Source: Clostridium sp. (lineage in GTDB: Bacteria > Bacillota > Clostridia > Clostridiales > Clostridiaceae). From it: 64,000 nucleotides of DNA. The notes beneath the pieces were generated by a model. That model saw only the letters and a program-made list of their open reading frames with translations, was not told the origin of the DNA and made no database searches. The translations under genes were made by a program, and so were the position numbers. Position 1 is the stretch's first letter; each line of letters begins with the position of its first letter. The stretch spans positions 62,001-126,000 of the forward strand of contig JARLHR010000041.1 of assembly GCA_031292145.1 (NCBI GenBank), read 5' to 3'. This document shows positions 1-64,000 of this stretch, in pieces.

Positions 1-2172
1 GCCCAAGCATACTTCTTCTATGATTCAAAGAAATCAGGAGGAATTACAGTATCTCACTTAAGATTTGGTAAGAAAGCAATTAAGTCACCATACTTAATAA
101 ACAAAGCAGACTTTGTTTCATGTTCTAACCAATCATACATCCACAAATACAATGTACTTGATGGATTAAAGCCAGGTTCTACTTTCTTATTAAATACTAT
201 CTGGACTCCAGAAGATTTAGAAGAAAAATTACCTGCTGCATATAAGAGATTCTTGGCAAATAATAACATTAAGTTCTACACTTTAAATGCTGTAGGTATT
301 GCTCAAGAAATCGGTCTTGGTGGAAGAATCAACATGATAATGCAATCAGCTTTCTTTAAGTTAGCTAACATTATTCCAGTTGAAGATGCTATTAAGCACT
401 TAAAAGCTGCAGTTGTAACTTCTTATGGTAAGAAGGGTGAAAAAGTTGTTAACATGAATAATGCCGCTATAGATAGAGGTGTTGAATCAATCGTTGAAAT
501 AAAGATTCCAGAAGCTTGGAAGACAGCTCAAGATGAAGAAGCAGTAGAAATTAAGCATGCTACTAAATTCGTAAAAGATATAGTTATCCCAATGAACAGA
601 CAAGAAGGAGATCAACTTCCAGTTTCAGCATTTGCAGGTATGGAAGATGGTACTTTTGAAAATGGTACTGCAGCTTTCGAAAAGAGAGGAATTGCAGTAA
701 ATGTTCCTGAATGGGATTCAGAAAAATGTATTCAATGTAACCAATGTTCAATGGTATGTCCACATGCTTCTATAAGACCATTCTTATTAACTGATGCAGA
801 AAAGAATGCTGCACCAAGTGCAAATAAGGCTGTAGCTGCTAAGGGATTAAAGACTGAAGAGCCATTATTCTATACAATGGGTGTAACACCACTTGACTGT
901 TCAGGTTGTGGAAACTGTGCTCAAATATGTCCAGCACCAGGAAAAGCATTAGTTATGAAACCACAAGAATCTCAACATGATCAAATGGAAGCTTGGGATT
1001 ACTTAACACATGATATTTCAGCTAAGAAGAACCCAATGAACAAGAATACAGTTAAGGGTAGCCAATTTGAGCAACCATTACTTGAATTCTCAGGAGCTTG
1101 TGCAGGTTGTGGAGAAACTCCATATGTTAAAGCTATAACTCAATTAGTTGGTGATAGAATGATGGTTGCTAATGCAACTGGATGTACATCAATCTGGGGA
1201 GGATCTGCTCCTTCAACTCCATATACTAAGAATAAGAATGGACACGGTCCAGCTTGGGCTAACTCATTATTCGAAGATAATGCTGAATATGGATTAGGTA
1301 TGTTCTTAGGAGTTAAAGCTATAAGAGAAAGAATTGCAGAAAAAGCTGAAGCTGCTATAGCTGCAAATGATCCAGCAAAAGCTGAATTACAAGAATGGTT
1401 AGATAACGTAAATGAAGGTGAAGGAACTAGAGAAAGAGCTGATAAATTAACAGCTGCTTTAGAAGCATCTAACACTGAACTTGCTAAAGAAATATTAGCT
1501 GAACAAGACTACTTCGTTAAGAGATCACAATGGATCTTCGGAGGAGACGGATGGGCTTACGATATCGGATACGGTGGAGTTGACCATGTATTAGCTTCAG
1601 GAGAAGATGTAAATATATTAGTAGTAGATACAGAAGTTTACTCAAATACTGGTGGTCAATCATCTAAATCTACTCCAACAGCTGCAATCGCTAAGTTTGC
1701 TGCAAGTGGTAAGAAGACTAAGAAGAAAGACCTTGGAATGATGGCTATGAGTTATGGTTATGTATATGTAGCTCAAATTAACATGGGTGCTGATAAGAAC
1801 CAAGTTATGAAAGCTCTTGCAGAAGCAGAAGCTTACAAGGGACCATCATTAATAATAGCTTATGCACCATGTATTAATCACGGATTAAGAATTGGTATGG
1901 GTAACAGCCAAGAAGAAGCTAAGAGAGCTACTGCATGTGGATATTGGCAAATGTACAGATTCAACCCAGAATTAAAAGAAGCTGGAAAGAATCCATTTAC
2001 ATTAGATTCAAAAGAACCAACAGCAGACTTCAAGGAATTCTTAATGGGAGAAGTAAGATACTCTTCATTAGCTAAAGCATTCCCAGAACAAGCAGACGCT
2101 TTATTTGAAAAGACTAAGAAAGATGCTATGGAAAGATTAGAAGGCTACAAGAAGTTAGCTAATCAACAATAG
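1..2172 (+). CDS. nifJ: Pyruvate:ferredoxin oxidoreductase, 3' part (5' end outside window)
   Basis: The frame is open from base 1, so the gene begins upstream; about 723 C-terminal residues of a family usually near 1,170 are present. It oxidatively decarboxylates pyruvate to acetyl-CoA and CO2, reducing ferredoxin in the cytoplasm. Two ferredoxin-type 4Fe-4S motifs are visible: CIQCNQC near 727 and CSGCGNC near 898. Then come CAGCGE near 1099 and the thiamine-diphosphate half (GGDGWAYDIGYGG, then DTEVYSNTGGQSSKS). The codon choice (many AAG, CCA, GGA) suits a highly expressed gene. A terminator follows directly, so it is probably transcribed alone. Identity is very secure. Confidence 0.97.
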   Translation, partial: AQAYFFYDSKKSGGITVSHLRFGKKAIKSPYLINKADFVSCSNQSYIHKYNVLDGLKPGSTFLLNTIWTPEDLEEKLPAAYKRFLANNNIKFYTLNAVGIAQEIGLGGRINMIMQSAFFKLANIIPVEDAIKHLKAAVVTSYGKKGEKVVNMNNAAIDRGVESIVEIKIPEAWKTAQDEEAVEIKHATKFVKDIVIPMNRQEGDQLPVSAFAGMEDGTFENGTAAFEKRGIAVNVPEWDSEKCIQCNQCSMVCPHASIRPFLLTDAEKNAAPSANKAVAAKGLKTEEPLFYTMGVTPLDCSGCGNCAQICPAPGKALVMKPQESQHDQMEAWDYLTHDISAKKNPMNKNTVKGSQFEQPLLEFSGACAGCGETPYVKAITQLVGDRMMVANATGCTSIWGGSAPSTPYTKNKNGHGPAWANSLFEDNAEYGLGMFLGVKAIRERIAEKAEAAIAANDPAKAELQEWLDNVNEGEGTRERADKLTAALEASNTELAKEILAEQDYFVKRSQWIFGGDGWAYDIGYGGVDHVLASGEDVNILVVDTEVYSNTGGQSSKSTPTAAIAKFAASGKKTKKKDLGMMAMSYGYVYVAQINMGADKNQVMKALAEAEAYKGPSLIIAYAPCINHGLRIGMGNSQEEAKRATACGYWQMYRFNPELKEAGKNPFTLDSKEPTADFKEFLMGEVRYSSLAKAFPEQADALFEKTKKDAMERLEGYKKLANQQ

Positions 2173-2213
2173 TATTTTTAAGAAAATAATAAATAACTAA
2201 ATTTGCGCGAAAA

Positions 2214-2242
2214 AGAGAAGTCACTTCGGTGGCTTCTTTTTT
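2214..2242 (+). terminator. Rho-independent terminator after PFOR
   Basis: GAAGTCACT-TCGG-(T)GGCTTC forms a GC-containing stem with a stable UUCG-like loop, followed by a T run. It lies about 40 bases after the PFOR stop. Confidence 0.85.
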
Positions 2243-2355
2243 GATGAATGATTAATTATTCATTAAATAAAATTACATTGTAATTTTATTGATTTAAGGG
2301 TAAAATTAATTGAGATATCATAAAAAGATACCAAGAACCAAGAGGAGGTTTCAAA

Positions 2356-2691
2356 ATGGATAAAGATTTAGAAAAATGTGGATGCAATGGTGAAGAAGGA
2401 AGCTGTGGATGCGGTGGACATGATCATGGTGATCATGAATGTGAATGTGGATGTCATGATGAAAATGAAAGCTTCGTTATAGATTTAGAAGATGAAGAGG
2501 GAAATTTAATTACATGTCCTGTAATTGATGAATTTGAATATGAAGAAAATGTATACTACTTAGCTCAAAATCCAAATGAAGATTCAGTTTATCTTTTTAG
2601 ACTTGATGGAGAAGAACTTGTAGTTCCAGACGAAGAAGAATTCGATAGAGTTTCAGCTTACTATGAAAATGAATTAGTTGGCGAAGAATAA
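2356..2691 (+). CDS. DUF1292 family protein with Cys/His-rich N-terminus
   Basis: This is a 111-residue acidic protein of unknown function. Residues about 35-105 (SFVIDLEDEEGNLITCPV through EEEFDRVSAYYENEL) match the small DUF1292 family common in clostridia. Residues 8-33 are an unusual metal-ligand-like stretch: GCGGHDHGDHECECGCH, with seven Cys and four His across residues 8-33. Metal binding is an inference from composition. The start ATG has a strong AGGAGG about 8 bases upstream. It is flanked by terminators on both sides, so it looks monocistronic. Confidence 0.8.
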   Translation: MDKDLEKCGCNGEEGSCGCGGHDHGDHECECGCHDENESFVIDLEDEEGNLITCPVIDEFEYEENVYYLAQNPNEDSVYLFRLDGEELVVPDEEEFDRVSAYYENELVGEE

Positions 2692-2701
2692 TATGATAAA
2701 T

Positions 2702-2738
2702 AAAAGACTTTAGTATTTAGGACTAAGGTCTTTTATTT
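2702..2738 (+). terminator. Rho-independent terminator after DUF1292 gene
   Basis: An AAAAGACTTTAGT arm pairs with a GGACTAAGGTCTTTT arm with one wobble, ending in TTTTATTTAT. It sits 10 bases after the stop codon. Confidence 0.85.
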
Positions 2739-2943
2739 ATATGATTAAACAATGGAAATCGAAATTGGTGACAAGTTATAAGTTACAAACTCAATTCTAA
2801 TTATGGAATCTTATATAAGTTGCGTAGTTTACAAGTTAAAATATTAATGATATATTTTTATTGTGCGGAATGAACGTATAATAGGCTAATAAGACATTTT
2901 GAATAAATAATTTTCAAAGTTTCAAAATAGGAGGAATAAAGCA

Positions 2944-4137
2944 ATGCAATTATCAAAAAAAGCGGGGGATATCACACCATCTATCACGTTAGCTATTACA
3001 GCTAAAGCCAATGAACTAAAGAGTCAAGGCGTTGATGTAGTTAGTTTTGGAGCAGGGGAACCAGACTTTAATACACCACAAAATATAATTCAGGCAGCCA
3101 TAAATGCTATGAATAACGGGAAAACTAAATACACTCCAGCAGGAGGAATATTAGAGTTAAAACAAACTATTTGCAATAAATTTAAAAATGATAATAATTT
3201 AGAATATAAACCAAGCCAAATAATAATTTCTACAGGTGCTAAGCAATGTTTAGCAAATGTTTTTATGGCTATATTAAATTCGGGAGACGAAGTGCTAATT
3301 CCAGTTCCATATTGGGTTAGCTATCCTGAATTAGTTAAACTAGCTGATGGGGTGCCAGTATTTGTAGAAACATCTAATGAAAATAATTATAAGTATACAA
3401 TAGCTGATTTAGAAAGAGCTGTTACAGATAAAACAAAAGCAATATTAATAAATAGTCCGAATAATCCAACAGGAACTATTTATCATGAAGAAGAATTGAT
3501 GGAAATAGCAAACTTTGCAAAAGAACATGATTTATTAATTGTATCCGATGAAATCTATGAAAAATTAATATATGACGGAGAAAAGCATATAAGTATAGCT
3601 GCTTTAAATGAAGATGCATATGAAAGAACTATAGTAATAAATGGCGTATCTAAGACTTATGCAATGACTGGCTGGAGACTTGGATATGCAGCATCAAGTG
3701 AAAAAATAACTAAGCTAATGACAAGTATTCAAAGTCACATGACATCGAATGTTAATACAATAACACAATATGCAACAATAGAGGCACTAAATGGACCGGT
3801 GGAAGATTTAAACAATATGATTAAAGAATTTGAAAATAGAAGAAACTTTATGATATATAAATTAGAAAAGTTAAATGAAGTATCAATCATAAAACCTAGT
3901 GGTGCATTCTATATTATGGTTAATATATCAGCTTATCTTAATACTACTTTTAAAGAGCAAGAAATTAATAATTCAGTGGATTTTGCAAAGGTATTATTAG
4001 AAGAAGAAAAAGTAGCTGTAATACCTGGGGCTGGTTTTGGATTAAATGAGTATATAAGGTTATCATATGCGACATCTATGGACATAATAGAAAATGGAAT
4101 AGATAGAATTTCAACATTTTTAAGTAAAATTAAATAA
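2944..4137 (+). CDS. aspC: Pyridoxal-phosphate aspartate aminotransferase (class I/II fold)
   Basis: The protein has 397 residues, the normal length for subgroup I-gamma aspartate aminotransferases, which exchange the amino group between aspartate and 2-oxoglutarate. Seen in the sequence: the substrate-pocket motif SPNNPTG near residue 177, SDEIYE for cofactor contacts, and VSKTYAMTGWRLGY with the probable Schiff-base lysine at K237. An AGGAGG lies 8 bases before the ATG, and a TATAAT box is visible at 2877-2882 without a convincing -35. Substrate specificity cannot be fixed from sequence; a broader aminotransferase is possible. Confidence 0.88.
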   Translation: MQLSKKAGDITPSITLAITAKANELKSQGVDVVSFGAGEPDFNTPQNIIQAAINAMNNGKTKYTPAGGILELKQTICNKFKNDNNLEYKPSQIIISTGAKQCLANVFMAILNSGDEVLIPVPYWVSYPELVKLADGVPVFVETSNENNYKYTIADLERAVTDKTKAILINSPNNPTGTIYHEEELMEIANFAKEHDLLIVSDEIYEKLIYDGEKHISIAALNEDAYERTIVINGVSKTYAMTGWRLGYAASSEKITKLMTSIQSHMTSNVNTITQYATIEALNGPVEDLNNMIKEFENRRNFMIYKLEKLNEVSIIKPSGAFYIMVNISAYLNTTFKEQEINNSVDFAKVLLEEEKVAVIPGAGFGLNEYIRLSYATSMDIIENGIDRISTFLSKIK

Positions 4138-4141
4138 TAAA

Positions 4142-4463
4142 TGTATATAGATAAACAACTTGTAATCTAAACTTATGTGGTAGCTTACCGAAATAATAAA
4201 TATTTTTATTTCGAAGGACTATGAAAATGTCGCTGAAGGTTCTAAGTTGCAAGTTGCATCCAATTCAGCGTGCTCCCGCTTTCAGCGTGACAAGCTAAAT
4301 TGGAACAACTTACAACTAAGAACCTTTAACAGATCATTTTCAAATGCCTTCTGCACAAAAATATTTATTATTTCTAGTAAAGATATCCATATTAATATTT
4401 AGAGAATATGTAAATATGTTTATCTAATAAGTCAAATACTAAAATTGCATATCTATAGGAGGA
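4142..4463. repeat. Palindromic element, copy 1 of a facing pair
   Basis: About 320 bases with no gene. The core (about 4192-4373) is a long imperfect inverted repeat: GAAATAATAAATATTTTT on the left is matched by AAAAATATTTATTATTTC on the right, and AAGGTTCTAAGTTGCAAG pairs with ACTTACAACTAAGAACCTT. The outer flanks (CTTATGTGGTAGCTTACC at the left, GCATATCTATAGGAGG at the right) recur, reversed, in the second copy. It could be a non-autonomous mobile element or a large structured RNA; no transposase motif is visible. Confidence 0.65.
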
Positions 4464-4480
4464 TGTGATTAACTAGTATT

Positions 4481-4553
4481 TAATACCTGGTAGCACTATA
4501 TAAATCAATATAGTTAATACTTATTTTCATACCTAAAATCGACTTTGCCACAT
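4481..4553. other. Spacer between the two palindromic elements
   Basis: AT-rich spacer holding a small palindrome (ACTATAT-AAATC-ATATAGT around 4495-4514) without a T tract. I see no gene here. Confidence 0.4.
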
Positions 4554-4856
4554 ACTCCTATATAGATATCCAATTTAAGAATTATACTTATAATTAGAAT
4601 GTGTTTCCATACTAGAAATTTCATACATTTTTGTGAAACAGGCATTTGAAATTGAGCTGTGAAGGTTCTTAGTGCAAGGTTGTACCATTTACTGCTTGTC
4701 AAAATTTTATATTTGGAACATGCAGAAATGGGCACAACCTTGTACATAGAACCTTCCAGTGAAAATTTCATAGTCCTGTGGAACAAAAATGTATGGAATT
4801 TCGGTAGATTACCACATAAGTCTAAGTTAACATTTAGGTATCTATAAAATATAATT
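4554..4856. repeat. Palindromic element, copy 2, inverted relative to copy 1
   Basis: The core (about 4616-4804) is again an inverted repeat: GAAATTTCATACATTTTTGT pairs with ACAAAAATGTATGGAATTTC, and GTGAAGGTTCTTAGTGCAAG with a matching CTTGTACATAGAACCTTCC. Its right flank (GGTAGATTACCACATAAGT) is the reverse complement of the left flank of copy 1, and its left flank (ACTCCTATATAGATATCC) matches the reversed right flank of copy 1. Copy 1 carries about 28 extra bases on one side. Confidence 0.65.
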
Positions 4857-4963
4857 TAATATTAGGAAATAATATTTAGCTCTGAACTCTTAATACTTAA
4901 AATAGATTAAATTATAAAGTTTGAATGTTGAGAATTAAATATTAAAAAGGTGGGTGCTATGCT

Positions 4964-5602
4964 TTGAAAAAACTTGCTATATTTGATATAGATTATACTA
5001 TTACTAAAAAAGAAACATTGATGGAGTTATTTAAATTTGTAATAAAAAATGACAAAAAAAATATTCGCTTTTTCCCAAGGGCTGTATTTTGCGGAATTAT
5101 GTATAGTATAAAAATGTATGATGAAAGAAAAGTAAAGGAAAAATTTTTGAAGTTTATTGATGGAATAAGAGAAAAAGATTTGGCGGAACTTGTGAAAAGG
5201 TTTTATGATGAAAAACTAAAGACAATAATATATGAGGATGCATTGAATATGATGAGAAAATTAAAAAGTGAAGGTTATGATGTGTATTTAATTTCTGCTT
5301 CACCAGAGTTTTACATTAATGAATTTTATGCTATTAAAGAAGTTGATAAAATAATTGGAACTAAATTTGCTTTTGAAGATGGAATTTTCACTAGAAAGAT
5401 GTTTGGAAGTAATTGTAAGGGTGAGGAAAAGGTTAGAAGATTAAAGGAAGTTATTGAAAAGGAGCAAATTGAAGTGGATTTTAAAGAATCATATATGTTT
5501 TCTGATTCTTTATCGGATAAACCACTTTTAGATTTGGTTGGAAAGCCGTATTTAATAAATTATAAAAAAAATCATGAAATAGAAATATTAAAATGGAAAT
5601 AA
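4964..5602 (+). CDS. HAD-superfamily IB phosphatase (phosphoserine phosphatase-like)
   Basis: A 212-residue cytosolic hydrolase of the HAD-IB (SerB-like) subfamily. Motif I is FDIDYTIT with the nucleophile D8 and general acid D10; motif II is LISASPEF; motif IV is SDSLSDKPLL. The long insert between motifs I and II is the helical cap of subfamily IB. The substrate is not determined; phosphoserine or another small phosphomonoester is plausible. The TTG start is chosen because AAGGTGG lies about 10 bases upstream; the nearby ATG at 4959 is out of frame and stops at once. Confidence 0.85.
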   Translation: MKKLAIFDIDYTITKKETLMELFKFVIKNDKKNIRFFPRAVFCGIMYSIKMYDERKVKEKFLKFIDGIREKDLAELVKRFYDEKLKTIIYEDALNMMRKLKSEGYDVYLISASPEFYINEFYAIKEVDKIIGTKFAFEDGIFTRKMFGSNCKGEEKVRRLKEVIEKEQIEVDFKESYMFSDSLSDKPLLDLVGKPYLINYKKNHEIEILKWK

Positions 5603-5610
5603 ATTTATGA

Positions 5611-5737
5611 TTCACAATTAACAATGCAAAATTGTAGATTTATGCCATTTTGCGAGTGCTCTGTGAGCAATGAAGGATGAAAAATGTAGAGTGAATGATT
5701 AATTATTCATTAATTGACAACTGCTAATTGTGCATTG
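5611..5737. repeat. Intergenic palindromic repeat, TTAACAATT type, copy A
   Basis: The CACAATTAACAATGCA arm faces TAATTGTGCATTG at the other end, with GAAGGATGAA and an ATGATTAATTATTCATTAAT hairpin inside. It fills the space between two genes and belongs to the family also seen at 14663, 47841, 51042, 52205 and 52341. Confidence 0.6.
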
Positions 5738-5756
5738 AAAGAAAGGTATGATAAAC

Positions 5757-6491
5757 ATGGAAGACAAAATTATATATGAAGTTTTACGAGTTGTAGAAGG
5801 AAAACCTCTTTTTTTAGAAAATCATTTAAAGAGGATGAAAAATTCATTTGAATTGATTAATGAAGAGTTTAAATTGAGTTATGATGAAATAAGTGGAAAA
5901 ATAAAAAAGCTTATAATAAATGAAAATAAAGTTGAGGGTAATATAAAAATAACTTATGGAATACGTGAGAAGTTGTTAGAAGTCTTTTTTATAGAGCATT
6001 CATATCCTTCAGCTGAAATGTATAAGAATGGCGTGGAAACTATTTTATATTTTGGAGAGAGAGAAAATCCAAATGCAAAGATAATTAATACGAATTTTAG
6101 AGAAAAAGTAAATCAAGAAATAAAAAGCAGGAATGTGTATGAAGCTATATTGGTTGATTCAAAAGGAAATATAACAGAAGGAAGCAGATCGAATATATTC
6201 ATGGTTAAAGATAATATTCTTATAACATCGCCGGTAAAAGCAGTATTACCAGGGGTGACTAGAGGAGAAATTATAAGTATAGCTAGAAAACTTGGGATTG
6301 AGGTTAAGGAAATAGAGTATAAGCATTCAGAGATTAGTAATTTGGATGGAATGTTTATTTCGGGTACATCTCCTAAAATACTTCCGATAAAAATGGTTGA
6401 TGGTGTAAAGTTGGATGTCAATAATAGCATTATTAGTAAATTAATTAAGGAATATAATTTGGAGATTAAGCTATATATACAAAATCATTAG
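5757..6491 (+). CDS. Class IV aminotransferase (branched-chain/D-amino acid type or aminodeoxychorismate lyase)
   Basis: A 244-residue pyridoxal-phosphate enzyme of the fold-type IV family. The probable cofactor lysine is in NAKIINTNFREK; EGSRSNIFMV and LPGVTRGEI are the conserved glutamate and phosphate-cup segments, and SGTSPKILPI is the C-terminal motif. It could be a branched-chain or D-amino acid aminotransferase, or the 4-amino-4-deoxychorismate lyase PabC; the length is at the short end, which PabC enzymes share. I prefer ATG 5757 over ATG 5748, since AGAAAGG ends only one base before the latter. Confidence 0.8.
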   Translation: MEDKIIYEVLRVVEGKPLFLENHLKRMKNSFELINEEFKLSYDEISGKIKKLIINENKVEGNIKITYGIREKLLEVFFIEHSYPSAEMYKNGVETILYFGERENPNAKIINTNFREKVNQEIKSRNVYEAILVDSKGNITEGSRSNIFMVKDNILITSPVKAVLPGVTRGEIISIARKLGIEVKEIEYKHSEISNLDGMFISGTSPKILPIKMVDGVKLDVNNSIISKLIKEYNLEIKLYIQNH

Positions 6492-6610
6492 AAAATGAGT
6501 TTATTTGTACTTATATGTAAAATAAACAGACTTATATAAATAAAGCGATATAAAATTATATTGGATTGTGATATACTTAGTGAAAAGAACAATTTTTAGG
6601 GGGGAAATTT

Positions 6611-8560
6611 ATGAGTTTAAAATTTTCTGCAGCATCATTGGGAGAATGTCTAGAAAAAGCATCTTTTGAATTAAATATTCCTAAGGGAGATTTAAAATAT
6701 ACAATAATTAGAGAAGAAAAAAGATTTTTTAAAAAAATAGTTGAAATAGAAATATTAGAAGCTGAAGATAGTAAAGCGAGTGTAGAAGAAGAGGAAATAG
6801 TTGGAAAAAAAGAAGAAAAGACGGAACTTTTTGGGGCTAAGGTAGAAGGTGCGGAAATAATAGTAACAGAGTCCCCTAAACAAGATGAAATTATTACAAT
6901 AAAAGCATGCCCTGGCGTTATTTTGTATATTAATGGTCAAATATCGGAACAAATAACGCCTGTATCGTCCCAAGATAAAATAGAATATAAATTTGAAGAA
7001 CTTGAACCTACAAGAAGTGCAGAAATACAAATAACAAATGACAGAATGGAAGCTTATGTTAATGTAAGGGCTATTCCAGTTCATGTTTATAAACTACTAG
7101 ATAAGGGATACCATAAAAATTTAACACTTGAAAAGAAAAAAGTTGAAGATAAATATCCACCCAAATATACTTCAAATGAGTTGCAAGAATTGTTACAAAG
7201 TAAAGGTATTCGATATGGGATTATTAAACAAGCAATTGAAGATGCAAGTGGACAATATAATGCAGAGGATGTATTAGTTGCTAAAGGATTGCCAGCCCAA
7301 GATGATATATCTGATGAAATTCAAGTTTTATTTAAAGAGTCCGAAGAATTAAAAGAGTATGAGGATACAAATAATAAAGTTGATTTTAGAAAGAGATTTT
7401 TAATTGCAAATGTAAAAGCTGGGGATATTATAGGAAAAATAATACTTGGTACAACTGGTAGTGATGGACAAGATATTTTTGGGGTTCCAATAAAAAGAAA
7501 AACATGGAAAAAGGCTGTGGTTAAAATTGGAGATGGATGCAGACTTGAAGATAACACTGTTATAGCAACTTCAGAAGGTAAGCCTGCGTTTAAGTCTAAT
7601 ACTTTTTCTGTGAACAAGCTATACAAAGTAGATCAAGTGGATTTAAAAAGTGGAAATATTGATTTTGTGGGTAACGTAGAAGTAACTGGAGCAGTTTTAG
7701 AAGGTATGGAAGTTAAAGCTGGGAATGAATTGCACATTGGGAAAAATGTAGAGTCTGCAACGGTAAAATCTTCGGGGGAAATTGCAATTAACGGCAATGT
7801 ACTGCATTCAAAGATTACTGCAGGTAGTGAAAATGTTGAAAGAAGACAATATTTAGAGAATCTAATAAATTATAAAAGTATCATAGAAGATTTAAGATCT
7901 TCAACAGAGCAAGTGAAAGTAAATAAATTATTAGGTGAAAGAAAAGATGGGGAAATAATTAAAATATTGATTGAAAATAAATTTAAATTATTACCGAATT
8001 TATCAAGAAGTGTTTTAAATTATAATATGTCACAAGGGGTTCAACATAGTGAGTTAGTAGCATTTATAATAAATAAATTAATAGGGCTTGGTCCTTTAAA
8101 AATGGAAAGTTATAAAGAACTCTGTGAATTTGAACAGATGTTAAAAGAAGAAATAGATGAAATAGAAGAGCTTATAGTAATTCCTGCGGATATTTATATA
8201 GAGTATGCACAAGGGACAGACATAGAGGCATCAGGAAGTGTATATATAACAGGAAAGGGTCAGTATATCTGTAATATCACTGCATTAAACAAAATAGAAT
8301 TTACCAATGAAAAGGCTGTATGCAGAGGTGGTACATTATATGCTGGTTCAGAAATAAGGCTAAAGACAGTAGGTAGTGAGGCAGGAGTTAACACTATATT
8401 AAAAGTTTCTAAAAAAGGTCGTATTTTTGCTGATATAGCATATTACAATACAGTTTTTTGTTTTGGAGAAAAGCAAATGACCTTGGAAATTTCTGCTAAA
8501 AATGTAGAAGCATATCTAGATAAAGATGGAGATATAACAATTGATAAATTCGTTTTGTAG
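6611..8560 (+). CDS. fapA: FapA/DUF342 family protein with Jag-N-like domain
   Basis: A 649-residue cytoplasmic protein. Residues 1-50 (KFSAASLGECLEKASFELN through FFKKIVEIEIL) resemble the Jag N-terminal domain. The rest matches the FapA (flagellar assembly protein A, DUF342) family: VKAGDIIGKIILGTTGSDGQDIFGVPI is followed by a long run of short beta-strand repeats (ASGSVYITGKGQYICNITA, for example), consistent with a polymerising beta-helix. FapA proteins are linked to polar flagellar placement in Vibrio; the clostridial role is not established. GGGGG before the ATG is the ribosome site. It heads the chemotaxis operon, 15 bases before cheW. Confidence 0.82.
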   Translation: MSLKFSAASLGECLEKASFELNIPKGDLKYTIIREEKRFFKKIVEIEILEAEDSKASVEEEEIVGKKEEKTELFGAKVEGAEIIVTESPKQDEIITIKACPGVILYINGQISEQITPVSSQDKIEYKFEELEPTRSAEIQITNDRMEAYVNVRAIPVHVYKLLDKGYHKNLTLEKKKVEDKYPPKYTSNELQELLQSKGIRYGIIKQAIEDASGQYNAEDVLVAKGLPAQDDISDEIQVLFKESEELKEYEDTNNKVDFRKRFLIANVKAGDIIGKIILGTTGSDGQDIFGVPIKRKTWKKAVVKIGDGCRLEDNTVIATSEGKPAFKSNTFSVNKLYKVDQVDLKSGNIDFVGNVEVTGAVLEGMEVKAGNELHIGKNVESATVKSSGEIAINGNVLHSKITAGSENVERRQYLENLINYKSIIEDLRSSTEQVKVNKLLGERKDGEIIKILIENKFKLLPNLSRSVLNYNMSQGVQHSELVAFIINKLIGLGPLKMESYKELCEFEQMLKEEIDEIEELIVIPADIYIEYAQGTDIEASGSVYITGKGQYICNITALNKIEFTNEKAVCRGGTLYAGSEIRLKTVGSEAGVNTILKVSKKGRIFADIAYYNTVFCFGEKQMTLEISAKNVEAYLDKDGDITIDKFVL

Positions 8561-8575
8561 GAGGTTTTAAGAATA

Positions 8576-9025
8576 ATGGCAAGCAATGAAATTAAAATGT
8601 TAATATTTGGACTTAACGGAGAGCATTATGCTACCGATATAAAAGAAGTTGAAAGAATTTTAGGATATCAAGAACCAACTGTTCTTCCTGAAGCTCCTTC
8701 CTTTGTTAAAGGAGTAATAAATCATGAAGAGAGAATACTACCAATAATAAGTCTGTCAAAGAAATTTAACATAGGAGAAGATAAAAAAAGCGAAGATAAA
8801 AAGATAATTGTTGTAAAGAGAGATCAAAATAAATTCGGAATAATTGTTGAAAATGTATATGAGGTAAGGGATGTTAATAGTGATTTAATGGAACCAGCTC
8901 CTCCTATAGCATCAACAATAGATAAGAAATACATTGCAGGATTAATAAAACTTGATGATAAAATAGTTATTCTATTAGATTTAGAAAAGATATTATCATC
9001 TAAAGATGAAGAAAAAATCTTTTAG
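8576..9025 (+). CDS. cheW: Chemotaxis coupling protein CheW, first copy
   Basis: 149 residues, one CheW (SH3-like) domain covering nearly the whole protein: EIKMLIFGLNGEHYATDIKEV at the start and FVKGVINHEERILPIISL in the middle. It links chemoreceptors to the kinase CheA. It lies between the fapA-like gene and cheD with a GGAGG site overlapping the end of the previous gene. A second CheW of different sequence lies at 14813, so this one may serve a particular receptor array. Confidence 0.92.
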   Translation: MASNEIKMLIFGLNGEHYATDIKEVERILGYQEPTVLPEAPSFVKGVINHEERILPIISLSKKFNIGEDKKSEDKKIIVVKRDQNKFGIIVENVYEVRDVNSDLMEPAPPIASTIDKKYIAGLIKLDDKIVILLDLEKILSSKDEEKIF

Positions 9026-9034
9026 GGGGTAACA

Positions 9035-9523
9035 ATGATAGGTGCAGAAGTAAAGGTTGGAATAGCTGATTTAAATTTGGTATTAGATCCTGGTACAATA
9101 ATGACTATAGGGTTGGGGTCGTGCATAGGGATTGCCTTGTATGATAAAACACTAAAGGTAGCCGGACTTGCGCATATAATGCTTCCTGATAGCACTCAAT
9201 TTAAAAACAATACAAACCCTATGAAATTTGCAGATACAGCTATTCCTATATTAATTGAGAAGATGGAAAAAGAAGGTTGTAAAAAAAGAAATATTATAGC
9301 TAAAATTGCTGGCGGAGCATCTATGTTTAATTTTACTGATAAAAGCATAATAAGTGATATTGGTAAAAGGAATAGTGAGGCAGTAAAAAAAGCATTAAAG
9401 GATGAATATGTTCCTATAATTTCAGAAGAAATAGGTGGAAATAAAGGAAGAACAATGATTCTTCATTCTGGTGATGGAAAAGTAATTCTTAAAGTTGTAG
9501 GTCAAGGAATAATAGAAATATAA
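9035..9523 (+). CDS. cheD: Chemoreceptor glutamine deamidase CheD
   Basis: 162 residues. CheD deamidates receptor glutamines and, in Bacillus-type systems, binds CheC to raise its CheY-P phosphatase activity. The catalytic cysteine is in GLGSCIGIALYD and the histidine in AGLAHIMLP; KIAGGASMF follows. A GGGGGT ribosome site lies just before the ATG. The gene is 9 bases after cheW, and its partner cheC lies downstream in the same operon. Confidence 0.95.
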   Translation: MIGAEVKVGIADLNLVLDPGTIMTIGLGSCIGIALYDKTLKVAGLAHIMLPDSTQFKNNTNPMKFADTAIPILIEKMEKEGCKKRNIIAKIAGGASMFNFTDKSIISDIGKRNSEAVKKALKDEYVPIISEEIGGNKGRTMILHSGDGKVILKVVGQGIIEI

Positions 9524-9545
9524 GTTTACAGGAAAGGGTGATTAG

Positions 9546-10652
9546 GTGGATAAAATAAAGATTATAGTTGTGGACGACTCAGCTTTCATGAGAAAAGCTG
9601 TTTCAGATATCATAGAGTCAGAAAGCAATTTTGAAGTTGTAGCTAAATTTAGGGATGGACGAGAATTAATTGAGAAAGTAGACAAATATAATCCAGACCT
9701 TATCACGTTGGACGTACATATGAAAGACTTAGATGGACTTGCAACACTTAAAGAATTAAAGAGATTAGGTAAAAACTATCCGGTAATAATGCTTAGTAGT
9801 GTAACAACAGAGGGATCTAAGTTGACTTTGGACTGCTTAGATAGCGGTGCTATTAGTTTTATAACAAAACCATCAGGGAGTATTTCTCTAGATATAGAAA
9901 AAGTAAAAGAAAATTTAATTGAACAAATTCAAAGTATAACAAGCAATATGAAGTCAAAAGTAATTAGTCGTGCGGATAATACTCCAAAATATAAATTACA
10001 GCAGAATGATACTTTGAGTAATGTTAATATAAATAAAGAAGGAAATGCAAAACAAAATAATACAATAGTTACATCAAAAAATAAAAAGATAGATGCGGTA
10101 GTTATTGGAGCATCTACTGGAGGGCCTAAGGCACTTCAAGAAGTATTAACTAAATTTCCACGAAATTTAGGAGTTCCAGTTTTTGTAGTTCAACATATGC
10201 CAGAAGGTTTTACAAAAGTTTTTGCAGAAAGGTTAGATAAAGCTTGTGAAATGAAAGTTGTTGAAGCTTATGATGGTATGAAAATAAGCAATGATACAAT
10301 TTATATTGCTAAAGGTGGACGTCATATGACTGTTACTAGCAATAATTTAATACAACTAAATGAAGAACCTCCAATATGGGGAGTAAGGCCAGCTGTAGAT
10401 AAATTATTCAACTCTGCTATAAAAGTATATAAGGGGAATCTGGTATCTGCAATATTAACAGGAATGGGACGAGATGGAGCTGATGGGACTGCAAATATAA
10501 AAGATAATGGAGGCATAACAATTTCAGAGGATAGATCAACATGTACAATTTATGGTATGCCAAAAGCTGCTTATGAAACTGGAAAAGTCGATTTTGTGAT
10601 TCCGCTTGATCAAATAGCAAGTAGCATAATAAAAATAGTAAAAGGGGTATAG
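9546..10652 (+). CDS. cheB: Chemotaxis response regulator methylesterase CheB
   Basis: 368 residues. The N-terminal receiver domain has VVDDSAFMRK and the phospho-acceptor D56 in ITLDVHMKD. A Lys/Asn-rich linker (about 135-180) leads to the methylesterase domain with catalytic S in GASTGGPKAL, H in VQHMPEGF and D in GMGRDGADG. It removes methyl groups from receptors for adaptation, opposing CheR, which follows 8 bases later. The start is GTG with AGGAAAGGGTG just upstream. Confidence 0.96.
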   Translation: MDKIKIIVVDDSAFMRKAVSDIIESESNFEVVAKFRDGRELIEKVDKYNPDLITLDVHMKDLDGLATLKELKRLGKNYPVIMLSSVTTEGSKLTLDCLDSGAISFITKPSGSISLDIEKVKENLIEQIQSITSNMKSKVISRADNTPKYKLQQNDTLSNVNINKEGNAKQNNTIVTSKNKKIDAVVIGASTGGPKALQEVLTKFPRNLGVPVFVVQHMPEGFTKVFAERLDKACEMKVVEAYDGMKISNDTIYIAKGGRHMTVTSNNLIQLNEEPPIWGVRPAVDKLFNSAIKVYKGNLVSAILTGMGRDGADGTANIKDNGGITISEDRSTCTIYGMPKAAYETGKVDFVIPLDQIASSIIKIVKGV

Positions 10653-10660
10653 AAGTAAGT

Positions 10661-11428
10661 ATGGATTTTAATGAATTTCATAAATGGGTTCATCGGGAAT
10701 TAGGAATTAATTTATCAGCGTATAAACCTGAACAGCTTAATAGAAGAATAAATAGTTTGATGACAAGAGTTGGAATAAAGTCATTGGATGAGTACACTAA
10801 AGTTATAAAAGAAAATCCAGAACAAAAACAAAAATTTTTAGATTTTATAACAATAAATGTGACAGAATTTTTTAGAAATCCTGAACTGTTCCAAGATTTA
10901 GAAAAGCAAATTTCTAAAGAATTATTGCCTTATAATCCTAATTTAAAAGTTTGGAGTGCAGCATGCTCAATAGGATGTGAACCATATACATTAGGGATAA
11001 TCTTAGATAAATTAGCACCAAATGCAAGACATAATATATTAGCAACTGATATAGATACCACTATTATTTCAAAAGCAAAAATAGGTGAATACACACAAAA
11101 TGAAATAAAAGGCATAAATAATACAGATTTAAGTAAATATTTTAAAATAAAGGACGATAAATATTACATAGACTCTAAAATTAAGAATATGGTAACTTTC
11201 AAGAAGCATGATTTAATTTTAGACAAATACGATAGTGGTTTTGATTTAATTGTGTGTAGAAATGTTGTTATTTATTTTAATAATGATATAAAACAAGAAA
11301 TCTATAAAAGGTTTAGTAATTCATTAAAAAAAGGTGGGCTTTTATTTGTAGGAGCTACAGAAAGTATTTACAATTATAGAGACTATGGATTTGAAAAAGC
11401 ATCAACCTTTATCTATAAAAAATTATAA
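10661..11428 (+). CDS. cheR: Chemoreceptor methyltransferase CheR
   Basis: 255 residues; transfers methyl from S-adenosylmethionine to receptor glutamates. The N-terminal helical domain (1-75) is followed by the SAM-binding fold with VWSAACSIGCEPYTLG, LATDID, and DLIVCRNVVIYFN near residue 200. Length and motifs are typical. Start ATG 8 bases after cheB; the cheA ribosome site overlaps the cheR stop. Confidence 0.96.
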   Translation: MDFNEFHKWVHRELGINLSAYKPEQLNRRINSLMTRVGIKSLDEYTKVIKENPEQKQKFLDFITINVTEFFRNPELFQDLEKQISKELLPYNPNLKVWSAACSIGCEPYTLGIILDKLAPNARHNILATDIDTTIISKAKIGEYTQNEIKGINNTDLSKYFKIKDDKYYIDSKIKNMVTFKKHDLILDKYDSGFDLIVCRNVVIYFNNDIKQEIYKRFSNSLKKGGLLFVGATESIYNYRDYGFEKASTFIYKKL

Positions 11429-11441
11429 AGGAGGAATAAGG

Positions 11442-13502
11442 ATGGATACATCTCAATATATGTCAATGTTTTTAGAGGAATCATTAGAGAATTTGCAAAC
11501 ATTGAATGAATCACTATTAGATTTGGAACAAAATCCAGAAGATACAGATAAAGTAAATGAGATATTTAGAGTTGCTCATACAATTAAAGGAATGGCAGCA
11601 ACAATGGGATTTACAGATCTTGCAGAACTTACTCATAAAATGGAGGATGTATTAGCTGAATTTAGAGAAGGAGAATTGAAGGTTACCCAAGACGTTGTGA
11701 CAGTTCTATTTGATTGTCTTGATACATTAGAAAAAATGGTTGATAATGTTCAAGAAGGTTCCGATGAAAAAATAGATATAGATGGTATAATGAAAGCTTT
11801 AGCTGATATAAAGAATAATGGAAATAAAAGTTCAGCTCAGCAGCAAAATCAAGCTAAAGCAGATGACAATATAATATCAGCTATAGATTTAGAATTAAAT
11901 CAATATGATTCATCTGTAATCAAACAGGCAAAAGAAAAAGGATTCAATTCTATAGAAATAACAATAACATTAAGTGAAAATACACTTCTAAAATCTGCAA
12001 GAGCATTTTTGATTGTAAAAGATCTTGAAGAGCATGGTGAAATTTTAAAATCAGAACCATCAACTCAAGAAATAGAAAATGAAGAATTTGACTTAGAACT
12101 AAAGTTTATTTTGGTAACTAAAAACACTGTCGATGAAATATTAAGTGTTGTAAATGGTATTTCAGAGGTATCAAAAGCAGAAGCTGCATTAATTAATTTT
12201 GATAATTTAGAAATAATAGAACCAAAAGAAGCGGAAGTAAAGAAAGAACCAGTAGAACAAGAAGAAGTGAAAGTAAAAACTGTAGAACAAAAACCAACAG
12301 AAGCAGTAGAACAAAAAGTTGAAGTTAATAAAGAAACAGCAAAAAAAGCAGCTCCAAAGAAAGAAGTTAAGAAAGCACATCAATCTGTTAGGGTAGATTT
12401 AGAAAGAATAGATAACTTAATGAATATGGTTTCTGAGCTTGTAATATATAGGACAAGGTTAGAACAAATTGTTAATGTTCATAAATCACAAGAATTAAAT
12501 GAAACTTTAGAACAAGTGGGAAGAACAACATCAGATCTTCAAGATTTAGTTATGAAAATCAGAATGTTGCCACTGGATACTGTATTCAACAGATTCCCAA
12601 GAATGATTCGTGATGTATCAGTAGAATTAAATAAGGAAATTAACTTTATTATAGAAGGTGCTGATACTGAACTTGACAGAACTGTAATTGATGAAATTGG
12701 TGAACCATTAATACATTTATTAAGAAATGCAGCAGATCATGGTATAGAATCAGTGGAAAAGAGAGTTGCACAAGGCAAGTCACCAGTTGGAACAGTTAGA
12801 TTGGTTGCATATCAAGAAGGTACAAAAGCATTAATTAAGGTAATAGATGATGGTGCCGGTATAAATGTTGATAAAGTAAAAGCTAAAGCAGAACAAAAGG
12901 GAATAAATACTGATGGAATGTCAGATAGTGACATTAAAAATTTGATTTTTGCTCAAGGCTTTAGCACTAATGATGTAGTAACAGATATTTCAGGCAGAGG
13001 AGTTGGAATGGATGTCGTTAAGACAAAAATTGCAGCCCTTGGAGGTACTGTTGATGTAATTAGTGAGGAAGGAAAAGGTTCAACTTTTGTAATTAAACTT
13101 CCACTTACATTACAAATTATACAAGCCTTACTTGTAAAGGTTGGTGAAGAAACATTAGCTATATCACTAGGCTTCATTGATAGAGTAATAGATTATAAAG
13201 AAGAAAATATAAAGAGAAGTAATGGAAAAGAAGTTATTATTTATAGGGAAAATGTAATTCCGCTAATAAGATTAAATGAAAGTTTAGATATAGAGGCTAG
13301 CGAAACTAATAAAAAGTTTGTTATAATAGTGAATGTAGGTGATAAAACTATAGGTTTATTAGTTGATTCATTACAAGGACAACAAGAAATTGTAATTAAA
13401 CCATTAGGAAAAACACTTAAAAACTTAGATCAATATATTGGCGCAACTATACTTGGTAATGGTTTAGTAACATTAATATTAGACATAGGTGCAATGTTAT
13501 AA
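11442..13502 (+). CDS. cheA: Chemotaxis histidine kinase CheA
   Basis: 686 residues. The P1/HPt domain is at the N-terminus with the phospho-accepting H46 in VAHTIKGMAATMG. A CheY-binding P2-like domain spans about 140-250, then an E/K/V-rich linker, the P3 dimerisation helices (RVDLERIDNLMNMVSEL), the P4 ATPase with HLLRNAADHGIE, DDGAGI and GRGVGMDVV, and a C-terminal CheW-like P5. I place the start at ATG 11442 because AAAGGAGG lies just upstream; an in-frame upstream start inside cheR has no ribosome site. It phosphorylates CheY and CheB. Confidence 0.96.
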   Translation: MDTSQYMSMFLEESLENLQTLNESLLDLEQNPEDTDKVNEIFRVAHTIKGMAATMGFTDLAELTHKMEDVLAEFREGELKVTQDVVTVLFDCLDTLEKMVDNVQEGSDEKIDIDGIMKALADIKNNGNKSSAQQQNQAKADDNIISAIDLELNQYDSSVIKQAKEKGFNSIEITITLSENTLLKSARAFLIVKDLEEHGEILKSEPSTQEIENEEFDLELKFILVTKNTVDEILSVVNGISEVSKAEAALINFDNLEIIEPKEAEVKKEPVEQEEVKVKTVEQKPTEAVEQKVEVNKETAKKAAPKKEVKKAHQSVRVDLERIDNLMNMVSELVIYRTRLEQIVNVHKSQELNETLEQVGRTTSDLQDLVMKIRMLPLDTVFNRFPRMIRDVSVELNKEINFIIEGADTELDRTVIDEIGEPLIHLLRNAADHGIESVEKRVAQGKSPVGTVRLVAYQEGTKALIKVIDDGAGINVDKVKAKAEQKGINTDGMSDSDIKNLIFAQGFSTNDVVTDISGRGVGMDVVKTKIAALGGTVDVISEEGKGSTFVIKLPLTLQIIQALLVKVGEETLAISLGFIDRVIDYKEENIKRSNGKEVIIYRENVIPLIRLNESLDIEASETNKKFVIIVNVGDKTIGLLVDSLQGQQEIVIKPLGKTLKNLDQYIGATILGNGLVTLILDIGAML

Positions 13503-13675
13503 GATGAAACATTTCAAGTAAAATATAGTTTTGTTTGCTTGAATATAATTAAGTTTATACCATATGGTGGATAGTATATGGATGGTATCAAGTATTATTT
13601 AAAAAAATAATAAATATGGGCATACACCATACTAAGAGCCTTTTCGTGTAGAAAATTTTTTAAGGAGGGTTATAA
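13503..13675 (+). promoter_or_regulatory. Structured cheA-cheC intergenic region
   Basis: This 173-base gap is long for this operon. It contains an inverted repeat, TACCATATGGTGGATAGTAT then ATGGATGGTA, around 13558-13590, and ends in a perfect ribosome site (AAGGAGGG). No promoter is clear; it may be an RNA-stability or processing element between cheA and cheC. Confidence 0.35.
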
Positions 13676-14278
13676 GTGGAGTATTCTAATTTAAGCGCTT
13701 TACAATTAGATGCACTTAAAGAAGTCTCTAACATAGGTGCAGGAAATGCAGCAACTGCTCTTTCCATGATGATAGGGAAAAAAGTAGACATGACAGTACC
13801 AGCAGTAAATGTCGTAAGGTTAGAAGAGATTGTTGAAAAAAGTGGAGAATCAGAAGTTGCTGGTACAGTTGTAAGAGTACTTGGAGATATTGCAGGAAAT
13901 ATTCTTCTAGTATTTGAAAAGCAAACATCAGAAAATGTAATAAAAAAATTAGTTGGAAGTGAGCAGTCACCAGAAAGTGAAATGGGTAGATCTGTATTAT
14001 GTGAGATAGCAAATATAATATCAGCAGCGTATATGAATTCCATTGCACAATTGACTAATCTTGCGATCCTACCATCAGTACCAGCCACTTCATATGATAT
14101 GTTGGGGGCAATACTTACAACAACATTTATAGAGTCTAATCAATATGATGAATATATATTAGATATTGAAACTGTATTTTTGGATTATGACACAGAAGAA
14201 AATATAGGTGGTCACTTTTATTATATCCCTATGCCGGGATCATTGGAGAAAATATTACAATCTATAGGAATAAATTAA
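13676..14278 (+). CDS. cheC: CheY-P phosphatase CheC
   Basis: 200 residues with two copies of the CheC active-site helix: LKEVSNIGAGNAATALS near residue 15 and LCEIANIISAAYMNSIAQ near residue 110. Each has the E-x2-N pair and a later proline expected of active phosphatases. CheC dephosphorylates CheY-P and is stimulated by CheD, encoded upstream. GTG start with AAGGAGGG about 6 bases before. Confidence 0.93.
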   Translation: MEYSNLSALQLDALKEVSNIGAGNAATALSMMIGKKVDMTVPAVNVVRLEEIVEKSGESEVAGTVVRVLGDIAGNILLVFEKQTSENVIKKLVGSEQSPESEMGRSVLCEIANIISAAYMNSIAQLTNLAILPSVPATSYDMLGAILTTTFIESNQYDEYILDIETVFLDYDTEENIGGHFYYIPMPGSLEKILQSIGIN

Positions 14279-14297
14279 ATTTGGAGGTAACAAAAAT

Positions 14298-14657
14298 ATG
14301 GCTAGAGTTTTAATTGTAGATGATGCAGCGTTTATGAGAATGATGATAAAGGACATTTTAGAAAAGAATAGTTATGAAATTGTAGGAGAAGCAAATAATG
14401 GATTAGTTGCAGTAGATCTTTATAAAAAGGAGAAGCCAGATGTTGTAACGATGGACATAACAATGCCTGATATGGATGGTATTGAAGCTGTTAAACAAAT
14501 AAAGGCATTTGATCCAGATGCTAAAGTAATTATGTGTTCAGCAATGGGACAACAATCAATGGTTATGGATGCAATAAGAGCAGGAGCAAAAGATTTTATA
14601 GTAAAGCCATTCCAAGCAGATAGAGTTTTGGAAGCTATTAAAAAAGTTGTGGGATAA
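14298..14657 (+). CDS. cheY: Chemotaxis response regulator CheY
   Basis: 119 residues, a lone receiver domain. Acid pocket D8/D9 in LIVDDAAFMR, phospho-acceptor D53 in VTMDITMPDMD, conserved S in MCSAMGQ and K in FIVKPFQ. It carries the CheA signal to the rotor switch (FliM/FliY, encoded just downstream). GGAGG 10 bases before the ATG. Confidence 0.96.
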   Translation: MARVLIVDDAAFMRMMIKDILEKNSYEIVGEANNGLVAVDLYKKEKPDVVTMDITMPDMDGIEAVKQIKAFDPDAKVIMCSAMGQQSMVMDAIRAGAKDFIVKPFQADRVLEAIKKVVG

Positions 14658-14662
14658 TTTAT

Positions 14663-14793
14663 TCAGTTAACAATTAGCAGTTAACAGTTAACAGCTAAGG
14701 GATAAATACCTTTGGTATTTAAAAATTATATTTTTACAAATTACAAAGGAATTTGACATTAATTGTTAACTTTTAATTCTTAACTGTTAATTG
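14663..14793. repeat. Intergenic palindromic repeat, TTAACAATT type, copy B
   Basis: CAGTTAACAATTAGCAGTTA at the left faces TTAATTGTTAAC and TCTTAACTGTTAATTG at the right. The inside holds AAATACCTTTGGTATTT, a small hairpin. It occupies the whole space between cheY and the second cheW. Confidence 0.7.
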
Positions 14794-14812
14794 AAAAAAG
14801 TGAGGTGTAAGT

Positions 14813-15214
14813 ATGCAAATAGTAGTATTTAAATTAGGGGAAGAACATTTTGCAGTAGAAACTGATAGGGTTCAAAGTATCAATGATACTATGGGGATTA
14901 CAAAGGTTCCTAAGGCGCCAAGTTACATAAAGGGGTTAATAAATTTACGTGGGAGTATTAAGTCACTTGTTGATATAAATTTATTATTAGATGTAACTCC
15001 TGGTAAAGAGCAAAATAATATAATTATTTTAACAGTTGAAGATGAAGAAATAGGTATATCAGTTGATGAAGTTGAAGAAGTATTAGATATTGATGAGAAG
15101 AATATACAAAAAGTGGATAAAGATGCAAATAAATCACAACCATACATAAAAGGCATATTGAATTGTGATGATAAACTTCTTACAATAATAGATATCGACA
15201 AGTTACTTAATTAG
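14813..15214 (+). CDS. cheW: Chemotaxis coupling protein CheW, second copy
   Basis: 133 residues, one CheW domain: QIVVFKLGEEHFAVETDRVQ, then APSYIKGLINLRGSIKSLVD, closest to the canonical CheW pattern. It couples receptors to CheA. AGGTG lies 7 bases before the ATG. It precedes fliM by 22 bases. Confidence 0.94.
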   Translation: MQIVVFKLGEEHFAVETDRVQSINDTMGITKVPKAPSYIKGLINLRGSIKSLVDINLLLDVTPGKEQNNIIILTVEDEEIGISVDEVEEVLDIDEKNIQKVDKDANKSQPYIKGILNCDDKLLTIIDIDKLLN

Positions 15215-15236
15215 TATTTTGAAATGAGGGAGAAAA

Positions 15237-16235
15237 ATGGCAGATGTCTTATCGCAGAGCGAAATTGATGCATTACTATCTGCTTTGTCTACAGGGGAAA
15301 TAGAGTCAGAAGATGTTGGAAAAGAGGAAGAAAAACATAAAGTTAAACTTTATGATTTTAGAAGTCCTCAAAAGTTTTCCAAGGAGCATATAAGAACACT
15401 TGAATTAATTCATGATAATTATGCTAGAATTATTTCCAATTATCTAACGGGTCAAACAAGGCAAAATGTTAAAGTTAAAATAGAAACTGTAGAGCAGATA
15501 ACATATGAGGAATTTATACACTCTGTTCAAAATCCTACGATTATCACAATATTTAAGATGGCACCATTGGTAGGTACAATAATATTAGAAACAAATCCTC
15601 AGTTTTCACTTCAAATAATAGATGTTTTGTTAGGTGGAAAAGGTAATAGGAAAATTGAAACAAAAGAATTTACAGATATAGATAAAAATATAATGAAACA
15701 AATAACAACAGGAATGGTAAGTAATCTAAAGTTAGCGTGGGATTCAATTCTAGAAGTTGAGCCGGAGGTTGAAGCAATTGAAACAAATCCAGCAATAAAC
15801 CAGACATTAGCGCCTAATGATCCCGTAGCTTTAATCACATTTTCTGTTGAAATGAATAAAAGAAGTACTTTTATCAATATGTGTATTCCATATTTAAGTA
15901 TAGAAAAAATATTGGATAAATTAGTAGTACAGTATGCATTTAGAAATGATGATGAAAGTCAAATGGCTGAATCGAGAGAAAAACTGGAAAAGGGCATCCA
16001 AAAGGTTGACGTTGACATTACAGCCGAACTTGGACATACAAATATAACTCTAGATGATTTCTTGAAATTAACAGTAGGTGATGTCATTAGACTTGATAAT
16101 AAGAGCTCATCCCCAATCAAAGTATATATAGGTAATGAAGAATGTTACTATGCTAAACCAGGTATAGCAGGAAAAAATATGGGTGTAATGATTTTAGATA
16201 TATCAGATAAGGAAGTGGATGAGTATGAGCAATAA
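15237..16235 (+). CDS. fliM: Flagellar motor switch protein FliM
   Basis: 332 residues. The N-terminal CheY-P-binding peptide LSQSEIDALLSAL is at residues 4-16, the CheC-like middle domain follows, and a FliN-like (SpoA) domain ends the protein (VGDVIRLDNKSSSPIKVYIG). It is part of the C-ring that reverses rotation. Its last 17 bases overlap fliY. Confidence 0.95.
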   Translation: MADVLSQSEIDALLSALSTGEIESEDVGKEEEKHKVKLYDFRSPQKFSKEHIRTLELIHDNYARIISNYLTGQTRQNVKVKIETVEQITYEEFIHSVQNPTIITIFKMAPLVGTIILETNPQFSLQIIDVLLGGKGNRKIETKEFTDIDKNIMKQITTGMVSNLKLAWDSILEVEPEVEAIETNPAINQTLAPNDPVALITFSVEMNKRSTFINMCIPYLSIEKILDKLVVQYAFRNDDESQMAESREKLEKGIQKVDVDITAELGHTNITLDDFLKLTVGDVIRLDNKSSSPIKVYIGNEECYYAKPGIAGKNMGVMILDISDKEVDEYEQ

Positions 16236-17412
16236 CTTTTTATCACAAGAAGAAATAAATGCATTATTAGCAGGAGAGGATATGTCTTCTAGTGAAAATG
16301 CGGGAGCAGTGTCAGAGGCAGAATCTATAACTGATATAGATAAGGATTTGCTTGGGGAGATTGGAAATATCTCCATGGGATCGGCATCAACAGCACTATA
16401 TCAACTTATAAATCAACAAGTTAACATAACAACGCCAGTAGTAACGGTGACAACCTTAAAAGAAATAAAAGAAGGATTTGCAACTCCTAATATTGTTTTG
16501 GATATTGAGTATATTAAAGGAATTATAGGAAGAAATATATTAATTATAAAAATTGCAGATGGGTTGGTTATTTCAAATCTTATGATGGGTGGAGATGGAA
16601 CTATAACAGACGCTCATGAATTATCTGAAATAGAAATTAGTGCAGTATCAGAAGCTATGAATCAAATGATAGGTTCAGCTGCTACATCAATGGCTACAAT
16701 GTTTGGAAGGAAGGTTGATATTTCACCACCTACGGCAAGAATAGTTACAGATGCAACAATGCCAATATCAGAGGCGATACCAGAAGATGAACCAATAGTT
16801 AGAGTGTCATTTAAAATGACAATTGGAGATATTGTAGATAGTAATATAATGCAGATATTTCCGATTTCTACAGCTAAAAATATTGTAGCTATAATGACTG
16901 GAGAAGATAAGCCAGAGGAACCAATTAAGGCAGAACCAGCTAAATCTACTCCAAAAGAGACAATACAAAGTAAGGAAATATATGAACAACCAATAAATAA
17001 TACGGCAGCTATGCAGCCACAATATAATAGTCAATCTCAATACTATGAACAGCCACAATATTATGAGCAGCCTCAACAAAGAATGCAGCAGCCGGTAGAA
17101 GTGCATTCGGCAGCGTTTGAACCATTAGTTCCTCAAAACGGAGTTCCGCCGATAAAAAATATAGATTTAATTTTAGATGTTCCTCTAGATATATCTGTAG
17201 TATTAGGTAGAACAAAGAAGAGCATTCAAGATATCTTAAATTTAGGGACAGGTTCCTTGATTGAATTAGATAAGCTTGCTGAAGAACCAGTTGAAATACT
17301 AGTTAATGGAAAACAAATTGCTCTTGGAGAAGTTGTTGTTGTTGATGAAAACTTTGGAATAAGAATTACTAGTATCGTAAGCAGTGTTGAAAGAATAAAG
17401 AAACTAAGATAA
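16219..17412 (+). CDS. fliY: Flagellar motor switch phosphatase FliY (FliN-type C-terminus)
   Basis: 397 residues. The start carries another switch peptide (LSQEEINALLAG). A CheC-like domain has LLGEIGNISMGSASTALYQL and ISAVSEAMNQMIGSAATSMA, matching two phosphatase motifs. A low-complexity linker (about 235-300) contains repeated Q-Y-Y-E-Q-P units. The C-terminal SpoA/FliN domain is about 315-395. It combines C-ring structure with CheY-P dephosphorylation. Translational coupling with fliM is likely from the 17-base overlap. Confidence 0.93.
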   Translation: MSMSNNFLSQEEINALLAGEDMSSSENAGAVSEAESITDIDKDLLGEIGNISMGSASTALYQLINQQVNITTPVVTVTTLKEIKEGFATPNIVLDIEYIKGIIGRNILIIKIADGLVISNLMMGGDGTITDAHELSEIEISAVSEAMNQMIGSAATSMATMFGRKVDISPPTARIVTDATMPISEAIPEDEPIVRVSFKMTIGDIVDSNIMQIFPISTAKNIVAIMTGEDKPEEPIKAEPAKSTPKETIQSKEIYEQPINNTAAMQPQYNSQSQYYEQPQYYEQPQQRMQQPVEVHSAAFEPLVPQNGVPPIKNIDLILDVPLDISVVLGRTKKSIQDILNLGTGSLIELDKLAEEPVEILVNGKQIALGEVVVVDENFGIRITSIVSSVERIKKLR

Positions 17413-17439
17413 AAACTCCCGAAAGGGAGTTTTTATTAT
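17411..17439 (+). terminator. Terminator closing the chemotaxis operon
   Basis: AAAAACTCCC-GAAA-GGGAGTTTTTATTATT: a perfect stem with a GAAA loop and T tract, overlapping the fliY stop. It separates the chemotaxis operon from the sigma-28 unit beginning with flgM. Confidence 0.93.
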
Positions 17440-17478
17440 TGGGAGGAATACTTCTTCATTTTTTATGACAAAAAAGTG

Positions 17479-17505
17479 TAAACTTAATTGAGAATTGTAC
17501 GATAA
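17479..17505 (+). promoter_or_regulatory. Sigma-28 promoter for flgM operon
   Basis: TAAA, 15 bases, then TACGATAA: a close match to the flagellar sigma-28 consensus (TAAA-N15-GCCGATAA). It lies between a terminator and flgM, where a late-class promoter is expected. Confidence 0.88.
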
Positions 17506-17540
17506 CTATAATAATAGAGTAAGGAATGGAGACGTGTATT

Positions 17541-17816
17541 ATGAGTATAGATGGAATAAATAGATTGACATATATAAATGCATATAATTCAAATAGCAAT
17601 AAAAATGTGGATAAAGTTACTAAAGCTAAAAATGTAGATACAATAGAAATTTCAGAGCTTGGAAAGAGTCTTAAGGATTACTCTTTGGATAGTAAAACTG
17701 TAAATGCAAAAAAAATAGCTGAAATCAAAAATAATGTTGATAGTGGAACTTATAATGTTGATGCAAGGTTAACAGCTAAAAGTTTATTAAATACAATGAA
17801 GGAGCAAAATGAATAA
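17541..17816 (+). CDS. flgM: Anti-sigma-28 factor FlgM
   Basis: 91 residues. The C-terminal half, DTIEISELGKSLKDY through AKKIAEIKNNVDSGTYNVDA and AKSLLNTM, is the FlgM sigma-binding region. It holds FliA inactive until the hook is complete, when FlgM is lost from the cell. I prefer ATG 17541 because AAGGAATGGAG is well spaced for it; an upstream ATG at 17526 touches that site. Behind its own sigma-28 promoter, giving negative feedback. Confidence 0.88.
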   Translation: MSIDGINRLTYINAYNSNSNKNVDKVTKAKNVDTIEISELGKSLKDYSLDSKTVNAKKIAEIKNNVDSGTYNVDARLTAKSLLNTMKEQNE

Positions 17817-17818
17817 CT

Positions 17819-18229
17819 ATGATAAATGAACTTATTAAATTAATGACAGACCAAGATAATGAACTTAGAAAACTTTTAGAATTACTAGAAACTCAATATA
17901 AGTTAATAATGAGTAAAGATGCATTTGGTTTAGATGGATTAGTTGATAAGATTAATGAGTGTGGCAAAAAAATAGCTAAGGATGAAGTAGAAAGAAGAAA
18001 TCTAACAGGTGAGCAAAATATTAAAGATATTGTTAATAAGTCAGATAATGAAGAAGTGAAAGAATTATATGGTAAAATACAATATACATTGAATAAGGTT
18101 ATATTAAAGAAAGAAACAAATGAAATGTTATTAAAACAACAGATAATATTTAATAATAAAATGTTGCAAATAATTAACCCTAATAGGGAAAGTAAAATTT
18201 ATAATTCTTATGGGAATTTATCTAGATAA
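17819..18229 (+). CDS. flgN: FlgN-type chaperone for hook-associated proteins
   Basis: 136 residues, almost all helical and charged, beginning INELIKLMTDQDNELRKLLELLETQ. The family (FlgN) guards FlgK and FlgL before export, and both are encoded just downstream. It starts 2 bases after flgM with GGAG inside the flgM end. Assignment rests on position and the helical pattern more than on a signature motif. Confidence 0.82.
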   Translation: MINELIKLMTDQDNELRKLLELLETQYKLIMSKDAFGLDGLVDKINECGKKIAKDEVERRNLTGEQNIKDIVNKSDNEEVKELYGKIQYTLNKVILKKETNEMLLKQQIIFNNKMLQIINPNRESKIYNSYGNLSR

Positions 18230-18230
18230 G

Positions 18231-18340
18231 TTAAAAGTTGAGAGTGGGGAGTTGAAAGTAATGAACAAACTCCGTAGGAGTTTGAACAAATATATGATTA
18301 AGAAATTTAACAGGGAATTCAATCCTATAACTATCAACTA
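18231..18340. repeat. Intergenic palindromic repeat, GAGAGTTG type, copy C
   Basis: AAAGTTGAGAGTGGGGAGTT at the left faces TAACTATCAACTAAAAA at the right; AAACTCCGTAGGAGTTT is a small hairpin inside. It fills the flgN-flgK gap. Confidence 0.65.
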
Positions 18341-18363
18341 AAAAAGAAAGGTAGGAAAAACAT

Positions 18364-20199
18364 ATGGCAGGATTATTTGATACATTTACCATTGCTACAA
18401 GAGGGCTAAATGTACAACAAAGTGCAATAAACACAACATCTCATAATATTGCAAATGCAAATACAGATGGATATTCAAGGCAAAGAGCGGTATCAGAAAC
18501 GACAACACCTTCTGGAGGTAATTCAAAATTTGATAGTGGTTCAGTAGGACAAGTTGGTACAGGTGCTGAAATAACATCAATACAAAGAATAAGGGATTCA
18601 TTTCTGGATACTCAAGTAAGAAGTGAAACAGGAATATCTGCGTATTATAGTACAACAAGTGATACTTTAACACAAGTTGAAAGTGTTTTTGGAGAACCAT
18701 CAGATACAGGAATAGAAGAACTTACGTCTAATTTTTTTAATGCATTTCAAGAAGTAAATAAAACTCCAAATGCATCTGATGTAAAATCAGTAGCTATCCA
18801 AGATGCATCAACACTGGCAGATGCAATAAATAGTGCGTATAATCAACTGCAAAAGATGTGTCAGGATACCCAATCAGTCTTGCAAGCTAATGTTACAGAT
18901 GTTAATAGTTATTTAGATCAAATAAATGATTTAAATAAGCAAATAGGAAAGGTATCTGCAGTAGGAGAAACTGCAAATGATTTAATGGATAAAAGAGATA
19001 ATCTATTAGATGAGTTAAGCAATAAATTTGGAATAAAAATTGATAACAGTTCTTCTGATACAATAAATGTCTCATCAACAGAATATCCTAATTCAACATT
19101 AGTTAAATCGAATGCAGCTGATACGAATTATTCTAGACTTTCATATGTTAAGAATGCAACTTTTGATAAGACATCAGGAAATATAACAGTAGAATATTAT
19201 CCTTTAGGGAATACCAATGCTACACCGAAAAGTTTTACGGTAACAGGCGGTGATCAAGCATTAACTGACAAAATAAATCAATGTGGAATATTGATTGGAG
19301 ATAAAGATGGGATAGTAGGAACATCCACAACAGATCCAACTACAAACGTAACAACTACAACACCACCTACAACAGCAGCCCAGTTAAATGCTGAGGTATT
19401 CCAAACTTATCAATATGAGAGTGGAGTTAATAGTGTAGATAACAACAATATAAAAGGAGACATAGCTGCAAATCAGGCAGTTCAATCAACTATACAAGGA
19501 TATATGGATAATTTAGATAGACTTGCAGCTGGATTAGCTTATAGTGTTAATGCAATTCAAACTGGAAGCATTGATAGTAGTACTGCTTCACAAGGACTAC
19601 AAAATAATCCTATATTCATAAATTCAGGTAATACAACAACAACAACTGATACTGGAATTACAGCTGCAACTATAAAAGTAAATAGTGCTTTAGTAAGTGA
19701 TCCAACATTACTAAATTGTAATACAACATCAACTAGTGGACAAGGAGATGGGGCGAGGGCTAATGCAATTGCTAATCTTAATGTGCTAAAAATGAATTTG
19801 AGTAATGTAGCATCTACAGATGACTTAACTACAATGACTAGAAAACAGTTTTTGGAAAATGTAGGAATTAATGATACGTCGGGGAACGGAACAGGATTTT
19901 CAGATACTACTTGTTTAAATTTAAATGCTGGAACAAGCGGGTCAACATTAGATTCCTATTATAAAACTACAATAAATAATCTTGCAGTAGCTAGTCAAGA
20001 AGCCAGTAGACAGTCTACTAATCAAAATACAGTATTATCAAACTTACAGGATCAAAAATCATCAGTTTCTGGAGTTTCATTAGATGAAGAAACTACAAAT
20101 TTAATACAATTTCAACATGCATATCAAGCAAATGCAAAGGTGATATCAACAATAGATAACCTATTAGATGTAGTAATAAATGGACTAATGAAGAGCTAA
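18364..20199 (+). CDS. flgK: Hook-associated protein 1, FlgK
   Basis: 611 residues. N-terminal rod/hook motif FDTFTIATRGLNVQQSAINT and ANTDGYSRQR; the C-terminal FlgK segment VSLDEETTNLIQFQHAYQA and a coiled end. It forms the hook-filament junction on the cell outside after export without a cleaved signal. A Thr-rich stretch lies near residues 320-345. Longer than the usual 450-550 residues because of the variable middle. Confidence 0.94.
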   Translation: MAGLFDTFTIATRGLNVQQSAINTTSHNIANANTDGYSRQRAVSETTTPSGGNSKFDSGSVGQVGTGAEITSIQRIRDSFLDTQVRSETGISAYYSTTSDTLTQVESVFGEPSDTGIEELTSNFFNAFQEVNKTPNASDVKSVAIQDASTLADAINSAYNQLQKMCQDTQSVLQANVTDVNSYLDQINDLNKQIGKVSAVGETANDLMDKRDNLLDELSNKFGIKIDNSSSDTINVSSTEYPNSTLVKSNAADTNYSRLSYVKNATFDKTSGNITVEYYPLGNTNATPKSFTVTGGDQALTDKINQCGILIGDKDGIVGTSTTDPTTNVTTTTPPTTAAQLNAEVFQTYQYESGVNSVDNNNIKGDIAANQAVQSTIQGYMDNLDRLAAGLAYSVNAIQTGSIDSSTASQGLQNNPIFINSGNTTTTTDTGITAATIKVNSALVSDPTLLNCNTTSTSGQGDGARANAIANLNVLKMNLSNVASTDDLTTMTRKQFLENVGINDTSGNGTGFSDTTCLNLNAGTSGSTLDSYYKTTINNLAVASQEASRQSTNQNTVLSNLQDQKSSVSGVSLDEETTNLIQFQHAYQANAKVISTIDNLLDVVINGLMKS

Positions 20200-20274
20200 T
20201 GAAATAAGAAGTAATCTTAAAAGCAAATAACGGATGTGAGTGGGTTTTACGTTTAAGAACTAGGAGGAAGTTTT

Positions 20275-21558
20275 ATGTCAAGTAGAATAACAAGCAATAT
20301 GCTGGCTACAAATTATTTAAGAAATATGAATCTAAATTTAGCCAATATGAAAACATTGCAAAATCAATTAGCTTCAGGAAAAGAGATACAAAAAGCTTCT
20401 GATGATCCATATACGGCATCAAGAAGTATGCAGCTTAATACTGAAATGTCTTATAACACACAATATAATGCCAATATAAAGGATACATCAAATTGGCTTG
20501 ACACTACAGATACAGCATTATCGCAAATAGGAACTGTTTTAGGAAGAGTACAGACTTTGCTTGTAAATGCAGGGAACGGAACTTATTCTGATTCTGAAAG
20601 AAGTTCAATTCAAGATGAAGTTAAATCAAGTGTTAATGAGTTATCGCAGATTTTAAATACTAATTTTGATGGTTCTTATATATTTGGAGGAACAAAGACA
20701 GGATCTAAACCTACTACTGTAGATTCTAATGGTAAATTACAATATGCAGATAAAGATGGTAATCCTATGACTGCATATACTAAGGCTGATGGAACGATTA
20801 CAAGTTCAGCTACTACGGCAAATACAGCATATACCCTAACTGCTGCAGATATAGCAGCACTTACTAGTGAAGCAAGTACTTCAACAGATGCGACAAGAAT
20901 ATCAGAAATTAATGGATTGATATCGGCTGGAGTCGGTTCATCTGCATATAAGAAAGCGGATGGAACAATTACAGCTTCAGCTACTACTGCAAATACAGCA
21001 GTTAGTTTAAATATGACAGATGTTACAGCACTTCAAAATGAATTAAGTACGGCAGTTGATCCGAGAAAAACTGAAATAACTGGTTTATTAAATGAAGCAA
21101 TTCCTCTAACTCAGATAAATTCAGACTTAAAAGTTGATATTTCTGAAGGGGTTACGACTGATTATAATAAAACTGCAACTGATATATTAGAATTTAAAGA
21201 TAAAAATGGAAATGCGATTAATGTTTCTGATCTTTTATCAAATATCATAGACAATTTAGGATCTAGTGATCCAACAAAAATCAACCAATTAACTGGTCAA
21301 AATTTAACTGATATACAGTCTGTGACATCTAATTTATTGCAAAAAAGGTCAGAAGTAGGAACTATGCAAAATAGAATGGATTCAGCACAAACAAATAACG
21401 AGAATGCAAATCAGAATATGACAGACATCTTATCTAAGACAGAAGATATAGATATTACAGAAAAAACTATGGAATATTCAACTATGCAAACAACATATAC
21501 CGCTGCGCTACAAGTTAGTGCAAAAATACTACCAATGAGCATATTAACTTACTTATAG
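20275..21558 (+). CDS. flgL: Hook-associated protein 3, FlgL, with internal duplication
   Basis: 427 residues, longer than the usual roughly 300. Flagellin-like N-terminus (RITSNMLATNYLRNMNLNL, ASGKEIQKASDDP) and C-terminus (MEYSTMQTTYTAALQVSAKI) mark FlgL, the second junction protein. The extra length is a tandem repeat: residues about 167-222 and 224-277 both begin AY.KADGTIT.SATTANTA and continue with similar helices. AGGAGG precedes the ATG. Confidence 0.92.
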   Translation: MSSRITSNMLATNYLRNMNLNLANMKTLQNQLASGKEIQKASDDPYTASRSMQLNTEMSYNTQYNANIKDTSNWLDTTDTALSQIGTVLGRVQTLLVNAGNGTYSDSERSSIQDEVKSSVNELSQILNTNFDGSYIFGGTKTGSKPTTVDSNGKLQYADKDGNPMTAYTKADGTITSSATTANTAYTLTAADIAALTSEASTSTDATRISEINGLISAGVGSSAYKKADGTITASATTANTAVSLNMTDVTALQNELSTAVDPRKTEITGLLNEAIPLTQINSDLKVDISEGVTTDYNKTATDILEFKDKNGNAINVSDLLSNIIDNLGSSDPTKINQLTGQNLTDIQSVTSNLLQKRSEVGTMQNRMDSAQTNNENANQNMTDILSKTEDIDITEKTMEYSTMQTTYTAALQVSAKILPMSILTYL

Positions 21559-21574
21559 TTAGGAGAAGATAAAT

Positions 21575-21994
21575 ATGAAATTTATTTCTAAAGTCCATGG
21601 TGAAATGCAATATGAAGAAAATAATGTAATTACTTTTAATAAGGGTATTCCAGGATTTAATGAACTAAAAAAATTTATTCTGTTAGATTTACAGGAATGT
21701 GAACCTTTTAAATTACTACAATCATTGGAAGACAACGAAATTTCATTAATAGTAACCTCACCATATGAGTTTTTTAATGAATATGAAATTAAATTAAGCG
21801 ACGAGACAATTAAAAATTTAAAAATAGATTCTCCAGAGCAAGTAATTATAGTAACTACAGTAACATTGAACTCAGATGTAAAAAAAATCACTACAAATCT
21901 GCAAGGACCTATAGTAATAAATACTTCTAATAATTTTGGGGAACAAATAATATTAGATAATTCTAAATATAAAGTTAAAAGCCCTTTAATATAA
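21575..21994 (+). CDS. fliW: Flagellar assembly factor FliW
   Basis: 139 residues. FliW binds the translational regulator CsrA and also flagellin; free flagellin displaces it so that CsrA represses flagellin translation. Family segments: [19 protein letters not shown] and [27 protein letters not shown]. It directly precedes csrA (11 bases), the standard pairing. Confidence 0.94.
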
Positions 21995-22005
21995 GGAGGC
22001 ATAAA

Positions 22006-22224
22006 ATGTTAATTATAACTAGAAAAAAAGGTGAATCTCTTATGATTGGAGAAGATATAGAAATTATTGTGAGTAAGATAGATGATGGAAGTGTTAAAAT
22101 TGGAATAAAAGCTCCAAGAGATATTCAAATATTAAGAAAAGAACTATATGAAGAAGTTGAACAAGAAAATAAAGAAGCAATGAAAATTGATATTAGTATG
22201 TTAGGTAGTATAAAGAAAAAATAG
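22006..22224 (+). CDS. csrA: Translational regulator CsrA, full length
   Basis: 72 residues. [20 protein letters not shown] has the RNA-binding L4 and R6; [20 protein letters not shown] carries the conserved R44-type arginine. The tail after about residue 55 is the extension through which FliW controls CsrA in Firmicutes. It should repress flagellin mRNA. Two shorter paralogues lie at 32238 and 32659. AAGGAGG 6 bases before the ATG. Confidence 0.95.
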
Positions 22225-22235
22225 ATTTGTTTATT

Positions 22236-22371
22236 TAGTGGAGAGTTGAGAATGGAGAGTTGAGAGTTAAGGATGTTTTTCTTCTTTGCGTTCAGAAAAA
22301 AAATGATAATTAAATTTTAGATTTTTCATAGAAAAATTAACCTAAACTCTCCACTCTAAACTCTCAACTAA
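22236..22371. repeat. Intergenic palindromic repeat, GAGAGTTG type, copy D
   Basis: TAGTGGAGAGTTGAGAATGG faces CTAAACTCTCCACTCTAAAC and CTCTCAACTA. It lies between csrA and flaG. The interior GATGTTTTTCTTCTTTGCG then TTCAGAAAAA is shared with copy G at 32985. Confidence 0.75.
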
Positions 22372-22392
22372 AAACAAGGAGGCAACATAAAC

Positions 22393-22776
22393 ATGGAAGT
22401 TAATGCTACAGGACAAAATGCAAATAATATAAATGCAAATGCAAATGCAAATGTTTCAGACTATGGAGAAACGAATACAAAGGCAGCAGTTCCACAAGTT
22501 CAACAGATAGATACAAAATCATCAACAGAAAACGAAACCCAAAATAAAGAATATAGCAAAAAAGACTTGGATAGTGCAATAAAAAAAATTAATAGTTTCC
22601 TGAATGATGAAAATACACATGCAGAATACTCTTATCATAAAGAAACGCAAACAGTGATGATAAAGATAATAGATGACGATACTAAACAAGTTATATTAGA
22701 AGTTCCACCAAAAAAGATTTTAGATATGATTGCTAGTATGATGAAACAAGTTGGTTTATTAGATAAAAGAGCTTAA
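22393..22776 (+). CDS. flaG: FlaG family protein
   Basis: 127 residues. The first 60 are Asn/Ala/Thr-rich with an NANANANA run; the C-terminal FlaG domain is SAIKKINSFLNDENTHAEYS through VILEVPPKKILDMIASMM. FlaG proteins influence filament length in some species; exact role unknown. AAGGAGG before the ATG. Confidence 0.9.
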   Translation: MEVNATGQNANNINANANANVSDYGETNTKAAVPQVQQIDTKSSTENETQNKEYSKKDLDSAIKKINSFLNDENTHAEYSYHKETQTVMIKIIDDDTKQVILEVPPKKILDMIASMMKQVGLLDKRA

Positions 22777-22809
22777 TTTAAATAAAATTTAAAGGAGGCA
22801 ATATTTATT

Positions 22810-23094
22810 TTGGAATTTAAATTAAATAAGATAGATACTGATATTAGAAAAAAGATGCAAGAAGAAATAAAAGAGGATAAAGTTCATTCAGGGAAAAGCA
22901 TAAATATAAAAAAAGATATAAAAGATGAAAGACATGAAGAAATAAAAAACTTGGATGAAGAAGAAAGTGGAAAAAGATATATTACAATAGATGGAGTAAA
23001 ATATAATAATAGAAATATAAGTATAAAAGTAGAAAAAGTAGAAGAAATACATAATGAAAATTCAAAAGGTAGAATTTTGGACAAGAAAAAATAG
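22810..23094 (+). CDS. Small charged protein of unknown function between flaG and fliS
   Basis: 94 residues, very rich in Lys, Glu, Asp and Ile, with no cysteine and no membrane segment. I do not recognise a family. TTG start with AAAGGAGG about 11 bases upstream; the fliS ribosome site follows directly, so it is translated in line with the late flagellar genes. A role as a chaperone partner is possible but unsupported by any motif. Confidence 0.6.
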   Translation: MEFKLNKIDTDIRKKMQEEIKEDKVHSGKSINIKKDIKDERHEEIKNLDEEESGKRYITIDGVKYNNRNISIKVEKVEEIHNENSKGRILDKKK

Positions 23095-23105
23095 GAGGAT
23101 TTACA

Positions 23106-23480
23106 ATGTATTCTAATGGTTATAATGTTTATAAAAATAACGCTGTAAATTATGCATCAAAAGAACAATTGCTGCTGATGTTAGTTGAAGGCGCAGTTAA
23201 GTTTTGTAAAATAGGAAGACAAGCCATAATAGATAAAGATATAAAAAAGGCAAATGATGCTTTAATAAGAACTCAAGATATATTTTCAGAACTTATGATT
23301 AGCTTAGATACAAGCGCAGGAGATTGGGCAGTTCAATTATTAAGGGTATATGAGTTTATAAAAAAAAGATTAATTGAAGCTAATTTGACTAAGAATTTAG
23401 AAATTGTAGATGAAGTACTTCCGCTTATAGAGGATATAAATGAAACGTGGAAGGAAGCTTATAGGATAGCTAAGAAATAA
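23106..23480 (+). CDS. fliS: Flagellin export chaperone FliS
   Basis: 124 residues, four-helix protein. MYSNGYNVYKNNAVNYASKE is the typical start, then LLLMLVEGAVKFCKIGRQAI and the helix with IFSELMISLD. FliS binds flagellin C-termini and prevents early polymerisation. AGGAGG 6 bases before the ATG. Confidence 0.95.
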   Translation: MYSNGYNVYKNNAVNYASKEQLLLMLVEGAVKFCKIGRQAIIDKDIKKANDALIRTQDIFSELMISLDTSAGDWAVQLLRVYEFIKKRLIEANLTKNLEIVDEVLPLIEDINETWKEAYRIAKK

Positions 23481-23481
23481 T

Positions 23482-23641
23482 AGTTAAAGAGTTGAGAGTG
23501 GAAAGCTGAGAGTGAATGAAGAAATCCCTCGGGGATTTCTAATGAATTATTATTTTAAATCACTTTGTGATTTATTAATTCAATAACAATTGAAAATTGT
23601 TATCCTAACTCTCAACTTTCAACTATCCACTCTCAACTAAA
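23482..23641. repeat. Intergenic palindromic repeat, GAGAGTTG type, copy E
   Basis: Outer arms AGAGTTGAGAGTGGAAAGC and ACTATCCACTCTCAACTAA; inside are AGAAATCCCTCGGGGATTTCT and AAATCACTTTGTGATTT. This is the clearest example of the nested-hairpin layout. Confidence 0.8.
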
Positions 23642-23660
23642 AAAAGAGGAGTGATTAAAT

Positions 23661-25967
23661 ATGACAAATGCATTAGTAAGTACTAATAGTTCAGGTAGCA
23701 GTAGCAGTAGTACTTCAAGTTCGAGTGTATTAAGAATAACAGGTATGGCATCAGGTATTGATACAGATGCAGTAGTTAAATCTATGGTTTCGAGCTATCA
23801 AACTAAGATAGATAAAGCAAATCAAGCGCAACAGACTTTACAATGGAAACAAGATGCGTATAGAGATATTATAAAAGGTGTAAAAGGTCTACAGGAATAT
23901 TTCGATCCACTTTCAAGTAAGTATATATTATCGGGAAATACCATGAATATAAACTCAACTACAAATAGTGATAGTTCTAAGTTTTCTGCGACTGCTAGTT
24001 CCAGTGCAAAAACAGGAACTTATTCGGTAACTACAACACAGCTGGCAACACAGGCTAAAGTAAATGGTACTTCATTAAGTTCTTTGGTTCCAGTTGTAAG
24101 TACTGATATCACAAAGTGGAGTCAGGCTAACTTGAAGATAGGATCAACTAATGTACAGTTAGATACTATTGCAAGTGGTGCAACTTTAGATAAAGTTGTG
24201 GCAAGTATTAATAGCAAAATAGCTGCAAACACAACTTTAAATGGTAAAGTTTCAGCTTCGTGTGTAACTGATTCAAATGGTAGTTATATAAAATTTACAA
24301 ATACTAGTGGTACGACTATGGGGTTAACGGTCCAGACTTCGGGGAGTAGTCCTACAACATTAGGTTCAATTACCAGTATCAATAGTGGAATATCTTCAAG
24401 TACAAAATTATCAGACTTGGGAATTTCTAGTGGTGTGAGTTTTAGTTTATCGTATGATTCAAAGACAACAACAACACCTGTATCAATTACTGCATCAAGC
24501 ACTGATACATTACAAAATTTAATGGATAAAGTAAATAGTGCAACTAGTGGAGCAGTAGCGTTGACAATAGATGATACAACTGGAAAAATTTCATTCCAAT
24601 CTAAAGCTTATGGATCTGCTTCAGGTATTAATGTAGTTGATACGAGTGGCGTTGTATCAAAGTTAGGTATAGCTACTACTAATTCAACAGGAACAGTTAA
24701 AAGTGGATTATCCTCTACTTCTACATTGGTTTCAGATTTAGGATTTTCTGCAGGACCTATAAACTTTACATTAACTAATGGTGCTACTAATTCTACTGTT
24801 TCATTAGCAGTAGATAGCACAACTACTTTTGGAGATCTAGCTAAACAGGTTAATACTGCAACTAGTGGCGCAGTAACATTGAGTATGGATAGCTCTACAG
24901 GCAAAATTTCATTTAGTTCTAGTTCTGCTGTTAATTTAACTGATACAAGTACTAGTAATAATGTAATTACGCAGTTAGGCATAGTACCTACTACAGCTGG
25001 TACAGGAACAGACGCAATAGTATCTATTACGGCACCAGGACAAGCAACAGTGACAACTACACAAAGTTCTAATAGATTCACATCAAATGGAGTTACGTAT
25101 AGTCTTGTTAATACAGGTACTGCTACTACAACTGTAGCATCTAATACAGATACAGTAGTTAGTAATATAAAGAGTTTCATAACTGACTATAATACAATAA
25201 TATCTACAATTAATACAAAATTAACAGAAAAGAAAAATAGTGCTTATCCCCCTCTTACTGATGCTCAAAAAGCAAGTATGAGCGATACACAAATAAGTGC
25301 ATGGGAAGCTAAAGCAAAGGTTGGAATACTCAGAAATGATGATAATCTAAGCAGTATGATGACACAGCTTAGAGGAATATTTTCTTCGGCAGTTTATAGT
25401 AATTATGATAGTTCAAATTCAAGCTCAAACGCAAAAATATCACTAAGTTTTGGTAAGTATGGTACTGGTGCTATAGGTATAGATACTTCATCAGACTATA
25501 CAGATGGAGGCAAGCTTGTTCTTCAAGATGAATCAAAATTAAGAGATGCAATTACGAATAATTTTGACGATTTCAAAAAATTATTTATAGGAACTTCAAG
25601 TAAGAAATTAAGCAGTAATCAGTCTTATGTTGGTTCATCAAAATCTAAGGAAGATGGATTATTTACAAGAATGAGCAATATTCTTAGTGATTATGTAGCA
25701 ACTCCTGGTTTAGGTGCAGATGGTACTTATACGTTAGCTGGGAGTATGAATCTATTTGTAAATAAGCAATACGACTTTAGCAGTACAGGGTATTCTGGTA
25801 AAAATACCATACCTGACCAAATTTATAAACAGACCGTGAGCATTACTAACCTTAAAACTCAAATGTCAGCTGCTGAAACCAGATATTATAACAAATTTTC
25901 AGCATTAGAGTCATTGATGACTAAATTAAGTTCACAACAAAGTACGCTTTCTTCTATGCTTGGTTAG
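23661..25967 (+). CDS. fliD: Flagellar cap protein FliD, first copy
   Basis: 768 residues. After a Ser/Thr-rich start, the FliD N-domain LRITGMASGIDTDAVVKSMV spans about 24-43; the C-domain ends in QKYYNK-like coiled heptads (AAETRYYNKFSALESLMTKL). It caps the filament and guides flagellin insertion. Residues about 243-337 and 349-441 are two copies of the same internal segment (SDLG..., NSATSGAVALTIDDTTGKISF versus NTATSGAVTLSMDSSTGKISF); the second FliD at 26961 has only one. AGAGGAGTG before the ATG. Confidence 0.94.
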   Translation: MTNALVSTNSSGSSSSSTSSSSVLRITGMASGIDTDAVVKSMVSSYQTKIDKANQAQQTLQWKQDAYRDIIKGVKGLQEYFDPLSSKYILSGNTMNINSTTNSDSSKFSATASSSAKTGTYSVTTTQLATQAKVNGTSLSSLVPVVSTDITKWSQANLKIGSTNVQLDTIASGATLDKVVASINSKIAANTTLNGKVSASCVTDSNGSYIKFTNTSGTTMGLTVQTSGSSPTTLGSITSINSGISSSTKLSDLGISSGVSFSLSYDSKTTTTPVSITASSTDTLQNLMDKVNSATSGAVALTIDDTTGKISFQSKAYGSASGINVVDTSGVVSKLGIATTNSTGTVKSGLSSTSTLVSDLGFSAGPINFTLTNGATNSTVSLAVDSTTTFGDLAKQVNTATSGAVTLSMDSSTGKISFSSSSAVNLTDTSTSNNVITQLGIVPTTAGTGTDAIVSITAPGQATVTTTQSSNRFTSNGVTYSLVNTGTATTTVASNTDTVVSNIKSFITDYNTIISTINTKLTEKKNSAYPPLTDAQKASMSDTQISAWEAKAKVGILRNDDNLSSMMTQLRGIFSSAVYSNYDSSNSSSNAKISLSFGKYGTGAIGIDTSSDYTDGGKLVLQDESKLRDAITNNFDDFKKLFIGTSSKKLSSNQSYVGSSKSKEDGLFTRMSNILSDYVATPGLGADGTYTLAGSMNLFVNKQYDFSSTGYSGKNTIPDQIYKQTVSITNLKTQMSAAETRYYNKFSALESLMTKLSSQQSTLSSMLG

Positions 25968-26054
25968 TTCTATTGTTTGAACAAGTGTTTAGATGCAATT
26001 GACAGTTGACGATAATAATTATAAAGTGTTCGTTAAAATAAAGTGGGTGATAAA

Positions 26055-26390
26055 TTGAATTTAGAGGAAAGTTTTATTAAATATAAAGATATTACTTTGA
26101 CTATTATTGAGGGAGTTAAATCAGAGGAATACGAACAACTAGATGAAATATCTAATCAAAGACAATTAATTTTAGATAATATTAATAAAATTAATCATTC
26201 AAAAGAAGAATTGAAAAAGTTTTATTTGAAATATGATATAGATAAATTAGATAAAACATTAGCTTCAGAAATGAACATTAAAAGACAAGAATTGCTGGAA
26301 AAAATAAAAGAAAGCAAAAAAAGACAAACAGCCATGAATGGATATAATAGTTTATCAGCTAAAGCTGTGTTCTTAAGTAAAGAATTTTAA
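26055..26390 (+). CDS. fliT: FliT-like flagellar chaperone, first copy
   Basis: 111 residues, helical, 88 bases after fliD, the usual place for a FliT-type export chaperone of the cap protein. I choose TTG 26055 because GGGTGAT lies just upstream; a GTG at 26043 lacks a site. A near-identical copy lies at 29064 after the second fliD. Family assignment rests on position, size and helix pattern. Confidence 0.7.
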   Translation: MNLEESFIKYKDITLTIIEGVKSEEYEQLDEISNQRQLILDNINKINHSKEELKKFYLKYDIDKLDKTLASEMNIKRQELLEKIKESKKRQTAMNGYNSLSAKAVFLSKEF

Positions 26391-26407
26391 AAAGTCATGG
26401 GAAAAGT

Positions 26408-26440
26408 GAGCATGGACGCCTAGTTAAATTCAGGAGGAAT
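26408..26440 (+). promoter_or_regulatory. Flagellin-type leader with CsrA-like sites
   Basis: GC-ATGGAC-GC is a weak small hairpin with GGA in its loop (26410-26419), followed by AATTC-AGGAG-GAATT, which buries a ribosome site in a hairpin (26427-26441). The layout matches the leaders of flagellins 1 and 2. CsrA binding is inferred from the GGA-in-loop pattern. Confidence 0.5.
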
Positions 26441-26445
26441 TCATT

Positions 26446-26526
26446 ATGATAGTCAATTATAATCTCATAAAAGATAATTTAATTAGAAATGTAAATATGG
26501 GTAGCTTAGCAAGTGAAATTATTTAA
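26446..26526 (+). pseudogene. 26-codon micro-ORF resembling a flagellin N-terminus
   Basis: MIVNYNLIKDNLIRNVN resembles the flagellin start MIIGHNLMANNAIRNAN at 29908, and a flagellin-like leader precedes it. The stop lies inside a perfect terminator stem. It is probably the stump of a deleted flagellin gene, though translation of the peptide is possible given the intact ribosome site. Confidence 0.55.
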
Positions 26527-26563
26527 TTTAAAAGCAAATTAAATAATTTCACTTGTTTTTTTT
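26511..26563 (+). terminator. Strong terminator after the micro-ORF
   Basis: AAGTGAAATTATTTAATTT pairs perfectly with AAATTAAATAATTTCACTT (19 bp), then G and eight T. It ends the fliS-fliD-fliT transcript and overlaps the micro-ORF stop. Confidence 0.9.
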
Positions 26564-26762
26564 GCTCTTTTGTTAAATTATTTATTATATGATTTATATT
26601 TTTAATGCTGTATAGCTATAAATTACAATGTTATTTTTATTTTGTGAATAAAATAAATTGTAATGCTATAAAGTGTTATGATTTGTCAAACGATATATAA
26701 ATATATAATTAAAAAATATATTATTCATATTATTAAAAAATGAAATAAAAAAATGCAAAAAA
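26564..26762. other. AT-rich spacer with one hairpin and a promoter
   Basis: No gene visible. It contains ATTACAATGTTATTTT facing AAAATAAATTGTAAT (about 26624-26664) and the sigma-28-like promoter described separately. Confidence 0.4.
26669..26696 (+). promoter_or_regulatory. Candidate sigma-28 promoter upstream of fliD2
   Basis: TAAA, 16 bases, then AACGATAT. The -10 keeps CGATA of the sigma-28 consensus (the Bacillus form ends GCCGATAT) and the spacing is within range. It would transcribe the GGA hairpin leader and fliD2. Confidence 0.55.
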
Positions 26763-26792
26763 GGCATGGACGCCAAATAAAATTTAGGGAGG
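26763..26792 (+). promoter_or_regulatory. GGA-loop hairpin and orphan ribosome site
   Basis: GGC-ATGGAC-GCC places GGA in a loop, followed by ATTTAGGGAGGAATTTATT, the same layout as a flagellin leader. No start codon follows; a TTTA repeat takes its place. Confidence 0.55.
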
Positions 26793-26793
26793 A

Positions 26794-26940
<147 letters not shown>

Positions 26941-26960
26941 AAAAAGGAGGATGATTATAT

Positions 26961-28997
26961 ATGACAAATGCTTTAGTAAGTTCTACTGGTTCAAGTAGCA
27001 CCAGCAGTGGCAGTAGCACTGCAAGTTCTAGTGTATTAAGGATAACAGGTATGGCATCAGGGATTGATACAGATGCAGTAGTTAAATCTATGGTTTCAGA
27101 TTACCAAGCTAAGATAGATAAAGCAAATCAAGCAGAACAGACTTTGCAATGGCAACAAGATGCGTATAGAACTATTATAACAGGTATAAAAGGTCTACAG
27201 GAATACTTCGATCCACTTTCAAGTAAGTATATTCTATCTAGCAATTCTTTTGACACAAATACAGCTACGAATTCTAATAGCTCTGTTGTTTCAGCAACTG
27301 CTAGTTCAAGTGCAAAAACAGGAACTTATGCAGTAACTGTAGGAAATCTTGCAACACAAGCTAGTATAGAAGGCACGCCTGTAAGTTCACTGGTACAGGT
27401 TAATAATCTATCTAACTGGACTAATAGTCCAAATAAGTTAGCTTTTGATGATAATGGAACTGAGGTTGATTTATCTAATATAACTGGCACGACTACTCAA
27501 GGATTAGTAGATAACATAAACAGCCAAATTGCTTCTAGTGCTTTGAATGGCAAAGTTACAGCATCGTATGTTAAAGAAGTTACTTCATCAGGCACGACTA
27601 ACGAGTATATTAAGTTTACGCAAGCTTCTTCAAATACGGATACAATTAACATTGATAGTTCTAAAACTACTGGTATATTAGACGTAAAAAATAATACTCC
27701 TATTACTACTGGGATATCATCAAGCATGGCATTATCAACTTTAAGTAGTAACCCTATAAGTTTTAGTTTATCATATGATTCAGCAAGTACGACGACCCCG
27801 GTATCGATTGTTTCTTCAAGTACTGATACATTGCAAAGTTTGATGGATAAAGTAAGTAGTGCAACTAATGGTGCAGTTACAATGAGTATAGATGATTCTA
27901 CTGGGAAGATTTCATTTCAAACAAAAAATTCTGGTTCAACATCAGCACTGACGATAACAGATAATGGTAATTTAAGTGCGTTAGGAATTGCTACTACTAC
28001 TAATAGTACTGGTGGAACAGCAAAGAGTTCAGGAACAGATGCAAATGTAACTATTACTGAACCAGGAGGATCGCAAGTAACGACTACTGAAAGTTCGAAT
28101 AACTTTACAACAAATGGAGTCACCTATAATCTTGTCGGCACGGGGACTGCCAATACAACTGTAACAAGCAATACAGATGCAGTTGTTGCTAACATTAAGA
28201 GTTTTGTAACGGATTATAATACAATAATATCAACAATTAATACAAAGTTAACAGAAAAGAAGGATAGTGCATATCCTCCACTAACCGATGCACAAAAAGC
28301 AAGTATGAGTGCGGATCAAATAACTGCATGGAACGCTAAAGCACAGGTTGGAGTGCTTAGAAATGATGATAATTTACAGAATTTGATGACCCAACTCAGA
28401 GGAGCGTTAGCGCCGGTATACAATAGCTATAGTAGTACGAATCCTAGTACAGGAGAAGTAGCGTTAAGTTTTGGTAGTTATGGTACTAGTGCTGTGGGAC
28501 TAGACACTTCAAATGACTATACAGACGGAGGAAAGCTTGTTATCACAGATCCAACAAAGTTAGCAGATGCAATTACAAATAATCCAGATGACTTTAAAAA
28601 ACTATTTATTGGAACTTCATCTACACCTTTAGATACTACTAAGTCTTATGTTGGATCACAAACATACCAGGAAGATGGTATTTTTACAAGAATGAGTAAT
28701 ATACTTACTAGTTTTGTAGGAGACCCTGGTATAGGTACCGACGGTACTTCAACATTATCTGGAACCATGAATATATTTGTAAATAAGCAGTTCGATTTTA
28801 GTAGTACAGGGTATACTTCTGGTCAGAATACAATACCTGACCAAATTTATCAGCAGACTGTAAACATTACTAACCTTAATACTCAAATGTCTGATGCTGA
28901 AGACAGATACTATGCCAAATTTTCAGCACTAGAGTCAGCGATGAATACTTTAAACTCACAACAAAGTACACTTACATCTATGCTTGGATCCAGCTAA
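26961..28997 (+). CDS. fliD: Flagellar cap protein FliD, second copy
   Basis: 678 residues, paralogue of the gene at 23661. The first 80 residues (MTNALVSS..., LRITGMASGIDTDAVVKSMV, GLQEYFDPLSSKYIL) and the last 250 are nearly the same; the middle, which forms the exposed domains, differs and lacks one of the two internal repeats. A different cap surface, perhaps paired with a different flagellin, is an inference. AAAGGAGG before the ATG; followed by its own fliT-like gene. Confidence 0.93.
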   Translation: MTNALVSSTGSSSTSSGSSTASSSVLRITGMASGIDTDAVVKSMVSDYQAKIDKANQAEQTLQWQQDAYRTIITGIKGLQEYFDPLSSKYILSSNSFDTNTATNSNSSVVSATASSSAKTGTYAVTVGNLATQASIEGTPVSSLVQVNNLSNWTNSPNKLAFDDNGTEVDLSNITGTTTQGLVDNINSQIASSALNGKVTASYVKEVTSSGTTNEYIKFTQASSNTDTINIDSSKTTGILDVKNNTPITTGISSSMALSTLSSNPISFSLSYDSASTTTPVSIVSSSTDTLQSLMDKVSSATNGAVTMSIDDSTGKISFQTKNSGSTSALTITDNGNLSALGIATTTNSTGGTAKSSGTDANVTITEPGGSQVTTTESSNNFTTNGVTYNLVGTGTANTTVTSNTDAVVANIKSFVTDYNTIISTINTKLTEKKDSAYPPLTDAQKASMSADQITAWNAKAQVGVLRNDDNLQNLMTQLRGALAPVYNSYSSTNPSTGEVALSFGSYGTSAVGLDTSNDYTDGGKLVITDPTKLADAITNNPDDFKKLFIGTSSTPLDTTKSYVGSQTYQEDGIFTRMSNILTSFVGDPGIGTDGTSTLSGTMNIFVNKQFDFSSTGYTSGQNTIPDQIYQQTVNITNLNTQMSDAEDRYYAKFSALESAMNTLNSQQSTLTSMLGSS

Positions 28998-29005
28998 TAG
29001 AATAC

Positions 29006-29043
29006 AATTTGCAGTAGACAACAATCATTGTCTACTGTAAATT
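29006..29043. repeat. Hairpin between fliD2 and its fliT-like gene
   Basis: AATTTGCAGTAGACAA faces TTGTCTACTGTAAATT, a 16-bp stem with one G-U pair and a 6-base loop. No T tract follows, so it may stabilise or process the mRNA. Confidence 0.6.
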
Positions 29044-29063
29044 AAAATAAAGTGGGTGATAAA

Positions 29064-29399
29064 TTGAATTTAGAGGAAAATTTTATTAAATATAAAGATA
29101 TTACTTTGACTATTATCGAAGCAGTTAAATCAGAGGAATATGAACTGCTAGATGAAATTTTTCAGCAAAGGCAGTTAATTTTAGATAATATTAATAAAAT
29201 TAATCATTCAAAAGAAGAATTGAAAAAGTTATATTTAAAATATGATATAGATAAATTAGATAAAACATTAGCTTCAGAAATGAAAGTTAAAAGGCAATAT
29301 TTGTTGGAAAAAATGAAAGAAAACAAAAAAAGACAAGTAGCAATGAATGGATATAAAAATTTATCCGCTAAAGCTGTGTTCTTAAGTAGAAAATTTTAA
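29064..29399 (+). CDS. fliT: FliT-like flagellar chaperone, second copy
   Basis: 111 residues, about 85% identical by eye to the protein at 26055 (shared NINKINHSKEELKK and YDIDKLDKTLASEM). It follows the second fliD, so the two genes were duplicated together. The same GGGTGATAAATTG start context is kept. Confidence 0.7.
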   Translation: MNLEENFIKYKDITLTIIEAVKSEEYELLDEIFQQRQLILDNINKINHSKEELKKLYLKYDIDKLDKTLASEMKVKRQYLLEKMKENKKRQVAMNGYKNLSAKAVFLSRKF

Positions 29400-29515
29400 A
29401 AAAAAGTTGTATTAATAATAGAAAAATTAAAATAATGTGTTAGTTTATATATTGTTTATATTTAATTTAGAATAGATTTATAAAATTGATTTAATATCTA
29501 AATAACTGCTACTAT

Positions 29516-29582
29516 TTTAATCATCTCCTTAATTATACTTTTGTTGCTAATTTAATTACAATTTGGATGATTAAATTTTTTT
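29516..29582 (+). terminator. Long-loop terminator after fliT2
   Basis: TTTAATCATC pairs with GATGATTAAA across a 40-base AT-rich loop and is followed by seven T. The large loop makes it weaker than the other terminators here. Confidence 0.5.
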
Positions 29583-29720
29583 GAGGTTTTGCTTTATTAA
29601 ATTTTATTTACGAAAAGCTATAAAGTTATTTAAAAAAGCATCGATAAGTGGAATATAGACATAATAAATTAAAAGTAGACATGATAAATAAAAAAATAAA
29701 AAAAATTTAAAAAAAAAGTA

Positions 29721-29747
29721 TAAAGTATTTTAAATAAAATACGAAAG
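29721..29747 (+). promoter_or_regulatory. Candidate sigma-28 promoter of flagellin 1
   Basis: TAAA, 15 bases, TACGAAAG: spacing fits sigma-28 and the box resembles TACGATAA used before flgM, with two differences. The gap 29400-29907 holds this, the upstream terminator and the flagellin leader; the rest is AT-rich with no gene. Confidence 0.45.
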
Positions 29748-29837
29748 TTAAAGTAGGACAAGTAACTAACTCAAAATAACCAAAGAGAATTTGAAAGTTA
29801 TAGGAAAATGAGATAACTCTCAACTAAAAATGCTAGT

Positions 29838-29904
29838 AGGCTCAAAGAGCTTAACTATAAATAAAAACGGGCAAGGATGCCCTATGAAATTCAAGGAGGA
29901 ATTT
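29838..29904 (+). promoter_or_regulatory. Flagellin 1 leader with three hairpins, two exposing GGA
   Basis: Hairpin 1 is AGGCTC-AAA-GAGCTT (29838-29852). Hairpin 2 is GGGC-AAGGAT-GCCC (29869-29882) with AAGGA in the loop. Hairpin 3 is AAATTC-AAGGAG-GAATTT (29887-29904), whose loop is the ribosome site. Two GGA loops, one over the ribosome site, is the arrangement CsrA uses on Bacillus hag mRNA. Binding itself is inferred. Confidence 0.7.
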
Positions 29905-29907
29905 ATT

Positions 29908-31302
29908 ATGATAATCGGACACAATTTAATGGCAAACAATGCAATCAGAAACGCAAATTCTAATGCTGCAGCTGCAAGCAAATCAATGGCAAAACTTTCT
30001 TCAGGTAATGCAATAACTACTGCAGCAGATGATGCAGCAGGGCTTTCTATATCTGAAAAGATGAAAGGTCAAATCAGAGGTTTAGATAAAGCTTCATCTA
30101 ATGCTCAAGATGGTGTCTCATTAGTACAAACAGCTGATGGTGCTTTAAGTGAAACTACTTCAGTTCTTCAAAGAATGAGAGAACTAGCAGTTCAATCATC
30201 AAATGATACTAATACAACAGCTGATAGAGCAGCTATACAGACTGAAACAGACCAATTAACTAAGCAAATAGACAATATAGCTAATACAACTCAATTTAAT
30301 ACTAAGAATCTTTTAAATGGTACTATTGGAAATGCAGCAAATATTACAAATGATGGTCTAACTTTAAAAACAGCACAAGTAACAGATTCAACTCTAGCAG
30401 CTGATACCTATACTGTAAAAAATACTGCGGCTGCTACATTAGGAACTAATATAAGCACAAATACAACTGGGATAACATCTGGTCAATTAACTTTAACATC
30501 AGGAAATATTGCAGGATTACAATTAGGAAACTATACAATGACTGTAGCAAATGATGCAACTGCTGGAAATTTTGATGTTACTTTACAAGATAAGAATGGA
30601 ACAACAGTTGCTTCTTCTAATACTGTTACTACAGCTGGTGGTACGTTAGCTGGTGCTAATGGTCAGAAATTTACTATAGGAGCAGCAGCAGGAATACAAG
30701 CAGGGACTATGAACTTTAACCTTAATGCAACTTATGCAGGAGCTGGTGATTTTAACATAAAGAATTCAGGTGGTGGAACAGATTATAGTAGTGCAGCTAA
30801 CTTAACAATTACTGATAGTAATTTTTCTGCTGGTGGAATGCAATTTGATATGACTACAGATACAGCTTTAGCAGCAGCTGGTACTACTTCAACTGTAACA
30901 ACAACTAATAATGCATTAACTATGCAAATTGGTGCAAATTCAGGTCAAACAATGAAAGTAGCAATTGGAGATATGACATCAACTGCTTTAGGTGTAAACA
31001 AGTTAGATTTAACTACTCAGGCAGGTGCAGAAAGTGCCATTACAGCTATAGATGCTGCAACAGCATCAGTTTCTAATACAAGAGCTACACTTGGTGCATA
31101 CCAAAACAGATTAGAGAGTACAATAAATAACCTTGGTACTACATCAGAAAACTTAACATCTGCAGAATCATCAATTACAGATGTAGATATGGCAAAAGAA
31201 ATGGCAAACTACTCAAAGAATAATATTCTTTCTCAGGCTGCTCAAGCTATGATTTCTCAAGCTAACCAACAGCCACAACAAATTCTTCAATTATTAAGAT
31301 AA
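29908..31302 (+). CDS. fliC: Flagellin 1 (major filament protein)
   Basis: 464 residues. Flagellin N-domain MIIGHNLMANNAIRNANSNA, RMRELAVQSSNDTNT and TQFNTKNLLNG; the C-domain is NRLESTINNLGTTSENLTSA and SQAAQAMISQANQQPQQ. The middle (about 170-360) is the variable, exposed Thr/Ala/Gly-rich part. I start at ATG 29908, inside the AAGGAGGAATTTATT context; upstream in-frame ATGs lie in the leader. The conserved ends match flagellin 2 almost base for base. Confidence 0.96.
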   Translation: MIIGHNLMANNAIRNANSNAAAASKSMAKLSSGNAITTAADDAAGLSISEKMKGQIRGLDKASSNAQDGVSLVQTADGALSETTSVLQRMRELAVQSSNDTNTTADRAAIQTETDQLTKQIDNIANTTQFNTKNLLNGTIGNAANITNDGLTLKTAQVTDSTLAADTYTVKNTAAATLGTNISTNTTGITSGQLTLTSGNIAGLQLGNYTMTVANDATAGNFDVTLQDKNGTTVASSNTVTTAGGTLAGANGQKFTIGAAAGIQAGTMNFNLNATYAGAGDFNIKNSGGGTDYSSAANLTITDSNFSAGGMQFDMTTDTALAAAGTTSTVTTTNNALTMQIGANSGQTMKVAIGDMTSTALGVNKLDLTTQAGAESAITAIDAATASVSNTRATLGAYQNRLESTINNLGTTSENLTSAESSITDVDMAKEMANYSKNNILSQAAQAMISQANQQPQQILQLLR

Positions 31303-31393
31303 TTTAAGCAGATAACTAAAATCTTTGATTTTCAGTTAGTCGCTTAGTTAAAAGTAAATATCTTTTAACTTCATTAAAAAGAGGAATATTAAG

Positions 31394-31422
31394 GAGTCAG
31401 GGCGAATAGCTCTGGCTCTTTT
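31394..31422 (+). terminator. Flagellin 1 terminator
   Basis: GAGTCAGGGC-GAATA-GCTCTGGCTC-TTTT. A near-identical structure follows flagellin 2 at 34847. A further hairpin (AAGCAGATAACT... AGTTAGTCGCTT) lies before it at 31307-31347. Confidence 0.85.
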
Positions 31423-31893
31423 CATTTAAAGAAAGAATACAAGAATAAAGATACTGGTGAGATAGAAAAAATAACTTATTATCACACGGTATTAGAAGCT
31501 AAGCTTATTTTAGGAAATATGATATTTAGTATATTAACTGAATTTGTAGAAAATGAGAACGAAAGCGTTAGCAAACAAGATTGTGAAATAAATGCAGCCA
31601 AAAGACTTATGAAAAAATTGAAGTATAAGTTTAGAAAGCTTAATATCTGCATTTTAGGTGATAGTCTTTATGCTTGTGAACTAATTTATAAATTATGTGA
31701 TGAGTATAATTGGAAATTTATCTTTAGATTTAAAGAAGGAAGAGCAAGAACACTTTGGGAAGAAATTCAAACCATAAAAAGTATTGAAAATAATGAAGAG
31801 ACATCTACTTTAACTTATAAAAGTGATGCTTTAGATTGGAAATTAACTTACATAAATGAGGTTTCATATAAAAATATATCGATTAACCCTTAA
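31418..31893 (+). pseudogene. Transposase remnant
   Basis: An open stretch without a valid start, HLKKEYKNKDTGEIEKITYY onward, continues into 124 residues with LNICILGDSLYACELIYKLC and KFIFRFKEGRARTLWEEIQ, a pattern I associate with DDE transposase-like proteins of clostridia. The N-terminus is missing and the reading frame stops early at 31893. No terminal inverted repeats are evident. It lies right after the flagellin 1 terminator. Confidence 0.6.
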
Positions 31894-32001
31894 CGCTGAA
31901 CGCTGGTTCTCTATGAACTTGCTAATTTTGCCCAAAAATGATATGATAATAGCAAATAGGTTGATAATACCCTATAAAACAGAAAAAATTTAAAATAAGT
32001 G

Positions 32002-32029
32002 TAAAGTTAAAAAAGGAAACTGTCAATAG
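32002..32029 (+). promoter_or_regulatory. Candidate sigma-28 promoter of short csrA gene 1
   Basis: TAAAGTTA begins the element and TGTCAATAG follows 15 bases after TAAA. Its layout matches the stronger promoter of the second unit at 32422 (TAAAGTTA shared), supporting a common origin. Confidence 0.5.
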
Positions 32030-32137
32030 AATAAGTATAATTAATACAAATATTAATTTAAAAAAGTTAATAAAAACTATTAAGTTTTTGTTAGATTTTA
32101 CGAAGTTAATAATAAGTAATTAAATACAATAACTATC

Positions 32138-32210
32138 ATGGATGATTAGTAAAACTATCTAACTTTGCAGGAGGCGAATGAGAGATGGATTTATTAATCA
32201 TCCATTTTTA
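32138..32210 (+). promoter_or_regulatory. Terminator-like leader with inner AGGA hairpin, unit 1
   Basis: Outer arms ATGGATGATTAGTAAA (32138) and TTTATTAATCATCCAT (32190) pair over 16 bp and are followed by TTTTA. Enclosed is TTTGC-AGGAG-GCGAA (32164-32178), with AGGA in the loop. It sits between the sigma-28-like promoter and the csrA-like start, so it may terminate, attenuate or act as a small RNA of about 175 bases. Confidence 0.7.
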
Positions 32211-32237
32211 TTGCTCAAAATTCAAGGAGGAAGAAAT

Positions 32238-32393
32238 TTGTTAGTATTAGGCAGGAAGCCGGGAGAATATGTAGTGATTGGCAAAAACATTATAGTTAAA
32301 GTAATAAAAAGTGAAAATGGTGATTTAAGACTTGCCATAGATGCACCAAGTAATATTAAGATTACTAGAGGTGAGGTTTGGAAAGAAGAATAA
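32238..32393 (+). CDS. csrA: Short CsrA paralogue 1
   Basis: 51-52 residues from a TTG start, with AAGGAGG 8 bases upstream. MLVLGRKPGEYVVIGKNIIV keeps L4 and R6; LAIDAPSNIKITRGEVW keeps the second RNA-contact arginine. The threonine usual at position 5 is glycine. It ends right after the core fold and lacks the C-terminal extension of the full-length CsrA at 22006. A longer reading starting at 32178 has no ribosome site and runs through the leader hairpin. Confidence 0.85.
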   Translation: MLVLGRKPGEYVVIGKNIIVKVIKSENGDLRLAIDAPSNIKITRGEVWKEE

Positions 32394-32421
32394 AAAATTG
32401 AATATTTTTTAAAAATAAGTG

Positions 32422-32448
32422 TAAAGTTACAAAAAACGCTATCGATAA
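32422..32448 (+). promoter_or_regulatory. Sigma-28 promoter of short csrA gene 2
   Basis: TAAA, 15 bases, ATCGATAA: six of eight -10 bases match the sigma-28 consensus, with exact spacing. It lies 28 bases after the first short csrA stop. Confidence 0.75.
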
Positions 32449-32556
32449 TATAAATATAGTAATTAAGGATATTAATCCTAAAAAAGTAAAAAAGCACTAA
32501 AGTTCTAATTAAGCTTTACGATAGTAAAAGTATAATAATTAAATAGGCTAAATATC

Positions 32557-32629
32557 ATGGACGATTAATAAACTTATCTAAATTTGCAGGAGGCAAATGA
32601 GAGGTAGGCTTATTAATCGTCCATTTTTT
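32557..32629 (+). promoter_or_regulatory. Terminator-like leader with inner AGGA hairpin, unit 2
   Basis: Outer arms ATGGACGATTAATAA (32557) and TTATTAATCGTCCAT (32610) pair perfectly over 15 bp, then five T. Inside is ATTTGC-AGGAG-GCAAAT (32582-32598). Compared with unit 1, a T-A pair has become C-G in the outer stem and a G-U has become A-U in the inner stem, so the structure is conserved by compensating change. Confidence 0.75.
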
Positions 32630-32658
32630 ATTATTCAGAATTCAAGGAGGAAGAAAAA

Positions 32659-32820
32659 ATGTTAGTATTAGGCAGGAAGCCGGGAGAATATGTAGTAATT
32701 GGAGATAAAATCAAAGTTAAGGTAGTAAAAAGTGAAAATGGTGATTTAAGACTTGCCATAGATGCACCAAGGGATGTAAAAATCACTAGAGGTGAAGTTT
32801 GGGAAGAAGAACAAAAATAA
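32659..32820 (+). CDS. csrA: Short CsrA paralogue 2
   Basis: 53 residues from ATG, with AAGGAGG about 8 bases upstream. MLVLGRKPGEYVVIGDKIKV and LAIDAPRDVKITRGEVWEEE keep both RNA-contact arginines. It is nearly identical to the protein at 32238 (differences mainly at residues 16-22 and the tail) and likewise lacks the C-terminal extension. The tandem arrangement with duplicated promoter and leader shows a recent unit duplication. Confidence 0.88.
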   Translation: MLVLGRKPGEYVVIGDKIKVKVVKSENGDLRLAIDAPRDVKITRGEVWEEEQK

Positions 32821-32882
32821 CCATAGATACAAAGTAGACAAGCTAGTTGACTATCAACTTTCGACTAAATTTAATATTTAAA

Positions 32883-32953
32883 GCTCAGGACGAGTCAATT
32901 ATTCTAGGGATTTAAGCAGGACGCTTAAAAAACTAGAATAGTTGACTTTTTTT
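32883..32953 (+). ncRNA. 3' structure with two AGGAC loops ending in a terminator
   Basis: CTC-AGGAC-GAG (32884-32894) is followed by GTCAATTATTCTAG pairing with CTAGAATAGTTGAC, which encloses TTTAAGC-AGGAC-GCTTAAA (32911-32929); seven T follow. It is the third terminator in a row built around an AGGA-loop hairpin. Whether it is only the csrA terminator or also a CsrA-titrating RNA cannot be told from sequence. Confidence 0.6.
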
Positions 32954-32984
32954 AATTTAGTTAATAAGCTAAAGGACTTTTTAT

Positions 32985-33120
32985 AATTGAGAGTTGAAAG
33001 TTGAGAGTGGAGAGTTAAAGGATGTTTTTCTGCACTTTGTTCAGAAAAACTGATAATTAAATTTAAAAGATTTTTCACGGGAAAATCAATATCTACTTTC
33101 TAAACTCAATTCTTAACTAA
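32985..33120. repeat. Intergenic palindromic repeat, GAGAGTTG type, copy G
   Basis: TTGAGAGTTGAAAGTTGAGA faces TACTTTCTAAACTCAATTCT; the interior resembles copy D (GGATGTTTTTCTGCACTTTG). It lies directly before the flagellin 2 leader. A half copy (ACTCTCAACTAAAAATGCTAG) sits at the same place before flagellin 1 near 29816. Confidence 0.7.
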
Positions 33121-33129
33121 AATTGCTAG

Positions 33130-33203
33130 TAAACTCAAAGAGTTTAACTATAAATAAAATAACAGTGGAAAAGGAAGTCCACTTTAAAATCAAGGAGGAA
33201 TTT
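33130..33203 (+). promoter_or_regulatory. Flagellin 2 leader with GGA-loop hairpin
   Basis: Hairpin 1 is TAAACTC-AAA-GAGTTTA (33130-33146). Hairpin 2 is AGTGGA-AAAGGAAG-TCCACT (33164-33183). The ribosome site lies in AAAATC-AAGGAG-GAATTT (33186-33203), one mismatch. Both upper stems differ from flagellin 1 by paired changes. No sigma-28 box is convincing upstream. Confidence 0.7.
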
Positions 33204-33206
33204 ATT

Positions 33207-34745
33207 ATGATAATCGGACACAATTTAATGGCAAACAATGCAATCAGAAACGCAAATTCTAATGCTACAGCAGCAAGTAAATCAATGGCAAAACTTGCTT
33301 CGGGTAATAGAATCACTACTGCAGCAGATGATGCAGCAGGACTTTCTATATCTGAAAAGATGAAAGGTCAAATCAGAGGCTTAGACAAAGCTTCATCTAA
33401 TGCTCAAGATGGTATTTCATTAGTACAAACAGCTGATGGTGCTTTAAGTGAAACTACTTCAGTTCTTCAAAGAATGAGAGAACTAGCAGTTCAATCATCA
33501 AATGACACTAATACAACAGCTGATAGACAGGCTATACAAGTTGAAACAGACCAGTTAACTAAGCAAATAGACAATATAGCTAATACAACTCAATTTAATA
33601 CTAAAAATTTATTGGATGGTACTTTAGCAGGGAATATCACAGGACAAGGTTCAGTTGCTCAAGGTACTGCATCATTAACTACTAGTAATGTAGCTACTAC
33701 AGTTGTAGCTGGAGTTTCAGGAGTAGCAACCGATGGTAAGGTTGGAACTCATACAATAGGTTTAACTGTCGGTGTTTCTGGTCAGTTAACTTCATCAATG
33801 ACAGTTTCAGCGTCGCAAACATTAGCATCATTAGGTGTACAAAACGTGGGTACCTTAACAGTTGGGGATGTAGGATCTGAAGCAGCATTTGGTGCTACAC
33901 TAACATCAAATAGTACGGTTCAAGATTTTATGACTGCTGTAAATGCATCTGGTACTGCGACAGCTACAATCGATCAAAACAATAAGTTAGTAATTGCTTC
34001 TAAAACTAACGCGGGTGTAAATTTAGATATAACAGATGCAACTGCTACAGGTGATTTTGTTTCTACAGTATTTGGTGGTACTAGTGCAGCTGGTACTACT
34101 AAAGCAACGTCAACAAATGCTAGTGCAACTAATTTAACTGTAACTGATACATTTACACCAGTAGGTTCTTCAACTGCTGTAACAACAACTGATAGAACTG
34201 GTTATGCACCTACAGCAAGTACTACTATTACTTTAGGTGCTGGTAGTAACGCTCAAGGAATTAAAATTAATGTAGGAACTGGTGGAGCAACAGCAGCTAC
34301 TTTAACTGTTAATACACTTGCTAAACAAAATTCAGTTGCATCTCATACTGATAGTTCATTAGCAATGCAAATTGGAGCAAATTCAGGTCAAACAATGAAT
34401 GTATCAATTAATAGTATGACAGCATCAGCTTTAAATGTAGATTCTTTGGATTTAACTACACAAACTGGTGCAGAAGCTGCAGTTTCTTCTATTGATGCAG
34501 CAACAGCAAAAGTTTCTTCTGAAAGATCGAGACTTGGAGCATACCAAAACAGATTAGAAAGTACAATAAATAACCTTGGAACAACATCAGAAAACTTAAC
34601 ATCTGCAGAATCATCAATTACAGATGTAGATATGGCTAAAGAAATGTCAACATACTCAAAGAATAATATTCTTTCTCAGGCTGCTCAAGCTATGATTTCT
34701 CAAGCTAACCAACAGCCACAACAAGTTCTTCAATTATTAAGATAA
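33207..34745 (+). CDS. fliC: Flagellin 2
   Basis: 512 residues. The first 130 and last 90 residues are nearly identical to flagellin 1, at DNA level too, while the middle (about 135-410) is unrelated in detail and longer, with many Thr/Ala/Ser repeats. This fits gene conversion of the ends with free drift of the exposed domain. ATG 33207 is chosen for the AAGGAGG context. Confidence 0.96.
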   Translation: MIIGHNLMANNAIRNANSNATAASKSMAKLASGNRITTAADDAAGLSISEKMKGQIRGLDKASSNAQDGISLVQTADGALSETTSVLQRMRELAVQSSNDTNTTADRQAIQVETDQLTKQIDNIANTTQFNTKNLLDGTLAGNITGQGSVAQGTASLTTSNVATTVVAGVSGVATDGKVGTHTIGLTVGVSGQLTSSMTVSASQTLASLGVQNVGTLTVGDVGSEAAFGATLTSNSTVQDFMTAVNASGTATATIDQNNKLVIASKTNAGVNLDITDATATGDFVSTVFGGTSAAGTTKATSTNASATNLTVTDTFTPVGSSTAVTTTDRTGYAPTASTTITLGAGSNAQGIKINVGTGGATAATLTVNTLAKQNSVASHTDSSLAMQIGANSGQTMNVSINSMTASALNVDSLDLTTQTGAEAAVSSIDAATAKVSSERSRLGAYQNRLESTINNLGTTSENLTSAESSITDVDMAKEMSTYSKNNILSQAAQAMISQANQQPQQVLQLLR

Positions 34746-34846
34746 GTGAGAATCTAAATATTTGATTTAGATATTCGAATTTGCTCATTCGACGTTAGGA
34801 GAAGGAGTTTTGTTAAAATTGTTGAATTATTAAAAGAAATATTAAT

Positions 34847-34874
34847 GGGTCAGGGTGAAAACTCTGACTCTTTT
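34847..34874 (+). terminator. Flagellin 2 terminator
   Basis: GGGTCAGGGT-GAAA-ACTCTGACTC-TTTT, the counterpart of the flagellin 1 terminator. A hairpin, ATCTAAAT-ATTTG-ATTTAGAT, lies closer to the stop at 34752. Confidence 0.85.
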
Positions 34875-34915
34875 GTTAAATATGTAGGCTAAAAATAGAT
34901 TGAAGGCGGATATAT

Positions 34916-35230
34916 ATGTCTATAAATGAGAAAATAATGGTTAATAAGGATAGTTTAGAGAAAATTCAAATAAAATTAAAAGGACTTAAAATTAGGGTTC
35001 AAGATAAAGAAATTCAATCGTTAGTTAGTGATATACTGGAATTGTTAGATGGCGAGTTAAAGTCGAAAGATATTTCATTGGAAGATATAATATATAATGA
35101 AATGAATGAAACTAAGCATTCAAATCCCGATTTACATTTTAAACTATATATGTTGTATCGTAAATTATCAGATGGTAAAATGGATAAGGATGAAGCTCTA
35201 AAAGCGTATAAGGCATACAGTAGTATGTAA
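34916..35230 (+). CDS. Small helical protein of unknown function
   Basis: 104 residues, charged and helical, starting at ATG or the same frame's first codon after a GGCGG site. I do not recognise a family. It begins a set of three small genes after flagellin 2, one of which is a YjfB homologue, so a motility role is plausible but not shown. Confidence 0.6.
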   Translation: MSINEKIMVNKDSLEKIQIKLKGLKIRVQDKEIQSLVSDILELLDGELKSKDISLEDIIYNEMNETKHSNPDLHFKLYMLYRKLSDGKMDKDEALKAYKAYSSM

Positions 35231-35280
35231 AAGTAAGTACGACTATAAAGGGTGTTAAAATATTAAAGGAGTGGTATAAA

Positions 35281-35460
35281 ATCGATATAGAAGCATTATC
35301 AATGGTAATGAGTCAATCAAAGGCACAGACAGCGGCTAGCGTGGCATTAATGAAGATGGCGATGGATACAAGTAAGGAAAGTGGCACACAGATGACAGAA
35401 ATGATGAAGAATTCTGCAATAGAACCTAATCTGGGTAATCACATAGATATAAGCGTCTAA
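35281..35460 (+). CDS. yjfB: YjfB-family putative motility protein with probable ATC start
   Basis: 59 residues: IDIEALSMVMSQSKAQTAAS, LMKMAMDTSKESG and LGNHIDISV match the YjfB putative motility family from end to end. There is no ATG, GTG or TTG in frame between the upstream stop (35221) and an internal ATG at 35302. AAAGGAG (35265-35270) is well spaced for ATC at 35281, exactly where family members have the initiating methionine. The stop overlaps the next start (TAATG). Confidence 0.75.
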   Translation: MDIEALSMVMSQSKAQTAASVALMKMAMDTSKESGTQMTEMMKNSAIEPNLGNHIDISV

Positions 35461-35702
35461 TGCAAATGAATGAAAGAGAAGAACTAAAGCAAGAATTAGA
35501 ACAAGAACTACAGTGGGTGCAGTACAGGCAGAAGATGCTGGACATCATTGATGGAAAGCTACTGCAAATGAAACAAGTAGCAGAGCAGGCTAAAGAGGAG
35601 AATCTTACTAAAGAAGAACGTAAAGCATTTAGTGTTAGGCTAAATGACTTAGCAGCACAGGTTAAGGCATTAGATGGTGAAAGTAGAAAAATGCTAGAAT
35701 GA
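35460..35702 (+). CDS. Small coiled-coil protein of unknown function
   Basis: 80 residues, Glu/Gln/Lys-rich, predicted helical throughout (ELKQELEQELQWVQYRQKML). It overlaps the yjfB-like stop by one base, so translation is probably coupled. No family recognised. A short inverted repeat (GAGCGTC... GACGCTC) right after its stop may be a terminator. Confidence 0.6.
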   Translation: MQMNEREELKQELEQELQWVQYRQKMLDIIDGKLLQMKQVAEQAKEENLTKEERKAFSVRLNDLAAQVKALDGESRKMLE

Positions 35703-35745
35703 GCGTCGGTAGTTGGAGTAGTAACTGCTGACGCTCATTTTTGAT
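35701..35745 (+). terminator. Possible terminator after the small-gene set
   Basis: TGAGCGTC then TGACGCTCATTTTTGA: an 8-bp stem with a roughly 20-base loop and T-rich end, overlapping the previous stop. Confidence 0.6.
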
Positions 35746-35851
35746 GTAGAAAAACACTTTTGGGAGCCTGAAATACTGAGATTGTTTGTCCTATATGAAA
35801 TTGATAGTATCAAGTTAGATGTAGCAATTTATTTCTATTTTATACTATTTT

Positions 35852-36437
35852 TTGAAAAATAGAGATATAAGTGGTGATATAGTAAATATTGATGCTAGTG
35901 GAAATCTAAAATTACAAAGTATGGATTTAGGGTCTTATGCTAATGTTAATATTGTTAGTAATGTTTCTGATGCATCGGCAAAAATATTTGCCAGTAAAAG
36001 TACACAAAATAGATCGTTTAATCAAGACTTTAAATTAGGAGTTACAAGAAACGATCAAATGTTGCTTTTGATAACACTTATGGCACTGTTTGAAAACTAC
36101 AATTTACTACTGTTAATCAAGGATCAGATGCTACATTACAATTGCAGGATATTAATTTAGATTTGTAGTTCCTCCTAATTCCTATATTCCTGGCAATCAA
36201 TCTCCAATTAATACAAGTATGGATGAATTGCTTAATAACTTTTTAAGTGTATCAGGATTTGATTATAATACACATGTTGGAAAAGAAGGTACAGGAAAGT
36301 TAGATATTCAGGCGGGAGCTAATAGTGGTGATCAAGTTTTGGTTAAGATAGGAAGTTTGAGGGTTAGAGCGCTGGGGGTTAAATTTTCGAACCTAATGAT
36401 ATCAATGGTTGCAAGAGTATTAGATGGTGAAAAATGA
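35852..36437 (+). pseudogene. Degraded flagellin remnant
   Basis: Two open pieces (35852-about 36055 and 36219-36437) separated by frameshift and stop. The second contains LDIQAGANSGDQVLVKIGSL and RALGV, which parallels the flagellin segment MQIGANSGQTMKVAIGDM and TALGV. The conserved N-domain and the flagellin C-terminus are missing. The first piece looks like a variable-domain fragment. The flagellin origin is a by-eye comparison. Confidence 0.5.
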
Positions 36438-36532
36438 ATAATGAATGAAGAAAAGCCTGCGGCTTTTCAAAAATAATTAAAAGAAATTACAGAGTAATTT
36501 CAATCTTAATCATTCATTATTCACCATTAATT
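36430..36532. repeat. Intergenic palindromic repeat, copy H
   Basis: AATGAATAATGAATGAAG faces ATCATTCATTATTCACCATT. Inside are AAAAGCCTGCGGCTTTT and AAATTACAGAGTAATTT, the same two inner hairpins as in copies E and L. Confidence 0.75.
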
Positions 36533-36833
36533 AAACATGGCGCAGCCACTTTGTTCTGAATATTATATTAATATATGAGTCTATAAATAGTGTGGTAAAG
36601 GTCCAGATCTTCTGATAAAATAAAAACATGAATATAATAATGGAGAGTAGTCAATCATTTGATATGAACTCCTTGGTTTTACTGGAGTTTGGCTGTATGG
36701 GTAGTTATATATTTTATGGTGAACTTTGACGGCAAAAAGTTGTCTAAGTGTTGAAAGTGGATTCAAAGCATTGGAAACTGTAGATATGGTAAAATAAATA
36801 TAAGATAGAGAAAGGATAGGAAGTGATTTTGCT
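36533..36833. other. Intergenic region before the AAA-ATPase gene
   Basis: About 300 bases without a gene. A small hairpin (ACTCCTTGGTTTTACTGGAGT, near 36669) is the only structure I see; no clear promoter. Confidence 0.4.
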
Positions 36834-38420
36834 ATGGAAAAGGAGTTTAATATAACAGGAACGTGTATACCTAACATGCATTATATGGTTGATATATCAG
36901 ATAAATTAGGCAATGTTATTAAATTAATTGATAAAGGAAAATATTTCGTTATAAATAGACCCAGGCAATATGGTAAAACTACAACTTTATATTTGTTAGA
37001 GAAAAAATTGAATAATATAGAAGAATATTTGCCAATAAAAATAAGTTTTGAAGCTATCGATACAGAAAGCTATAGTGAAATAAAAAAGTTTTTAATTAGT
37101 GTGATGATTCAAATAAGAAACTATTTTAGATTTTCATCTAATAAAGAAGTATATGAATTTATAAATAAATATGATAATAAAATTAACACTATGAATGAAT
37201 TCAGTAGTTTCGTAACAGATTTGGTTGAATTTACAGAAAAAAAAGTAGTTTTGATAATAGATGAAGTGGATAAAAGTAGCAATAATCAACTTTTTTTAGA
37301 CTTTTTAGGAATCTTAAGGAGTAAATATTTATTAAAAAATGAAGGAAAAGATTATACTTTCCATAGTGTAATTCTAGCTGGAGTTCATGATGTAAAGAGT
37401 TTAAAGCTTAAGATTAGACCAGAGGATGAACGTAAATATAATAGTCCGTGGAATATAGCTTCTGACTTTGATGTGGATATGAGCTTTTCGGTAGAAGAAA
37501 TTAACACAATGCTTGAGGATTATATAGAAAATAAAGGAGTTTGTTTGGATAAAACTTATTTTTCAAAAAGACTTTATTTTTATACATCAGGCTATCCTTT
37601 TTTAGTAAGCAAGCTTTGCAAAATAATAGATGAAAAGATAATGAGTGAAAATGAACTTAAGTGGGGAAAAGAGTACATTGATATTGCAGTAAAGGAATTG
37701 TTGAAGGAAAGTAATACTAATTTTGATAGTCTTATTAAAAATATAGAGAATAATAATGATTTAAAACAATTAGTAAAGAAAATAATTTTAGATGGTTATG
37801 AAATTAGTTATAACGAGGATAACTTTATTATAATTATGGCAATAATGTATGGAATATTTAAAAATTATAATGGAAAAGTTAAGATTCATAATAGAATATA
37901 TGAGCAAAGAATATATAATTATATGAGTTCTTTAATAGAAACGACAACAAATTTAGGAGATTATAATGAAAGAGCAAAATTTATAAAAGATGATGGAAAT
38001 TTAGATGTAAAGAAAATGCTTATAAAATTCCAAGAGTTCATGAAACATGAGTACTCAGATAAACGAGAATCTTTTTTAGAAGCTGATGGTAGATTGCTAT
38101 TTTTAGCTTTTATAAGTCCTATAATAAATGGTACAGGTTTTGCTTTTAAAGAAGTACAAGGCGGAGAAGAAAAACGATTTGATATAGTCATAACTTATAA
38201 TAAAAAAATGTATATATTGGAGTTGAAAAAGTGGAATGGAGAAGCGTATCATAAAAAAGGACTAATTCAACTAGCAGAATATTTAGAGCAGTATGGATTA
38301 GATGAAGGATATCTTTTAATATTTGATTTTAGAAAGCTTAAGGGAGAAGTAGGAATGGTAGAGGAAACTATTGTAACTTTAGGCGAAAAAGAAAAAAATA
38401 TAATAGAAATTTATTGCTAG
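36834..38420 (+). CDS. AAA-ATPase with C-terminal PD-(D/E)XK nuclease-like domain
   Basis: 528 residues. The start FNITGTCIPNMHYMVDISDK and RPRQYGKTTTLYLLEKKL (Walker A) match the AAA-like family common in clostridia; VVLIIDEVDKS is Walker B. The C-terminal region FDIVITYNKKMYILELKKW has the D...ExK pattern of PD-(D/E)XK nucleases. Function unknown; such genes are usually accessory and variable. It interrupts the flagellar region and is read on the same strand. Confidence 0.82.
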   Translation: MEKEFNITGTCIPNMHYMVDISDKLGNVIKLIDKGKYFVINRPRQYGKTTTLYLLEKKLNNIEEYLPIKISFEAIDTESYSEIKKFLISVMIQIRNYFRFSSNKEVYEFINKYDNKINTMNEFSSFVTDLVEFTEKKVVLIIDEVDKSSNNQLFLDFLGILRSKYLLKNEGKDYTFHSVILAGVHDVKSLKLKIRPEDERKYNSPWNIASDFDVDMSFSVEEINTMLEDYIENKGVCLDKTYFSKRLYFYTSGYPFLVSKLCKIIDEKIMSENELKWGKEYIDIAVKELLKESNTNFDSLIKNIENNNDLKQLVKKIILDGYEISYNEDNFIIIMAIMYGIFKNYNGKVKIHNRIYEQRIYNYMSSLIETTTNLGDYNERAKFIKDDGNLDVKKMLIKFQEFMKHEYSDKRESFLEADGRLLFLAFISPIINGTGFAFKEVQGGEEKRFDIVITYNKKMYILELKKWNGEAYHKKGLIQLAEYLEQYGLDEGYLLIFDFRKLKGEVGMVEETIVTLGEKEKNIIEIYC

Positions 38421-38527
38421 GATAAACAGTTTTGTAGAATATTGCAAACAGTTTAGAATGATATAGGATAAAAATGGAATTGATAGATTTTTCAATAAGA
38501 GAATAAGAATAGATTGGAGTGAGGAAT

Positions 38528-39103
38528 ATGGAAGATAATTTAATGAAAGAAGAGTGGCTTGATGGAATTGTTATGATGTCACCCAGACCACAGTATAATC
38601 ATGTAGAAATGGAAGGTTCTTTGTATTCAAAGTTAAAAGATTATTTTGGTGGTAGGTGCAAGGTTGCTATTGAAGCAGCATTATTTTTAACTAAAGAGAC
38701 TCCGTCTGAATTAAAAAAAGATCTTAATAAGTTAAGAACTTTAGTGAAAGGAAAAGGAGCAGAACTTGTCCCTGATGTTGCGGTTTATTGCGATAAGGAG
38801 CAAATATTTAAAAGAGGATTTTTAGGGGTGCCACAATTAGTGGTAGAAGTTTTAAGTCCAGGTAATGCAGAAGATGATACCATAAAGAAAAAAGAAGTAT
38901 ATGAGAAATTCGGAGTTCCGGAATACTGGATAGCTTCTCCTATGTCAAGAAAGATATATATATATGCTTTGGAAAATGATAGATACAAATTAAGCGGCGA
39001 ATATAATTTTAAAGATGAATTAATATGCTCATCTAGATTTGAAGATTTGAAAGTAGATCTAAAAGATATAGAGTTATTGGATGAAGATGAAGAAGATATT
39101 TAG
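38528..39103 (+). CDS. Uma2 family (DUF820) putative nuclease
   Basis: 191 residues. DGIVMMSPRPQYNHVEMEGS, ELVPDVAVYCD, PQLVVEVLSPGNAEDD and KKKEVYEKFGVPEYWIASP give the Uma2 order, with a PD-(D/E)XK-like core (D in VPDVAVY, E in VVEVLSP, K in KKKEVY). ATG 38528 has GGAG 8 bases upstream; a GTG at 38519 is less well placed. Biological role of the family is unclear; it often travels with mobile DNA. Confidence 0.85.
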   Translation: MEDNLMKEEWLDGIVMMSPRPQYNHVEMEGSLYSKLKDYFGGRCKVAIEAALFLTKETPSELKKDLNKLRTLVKGKGAELVPDVAVYCDKEQIFKRGFLGVPQLVVEVLSPGNAEDDTIKKKEVYEKFGVPEYWIASPMSRKIYIYALENDRYKLSGEYNFKDELICSSRFEDLKVDLKDIELLDEDEEDI

Positions 39104-39211
39104 AAGAATGTTCAAATGGAAATGAAAGCAGAAGATATTGCAGTAACAGCAGAAATTTCATTAGAAAAAGTGATGCGGATAAAAATAAGTATCAACATTA
39201 GAGTTTGGTAA
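39104..39211 (+). pseudogene. In-frame tail after the Uma2 stop
   Basis: After the TAG the same frame stays open for 35 codons (MEMKAEDIAVTAEISLEKVM) and resembles the helix-turn-helix tails found on PD-(D/E)XK recombination proteins. It may be the lost C-terminus of a longer ancestor or a fragment of another gene. Confidence 0.35.
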
Positions 39212-39248
39212 CTGAGCAAACATGAATACTTATATAGGAGATAAAAAT

Positions 39249-40298
39249 ATGTTGAGTTTATGTATGATAGTTAAAAATGAAGATGAAAATCTTAAAAGCT
39301 GCCTATCTAAAATAGCAGCTTTTGTAGACGAAATAATTATAATAGATACTGGTTCTACTGATAATACGAAGAGTATTGCATCAGAGTTTACGGATAAAAT
39401 TTATAACTTTGAGTGGTGCAGTGATTTTTCAAAAGCTAGAAATTTTTCAATATCTAAAGCTTCAAATGATTGGATACTTATTTTAGATGCAGATGAGTTT
39501 ATTAAAGATTTCTCTAGATACAATGTGGATGAATTTATAAAAAATCCATCGAATAAGAATAAGGTGGGTAGAATTCAGAGAATTAATATAATGGAGGATT
39601 TAAGTGGGAATAAGAAATTTATAGAAAGAGTAAATAGACTTTTTAACAGGAATTATTTTCATTATGAAGGAATAATTCATGAGCAAATCATAGCTTTGGA
39701 TGATAAAACGTATGAAACACAGATATTAGATATAACTGCAGAGCATGTAGGTTATACAAAGGAAGTATTAAATAGAACAGATAAACTTAAAAGGAATATA
39801 GATTTATTAGAAGAAGCAGTGAAAAATAATTCAGAAGACCCTTATATTTATTTTCAACTAGGTAAGTCTTATTATATGCTGAAGGATTATACAACTGCTG
39901 TTTCATATTTTGAAAAGGCATTATCTTTCGAATTAGATTTTAAGTTTGAATACGTGAAAGACTTGGTAGAAACCTATGGATATTCTTTAATTAATAGTGG
40001 TAGATACTCAGATGCTCTTATTTTAGAAAATTGCTTTGAGGTTTACGCAAGATCTTCAGATTTTCATTTTCTTATGGGATTAATATATATGAATAATGCT
40101 AAATTTACGCAGGCAGTAGAAAGCTTTTTAGAGTGCACCAAATTTGCATACAGTAAGGTAGAAGGAATAAATACCTATAGTTCCTATTATAATATAGGGG
40201 TTATATATGATGTGCTTGGATTTAGAGAAAAAGCTATAGAATATTATGAGATGTGTGGTGATTATGAGCCAGCAATGAAAAGACTTAAGGCATATTGA
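39249..40298 (+). CDS. Family 2 glycosyltransferase with TPR repeats
   Basis: 349 residues. The N-terminal GT-A fold has LSLCMIVKNEDENLKSCLSK, IIIDTGSTDNT and the DXD motif in WILILDADEF. The C-terminal half holds TPR-like helices (YIYFQLGKSYYMLKDYTTAV, YYNIGVIYDVLGFREKA). This architecture is common beside clostridial flagellin genes, so O-glycosylation of flagellin is a reasonable inference. ATG 39249 follows AGGAG by 8 bases. A broken copy of its 3' end lies at 41364. Confidence 0.88.
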   Translation: MLSLCMIVKNEDENLKSCLSKIAAFVDEIIIIDTGSTDNTKSIASEFTDKIYNFEWCSDFSKARNFSISKASNDWILILDADEFIKDFSRYNVDEFIKNPSNKNKVGRIQRINIMEDLSGNKKFIERVNRLFNRNYFHYEGIIHEQIIALDDKTYETQILDITAEHVGYTKEVLNRTDKLKRNIDLLEEAVKNNSEDPYIYFQLGKSYYMLKDYTTAVSYFEKALSFELDFKFEYVKDLVETYGYSLINSGRYSDALILENCFEVYARSSDFHFLMGLIYMNNAKFTQAVESFLECTKFAYSKVEGINTYSSYYNIGVIYDVLGFREKAIEYYEMCGDYEPAMKRLKAY

Positions 40299-40526
40299 AG
40301 AAAATAATAAATCAAAGATACGATGTATATTGTTAATTCCGGTAAAATTGGACTTAATAATCTAGAAGTAATAATAAGAAAAAAGAAGTGTATAGCTAAA
40401 GATATTTTATATACTTACGACAATAAAGTATAGGTATGCATATGACATGAAAAATAGTATACTGATTTGCTATTTTTATAATATGTATTAGTAAGTATAA
40501 AATATAGAAAAAGGAGGTTTCTTAAA

Positions 40527-41354
40527 GTGAGACTTAATCATAATCTATTTTCATTAAGTATATATAATTATTACAAGAATGAACTTGCAGAAAGTGCAAA
40601 AGCATCAAACAATGTAGGTACTGGAAGTAAATTAAATTCTGCTAAGGACAATCCTGGTAAAATAGGAGAAAATGAAACTTTGAAGATACAAGTATTAACT
40701 AATGATGCGGCAAGCAAAAATGTTCAAAACACTACCTCTATGCTTCAAACTTTTGATGGTGGTCTTCAAAATATAAATGATGATTTAGTTAGAATGAAAG
40801 AATTGACGGTTAGTGCTGGATCTGGAACTTTAACGGATTCAGATAAAAAAAATATTCAAGCTGAGATTGATAGTATTAAATCAGGTATAGATGATTTAGC
40901 AAATAATACAGAATTTAATGGAGTAAAATTATCTGATTCTACTTTAGTTGGAAATACGACAAGTTCAATAAAGACAGCTATTGGTAATATGGAAGGTGAA
41001 AATATGGATATACCATTTTTTAATGTCAGTGCAGAAAATTTAGGGGTTGGAAATTTGGATATGAATAATGTAGATGCATCTAATGCAGCTGTTGATAAAG
41101 CTATTGACATGGTTAGTAAAATAAGAGGCCAATATGGTTCGATACAAAACCAATTAGATGGAACAGCTGATTATTTGAGTAGTAAAGATATTACTATTCA
41201 AACTGTTCAAAGTAGTATTGGAGATGCTGATATAGCAACAGAAATGTCGGAATATTCAAAGTCACAAGTTCTAATTCAGGCTTCAATCGCATTAATGGCA
41301 CAGAGCAATAATTTCCCGAAAGATGCATTAAATATTTTAGCTAATGTTAAATAG
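40527..41354 (+). CDS. Divergent short flagellin (flagellin 3)
   Basis: 275 residues: both flagellin ends are present (MRLNHNLFSLSIYNYYKNEL, TEFNGVKLSDSTLVGN, QVLIQASIALMAQSNNFPKD) but the variable middle is nearly absent. It is quite unlike flagellins 1 and 2 in sequence and keeps FNxxKL landmarks. GTG start with AAGGAGG 8 bases upstream. A GGA-hairpin leader is not evident, so it may escape CsrA control. Confidence 0.88.
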   Translation: MRLNHNLFSLSIYNYYKNELAESAKASNNVGTGSKLNSAKDNPGKIGENETLKIQVLTNDAASKNVQNTTSMLQTFDGGLQNINDDLVRMKELTVSAGSGTLTDSDKKNIQAEIDSIKSGIDDLANNTEFNGVKLSDSTLVGNTTSSIKTAIGNMEGENMDIPFFNVSAENLGVGNLDMNNVDASNAAVDKAIDMVSKIRGQYGSIQNQLDGTADYLSSKDITIQTVQSSIGDADIATEMSEYSKSQVLIQASIALMAQSNNFPKDALNILANVK

Positions 41355-41363
41355 TTATTGGAA

Positions 41364-41455
41364 ATATATAGGGATTATACATGAAGTGTTGTCTTTTAGA
41401 GAAAAAGCAGTGTTATCATATGTTTAGTGATTATGAGCTGGCAAGAAAGAGGTTT
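41364..41455 (+). pseudogene. 3' remnant of a second glycosyltransferase gene
   Basis: ATATAGGGATTATACATGAA and TTTAGAGAAAAAGCAGTG line up with ATATAGGGGTTATATATGAT and TTTAGAGAAAAAGCTATA at the end of the glycosyltransferase gene, and AGTGATTATGAGCTGGCAA matches GGTGATTATGAGCCAGCAA. In-frame stops show decay. This means a flagellin-glycosyltransferase unit was once repeated. Confidence 0.7.
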
Positions 41456-41470
41456 AACATTAAAATAATA

Positions 41471-41519
41471 AGCTATAGTAAATTTAATGATAAAATTTAC
41501 TATAGCTATTTTATTTTTA
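41471..41519 (+). terminator. Terminator closing the flagellin 3 unit
   Basis: AGCTATAGTAAATTT pairs with AAATTTACTATAGCT (15 bp), followed by ATTTTATTTTTAT. It insulates the early flagellar operon that begins at flgB. From here to 41869 there is no gene; TTTACA at 41694 and TATAAT at 41742 do not form a spaced promoter. Confidence 0.85.
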
Positions 41520-41869
41520 TATTTAGGATTAAAAAAGTAATATCCAATTGATGAAGTAGTAACCAAAACGATGAAGTACTGGAAATGATAATAATAAAAT
41601 ATCTTTATATATTTTGATTAAAATTGGTTAAAATTAGATATTTGAGTGAAAAAAATGCAATTTTGCAACAAATATACGCATAATTCCATAAGTTTTACAG
41701 AAAATTTTTAAATATTTATGGCGAAAAGTCTGTAATTATTCTATAATTAATATGGATAGAATAAAACTGTATCCTAAAGATGTAAGTGTCAAAATATAAT
41801 TTATATTAATTTGTAGAATTTAAGGTAGATAATAAGTATAAGTAAAAAAGAGTAGAAGGAAGTGGAGAA

Positions 41870-42271
41870 ATGGGAATAGAGTCTATTAATTCTGATGCTA
41901 CTTATGATTTAATTAAATCTGGACTTAAGGCATCAGACCTTAGATCAAAAACAATTGCTAATAATATGGCAAATATCAATACAAAAAACTACAAAAGATT
42001 TAATGTGGTCTTTGAAGATAATTTAAAGAATGAAAATTCTTCAGGGCTAGAGTTAAAGAGGACAAATCCAGCTCATTTTGCTAGTGATGATTCGACTGAT
42101 AGTGATAATATATCAATACAGCAGGATAATAGTACTAGCATGAGGAGTGATGGAAATAACGTTGATTTAGATATAGAAAAAGTTAATCAAGCAGCTAATA
42201 CACTTAAATATAATGCTTTGATTACTGAGATAAATAACAAATTTAACAATCTAAAAACTGTAATTAAATAA
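41870..42271 (+). CDS. flgB: Flagellar rod protein FlgB
   Basis: 133 residues; proximal rod. LKASDLRSKTIANNMANINTKNY is the N-terminal rod motif and VDLDIEKVNQAANTLKYNAL the C-terminal one. It opens the early basal-body operon with flgC and fliE. GGAAGTGGAG before the ATG. Confidence 0.93.
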   Translation: MGIESINSDATYDLIKSGLKASDLRSKTIANNMANINTKNYKRFNVVFEDNLKNENSSGLELKRTNPAHFASDDSTDSDNISIQQDNSTSMRSDGNNVDLDIEKVNQAANTLKYNALITEINNKFNNLKTVIK

Positions 42272-42359
42272 TAGGGAAGTTAATTACAGTTAATATATTT
42301 AGGGTATACATAATAAAAATAATATTTAGTATTTATTAAAGTCTAAGGAGGAATTGGGA

Positions 42360-42767
42360 ATGAATGCTTTTAGTTCCATGCAAATAAGTGCAACAGGTCT
42401 TTCGGCAGAAAGATTAAGAATGGATACAATAACGTCTAATATGGCAAATGCCAATACAACAAGAAGTGCTGATGGAAGTGGTCCATATGTAAGAAAAGTG
42501 GCTGTGTTTCAAGAAGCACTTGATGCTAATAATCAAATGGCAGGCGTTAAAGCTGTAGAAATCGCGAAGGATCCTTCACCGCTAAGGAAGGTATATGATC
42601 CTTCTCATCCTGATGCAGATAAAGATGGATATGTTACCATGCCAAATGTAAATGTCTTAAACGAAATGGCTGACATGATGGTAGCAACGAGGTCATATGA
42701 GGCTAATGCTGATACCTTTAATGCTTTGAAAAGTATGTTTTCAAAAGCTTTAGAAATTGGGAAATAG
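42360..42767 (+). CDS. flgC: Flagellar rod protein FlgC
   Basis: 135 residues. [20 protein letters not shown] and [11 protein letters not shown] at the N-terminus; [20 protein letters not shown] and [11 protein letters not shown] at the C-terminus. ATG 42360 has AAGGAGG 8 bases upstream; a TTG at 42354 is too close to it. Confidence 0.95.
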
Positions 42768-42778
42768 GGAGGGAAATT

Positions 42779-43102
42779 ATGAGAATAGAAGATAATTTTG
42801 CAAAAAATGAAATATTGTTTAACAATAAATTCAAGAGCATTAATAGTGATAGTGATAATAATAAAGACGGAAATGAGAATGTTGTAGGCTTTGGAGATGT
42901 ATTAAAAAAAGCTATAGATGACACTAATGGTAAGATGACAGAGGCTGACTCAGCTACAAGTAAGTTTATTAAGGGTGAAGATGTCAATATAGACGATGTA
43001 ATGATTAAGAATCAAGAAGCTAGTTTAAGTTTACAATTTTTAACTCAAACTAGGGACAAGTTATTGGATGGTTATAATCAATTATCGAAGTTGCAATTGT
43101 AG
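42779..43102 (+). CDS. fliE: Hook-basal body protein FliE
   Basis: 107 residues. FGDVLKKAIDDTNGKMTEAD and VNIDDVMIKNQEASLSLQFL are the family segments. FliE joins the MS ring to the rod. AGGGAGG 7 bases before the ATG; 11 bases after flgC. Confidence 0.94.
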   Translation: MRIEDNFAKNEILFNNKFKSINSDSDNNKDGNENVVGFGDVLKKAIDDTNGKMTEADSATSKFIKGEDVNIDDVMIKNQEASLSLQFLTQTRDKLLDGYNQLSKLQL

Positions 43103-43122
43103 TAGGTGAGGAGAGCTAAATA

Positions 43123-44700
43123 ATGAAAAAACTTTTAGAGAAAGTTAAGGGGCTTTTGGAGAAGTTTAAATCCCAAAATAAAAAGATAAAAATTGCTATA
43201 ATGATATCAATATTGGCAGTTGTTATAGCAATTGTGAGTGGAGTGGCTTATTCATCTTCTAATAAATATCAGATCTTGTTTTCTAATCTTGATGATGGGA
43301 ATGCACAAACTGTAATGAACTATTTAAATAATAATAAAGTAGATTCTAAAATAGATAGTAGTACAAATACTATTATGGTTCCTCAAAATCAAGTAGACAA
43401 ATTAAGATTGGCATTGGCTCCAACGCTTACAACGGCAAGCAAAGGATTTGAACTTATGGATAGTGGGAGTTCCTTTGGAATGACAGACGAGGAGTTTAAA
43501 ATTAAAAAACTTGAAATGCAACAAGGAGAATTGGAAAAGACTATAAAGAGTTTTCCGCAGGTTCAAGATGCAAGGGTACATATTACAGAAGCTGAAGATT
43601 CAGTATTTGTAAAGGATAAGCAGCCTGGCAAAGCTGCGGTTTATTTAAAGCTTAGGAATGGACAAACTATTAATGAAGATCAAGTTAAATCAATAGTTGC
43701 GTTAGTATCAGGAGCTACTCAGAACATTCCTGCAGCCAATATAGATGTTATTGATGATAAGATGAATTTACTTACTAAGGATATTAACTCTGATCAAAAT
43801 GGAACAATAGATTCAGGAGCAATATCAAAACAACAAGCAGCAGAAAAAGCTTATGAAGATAAGCTTCAAAAATCAATTGTAAGCATACTAGAGCCAATTG
43901 TTGGTAAGGATAAAGTTAAAGCTACTGTTAATGCAGATTTAGATTTTAATTCAAAACAAAGCACACAAACAGTAGTAGATCCAAATAAAGTAATCGTAAG
44001 TCAAGAAAATGACAAGGAAACAGATGCAGCAGGGGCAGGGACTACTAGTCAAAGTCCTGTTGATAATAATATGTCTAATCAAATTACAAGTGGCACTACT
44101 AATAGTAATCCAACTTCAAGTAAAGAAAATCAGAAAACTAACTATGAGGTTGGTAAGACTGAATCTAAGGTTATAAGTGCACCAGGGGAAGTTAAAAGAC
44201 TTACTGCATCAGTTGTAGTTGATGGGAATTTAGATGCAGCGACACAACAAACACTTGAAAATGCTGTGGGTAATGCAATAGGGCTAGATGCCACTAGAGG
44301 AGATAAAATTTCAGTAGTTGGAATGGCATTTGATACAAGTGCTCAAAGTGCTGCTCAAGCTGAAATAAATGCAATGAATGCTCAAACAGCTGCCGATAGT
44401 AAAAATAAAATGTTGGTTATTGCAGGAATTTTAGGGGCAATAGTCTTAGCTGTATTAATTGTAGGTATTATAATTTTTGGAAGAAAGAGAAAGAAGAAAA
44501 AAGAAGAAGAGGCACAATTATTAGATACATTAATAGATGATACAATAATACCTAAGGAACTAGATAACTTTGAACCTATAGAATTTGAAGCTAAGAGTAA
44601 AAAATCACATTTAGAAGATGAAATTAAGAAATATGCAACAGAAAAGCCAGAACAAGTTGTAGAAATAATTAAGTCATGGTTGGCTGAAAGTGAGAGGTGA
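43123..44700 (+). CDS. fliF: MS-ring protein FliF
   Basis: 525 residues. A transmembrane segment at about 24-45 (IKIAIMISILAVVIAIVSGV) and another at about 425-450 flank the periplasm-equivalent ring domains (YQILFSNLDDGNAQTVMNYL, EGELEKTIKSFPQVQDARVH-like). The C-terminal tail binds FliG. It is the inner-membrane base of the motor and houses the export gate. Confidence 0.95.
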   Translation: MKKLLEKVKGLLEKFKSQNKKIKIAIMISILAVVIAIVSGVAYSSSNKYQILFSNLDDGNAQTVMNYLNNNKVDSKIDSSTNTIMVPQNQVDKLRLALAPTLTTASKGFELMDSGSSFGMTDEEFKIKKLEMQQGELEKTIKSFPQVQDARVHITEAEDSVFVKDKQPGKAAVYLKLRNGQTINEDQVKSIVALVSGATQNIPAANIDVIDDKMNLLTKDINSDQNGTIDSGAISKQQAAEKAYEDKLQKSIVSILEPIVGKDKVKATVNADLDFNSKQSTQTVVDPNKVIVSQENDKETDAAGAGTTSQSPVDNNMSNQITSGTTNSNPTSSKENQKTNYEVGKTESKVISAPGEVKRLTASVVVDGNLDAATQQTLENAVGNAIGLDATRGDKISVVGMAFDTSAQSAAQAEINAMNAQTAADSKNKMLVIAGILGAIVLAVLIVGIIIFGRKRKKKKEEEAQLLDTLIDDTIIPKELDNFEPIEFEAKSKKSHLEDEIKKYATEKPEQVVEIIKSWLAESER

Positions 44701-44705
44701 TAGCT

Positions 44706-45722
44706 ATGGCAAGAGAAGAAACAAAATTAACAGGAGTGCATAAGGCTGCAATATTATTCATAACGCTTGGACCTGAAGCTTCATCTGGAATATTGAAAAA
44801 ATTGCCAGAGGCTGAAATTCAAAAGATAACTTATGAAATTGCTAATATTACGTCTGTTACACCTGAACAAAGGGAAGAAATTTTAAATGAATTTTTGCAA
44901 ATAAATAAGGCCAGAGATTACATTATTGAAGGCGGTATGGATTATGCTAAGGCTTTATTATCAAAAGCCTTAGGCGCTCAAAGAGCAAGTGAAATATTAG
45001 AAAAAGTATCTGAGGATACTGCTCAATATAGACCTTTTTCTATTGCTAGAAAGGCAGATTCGCATCAATTGTTAAATGTAATATTATCAGAACAACCGCA
45101 AACTATAGCTTTGATTTTATGTTATCTTCAACCAGATAAGGCAGCACAGGTAATGGCTGAATTACCAGAGGAAACTCAAAGTGAAGTAGCTTATAGAATA
45201 GCAACTATGAGCAATACTTCACCTATGGTGATAAAAGAAATAGAAGCAGTCCTTGAAAGTAAGTTGTCTTCAGTTGTAAGAACTGAAATGACAACCTTAG
45301 GTGGAGTTGAGGCGTTAGTTGGTATATTAAATCAGGTTGATAGAACAACTGAAAAAAATATAACTGAAGGACTAGAAAGAGAAGATGCTGAGCTTGCTGA
45401 TAGAGTTAAGAGTTCAATGTTTGTATTTGAAGATATTGTTTCTCTTGATGATGTATCTATTCAAAGAATTCTTAGAGAAGTGGAATCAGGAGATCTTGCA
45501 CTTGCTCTTAAGGGATGTTCTGAGGAGGTTGCTAATAGTATTTACAGAAATCAATCTAAGAGAGCTTCAGCAGCATTAAAAGAAGATATGGAATTCTTAG
45601 GGCCAGTTAGAATTACTGATGTAGAAAAAGCACAACAAAAGATTGTTGCTGTTATTAGAAGGTTAGATGATGCAAATGAAATCATCATTTCAAGAGGTGG
45701 AGAAGATGCAATCATCGTATAG
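44706..45722 (+). CDS. fliG: Motor switch protein FliG
   Basis: 338 residues. LTGVHKAAILFITLGPEASS begins the N-domain, EQPQTIALILCYLQPDKAAQ the middle domain, and the C-domain FVFEDIVSLDDVSIQRILRE with charged residues meets the stator. ATG 44706 follows GAGAGGTGAT; the start falls just after the fliF stop. Overlaps fliH. Confidence 0.96.
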   Translation: MAREETKLTGVHKAAILFITLGPEASSGILKKLPEAEIQKITYEIANITSVTPEQREEILNEFLQINKARDYIIEGGMDYAKALLSKALGAQRASEILEKVSEDTAQYRPFSIARKADSHQLLNVILSEQPQTIALILCYLQPDKAAQVMAELPEETQSEVAYRIATMSNTSPMVIKEIEAVLESKLSSVVRTEMTTLGGVEALVGILNQVDRTTEKNITEGLEREDAELADRVKSSMFVFEDIVSLDDVSIQRILREVESGDLALALKGCSEEVANSIYRNQSKRASAALKEDMEFLGPVRITDVEKAQQKIVAVIRRLDDANEIIISRGGEDAIIV

Positions 45723-46491
45723 TGTAATTAAAAATAATTTTGCTAAATCTGGTGAGAATAAAGTCATTTCAACAGATTATGTTTGCAAAAAGCCAGTGTT
45801 TGAAAAGATTGAAAAAGAGCTGGTAGGAGAGGAAGCGGTTGAAAAAGTACCGCAAGTTGATCCGGAAGAGCTCTTAAAGCGCTATGAAGACATTGGTGAA
45901 AGAATAATACATGATGCGAAGAGAGAAAAGCAAGCTATTGTATTAAGGGCGCAAATGGAGGCAAATGCTGCAGAAAAAGAAGCTTATGAAAAGGGTTATG
46001 CGCAAGGACTTGAAAATGGATACGAAGATGGATATAAAAAAGCTTATGAAGAAACTGTTGATGTTGCAAAAGCTGAGGCGGCGGAAATTATAAATAAGGC
46101 TGAATTACTTTTGAAATCGGCTCATGAGAATTATGAACAGTATTTAGAAGATAAAAAACTCGAGATAGTAAAATTGGCATTAGAAATAGCTGAGGGCATT
46201 GCACAAAGAGCTTTAAGTAAAGATGGGGCAATGAATTCGTTAATAGAAGAAGCTTTTAAACTTTCAAGAGGAGAAGAAAATGTTATTTTAAAAGTTAATT
46301 CAATTCATGTTGAAGAATTACAAGTTCAAGCTGAACTATGGAAAAAGACATATGGTATAAAAAATGAAATTTTTGTACTTGCTGATGATTTTATGAATCC
46401 AGGAAATGCAATTTTGGAAAAGCCAAGTGGCATAGTAAAAGTTGGTGTAGATACGGGTATGGAACAAATACGAAAAGCCTTAATCAGTTGA
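45706..46491 (+). CDS. fliH: Flagellar export regulator FliH
   Basis: 261 residues. A long helical part rich in Glu, Ala and Lys (AQMEANAAEKEAYEKGYAQG, then GYEDGYKKAYEE repeats) and the FliH C-domain IVKLALEIAEGIAQRALSKD. FliH regulates the FliI ATPase and docks it on the C-ring. ATG 45706 has AGAGGTGGAG just before it and overlaps fliG by 17 bases. Confidence 0.9.
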   Translation: MQSSYSVIKNNFAKSGENKVISTDYVCKKPVFEKIEKELVGEEAVEKVPQVDPEELLKRYEDIGERIIHDAKREKQAIVLRAQMEANAAEKEAYEKGYAQGLENGYEDGYKKAYEETVDVAKAEAAEIINKAELLLKSAHENYEQYLEDKKLEIVKLALEIAEGIAQRALSKDGAMNSLIEEAFKLSRGEENVILKVNSIHVEELQVQAELWKKTYGIKNEIFVLADDFMNPGNAILEKPSGIVKVGVDTGMEQIRKALIS

Positions 46492-46523
46492 CAGTTAACT
46501 GATAGAAGCGAGGTGGTTTTAAA

Positions 46524-47840
46524 ATGCTAGATTTAGACTTAGATTTTAGCAAATTAATAAAAAAGGTAAATAATACTTCAAAAATATACAGTGAAGGTGT
46601 TGTTAAAAAGGTAATTGGTCTTACCATCGAAGTTCAAGGAATTAAGGCTTTTGTCGGTGAACTGTGCATTATATATAATGAGAGAAATGTTCCAGTAAAT
46701 TGTGAAGTTGTAGGATTTAAAGATGAATTTGTAATTCTTATGCCTTTAGATGAACTTATGGGAATTTCTCCAGGATGCAGGGTTGTACCACAACGTAAGC
46801 CATTGAGTATCAAGTGTTCAGATAAATTGCTTGGTCATATAATCGATGGTCTTGGGAAACCGTTAGATTGCGAGAGCATTTCAATGGATGGGGAAGAATA
46901 TCCTTTAGAAAATGAGGCGCCAGATCCTTTGAAAAGAAAAAGGATAAAAGAAATAATGCCAACAGGAGTTAGAGCCATAGATGGATTCATAACTTGTGGA
47001 GATGGGCAAAGAATTGGTATTTTTGCAGGTAGTGGAGTTGGTAAAAGTACTACACTTGGAATGATAGCAAGAGAGGCAAAAGCAGATGTTAATGTTATTT
47101 CGCTTATAGGAGAAAGAGGCAGAGAGGTTTTAGAATTCATCGAAAAGGATCTAGGACCGGAAGGAATGAAAAAATCTGTTGTAGTTTGTGCTACATCAGA
47201 TAAGCCAGCTTTAATTAGGCTAAAAGGAGCATTAACAGCAACAGCAATAGCAGAATACTTTAGAGATAAAGGCAAGAAAGTAATTCTCATGATGGATTCG
47301 GTTACTAGATTTGCTATGGCTCAAAGAGAAGTTGGACTTGCCATAGGGGAACCACCAGCAACTAAAGGATATACACCTTCTGTTTTTGCTAAACTTCCTA
47401 AGCTTATGGAGAGATCAGGTACATCTGCTAATGGTTCAATAACAGCTTTTTATACAGTTCTTGTTGATGGAGATGATTTTAATGAACCTATTGCAGATGC
47501 TGTAAGAGGTATACTAGATGGACATATAGTTTTATCTAGAGATTTAGCTCATAAAAATCATTATCCAGCTATAGATATATTGAATAGCGTTAGCAGACTT
47601 ATGAGTCAAATAGCTCCAGATGAGCATAAAAAAGCGGCATCATTAGCTAGAGACCTTCTAGCAACCTATAAAGATTCAGAAGATTTAATCAATATAGGTG
47701 CTTATGTAAAAGGAAGTAACAAAAAAATAGATATGTCAATTAATTACAATGATACACTGAATAATTTTTTGCGCCAGGGAATTGAAGAAAGATCAAATTT
47801 TCAAGAATCACAAAATGCATTAATATCAATGTTTAAATAA
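46524..47840 (+). CDS. fliI: Flagellar export ATPase FliI
   Basis: 438 residues, F1-beta-like. Walker A is GIFAGSGVGKSTTLG, followed by ISLIGERGREVLEFI, Walker B VILMMDSVTRFAMAQREVG, and the LARDLAHKNHYPAID region. It energises export of rod, hook and filament proteins. GAGGTGG before the ATG. Confidence 0.97.
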   Translation: MLDLDLDFSKLIKKVNNTSKIYSEGVVKKVIGLTIEVQGIKAFVGELCIIYNERNVPVNCEVVGFKDEFVILMPLDELMGISPGCRVVPQRKPLSIKCSDKLLGHIIDGLGKPLDCESISMDGEEYPLENEAPDPLKRKRIKEIMPTGVRAIDGFITCGDGQRIGIFAGSGVGKSTTLGMIAREAKADVNVISLIGERGREVLEFIEKDLGPEGMKKSVVVCATSDKPALIRLKGALTATAIAEYFRDKGKKVILMMDSVTRFAMAQREVGLAIGEPPATKGYTPSVFAKLPKLMERSGTSANGSITAFYTVLVDGDDFNEPIADAVRGILDGHIVLSRDLAHKNHYPAIDILNSVSRLMSQIAPDEHKKAASLARDLLATYKDSEDLINIGAYVKGSNKKIDMSINYNDTLNNFLRQGIEERSNFQESQNALISMFK

Positions 47841-47962
47841 TGATGCATAATGAATGATTAAGGAGGAAATTCCAATGGAATTTCCACAATACATAAAGTG
47901 AAAAAATTCCAAAGGGATTTAATCAATAACTTTTAACTGTAAATTGTGAACTGTTAACTGAA
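47841..47962. repeat. Intergenic palindromic repeat, TTAACAATT type, copy J
   Basis: ATGCATAATGAATGATTAAG at the left and AACTGTAAATTGTGAACTGT at the right; AGGAAATTCCAATGGAATTTC forms a small inner hairpin. A short piece of the same type (CAGTTGACAGTTAACTG) precedes fliI at 46485. Confidence 0.6.
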
Positions 47963-47978
47963 TAAAGGGGGAGACACT

Positions 47979-48416
47979 TTGGCTGAAAGATTTAAATTTG
48001 GGTTAGAAAAACTTCTTGAAATCAGAAAAGCTAAAGAAGAAGAAAGTAAAAGATTATTTACTGAAAGTCAGAGAGAGAAGAAGAGAATAGAAGAAAAATT
48101 AGAGCAGCTAAATGAGAGTTATCACAAATATAAAGGTATATCGCCCAATGAAGATGTAGTATATCAAAAATTAAAAAGATACTATATTCAGGGAGTTGAA
48201 AATGGAATAAAGTCAACTGAAAAGGAACTAGCTACTAAAATTCAAGAAATTGATAAACGAAGAACAGATTTAACAGTGAAACAAATGGAAAGAAAAACTG
48301 TTCAAACCTTAAAAGATAAAAAATATAACACATACATTAAGGAACAAGATCGAATAGAGCAAATTAATATTGATGAATTAGCTCTTTACGCATATGTTAG
48401 AGGACAAAATATTTAA
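47979..48416 (+). CDS. fliJ: Flagellar export chaperone FliJ
   Basis: 145 residues, an uninterrupted coiled coil (FKFGLEKLLEIRKAKEEESK). FliJ acts as the central stalk in the FliI hexamer. TTG start with AAAGGGGGAG upstream. Position between fliI and fliK is standard. Confidence 0.9.
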   Translation: MAERFKFGLEKLLEIRKAKEEESKRLFTESQREKKRIEEKLEQLNESYHKYKGISPNEDVVYQKLKRYYIQGVENGIKSTEKELATKIQEIDKRRTDLTVKQMERKTVQTLKDKKYNTYIKEQDRIEQINIDELALYAYVRGQNI

Positions 48417-48452
48417 TAACTGATACATTGTAATTAGATTTGAAAGGGGGTG

Positions 48453-49820
48453 ATGATTACGAGTACAACGACAAAAACATTGTTTAATGCTACAAATAAT
48501 AGTATAGATTTTTCATACAAAACTTCTAAGGCAGACGGGTCTTATGAATCCACTTATAGTAAAAATTTCAAGGATGTATTGAATTCTAAATCAAGTTCTA
48601 ATGATGTAAATACTAAAAAGGCAAGCGATGCTGATGAAAATAATTCTTCAATTGAAGATAAGAATGCTACTAAAGTGGATAGTGATGATACTACTAGAGT
48701 TGATAGTAATGATACCGATAAAATTGATGAATTAAAGAATAAACTTGAAAAGCTGGAAGTGGATAGTAAGTCGGATTCTAAGGATAAAGTAAATGATATA
48801 TTGACTGAGCTTATGAATTTGTTAGCGAAATTAGGGATTAGTAAAAGCGACATAACTAATGGGAAGGTAGATACAGCGGAGCTAAACACTCTTATGGAGG
48901 GCGTTAGTGGGGATAAGACATCAAACAGTGTTATGGACAAATTAATGAAGCTTTTGCAAACAAAGTCAGTAACAGATAAGTTGGATGCTGATTCATTAAA
49001 TTCAATTAAAAATATTCTGGGAAATTTAAGTAATAGTATTAAAGATAATAGAAGTAATGCAAATGGTATAAAAGACTTAGTTTCAGAAATATCTAATATG
49101 ATAGATAATAAACAAAATCAAAATGGAAAAGTTTCGACTCTTGAAGATTTATTAAATAAAAACTACTCACAAAATAATCAGGATAATAAGGAAAATTCAT
49201 CAGAAAATGAGAATAGTAATTCTAAAACTTCACTAGATAATAAAAACACTTCAAAAGAGGACAAGTTTTTAAGTTCTTTAATTGATGATAACAAAGACAA
49301 ATCAGTGGATAAAATAAATTTATTTGCTTCAAGGTCTCAAATTATTCAAAATCAAGGAGTGGATGTCACTAAAAACCCTACTATTAATAAAGCCACATTT
49401 GTAGATGATTTAATAAGCGATGTTAAATATATGAGTAATAATGGGCTTAAAGAGTTGACAGTTAAAATTAATCCTGGAAATCTAGGAGAAATAACTATAA
49501 ATCTAACTCAAGAGGATGGAGTTATGAAAGCTAACTTAAAAGCTAATTCCAAAGATACTGCTAATTTGCTTATACAAAACTTAGCTGATATAAAAAATCA
49601 ATTAAATGATAAAAATATCAAAATTGATGATGTGAATATTGAGCTTTATCAAGATGATACAACATTCTTTAGTAATCAAGGATCTAATGGTCAACTAGCA
49701 CAGGAGAAACAAAAAAATAGTGGCAGCATTAATAATGAAAACGGAGAAGCAACTACAGATGATAATATGACGGAAAACATACAAACTATTAGTAATGGAA
49801 ATCTTAATTTCTTAGCATAG
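48453..49820 (+). CDS. fliK: Hook-length control protein FliK
   Basis: 455 residues. The first 300 are Asn/Ser/Asp/Lys-rich and disordered, as in FliK rulers; the C-terminal Flg_hook domain is LKELTVKINPGNLGEITINL and LLIQNLADIKNQLNDKNIKI. It measures the hook and switches export specificity. The start is uncertain: GTG 48450 and ATG 48453 both overlap the AAAGGGGGTGAT site closely. Confidence 0.88.
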   Translation: MITSTTTKTLFNATNNSIDFSYKTSKADGSYESTYSKNFKDVLNSKSSSNDVNTKKASDADENNSSIEDKNATKVDSDDTTRVDSNDTDKIDELKNKLEKLEVDSKSDSKDKVNDILTELMNLLAKLGISKSDITNGKVDTAELNTLMEGVSGDKTSNSVMDKLMKLLQTKSVTDKLDADSLNSIKNILGNLSNSIKDNRSNANGIKDLVSEISNMIDNKQNQNGKVSTLEDLLNKNYSQNNQDNKENSSENENSNSKTSLDNKNTSKEDKFLSSLIDDNKDKSVDKINLFASRSQIIQNQGVDVTKNPTINKATFVDDLISDVKYMSNNGLKELTVKINPGNLGEITINLTQEDGVMKANLKANSKDTANLLIQNLADIKNQLNDKNIKIDDVNIELYQDDTTFFSNQGSNGQLAQEKQKNSGSINNENGEATTDDNMTENIQTISNGNLNFLA

Positions 49821-49832
49821 GAGGTAATAAAT

Positions 49833-50582
49833 ATGAGTAGTAATTCAACGTCAACAACGAATGCCTTTAATAATTCTACTACTAGTGTTTCGACTACAGG
49901 GAATACTAGTAGTGGAAATAAAATTGTGACAACAACTGGTGGTAGTATGGACAAAAATGCATTTTTAAAGATTTTAGCGTCAGAAATGTCAAATTTAGAT
50001 CCAACACAAAATCAGGATTCAACGGCATATGTAACTCAAATGGCACAATTTGCATCAATGGAACAGATGACTAATTTGAATTCAACAATGACTCAGTCTT
50101 CATATGATCAGTTAGTCGGGAAAGGTATAACTGTGACAGATACTGATGCTAGTGGAAATGCGTATACAGGTATTGTAAAATCAGTTTCGACAGACGCAAG
50201 TGGTACAACTTATTTGGGGGTAGCAGTAACACAAAATGGTTCGGTTGTGAATAAATCATTTCCGGCAAGTCATATAGCTTCAATTATGGACTCAAGTGAC
50301 AATTCAACTTTAGCAACTATGAGCACTGATTTGAATACAAGCTTTTTGGCTGCTTCAGCACTAAAAGGACAAGATGTTGTTGTTTCTACAACTGATTCTA
50401 AGAACAATGCAGTTAAAGTTTCAGGGACAATAAAGAGTGTTTACATTGATAATGGCGTAGTTAAAATAAGAGTTACGGCTCAAGACGGAACTACCCAAGA
50501 TTATCCATACTCATCTGTGTTGCAAGCTGGTGATTTACAATCAGCAACTGGTAATAGTAACATTACTAACACTACTGCGTAG
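49833..50582 (+). CDS. flgD: Hook capping protein FlgD
   Basis: 249 residues. The conserved N-part MDKNAFLKILASEMSNLDPT and QNQDSTAYVTQMAQFASMEQ is decisive; the rest forms the hook-cap beta domains. A Ser/Thr-rich head precedes it. AGGAGG before the ATG, 12 bases after fliK. Confidence 0.95.
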   Translation: MSSNSTSTTNAFNNSTTSVSTTGNTSSGNKIVTTTGGSMDKNAFLKILASEMSNLDPTQNQDSTAYVTQMAQFASMEQMTNLNSTMTQSSYDQLVGKGITVTDTDASGNAYTGIVKSVSTDASGTTYLGVAVTQNGSVVNKSFPASHIASIMDSSDNSTLATMSTDLNTSFLAASALKGQDVVVSTTDSKNNAVKVSGTIKSVYIDNGVVKIRVTAQDGTTQDYPYSSVLQAGDLQSATGNSNITNTTA

Positions 50583-50623
50583 TGAAATTAAAATTTAACA
50601 AAAGTAATTTTGGGGAATTTTAG

Positions 50624-51028
50624 ATGAGTTATAGATTTATTAATGGAACTGCTTATTCTTTGGGAGATTTCAAACAAGTTGAGAATATACAAACTAATAA
50701 AAACATAAATCAAAGTGCAAGTAGACCTAATAAAACAACTAGTTTCAAAGATGTATTAAATGATGTTGCAAACAAAAAAGAAAATCTTACTATATCAAAA
50801 CATGCAGAATTAAGATTAAATGAGATTAATTTTACAGAGGAAGATATGAAGGCAGTTGAAAAAGGATTTGAAATAGCAAAAGAAAAGAACTCTAAAAATA
50901 CTATTATGATATATAAAGATACTGCAATAATTGCAAGTGTTGAAAATAAAACAATTATAACAGCAGTTAACAAAGAGAGAGCAAAAGAGAATATATTTAC
51001 CAATATCGATAGTGTAGTAATTTTATAG
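50624..51028 (+). CDS. Flagellar operon protein, TIGR02530 family
   Basis: 134 residues. TSFKDVLNDVANKKENLTIS, KHAELRLNEINFTEEDMKAV and NKTIITAVNKERAKENIFTN match the small family found between flgD and flgE in Firmicutes; no function is proved. The ribosome site is weak (TTTTGGGGA). Confidence 0.88.
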   Translation: MSYRFINGTAYSLGDFKQVENIQTNKNINQSASRPNKTTSFKDVLNDVANKKENLTISKHAELRLNEINFTEEDMKAVEKGFEIAKEKNSKNTIMIYKDTAIIASVENKTIITAVNKERAKENIFTNIDSVVIL

Positions 51029-51041
51029 GCTGGACTTATAA

Positions 51042-51118
51042 TCAATGCACAATTAACAATGCACAATACACAATGAATGAAGTTCATCTATAATTGTCAA
51101 TTGTTAACTGTCAATTGA
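51042..51118. repeat. Intergenic palindromic repeat, TTAACAATT type, copy K
   Basis: TCAATGCACAATTAACAATG faces CAATTGTTAACTGTCAATTG; the shortest copy, with only AATGAATGAAGTTCATCT inside. Confidence 0.65.
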
Positions 51119-51189
51119 TGCGGAGGCTGAACTTGTGGAACGATGGAAGCAAGTTAAATTAAATTAAATAATTAGTTGGAGGAATGTTT

Positions 51190-52203
51190 ATGTTAAGATC
51201 AATGTATTCAGCAATATCTGGAATGAAATCACAACAAACAAAATTAGATGTTATAGCCAACAATATAGCCAATGTAGGTACTACTGCATTTAAAGCTTCA
51301 ACAGTAAATTTTGCAGATACATTATATCAATCAACAGCACAGGCAGCTGCACCTACTACAAATATAGGAGGTACAAATGCAAAATCAGTTGGACTTGGAT
51401 CACAAGTATCAAGTATAGATAAATTGATGACAACAGGTAATGCTTTAACAACAGGAAGAACTCTGGATGTTTGTGTTGACGGTGATGGATATTTAGTAAC
51501 TACAAAAGGTACAATAGATGGATCCCTTCCTGTAGCTAGCAATGCTTTTGGAGCTCCTAGTAGTACTGGTTCTATAGCGGAGAAAGTATATACAAGAGAT
51601 GGAAATCTTTCTTTGGATCAAAATGGTAATTTGGTAACTTCAAATGGGAATAGAGTTATGGGATATTGGCCAGCGTCATCACAAGCTACTTTGACAGCTG
51701 ATCCTACTAAACAAACAATAACAGTAACTGGCGCATATAATACTGATACTGCTGCAGCGTATGATACTACGTCATTAAAGCCATTAGCAATACCTTCTTC
51801 GATTACGCCAAACGGAGCTTCTACAGCGGAAGCTGTTTCAGGATTTAGTATAGGAAGTGATGGAGTTATTACAGTTGTAACATCATCAGGGAAGTATGCA
51901 ATAGGGCAAATAGCTATGGCAAATTTTAAAAATCCAGAGGGATTGCAAGATCTTGGATCAGATTATCAACAAGAAACAGGAAATTCAGGAAGTGCTATAA
52001 TAAGTGATGCTGCTAGTGTAACAACTAACTCTAATAGCGGAGCATATGGTTCTATAAAATCAGGATATCTGGAAGCATCAAATGTAGATTTAACTCAGCA
52101 ATTTACAGATATGATTTCAGCAACTAGATCTTTTGAAGCAGCATCTAAAATGATAACAAATGGAGATGAAATTCTTCAAACTATTACTGGATTAATAAGA
52201 TAA
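51190..52203 (+). CDS. flgE: Flagellar hook protein FlgE
   Basis: 337 residues, shorter than many hook proteins (about 400). LRSMYSAISGMKSQQTKLDV and IANNIANVGTTAFK at the start; GSIKSGYLEASNVDLTQQFT and DMISATRSFEAASKMITNGD at the end. ATG 51190 is favoured over ATG 51184, which touches the TTGGAGGA site. Confidence 0.93.
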   Translation: MLRSMYSAISGMKSQQTKLDVIANNIANVGTTAFKASTVNFADTLYQSTAQAAAPTTNIGGTNAKSVGLGSQVSSIDKLMTTGNALTTGRTLDVCVDGDGYLVTTKGTIDGSLPVASNAFGAPSSTGSIAEKVYTRDGNLSLDQNGNLVTSNGNRVMGYWPASSQATLTADPTKQTITVTGAYNTDTAAAYDTTSLKPLAIPSSITPNGASTAEAVSGFSIGSDGVITVVTSSGKYAIGQIAMANFKNPEGLQDLGSDYQQETGNSGSAIISDAASVTTNSNSGAYGSIKSGYLEASNVDLTQQFTDMISATRSFEAASKMITNGDEILQTITGLIR

Positions 52204-52204
52204 G

Positions 52205-52313
52205 TAACAATTAACAATTAACAATGAAGGATGAAGAGCCTAGGGGATTTTCTAAAAAATTATAATAAGAAATTACTAAGTAATTTCATCCTAAATTGTT
52301 AACTGTCAATTCA
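52205..52313. repeat. Intergenic palindromic repeat, TTAACAATT type, copy L
   Basis: AACAATTAACAATTAACAAT with GAAGGATGAA at the left faces TTTCATCC and AAATTGTTAACTGTCAATT at the right; AAATTACTAAGTAATTT is an inner hairpin. Confidence 0.75.
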
Positions 52314-52340
52314 AATAGGGAATTTATAGTGGGAACTTTG

Positions 52341-52449
52341 CAATGCACAATGCACAATGCACAATTAAATTTTTATGTTATAGTTTATATTACAAAGAAA
52401 ATGCAATATTGGCAATACAATTTAATTGTGTATTGTGAACTGTACAGTT
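52341..52449. repeat. Intergenic palindromic repeat, copy M
   Basis: CAATGCACAATGCACAATGC (a tandem 8-mer, three units) and ACAATTAAA face TTTAATTGTGTATTGTGAAC. It lies directly after copy L, so two elements are stacked before flbD. Confidence 0.65.
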
Positions 52450-52472
52450 ATTATTAAAAGGGGTGAGAATTG

Positions 52473-52664
52473 ATGATAGAAGTAACAGGAATGAACCAGC
52501 AACAATTCGTATTAAATGCTGACCATATTGAAAAACTTGAGGAAGTACCTGAAACGATAATTACATTGACTAATGGCAGAAAATATATAGTACTAGAAAG
52601 TATACAGGAAGTAAAAAATGCTGTTATACAATATAAAAACAAAATTTTTACATATAAAGTATAA
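52473..52664 (+). CDS. flbD: FlbD family protein
   Basis: 63 residues. IEVTGMNQQQFVLNADHIEK and LTNGRKYIVLESIQEVKNAV match the small flagellar FlbD family of Firmicutes and spirochaetes. ATG 52473 has AAAAGGGGTG upstream. In many clostridia motA and motB follow; here fliL does. Confidence 0.9.
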   Translation: MIEVTGMNQQQFVLNADHIEKLEEVPETIITLTNGRKYIVLESIQEVKNAVIQYKNKIFTYKV

Positions 52665-52717
52665 ATCATTATAAAATTAGGTAATTGAAAGGTTTCAAAT
52701 AGTAAGGAGAGATACTA

Positions 52718-53215
52718 ATGGCTTTAGGAAAAGGAAGAGGAAAAGAAAAAGATAATGAAAAAGTCGAAAATGGTGGTAAAAGTAATAAAGGTATTATGGT
52801 AATTTTATTTGTTTTGGGATTATTGGTATTAGGTGTAGCAGCTGCTGGTGGAACATATTTATTTCTTAAACAAAAAAGTACTGTAGATTCACAAGCAGTT
52901 GTTGTTGAAAACACATATATGGATTTAGATGAATTCACAGTTAATTTAGCTGATGAAGGCGGAAAAAGATATTTTAAGGGGCAAATATCTTTAGGGTATG
53001 ATAAGACTAAAACTAAACTGACAGATGAATTAACAACTAATCAAGTAGTGATAAGAGATGATATTATATTTTATTTTAAAAGTATAAAAGCTGACTATCT
53101 AAATAATGTAGCTAATAGGGATGCAATAAAGAAGCAATTGATTGATGCTATTAATAAAGATTTAACAAAAGGTAAAATTACTGATGTAAGATTTAAAAGT
53201 ATGATAATTCAGTAG
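52718..53215 (+). CDS. fliL: Basal-body associated protein FliL
   Basis: 165 residues with one transmembrane segment at about 26-47 (GIMVILFVLGLLVLGVAAAG) after a charged cytoplasmic head, then the FliL domain (TYMDLDEFTVNLADEGGKRY). FliL supports stator function. AAGGAG before the ATG. Confidence 0.93.
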   Translation: MALGKGRGKEKDNEKVENGGKSNKGIMVILFVLGLLVLGVAAAGGTYLFLKQKSTVDSQAVVVENTYMDLDEFTVNLADEGGKRYFKGQISLGYDKTKTKLTDELTTNQVVIRDDIIFYFKSIKADYLNNVANRDAIKKQLIDAINKDLTKGKITDVRFKSMIIQ

Positions 53216-53225
53216 GAGTAATAAA

Positions 53226-53624
53226 ATGAATTTTGAATTTTTGGCAATGATTGGACAACTTATTTTAGCTTTAGCAGTAACCTTGGGATTAATGTTTTTA
53301 AGCTTTAAAGTGATGGGATCAAAACTTAATTCTATTAATAATAACAAATATATTAGAATTATTGAGAGAGTTCAAGTAACAAAGGACAATGCTATATTAA
53401 TAGCTAAGATTGGAGAAAAAGGATATGTAATGACTAGCACTTCAGGGCATATGGAAAAATTATCAGAATTATCAGAAGAGGAAATCCGTAGTATTGAAGA
53501 CGATAAGAAAAAAGCAAATGAAGACATAATTAAAAACTATAATCAGTTAATGTTAAAGTCTAAAAAGATTTTTTTAAAGGGATTAAAGAATATAGGATCA
53601 AAGGAAGAGAAGCATGAAAAATAA
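53226..53624 (+). CDS. fliO: Flagellar export protein FliO (FliZ-type)
   Basis: 132 residues: one N-terminal membrane segment (MIGQLILALAVTLGLMFLSF) and a short cytoplasmic domain with IRIIERVQVTKDNAILIAKI, the FliO pattern. FliO helps assemble the FliP ring. Its last 11 bases overlap fliP. Confidence 0.85.
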   Translation: MNFEFLAMIGQLILALAVTLGLMFLSFKVMGSKLNSINNNKYIRIIERVQVTKDNAILIAKIGEKGYVMTSTSGHMEKLSELSEEEIRSIEDDKKKANEDIIKNYNQLMLKSKKIFLKGLKNIGSKEEKHEK

Positions 53625-54393
53625 GAAGAGAAAAATTGCATTTACTCTTATGATGGCTATTGGAATAGTAATGTTTGGTACTATACATGCATATGCCGCT
53701 CCGAGTAGTACAAGCTTACCACAGTTAAATATATCTCTTGGCGATGGTAGTGGAACACCTCAAGATTATGCATCAAGTATTAAAATCTTGATATTTTTTA
53801 CAATTATATCATTATTGCCGTCAATAGTAATAATGATGACAGCTTTTACAAGAATAATTGTAGTATTTTCATTTCTTAAAAGTGCAATGGGAGTACAGCA
53901 GGCTGTTCCAAATCAAATTTTAACAGGATTGGCAATATTTTTGACTCTATTTATTATGCAGCCTGTTTATACTCAAATAAATACAAATGCAATACAACCG
54001 TATTTGGAAAATAAAATCACTCAAGAGCAAGCATATGAAGAAGCTTCGAAACCATTAAAAGAGTTTATGTTAAAACAAACAAGGCAAGATGACTTGAAGC
54101 TGTTTATTGATATTAGCGGAGTTGATCAAACTAATTTAACAAAAGAAAATGTATCGTTCACCAGTTTGATTCCTGCTTTTGCAATAAGTGAATTAAAAAC
54201 AGCATTTCAAATAGGATTTTTGATTTATCTACCTTTTCTTATAATAGATATTGTAGTATCAAGTTTATTGATGTCCATGGGTATGATGATGTTACCACCA
54301 ACAATGGTGTCATTGCCATTTAAATTAATATTATTTGTAATGGTAAATGGATGGTATTTATTAGTGAAATCTTTAATACAGAGTTTTATGTGA
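53614..54393 (+). CDS. fliP: Flagellar export gate protein FliP
   Basis: 259 residues. A cleavable signal peptide (KRKIAFTLMMAIGIVMFGTI, then HAYA) is followed by SSIKILIFFTIISLLPSIVI, MMTAFTRIIVVFSFLKSAMG and four membrane helices. It forms the core of the export gate with FliQ and FliR. Confidence 0.96.
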   Translation: MKNKKRKIAFTLMMAIGIVMFGTIHAYAAPSSTSLPQLNISLGDGSGTPQDYASSIKILIFFTIISLLPSIVIMMTAFTRIIVVFSFLKSAMGVQQAVPNQILTGLAIFLTLFIMQPVYTQINTNAIQPYLENKITQEQAYEEASKPLKEFMLKQTRQDDLKLFIDISGVDQTNLTKENVSFTSLIPAFAISELKTAFQIGFLIYLPFLIIDIVVSSLLMSMGMMMLPPTMVSLPFKLILFVMVNGWYLLVKSLIQSFM

Positions 54394-54404
54394 GGTGAAA
54401 TGGT

Positions 54405-54674
54405 ATGACACAAACAATGCTTAATGCAGTAATTAAAGATACATTAATAACAGCAGCAAAGGTATCAGCGCCTATATTAATAACAGTTCTTGTAGTGGGA
54501 TTAGTTATAAGTATTTTTCAGGCAACAACTCAAATACAGGAACAAACATTAACTTTTATTCCTAAATTGATTGGTGCAGCCGTTGTTGGGATTTTTTTAG
54601 GTCCCTGGATGCTTGAAACAATTATGTCTTTTACCAATAGAATCTTTGATTTAATTACAAGGGTTGTTACATAA
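54405..54674 (+). CDS. fliQ: Flagellar export gate protein FliQ
   Basis: 89 residues, two membrane helices; ISIFQATTQIQEQTLTFIPK is the family loop. Located between fliP and fliR-flhB, as expected. GAGGTGAAA before the ATG. Confidence 0.95.
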   Translation: MTQTMLNAVIKDTLITAAKVSAPILITVLVVGLVISIFQATTQIQEQTLTFIPKLIGAAVVGIFLGPWMLETIMSFTNRIFDLITRVVT

Positions 54675-54688
54675 GGAGGTAAGACAGC

Positions 54689-56533
54689 GTGATAGATACA
54701 GCATACTTTCTTGCATTGTTTTTAATTTTTTTGAGGATAACTTCATATTTTGTTGCTGTTGAAATATTTTTTCCATCAGGGACACCACAAGTTATGCAAG
54801 GAGTATTTGCACTTATACTTTCGTTTGGAATAGTATCAGGTATAGATTATTCTGCATCAATGAATTCAATAGATAATAACTATATTATAGTGTTTTATGC
54901 ATTAAGTGAAATAATGACAGGATTAATATTAGGATATACAACTAATTTAATTTTTCAAGCAGTAAAGTTTGCAGGGGCATGGATGGATATTCATGCAGGT
55001 TTTTCAATGGTATCTATATTAGATCCAGCAAGTAATACAACATCGACTATGTTTGGAAATTTATCTTATTTTGTTTCACTGGTATTCTTTTTTATTATAG
55101 ATGGACAGCATACAGTTATAAACATGTTAGTTGAAAGTGTAAAGATAATACCAATTGGAAGAACTATAGTTTATCAAGAAACTTTAATGGGAGTTATGGA
55201 AACTATTTTTAATTTCTTTACATTAGGTGTTAAAGTTGCAATACCTATGGTACTGATAATTGTAATAACAGATCTATGCCTTGGATTAATTTCAAGGACA
55301 GTACCAACAATTCCAATTATGATTTTTGGTGTACCTATAAAAAATTTATTAGGAGTTACTACATATATTATACTATTACCATTGATGCTAAAGTTAATTG
55401 GTACAGCTATATATAATTTACCGAATATTTTGCGCGATATAATAAATTTAGTGCCAGCAGTTCCATTGGCTTTAATTTTTGCAGGTGATGATAGAACAGA
55501 ACAGGCTACGCCTAAGAAAAAATCAGATTCTAGGAAAAAAGGGCAGATAGCTAGAAGTAAAGATGTTTCAGTTGCAATAACAATGGTTGTTTGTACAATA
55601 CTAATATCTACTTTGTGGGGAATGTTAACAAATGGGTTTAAAGATGTATTAATATATTTTTTACAATTTCCTATGTTAAAGGATTTTAATCAAGGTTCCC
55701 TTTCAAATATAGGACTTACAGTAATTATGAAAGTGGCTAATTACTTATTACCTTTTGCATTACCAATAATGGTTGGTGGTATTGTTGCAAGTTTGCTTCA
55801 AACAGGATTTTTAATAACTATGGAACCATTAAAACCTTCTTTTGGCAAGTTAAATCCTATAACAGGAATGAAAAACATGTTTTCTAAAAGAAGTATTGTA
55901 AGTTTAGGCAAAAATTTACTGGTAATATCTATAGTTTCAATTATAGCTTATAAATATATTTTAGGAAATTATCAAAGCATATTAGGAATTTCTAACCTTT
56001 ATTTACCTTCATTAAGTGAAGAAGTTAAAAATTTAGTGGTAGGAGTTTTTAAGCAAATAAGTATAGTTCTTTTTATTATTGCAGCTATAGATTATTTTCT
56101 TCAAGTTAGAATGCATAATAAAGAAATGAGAATGACTAAACAGGAGATTAAAGATGAATATAAGCAATCAGAAGGAGATCCGCAACTAAAAGGAAAAATT
56201 AAGCAGAGGCAGAGAGAACTTGGAATGAAAAGAATGATGTCCTCTGTTGCTAATGCTACGGTTGTAATAACTAACCCTACCCATTTGGCTATAGCTTTGA
56301 AATATGAAGAAGGTGGAAATATGGAAGCACCTAAGGTGGTAGCTAAAGGAGCAGACTATGTTGCACTTAGAATAAAAAGTTTAGCTAAAGAATGTGAAAT
56401 TCCAGTTATTGAGAATAAGCCCCTAGCAAGACTTATGTACGATAGGGTGGAAATAGATGATGACATACCCCAAGATTTATATCAAGCAGTTGCAGAAGTT
56501 TTAGTTGTAGTGATGAAGCTTAAAAAGAAATAA
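54689..56533 (+). CDS. fliR-flhB: FliR-FlhB fusion, export gate and substrate-specificity switch
   Basis: 614 residues. Residues 1-about 262 are FliR (AYFLALFLIFLRITSYFVAV, SFGIVSGIDY and GAWMDIHAGFSMVSILDP). From about 268 the sequence is FlhB: DDRTEQATPKKKSDSRKKGQ, four membrane helices, and the self-cleavage motif NPTH in VVITNPTHLAIALKYEEGGN. The join lies at about ALIFAGDD with no frameshift or stop, so it is a real fusion, known from several clostridia. GTG start with AAGGAGG. Confidence 0.95.
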   Translation: MIDTAYFLALFLIFLRITSYFVAVEIFFPSGTPQVMQGVFALILSFGIVSGIDYSASMNSIDNNYIIVFYALSEIMTGLILGYTTNLIFQAVKFAGAWMDIHAGFSMVSILDPASNTTSTMFGNLSYFVSLVFFFIIDGQHTVINMLVESVKIIPIGRTIVYQETLMGVMETIFNFFTLGVKVAIPMVLIIVITDLCLGLISRTVPTIPIMIFGVPIKNLLGVTTYIILLPLMLKLIGTAIYNLPNILRDIINLVPAVPLALIFAGDDRTEQATPKKKSDSRKKGQIARSKDVSVAITMVVCTILISTLWGMLTNGFKDVLIYFLQFPMLKDFNQGSLSNIGLTVIMKVANYLLPFALPIMVGGIVASLLQTGFLITMEPLKPSFGKLNPITGMKNMFSKRSIVSLGKNLLVISIVSIIAYKYILGNYQSILGISNLYLPSLSEEVKNLVVGVFKQISIVLFIIAAIDYFLQVRMHNKEMRMTKQEIKDEYKQSEGDPQLKGKIKQRQRELGMKRMMSSVANATVVITNPTHLAIALKYEEGGNMEAPKVVAKGADYVALRIKSLAKECEIPVIENKPLARLMYDRVEIDDDIPQDLYQAVAEVLVVVMKLKKK

Positions 56534-56654
56534 ATTTGGTTAATTAAGTTTTTAATGTCTAAGAAGGAAAAACTCGATTAAACAAGAATATAATAAATAT
56601 AAAAATTATACTTACAAATGAGATTGGGTAATTTTAGAATGGGAGGTTTGAGTT

Positions 56655-58721
56655 TTGGAGTTTGGCGGCAAAAGTCTAAATGTAAAGAATAATTTAGATG
56701 TACTTGTAGCATTTGGTGTTATAACTATAGTTTTAATGATTATAATTCCATTGCCAAAACAACTTATAGATTTACTTTTAGCTTTAAATATAACATTTTC
56801 TATAGTTATAATATTGATTACAATGTTTACAACTAATGTATTACAACTTTCAGTCTTCCCTACTTTATTACTAGTTACTACATTGTTTCGGTTAGCACTT
56901 AACATATCATCTACACGATTAATACTTATCGATGCAGATGCAGGAACAATTATTACGGCTTTTGGTAATTTTGTTATACGGGGGAACTACGTAGTTGGTA
57001 TTATAATATTTTTAATTATATTGGTAATACAATTTATGGTTATTACTAATGGTGCTGGAAGAGTTGCAGAAGTATCTGCAAGATTTACACTTGATGCTAT
57101 GCCAGGTAAACAAATGAGTATTGATGCAGATTTAAATTCTGGATTAATTGATGAAGCAACAGCAAAGCAGAAAAGAAAAGATCTTCAATCAGAAGCAGAT
57201 TTTTACGGGTCTATGGATGGTGCATCTAAATTTGTTAAAGGTGATGCTATAGCAGCGATTATAATCACTATTATAAACATAATAGGTGGAATGATAATTG
57301 GAATAATACAAAAGAATATGAGTGCAGCGACAGCAGCACAAACATATACTATTTTATCTGTTGGTGATGGTCTTGTCAGTCAAGTTCCAGCACTACTTAT
57401 ATCAACAGCTTCAGGTATTTTGGTAACACGTTCAGGCAGTTCTGAAAATTTAGGAAATACATTATCGGCTCAGTTAACAGGTTTTCCTATAGCAACAGGA
57501 ATTGCAAGTGCTATAATGTTATTTTTAGGAATTGTACCTGGTATGCCTAAGATTCCATTTTTTGCAGCATCTTTGGCAATGGGGACATTAACTTATTTAC
57601 TTTATAAAGATGCGGCTGCTAAAGAAATAAAGGAGTTTGTATCAGAAGAGGAAGAAATTATTCAAGCAGAACGTAAAGAACCAGAAAATGTTATGAATTT
57701 AATTTCCGTAGAACCAATGGAAGTGGAAATAGGTTATGGTCTTATTCCACTTGCAGATGAGGCTTCAGGAGGAGATTTACTTCAAAGAATTGCGTCTGTT
57801 AGAAGACAATGTGCTATAGAAATGGGAATTGTGGTTCAACCAATAAGAATTAGAGATAATCTTCAACTTAAAACTAATGAGTACATAATAAAAATTAGAG
57901 GAACTATGGTTGTTTCTTCAGAATTGATGCCAAGTATGCTGCTTTGCATGGATCCGACTGGAGAAAATTCAGATATACCAGGAATAAAAACCGTTGAACC
58001 AACTTTTGGTCTTCCTGCGGTTTGGATTAATAAGGATCAAAGAGAAGAAGCAGAAATTAAGGGATTAACAGTAGTTGATCCAACAACAGTTATGGTAACA
58101 CACTTAACTGAAACTATAAAAAATCATTCTTATGAATTACTTGGAAGACAAGAGGTTAAACTGATTGTTGAAAATGCAAAAGAAAAATATAGTGCAGTTG
58201 TTGAAGAACTAATACCAGACTTATTAACAATTGGAGAACTTCAAAAAGTCTTACAAAATTTACTTAGAGAAAAAGTACCAATTAAGGATATTGCTACAAT
58301 AATGGAATCCTTAGCTGATAACTCAAAGAACACTAGAGATTTGGAAGTTTTAACTGAATATGTTAGATTTGCATTAGCCAGAACTATTTGTAATCAAATA
58401 GTTGATGAAAATAGGACAATTACGGTGGTAACCTTAGAACCTAGTATAGAAGATATAATAGCTAATAATACACAAAAATCTGTACAAGGATCTTTCCCAA
58501 CAGTAGATCCAGATACAACTACTAGGATACTTACAGGGATTAAAAATACTGTTGAATCAGTCTATTTTTATAATAATCAGCCAATTGTATTGGTTTCTCC
58601 AAATATAAGGCCTGTGTTTAGAAAATTAATTGAAATGGTATTTCCGCATATTATGGTGCTCTCCTTAAATGAAGTACCAAATGATGTTCAAATTAATAGT
58701 GAAGGAGTCATAAGAATTTAG
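56655..58721 (+). CDS. flhA: Flagellar export gate protein FlhA
   Basis: 688 residues, about eight membrane helices in the first 330 (AFGVITIVLMIIIPLPKQLI onward), then the cytoplasmic docking domain. RVAEVSARFTLDAMPGKQMS and DLNSGLIDEATAKQKR are the FHIPEP-type family motifs. TTG start with GGGAGG about 8 bases before. Followed without gap by flhF. Confidence 0.96.
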   Translation: MEFGGKSLNVKNNLDVLVAFGVITIVLMIIIPLPKQLIDLLLALNITFSIVIILITMFTTNVLQLSVFPTLLLVTTLFRLALNISSTRLILIDADAGTIITAFGNFVIRGNYVVGIIIFLIILVIQFMVITNGAGRVAEVSARFTLDAMPGKQMSIDADLNSGLIDEATAKQKRKDLQSEADFYGSMDGASKFVKGDAIAAIIITIINIIGGMIIGIIQKNMSAATAAQTYTILSVGDGLVSQVPALLISTASGILVTRSGSSENLGNTLSAQLTGFPIATGIASAIMLFLGIVPGMPKIPFFAASLAMGTLTYLLYKDAAAKEIKEFVSEEEEIIQAERKEPENVMNLISVEPMEVEIGYGLIPLADEASGGDLLQRIASVRRQCAIEMGIVVQPIRIRDNLQLKTNEYIIKIRGTMVVSSELMPSMLLCMDPTGENSDIPGIKTVEPTFGLPAVWINKDQREEAEIKGLTVVDPTTVMVTHLTETIKNHSYELLGRQEVKLIVENAKEKYSAVVEELIPDLLTIGELQKVLQNLLREKVPIKDIATIMESLADNSKNTRDLEVLTEYVRFALARTICNQIVDENRTITVVTLEPSIEDIIANNTQKSVQGSFPTVDPDTTTRILTGIKNTVESVYFYNNQPIVLVSPNIRPVFRKLIEMVFPHIMVLSLNEVPNDVQINSEGVIRI

Positions 58722-60047
58722 ATGATTATAAAAAAATATCTTGTGAAAGACATGAATGAGGGATTGACAAGGATTAGATATGAATTGGGGAAAGATGCTA
58801 TTATTATAAGCCAAAGAAAAGTCAGGAAGCCTGGCTTTAAGGGTTTATTTTTAAAAAAGGTACTGGAAGTTACAGCAGCTGTTGAAAATTCAACTGATCG
58901 CGAAAAGGAAAATAAAAGTTTAAAACAAGATAGGAATTATTATAAAGAAAAAGATGAAGACGAAGATTTTAAAAATTCACTAGAAAGTATAAAAAAGCTA
59001 ATGCAAGATGAGGTGTTATTTACTCAAGACAAAGTAAAATCTATCGAACAAAAAAAGATTGATACGCTACAGGATAAAATATTAGAGCATAATTATAAGG
59101 TGGAAAAGGAAACGCCAAAAAATGATTATAAAATAAGTAAGGAAAGTTTTGGGGAATCTGAGAAAGATGCTGAAAAAATACAGTCTATAAAGAGTGCAGG
59201 CAGAGAAAACAAGGATTTAGAAGCTATACATAAAGAAGTAAGTGAATTAAAAAATTTATTAAACAAAGTAATAAAAACTGATTCCAATTGGGAAAATTCC
59301 AATAGTCTTTTGCAGGAAAAGTTAAAGCATTTAGATATTGATGAAGAACTTCAAGAGGATATTATCAATGAAATTGCTAATTCAGATATCGATGAGATTG
59401 AGGCTTTAAGAGATGTTTTTGAAAGAGATATTTTAGTATCAAGACAAAATTTAAGTGGTCGCGTTGTGCTAGTTGGGCCTACAGGAGTAGGAAAAACAAC
59501 TACGATAGCAAAACTTGCAGGAAGACTTGCACTTGTTGAAAGAAAGAAAGTTGGTTTAATAACTGTAGATACATATAGAATTGGGGCTATAGAACAACTT
59601 AAAACTTATGCTGAAATTATGAATATTCCATTTAAAGTAGTAATAACCATGAAAGAAATGGAGGCTGCAATTGAAGACATGAAGGAGTGCGATGTTATAC
59701 TTATAGATACAACTGGAAGAAGTAGTAAAAATGCTATGCAAATTTCAGAACTTAGAGCTTTTGTTCAGAAGGCTAATCCTAATCATGTTAATATGGTAAT
59801 AAGTGCTACTACTAAAAATAGTGATATAAAAAGTATACTAAGAGGTTATGCTGAACTTGAATATAACAATATTATTATTACAAAACTTGATGAAACTACT
59901 GTATATGGATCTTTATATAATATAGCCAAGTTTTCCAATAAGCCAGTTAGCTTTGTAACAACAGGACAAAATGTTCCTGATGATATATTGGTTCCTACAA
60001 AAGAAGAAATTACAAGTTTCATCCTAGGGGAGGAAATTTTATGCTAG
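58722..60047 (+). CDS. flhF: SRP-type GTPase FlhF
   Basis: 441 residues. A short N-terminal B domain and a charged linker (about 60-190), then the NG GTPase: VVLVGPTGVGKTTTIAKLAG (G1), VDTYRIGAIEQL, DTTGRSSKN (G3), TKLDET (G4). FlhF sets flagellar position and number. ATG begins right after the flhA stop. Confidence 0.94.
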   Translation: MIIKKYLVKDMNEGLTRIRYELGKDAIIISQRKVRKPGFKGLFLKKVLEVTAAVENSTDREKENKSLKQDRNYYKEKDEDEDFKNSLESIKKLMQDEVLFTQDKVKSIEQKKIDTLQDKILEHNYKVEKETPKNDYKISKESFGESEKDAEKIQSIKSAGRENKDLEAIHKEVSELKNLLNKVIKTDSNWENSNSLLQEKLKHLDIDEELQEDIINEIANSDIDEIEALRDVFERDILVSRQNLSGRVVLVGPTGVGKTTTIAKLAGRLALVERKKVGLITVDTYRIGAIEQLKTYAEIMNIPFKVVITMKEMEAAIEDMKECDVILIDTTGRSSKNAMQISELRAFVQKANPNHVNMVISATTKNSDIKSILRGYAELEYNNIIITKLDETTVYGSLYNIAKFSNKPVSFVTTGQNVPDDILVPTKEEITSFILGEEILC

Positions 60048-60895
60048 ATCAAGCTGAAGCTTTACGAAAATTAATTAATGAAGAAGAAAGTAGGAATACT
60101 ACCACTAAAATTATTACAGTAACTTCAGGTAAAGGCGGGGTGGGAAAAAGTAATTTTGTTGTAAATCTAGCTATAACGCTTCAGAATAAAGGAAAAAAAG
60201 TCTTAATATTTGATGCGGATTTAGGAATGGGAAATGATGATGTATTGATGGGATTATATCCCAAGCACAATATCTTTGATATAGTATTTACCGGGCTCGA
60301 AATAAAGGATATAATTGTAGAAGCAACTAATGGAGTGAATTTAATTCCAGCTGGATCCGCGCTAAGTAAAGCTCAAGATCTAAATGAAAGTCAAAGGGAA
60401 AGTTTTCTGAAAAAACTTGAAACTTTAGATGAGTATGATTATATATTAATGGATACAGGAGCGGGGGTTAATAGAGATGTACTATCGTTTATTGCGGCTT
60501 CTGAAGAATTAATTATTATAACTACTCCTGAACCGACCTCTTTGACAGATGGATATAGCCTAATTAAAGCAACGGACCACTATAAACTAAAAACTAAAGC
60601 AAAAATTGTAGTTAATAAAGCGTTCACTAAAGAAGAAGGCGAAGAAACCTTTAGAAAATTTGATAGGGCTGTTAGCAAGTTTTTGAAAATAAATATTGAA
60701 TATTTGGGGTGTATACTGGAAGATAAGAAATTAGTTCAAAGCGTAAGGCAACAAAAACCTTTTGTGGTATTGTATCCTAATTGTAATGCTTCTAATGATA
60801 TAGAAAATATAGCAATGAAGCTTATGGGGCAAGAAGAGAATTCTTCAAGTGGGGCAAAAGGATTGTTTAAAAGATTATTCAATATTTTTTCGTAG
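60041..60895 (+). CDS. flhG: MinD-like ATPase FlhG (YlxH)
   Basis: 284 residues. Deviant Walker A is VTSGKGGVGKSNFVVNLAI; DADLGMGNDDVLMG and YILMDTGAGVNRDVLSF follow. FlhG activates FlhF GTPase and limits flagellar number. It overlaps flhF by 7 bases. The C-terminal amphipathic end (GLFKRLFNIF) suits membrane binding. Confidence 0.94.
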   Translation: MLDQAEALRKLINEEESRNTTTKIITVTSGKGGVGKSNFVVNLAITLQNKGKKVLIFDADLGMGNDDVLMGLYPKHNIFDIVFTGLEIKDIIVEATNGVNLIPAGSALSKAQDLNESQRESFLKKLETLDEYDYILMDTGAGVNRDVLSFIAASEELIIITTPEPTSLTDGYSLIKATDHYKLKTKAKIVVNKAFTKEEGEETFRKFDRAVSKFLKINIEYLGCILEDKKLVQSVRQQKPFVVLYPNCNASNDIENIAMKLMGQEENSSSGAKGLFKRLFNIFS

Positions 60896-60907
60896 GAGGG
60901 CTAAAAA

Positions 60908-61549
60908 GTGAATAATTTAAACCTAGAAGTTAATGACCGAATTGAAGTAATGTCACAGGAAAAGGCATATAAAGCACTAATTCTGGATATAGATGAGGAA
61001 TTTATAACGGTAAATTTACCAGTATGTAATGGAGAGTACTTAATTTTAGATAAAGGTGAAGTTATAGTGATTAATTCTTCCGTAGATGAGGGCGGATGCT
61101 ATAGTTTCTCTTGTAAGATAATTTCAAGAGGTAAAGAGGGAAATATCATATATTATAAAATGTCCAAACCTTTTAATGTGACTAAAATACAAAGAAGAAA
61201 CTCTTTTAGAGTTGAATTAATAAAGGAAGTAGAATATAAGATAATTACTGGTGCGAAAGAAAACGACATTGATGGGATACCTTATAAGAATGGATTAATG
61301 GTAGACTTAAGTGCTGGTGGTGCAAAACTTAAAATAAAAGAACCAATAAAGTTAGAAGAATTAGTTTTATTAAATCTAAAATTAAATAACATTGAATGTG
61401 AAATTAAATGTGAAATTGTAAGGATTGATAATACTCCAGATAAAGAGATATTATGTGGATTGAAATTTATAGATATTCTACCAGTGCAGACTGAAAAGAT
61501 TATTAAAGAACTATTTGAGATAATAAGAAGGCGAAGGGCTAATTTGTAG
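60908..61549 (+). CDS. ycgR: PilZ-domain protein, flagellar brake type (YcgR/YpfA-like)
   Basis: 213 residues. N-terminal YcgR-type domain (NDRIEVMSQEKAYKALILDI) and PilZ domain with the cyclic-di-GMP motifs IQRRNSFRVEL (RxxxR) and VDLSAGGAKLKI (D/NxSxxG). The protein should slow or alter motor output when cyclic di-GMP is high. GTG start with AGGAGGG before it. Confidence 0.92.
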   Translation: MNNLNLEVNDRIEVMSQEKAYKALILDIDEEFITVNLPVCNGEYLILDKGEVIVINSSVDEGGCYSFSCKIISRGKEGNIIYYKMSKPFNVTKIQRRNSFRVELIKEVEYKIITGAKENDIDGIPYKNGLMVDLSAGGAKLKIKEPIKLEELVLLNLKLNNIECEIKCEIVRIDNTPDKEILCGLKFIDILPVQTEKIIKELFEIIRRRRANL

Positions 61550-61608
61550 ATTTTAAATGTGTATTAGGTGTCAAAGATACGAGAGAAAATGGGGAGGTAA
61601 TAAAGGGT

Positions 61609-62340
61609 ATGCAGCCGTTGAGAAGTGATGTTGATGGAAAAGAGCAAATAGTACAAGAATATATTCCACTAGTAAAGTATATTGCCTCAAGAGTTATGTT
61701 TGGTAAAAACAAGTATATGGAGTATGAAGATTTAGTTAGTTATGGCATGATTGGACTTATGGATGCTTTTAATAAGTTTGACAATACCAAAGGTATGAAA
61801 TTTTCATCTTATGCATCCATAAGAATTAAGGGTGCTATGATAGATGAATTGAGAAAAAATAGACCTATATCTAAAGGAGCTATGGATAAATTAAATAAAT
61901 ACAATAAAGCAATTGACAATTTGCAAATTGAGTTATTAAGAGAGCCTACAAATGATGAAATAGCAAAGCATTTACAAATATCATCAAGTGAAGTGGCGGA
62001 GATTGAAAATTGCATAAATTATATTTCCATGGTGTCATTAGAAAATGTGATTTATTCAGATGAGGAAGATGTTAATCTTATTGGAATTATAGAAGATAAG
62101 AATAGTCCAAGTCCGGATACATATTTGCAGGATAAAGAGCAGCTGGAGATTTTAACTAAGGCAATTGAGTTACTTAAAGAAAAAGATAGAACAATACTAA
62201 ATCTTTATTATTACGAAGGTCTAACCTTAAAGGAAATAGGTACAGTATTAAGTGTATCTGAATCTAGAGTTTGTCAATTACATAGTAGAGCTATCAGTAG
62301 TTTAAGAGAATGTATGAAAAAACTACATTACATATATTAA
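61609..62340 (+). CDS. fliA: Flagellar sigma factor FliA (sigma-28)
   Basis: 243 residues. Regions 2-4 of sigma-28 are plain: YIASRVMFGKNKYMEYEDLV, DAFNKFDNTKGMKFSSYASI, RIKGAMIDELRKNRPISKGA, and the region 4 helix-turn-helix EGLTLKEIGTVLSVSESRVC. It should read the TAAA-N15-CGATAA promoters found here and is held by FlgM. GGGGAGGTAA before the ATG. Confidence 0.97.
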   Translation: MQPLRSDVDGKEQIVQEYIPLVKYIASRVMFGKNKYMEYEDLVSYGMIGLMDAFNKFDNTKGMKFSSYASIRIKGAMIDELRKNRPISKGAMDKLNKYNKAIDNLQIELLREPTNDEIAKHLQISSSEVAEIENCINYISMVSLENVIYSDEEDVNLIGIIEDKNSPSPDTYLQDKEQLEILTKAIELLKEKDRTILNLYYYEGLTLKEIGTVLSVSESRVCQLHSRAISSLRECMKKLHYIY

Positions 62341-62352
62341 CCGAGGTGTTTT

Positions 62353-62931
62353 ATGCCATTAATATTATTAGTAATAGGATTAGGTTTAATAATATATAAT
62401 TATCGTGCTATCAAGAAAGAAGAAAAAATGAAGCAAGGCAAAAATGAGTTGGGTATTTCTTTTAAAAGAGTGTTTGAAGATAATAAAGAAGAATTAGATG
62501 ATTACAAGATAGAAATTGGCAGTCTAAGAAAAGATATAGCTGAAAGTCTTACTGAATTGCAAGAAGAAATTTTAGAAATAAAAAATAATGTAAATATGCT
62601 TAAGAAAAATGAAAAATTATTCGAAAATAAAGAAGATATAGCAAATATTTATTTTTCAGATGATGAATACAATAATGAAGATGATAATTTAACCGAAGGC
62701 AGTGATGAAACTTCTAAAGTTAATTCTGAAGTAGATGCAGATCTACAGGAGGATTTTGAAATGAACGCTGGAGTGGTATCAGAAATTGACTTTTCAGAAC
62801 AATTAAACAGCAGTAAGACACAAAATATAAGAAAACTTTTAGAAGATGGATTTACAGAAGAGAAAATATGTCATGAATTATCTGTTAGCAAGGGGGAAGT
62901 ACTATTAGTAAGAGGTTTATTCAAAAAATAA
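62353..62931 (+). CDS. Membrane-anchored coiled-coil protein after fliA (SwrB-like position)
   Basis: 192 residues. One N-terminal membrane helix (PLILLVIGLGLIIYNYRAIK), an acidic coiled-coil middle, and a small C-terminal helical motif NIRKLLEDGFTEEKICHELS resembling DUF6115/helix-turn-helix ends. Its place after fliA parallels swrB after sigD in Bacillus, but direct homology is not clear by eye. Confidence 0.65.
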   Translation: MPLILLVIGLGLIIYNYRAIKKEEKMKQGKNELGISFKRVFEDNKEELDDYKIEIGSLRKDIAESLTELQEEILEIKNNVNMLKKNEKLFENKEDIANIYFSDDEYNNEDDNLTEGSDETSKVNSEVDADLQEDFEMNAGVVSEIDFSEQLNSSKTQNIRKLLEDGFTEEKICHELSVSKGEVLLVRGLFKK

Positions 62932-62951
62932 GAAATAAAATATTGTTTTTA

Positions 62952-63125
62952 ATGGATAAAAAGATTTTATTAGGAATAGGAATAGGACTTGTCTTAGGAG
63001 TTGCATGTATGTTTTGGTATAAATATACCGTAAATATGTCAGATAGTCAAATAGAAGAAAAAGCAAGAGGATTAGGCATGATTTACCCAAGTGAAAGTAA
63101 ATCAATCTTAAAGGGAGGGGAATAG
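62952..63125 (+). CDS. Small single-pass membrane protein
   Basis: 57 residues. MDKKILLGIGIGLVLGVACM is a membrane helix; SQIEEKARGLGMIYPSE resembles the short MltG/YceG-like proteins of clostridial flagellar operons. ATG 62952 is chosen; TTG 62943 is an alternative. No strong ribosome site is visible, so translation may be coupled to the gene before. Confidence 0.55.
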   Translation: MDKKILLGIGIGLVLGVACMFWYKYTVNMSDSQIEEKARGLGMIYPSESKSILKGGE

Positions 63126-63127
63126 TA

Positions 63128-63898
63128 TTGATAAGAGGATTTTATACTTCTGTTTCAGGGTTAATAGCACTTCAAAACGATCAGGAAGTAGTTACTAATA
63201 ATATTGCTAATATAAATAATACAGGATATAAAAAGCGCGAACTTACAGAAAGTAGCTTTGATAATGTTATGATATCTAATAGACAAAAGCTTTTAGGTGA
63301 TAAAAATGTTAGAAATAATATTGGAGATTTGAGCCTAGGGGTAAAAGTTAACGATGTACAAACAATATTTACTCAAGGAACAATTAAATCTACAGATAAT
63401 ATGACGGATTTTGCTATAGATGGAAGAGGTTTTTTTGTTGCTCAAAATGGGAATCAAGAAGTTTATACAAGAGATGGAAATTTTAAGGTTAACCAACAAG
63501 GTTATCTAATAACAAATGATGGAAGTGAAGTTTTAGGAATAAATAACACTACAGGGGCTAAAGAACCGATATATGTGGGGAATTCAAAGTTTTCTTTAGA
63601 TGAGGAAAATAATATCAATATTGATGGTATTGGTGCGGCAGATAAATTGCTAACTGCTGATTTTCAAAACTATGATTCAATGAAGCCACTTGGTGAGAAT
63701 TATATAAGTCAGCAAAATCCTGTTTATAATGCCACTGTTCATGTAAAACAAAATTATCTTGAAGGTTCAAATGTTGATCCTACAGGAGAAATGGTAAAAC
63801 TTATGGAAATAAAGAGGCAATTTGAAACAAATCAAAAGTTTGTAAAAATGCAAGATGATACAGTGCAAAAAGCTGCAAATGACTTAGGACGTGTTTAG
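63128..63898 (+). CDS. flgF: Flagellar rod protein FlgF
   Basis: 256 residues. IRGFYTSVSGLIALQNDQEV and VTNNIANINNTGYKKRE at the N-terminus, the FlgE/F/G middle (FAIDGRGFFVAQNGNQEVYT), and LEGSNVDPTGEMVKLMEIKR at the C-terminus. FlgF and FlgG are alike; the length and its place before another rod gene suggest FlgF. TTG start with AAGGGAGGGG just before. Confidence 0.88.
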   Translation: MIRGFYTSVSGLIALQNDQEVVTNNIANINNTGYKKRELTESSFDNVMISNRQKLLGDKNVRNNIGDLSLGVKVNDVQTIFTQGTIKSTDNMTDFAIDGRGFFVAQNGNQEVYTRDGNFKVNQQGYLITNDGSEVLGINNTTGAKEPIYVGNSKFSLDEENNINIDGIGAADKLLTADFQNYDSMKPLGENYISQQNPVYNATVHVKQNYLEGSNVDPTGEMVKLMEIKRQFETNQKFVKMQDDTVQKAANDLGRV

Positions 63899-63928
63899 AA
63901 ACATGCAGATTACTTAGGAGGTAAAACT

Positions 63929-64000
63929 ATGTTGAACATTTTTGCTACAGCAAAAAGTGGAATGAGTGCATATCAGGAAAAGCTTGATTACCTTTCAAAT
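63929..64000 (+). CDS. flgG: Flagellar rod protein FlgG, 5' end only
   Basis: Only the first 24 codons are inside the window (LNIFATAKSGMSAYQEKLDY). They match the rod-protein N-terminus, and the place after flgF suggests FlgG. AGGAGG precedes the ATG. Confidence 0.75.
   Translation, partial: MLNIFATAKSGMSAYQEKLDYLSN

Follow-up and report, generated by a model that had tools for sequence, protein, structure and literature searches.

Two short csrA genes ahead of a flagellin gene

We analysed a window of 64,000 nt from Clostridium sp. (GCA_031292145.1, contig JARLHR010000041.1, positions 62,001–126,000, forward strand); the coordinates below are positions in this window, and the fliW, csrA and flagellin genes, promoters and hairpins 1–3 described lie on its plus strand. 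A fliW–csrA pair (21575–22224) comprises fliW (21575–21994) and, 3' of it, an ordinary long csrA of 72 aa (22006–22224). Ten kilobases further on are two units, each made of a leader and a short csrA, then a third hairpin and a flagellin gene (33207–34745, named by sequence recognition). Short csrA 1 (32238–32393) encodes 51 aa from a TTG start and short csrA 2 (32659–32820) encodes 53 aa. Both products belong to the Pfam CsrA family PF02599 (E 1.6e-18 and 2.1e-21; 66.8 and 76 bits, cut-off 27), in agreement with the original prediction of two CsrA-like genes of about 52 codons. They stay under the NCBIfam equivalog cut-offs (TIGR00202, 52.4 and 53.9 versus 70.1; NF002469, 50.6 and 59.5 versus 73), both of which the 72-aa CsrA passes.

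Each unit had been credited with a sigma-28-like promoter. Promoter pattern scans found that of unit 2 (32422–32448), with two occurrences of the pattern in the window versus a mean of 0.00 in shuffles. The candidate of unit 1 (32002–32028; TAAAGTT, 17-nt spacer, TCAATA) is weaker than claimed: recognised by sequence and absent from the scan list, it has the same −35 as unit 2, one extra spacer base and TCAATA. A second sigma-28-like promoter lies near hairpin 2 (32498–32524, scan score 12/14). With its TTG start, weaker promoter and longer tree branch (0.29 versus 0.025), unit 1 is apparently less well kept, and its hairpins are intact. Directly 5' of it is a transposase-like fragment (31519–31893; DDE_Tnp_1_4, 29 bits, below the Pfam cut-off of 34.7).

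In Campylobacter, FliW binding requires V51 and N55, and in Bacillus it requires N55 too (PMC7829508). The window's long CsrA has both residues. Among distinct CsrA-like proteins (13 of 148 were dropped for want of the anchor motif), the V/I51 and N55 pair was present in 0 of 94 GRKP-type proteins, the window copies included, versus 38 of 41 other CsrAs, and the three others without it are GRK-L or GRN-L types. It was likewise found in 0 of 73 unfiltered loci, L027 having N55 alone. The 94-protein set had been filtered on R6/R44-type residues and is circular as a test of them; in the unfiltered proteins, R6, which we take to be an RNA-contact arginine, is kept in 73/73, and the R44-type R-G/S-E in 73/73, as well as in both window copies. 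R44 is described as an RNA-contact arginine of CsrA in PMC7829508. As the RNA-binding face is kept and the FliW contact is lost, the short CsrA should not respond to FliW in the way expected of the long one. A CsrA tree had too few columns to settle origins, and a single clade of short CsrAs was not rejected (AU p 0.76).

Both short csrA frames contain an in-frame hairpin, GGC-AGGAA-GCC, at 32250–32260 (over the G-R-K-P codons of csrA 1) and 32671–32681. Clostridial G-R-K-P codons are the rare GGC AGG AAG CC, which yield this AGGAA-loop hairpin in 20 of 25 sequences picked as clostridial, versus 0.05 expected from codon usage when kinship is ignored. As a universal feature the coding hairpin was ruled out, with 19 of 72 GRKP loci having it overall.

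A terminator-like hairpin with a GGA site at its foot

The leaders share a long terminator-like stem of about 28 bp with a U-run and an AGGA apical loop. Hairpin 1 (32138–32209; apical AGGAG loop 32169–32173, T-run) was recognised by its fold, a covariance model, a fold scan and its relatives, and hairpin 2 (32557–32629; apical AGGAG loop 32588–32592) also ends in a T-run. Folding gave −30.3 kcal/mol (z −6.4) for 32138–32205 and −33.0 kcal/mol (z −8.8) for 32557–32624, bearing out the two leaders with stem, AGGAG loop and T-run that had been read from the letters. The third terminator with an AGGAC hairpin, also foreseen, lies in the csrA–flagellin gap (32887–32953; apical AGGAC loop 32918–32922; z −5.5) and was matched at 32885–32965 (E 3.8e-6) by R2, a covariance model built from 21 plus-strand matches that included both window leaders and excluded hairpin 3. 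Since R2 finds all three hairpins and a model-free fold scan agrees, we treat them as one element. Over all 64 kb, a scan for hairpins with a GGA loop, 18 bp or more and a T-run returned three plus-strand matches, namely hairpins 1–3, and one unrelated minus-strand match.

Hairpins 1 and 2 are 90% identical over 81 columns; the compensating changes claimed between them amount to one pair changed on both sides, while five are changed on one side. Across 21 elements, two-sided changes occur in 18 of the 26 stem pairs, with 97.8% of cells paired and 0 of 500 shuffles as high, in an alignment fitted to the model. At Rfam thresholds a known RNA family was ruled out: Rfam 15 gave no match over any gathering cut-off in the whole window, nothing on the element in seven loci at E up to 1, and only scores far under the cut-offs in the element region at E up to 10. 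Searches of the open literature, which includes the C. difficile papers PMC8523840 and PMC11898703 and few subscription papers, turned up no description of a csrA/hairpin/flagellin module, in line with the original prediction, which knew of no described Gram-positive example of the layout.

The 5' strand of the terminator stem starts UCAnGGAyGA; the foot of the stem is itself a second CsrA-consensus hairpin, UC-AnGGAy-GA. A GGA stands at the foot of 96 of 109 elements, and generic terminators from these loci have one in 205 of 1222 cases; for CA(N)GGA the counts are 72 of 109 and 25 of 1222, near-identical relatives included. This sequence resembles the CsrA SELEX consensus RUACARGGAUGU (PMC7652899). 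In the window, foot hairpin 1 (32132–32150, TGGA loop) is a member of the conserved class; foot hairpin 2 (32554–32565, ATC[ATGGAC]GAT) is weak, with 3 bp, and does not form in the best fold predicted for the still incomplete RNA; and foot hairpin 3 is GCTC[AGGAC]GAGT (32883–32895). The last had been taken for a separate further AGGAC hairpin; it exists, and it is the foot of element 3.

We asked how well the foot is conserved as a hairpin. The 108 feet reduce to 87 distinct ones, or 83 by a shorter key, of which one falls outside both loop classes. A stem of 3 bp or more forms in 72 of 87 distinct feet and one of 4 bp or more in 61 of 87; the other 15 feet stay below 3 bp. Among 7666 other GGAs the corresponding shares are 18% and 8%, and of 243 generic terminators that have GGA at the foot, 44 and 19 reach these lengths. 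The two foot arms pair over 3.87 bp on average versus 2.98 after arm swaps (maximum of 1000 swaps, 3.39), and the third pair is formed in 47 of 57 and 25 of 25 feet of the two loop classes, versus shuffled means of 29.4 and 18.8. The covariation score of the foot lies above all 500 shuffles, which ignore kinship, and above all slides. Pairs changed on both sides were not in excess (2 versus 2.1 shuffled; elsewhere 157 of 500 shuffles as high), as only four short pairs were tested, and further pair types stand out weakly (matched or exceeded in 41 and 6 of 500 shuffles). Pairing of the upstream foot arm with the 3' strand of the terminator showed hardly any excess (3.16 versus 2.96 swapped; largest swapped mean 3.20).

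Recurrence of the element beside short csrA genes

To follow the element beyond the window, we compared the short CsrA with one genome per species (84,980 species), obtained 102 related stretches and retained 80 loci. Most counts refer to 73 of these (L010–L082), GRKP-type or one letter off; the other seven, two GRKP by letters (L083, L084) and five of other types (L085–L089), have the element in 0 of 7 cases. The final fold scan used five window sizes and required a GGA in a loop no longer than 8 nt, a stem of 18 bp or more and five or more T in seven. With these settings, an element lay between −450 and +650 of csrA in 64 of 80 loci, all 64 among the 73. It was upstream of csrA in 57 loci, downstream in 35 and on both sides in 28, with up to three elements per locus. 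An earlier scan with one fold window per GGA found it upstream in 27 loci, downstream in 23 and on both sides in 6 (54 near csrA, 9 far); the near/far contrast was stronger in this one-window scan, and coverage was greater in the five-window scan. A covariance model, R1, matched the plus strand at E up to 1 in 62 of 80 loci (counted from the match list). Such recurrence across Firmicutes in both the model search and the fold scan rules out chance or a merely local duplication. The scanned interval held no element in 9 of the 73 loci (L030, L034, L058, L061, L067, L073, L074, L076 and L077), the elements of L076 sitting just outside it.

The stems and U-runs are of the typical terminator kind, and one could read the element as an ordinary terminator in which the GGAs are incidental. 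We consider this very improbable: on the csrA strand there are 109 matches in 86.9 kb near short csrA versus 39 in 529 kb elsewhere, a 17-fold difference; the opposite strand has 16 in 616 kb and none near csrA; and the GGA foot with its hairpin is conserved beyond generic terminators.

The hosts include Clostridia, Bacilli, Paenibacillaceae and Negativicutes, so the observation is larger than first noted, the element being neither local nor clostridial only. In another genus of the phylum (L156), the order is sigma-28-like promoter, element, short csrA, element, flagellin. Of 31 whole genomes, mostly picked for a short csrA, 28 gave R2 matches to the element; two of these (G067 and G084) have identical places, apparently being one genome, and L006 lies inside L040, so that 28/31 reads as 27/30. 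Most matches were a few hundred bases at most from a csrA. Among the stronger copies, the motif was not seen apart from csrA or flagellar genes; its occurrence unlinked to csrA or flagellin genes was the outcome that the original prediction had named as speaking against it. Three stronger copies unlinked to csrA precede a fliD-like gene, where the element has a sigma-28-like promoter of its own (L150), a flagellin gene (L152) and, in a decayed form without AGGA, a flagellin-type gene (L151), all named by recognition. There are also three weak unlinked matches (G070:C19, G079:C97, G071:C57), and more weak copies may exist, as 150 candidates were scored per genome of hundreds to thousands.

Within the genus the distribution is patchy. 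R1 matched 2 of 68 genomes, PF02599 matched 50 of 68, and by open-frame length alone the short second csrA type occurs in 4 of 68 (G000, G001, G065 and G067), among which G065 has no R2 match. A survey of the phylum with R2 matched 2 of 299 genomes, the window's own and G185, a weak guide to absence, as 15 candidates were scored per genome out of hundreds to thousands.

A flagellin gene starts within 1.2 kb downstream of the short csrA in 67 of the 73 loci. Of 67 loci, 30 have a sigma-28 match (score at least 13/14) ahead of csrA and 37 have none at that score; in 3 of the 67 a match falls in the csrA–flagellin gap, versus 1.65 expected from the background rate, and two of these three (L031 and L070) precede a second csrA. 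At a looser score of 11, matches were upstream in 45 of 73 loci and in between in 12. Judged from this layout, transcription of flagellin in many loci appears to require that polymerase pass through one to three elements, and plain efficient terminators would block this passage; alternatively, flagellin may have a promoter of another type.

Tandem csrA genes recur as well, a second csrA-like ORF lying within 1.3 kb upstream in 27 of 73 loci in a relaxed scan, with a few more seen. Tandem short csrA pairs, often diverged, are common (L013, L015, L022, L046, L053, L062 and others), and heterodimers are possible. In L022, a flagellin C-terminus match falls into two pieces on either side of a group I intron (2982–3330; RF00028, E 9.7e-23), which suggests that the flagellin gene is split.

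Possible attenuation or titration by CsrA-type hairpins

The 3' arm of the foot hairpin is at the same time part of the terminator 5' strand, and the two structures are therefore mutually exclusive. In predicted nascent RNA (4 of 112 elements dropped), 82 of 108 elements have an open foot GGA as long as the terminator 3' strand is lacking, and 1 of 108 (>0.5) once it is present; an open base at that stage is true of any hairpin, and what is particular here is the CsrA-type site in it. The apical GGA is predicted to be unpaired (>0.5) in 96 of 108 finished hairpins, 29–34 nt from the foot (10th–90th percentiles, n=108). As the foot site is buried by termination, this points to read-through when CsrA is bound. 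We therefore propose, at a probability of roughly one half, that the hairpins are CsrA-responsive transcription attenuators controlling the FliW-blind csrA and flagellin, in which CsrA on foot and apical sites would probably give read-through.

RNA from the sigma-28 promoter would first form the small foot hairpin, GGA in its loop, and about 31 nt later the apical hairpin with AGGA in its loop. A CsrA dimer on both would keep the foot closed and its 3' arm out of the terminator stem, so that polymerase would continue into the short csrA and then flagellin. With no CsrA bound, the long stem would form and transcription would stop close to the U-run; judged from promoter and U-run positions, the resulting leader would measure very roughly 100–180 nt. 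The foot hairpin is much less stable than the terminator (about −30 kcal/mol), so that CsrA would need to act co-transcriptionally. The folds, the covariation, the exclusion of one stem by the other, gene order, promoter-like sites and loss of FliW residues are direct results of computation; from them we infer CsrA binding, actual termination, read-through upon binding and which CsrA acts, and the direction of the effect is read from the layout.

The original prediction had left two options, titrating small RNAs or CsrA-operated attenuators. Titration, the chief rival, would make the terminated leaders and the 3' end of the csrA mRNA sigma-28-dependent small RNAs that soak up CsrA and free flagellin translation after hook completion. 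The open apical GGA of the finished hairpin fits such a role, as do the promoter-to-element distances of 18–48 nt in 23 of 30 cases, which imply short RNAs, the presence of several elements in one locus, and the stand-alone promoter and element before the fliD-like gene of L150. Each terminated RNA would nonetheless offer one open GGA, its foot GGA buried, unlike multi-site sponges; a sponge would have little use for serial terminators ahead of csrA and flagellin, and the covarying foot hairpin would need a separate reason. We retain titration as an unlikely explanation, and attenuation is favoured by the anatomy, namely one to three terminators between the csrA-side promoter and flagellin together with a covarying, exclusive foot hairpin.

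CsrA is known mostly as a repressor, and its binding might instead promote termination or shield the RNA 3' end, in which case csrA and flagellin would be under negative feedback. The E. coli pgaA leader sets a precedent (PMC7652899), CsrA at two sites there blocking a hairpin and promoting Rho-dependent termination. The pgaA leader resembles the present element in its two sites and altered transcript elongation and differs in that termination here is intrinsic and predicted to be prevented. Binding at a conserved foot site that termination buries should oppose termination, and the apical site is available in both states; termination favoured by CsrA thus seems to us quite improbable.

Other known systems share features with the element. 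In the RAT antiterminators of LicT/BglG, a protein-binding hairpin overlaps the 5' strand of an intrinsic terminator and the gene of the protein is adjacent. The present element likewise has a conserved antiterminator-like hairpin overlapping the terminator 5' strand, weakly so in window unit 2, and an adjacent gene for the candidate binding protein; it differs in its CsrA-type protein, two GGA hairpins and much smaller antiterminator stem, and its effect on read-through is predicted. With the FliW–CsrA–Hag system of Bacillus subtilis and Clostridioides difficile it shares CsrA sites in the flagellin leader, a csrA adjoining flagellin and late flagellar control, and the window genome likewise holds fliW and a long csrA; different are the second, short CsrA without FliW contacts and the two-GGA terminator-like hairpins before csrA and flagellin. 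CsrB/RsmZ sponges of Gammaproteobacteria also present GGA in hairpin loops to a CsrA without FliW contact, whereas here there is one open GGA per finished hairpin, in cis to flagellar genes and behind a sigma-28 promoter.

Together, these data suggest that the element and the short csrA form an undescribed RNA switch for flagellin. A fuller claim, which we make tentatively and at somewhat under even odds, is that of a new Firmicutes RNA family in which FliW-blind CsrA is a true antiterminator at intrinsic terminators, a positive-feedback csrA/flagellin switch that would work in one cell beside the ordinary FliW–CsrA translational switch. In the review PMC7366521, CsrA antagonism is divided into two mutually exclusive mechanisms, sponge RNAs or FliW-like proteins; here, one genome holds a FliW-type CsrA and a CsrA without FliW contacts, the latter with its own conserved RNA element. 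If attenuation is correct, this would be a CsrA-driven intrinsic-terminator switch, of which we found none in the open literature. The arrangement suggests how several flagellin genes in one bacterium could be controlled separately, and the element is present in cultured relatives, with units in Clostridium ljungdahlii and C. folliculivorans.

Translational feedback may be added by GGA sites, which lie at Shine-Dalgarno regions and also, in many clostridia, within the reading frame of the short csrA. Both window flagellins have a GGA-loop hairpin just 5' of the Shine-Dalgarno sequence AAGGAGG (29869–29882 and 33164–33183). The latter, next to the AAGGAGG at 33192–33198, makes a hag-like candidate CsrA site pair, and both leaders are much like the two-site Bacillus hag leader (PMC7652899). 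Similar leader sequence occurs in many, not all, of 20 csrA-to-flagellin stretches compared, the Paenibacillus ones differing. Another small hairpin, for example GGTAATAAGCC...GGCTTGTTATAAATA, followed by TATAAATA, is found in both window flagellin leaders (29832–29863 and 33125–33156) and in several relatives' leaders.

Two kinds of repeat were also noticed in the window. A fliD-like gene (by recognition) and a 115-aa gene form a tandem duplication (23661–29399, 75–89% identity in the repeats found). A repeat of about 130 nt (22241–22375 and 32989–33118), which has GGATGTTTTTC as its core and GAGAGTTGA close to one end, sits in flagellar intergenic gaps, including that between csrA 2 and flagellin, and a stretch near 23484–23640 has, by eye, ends like those of this repeat.
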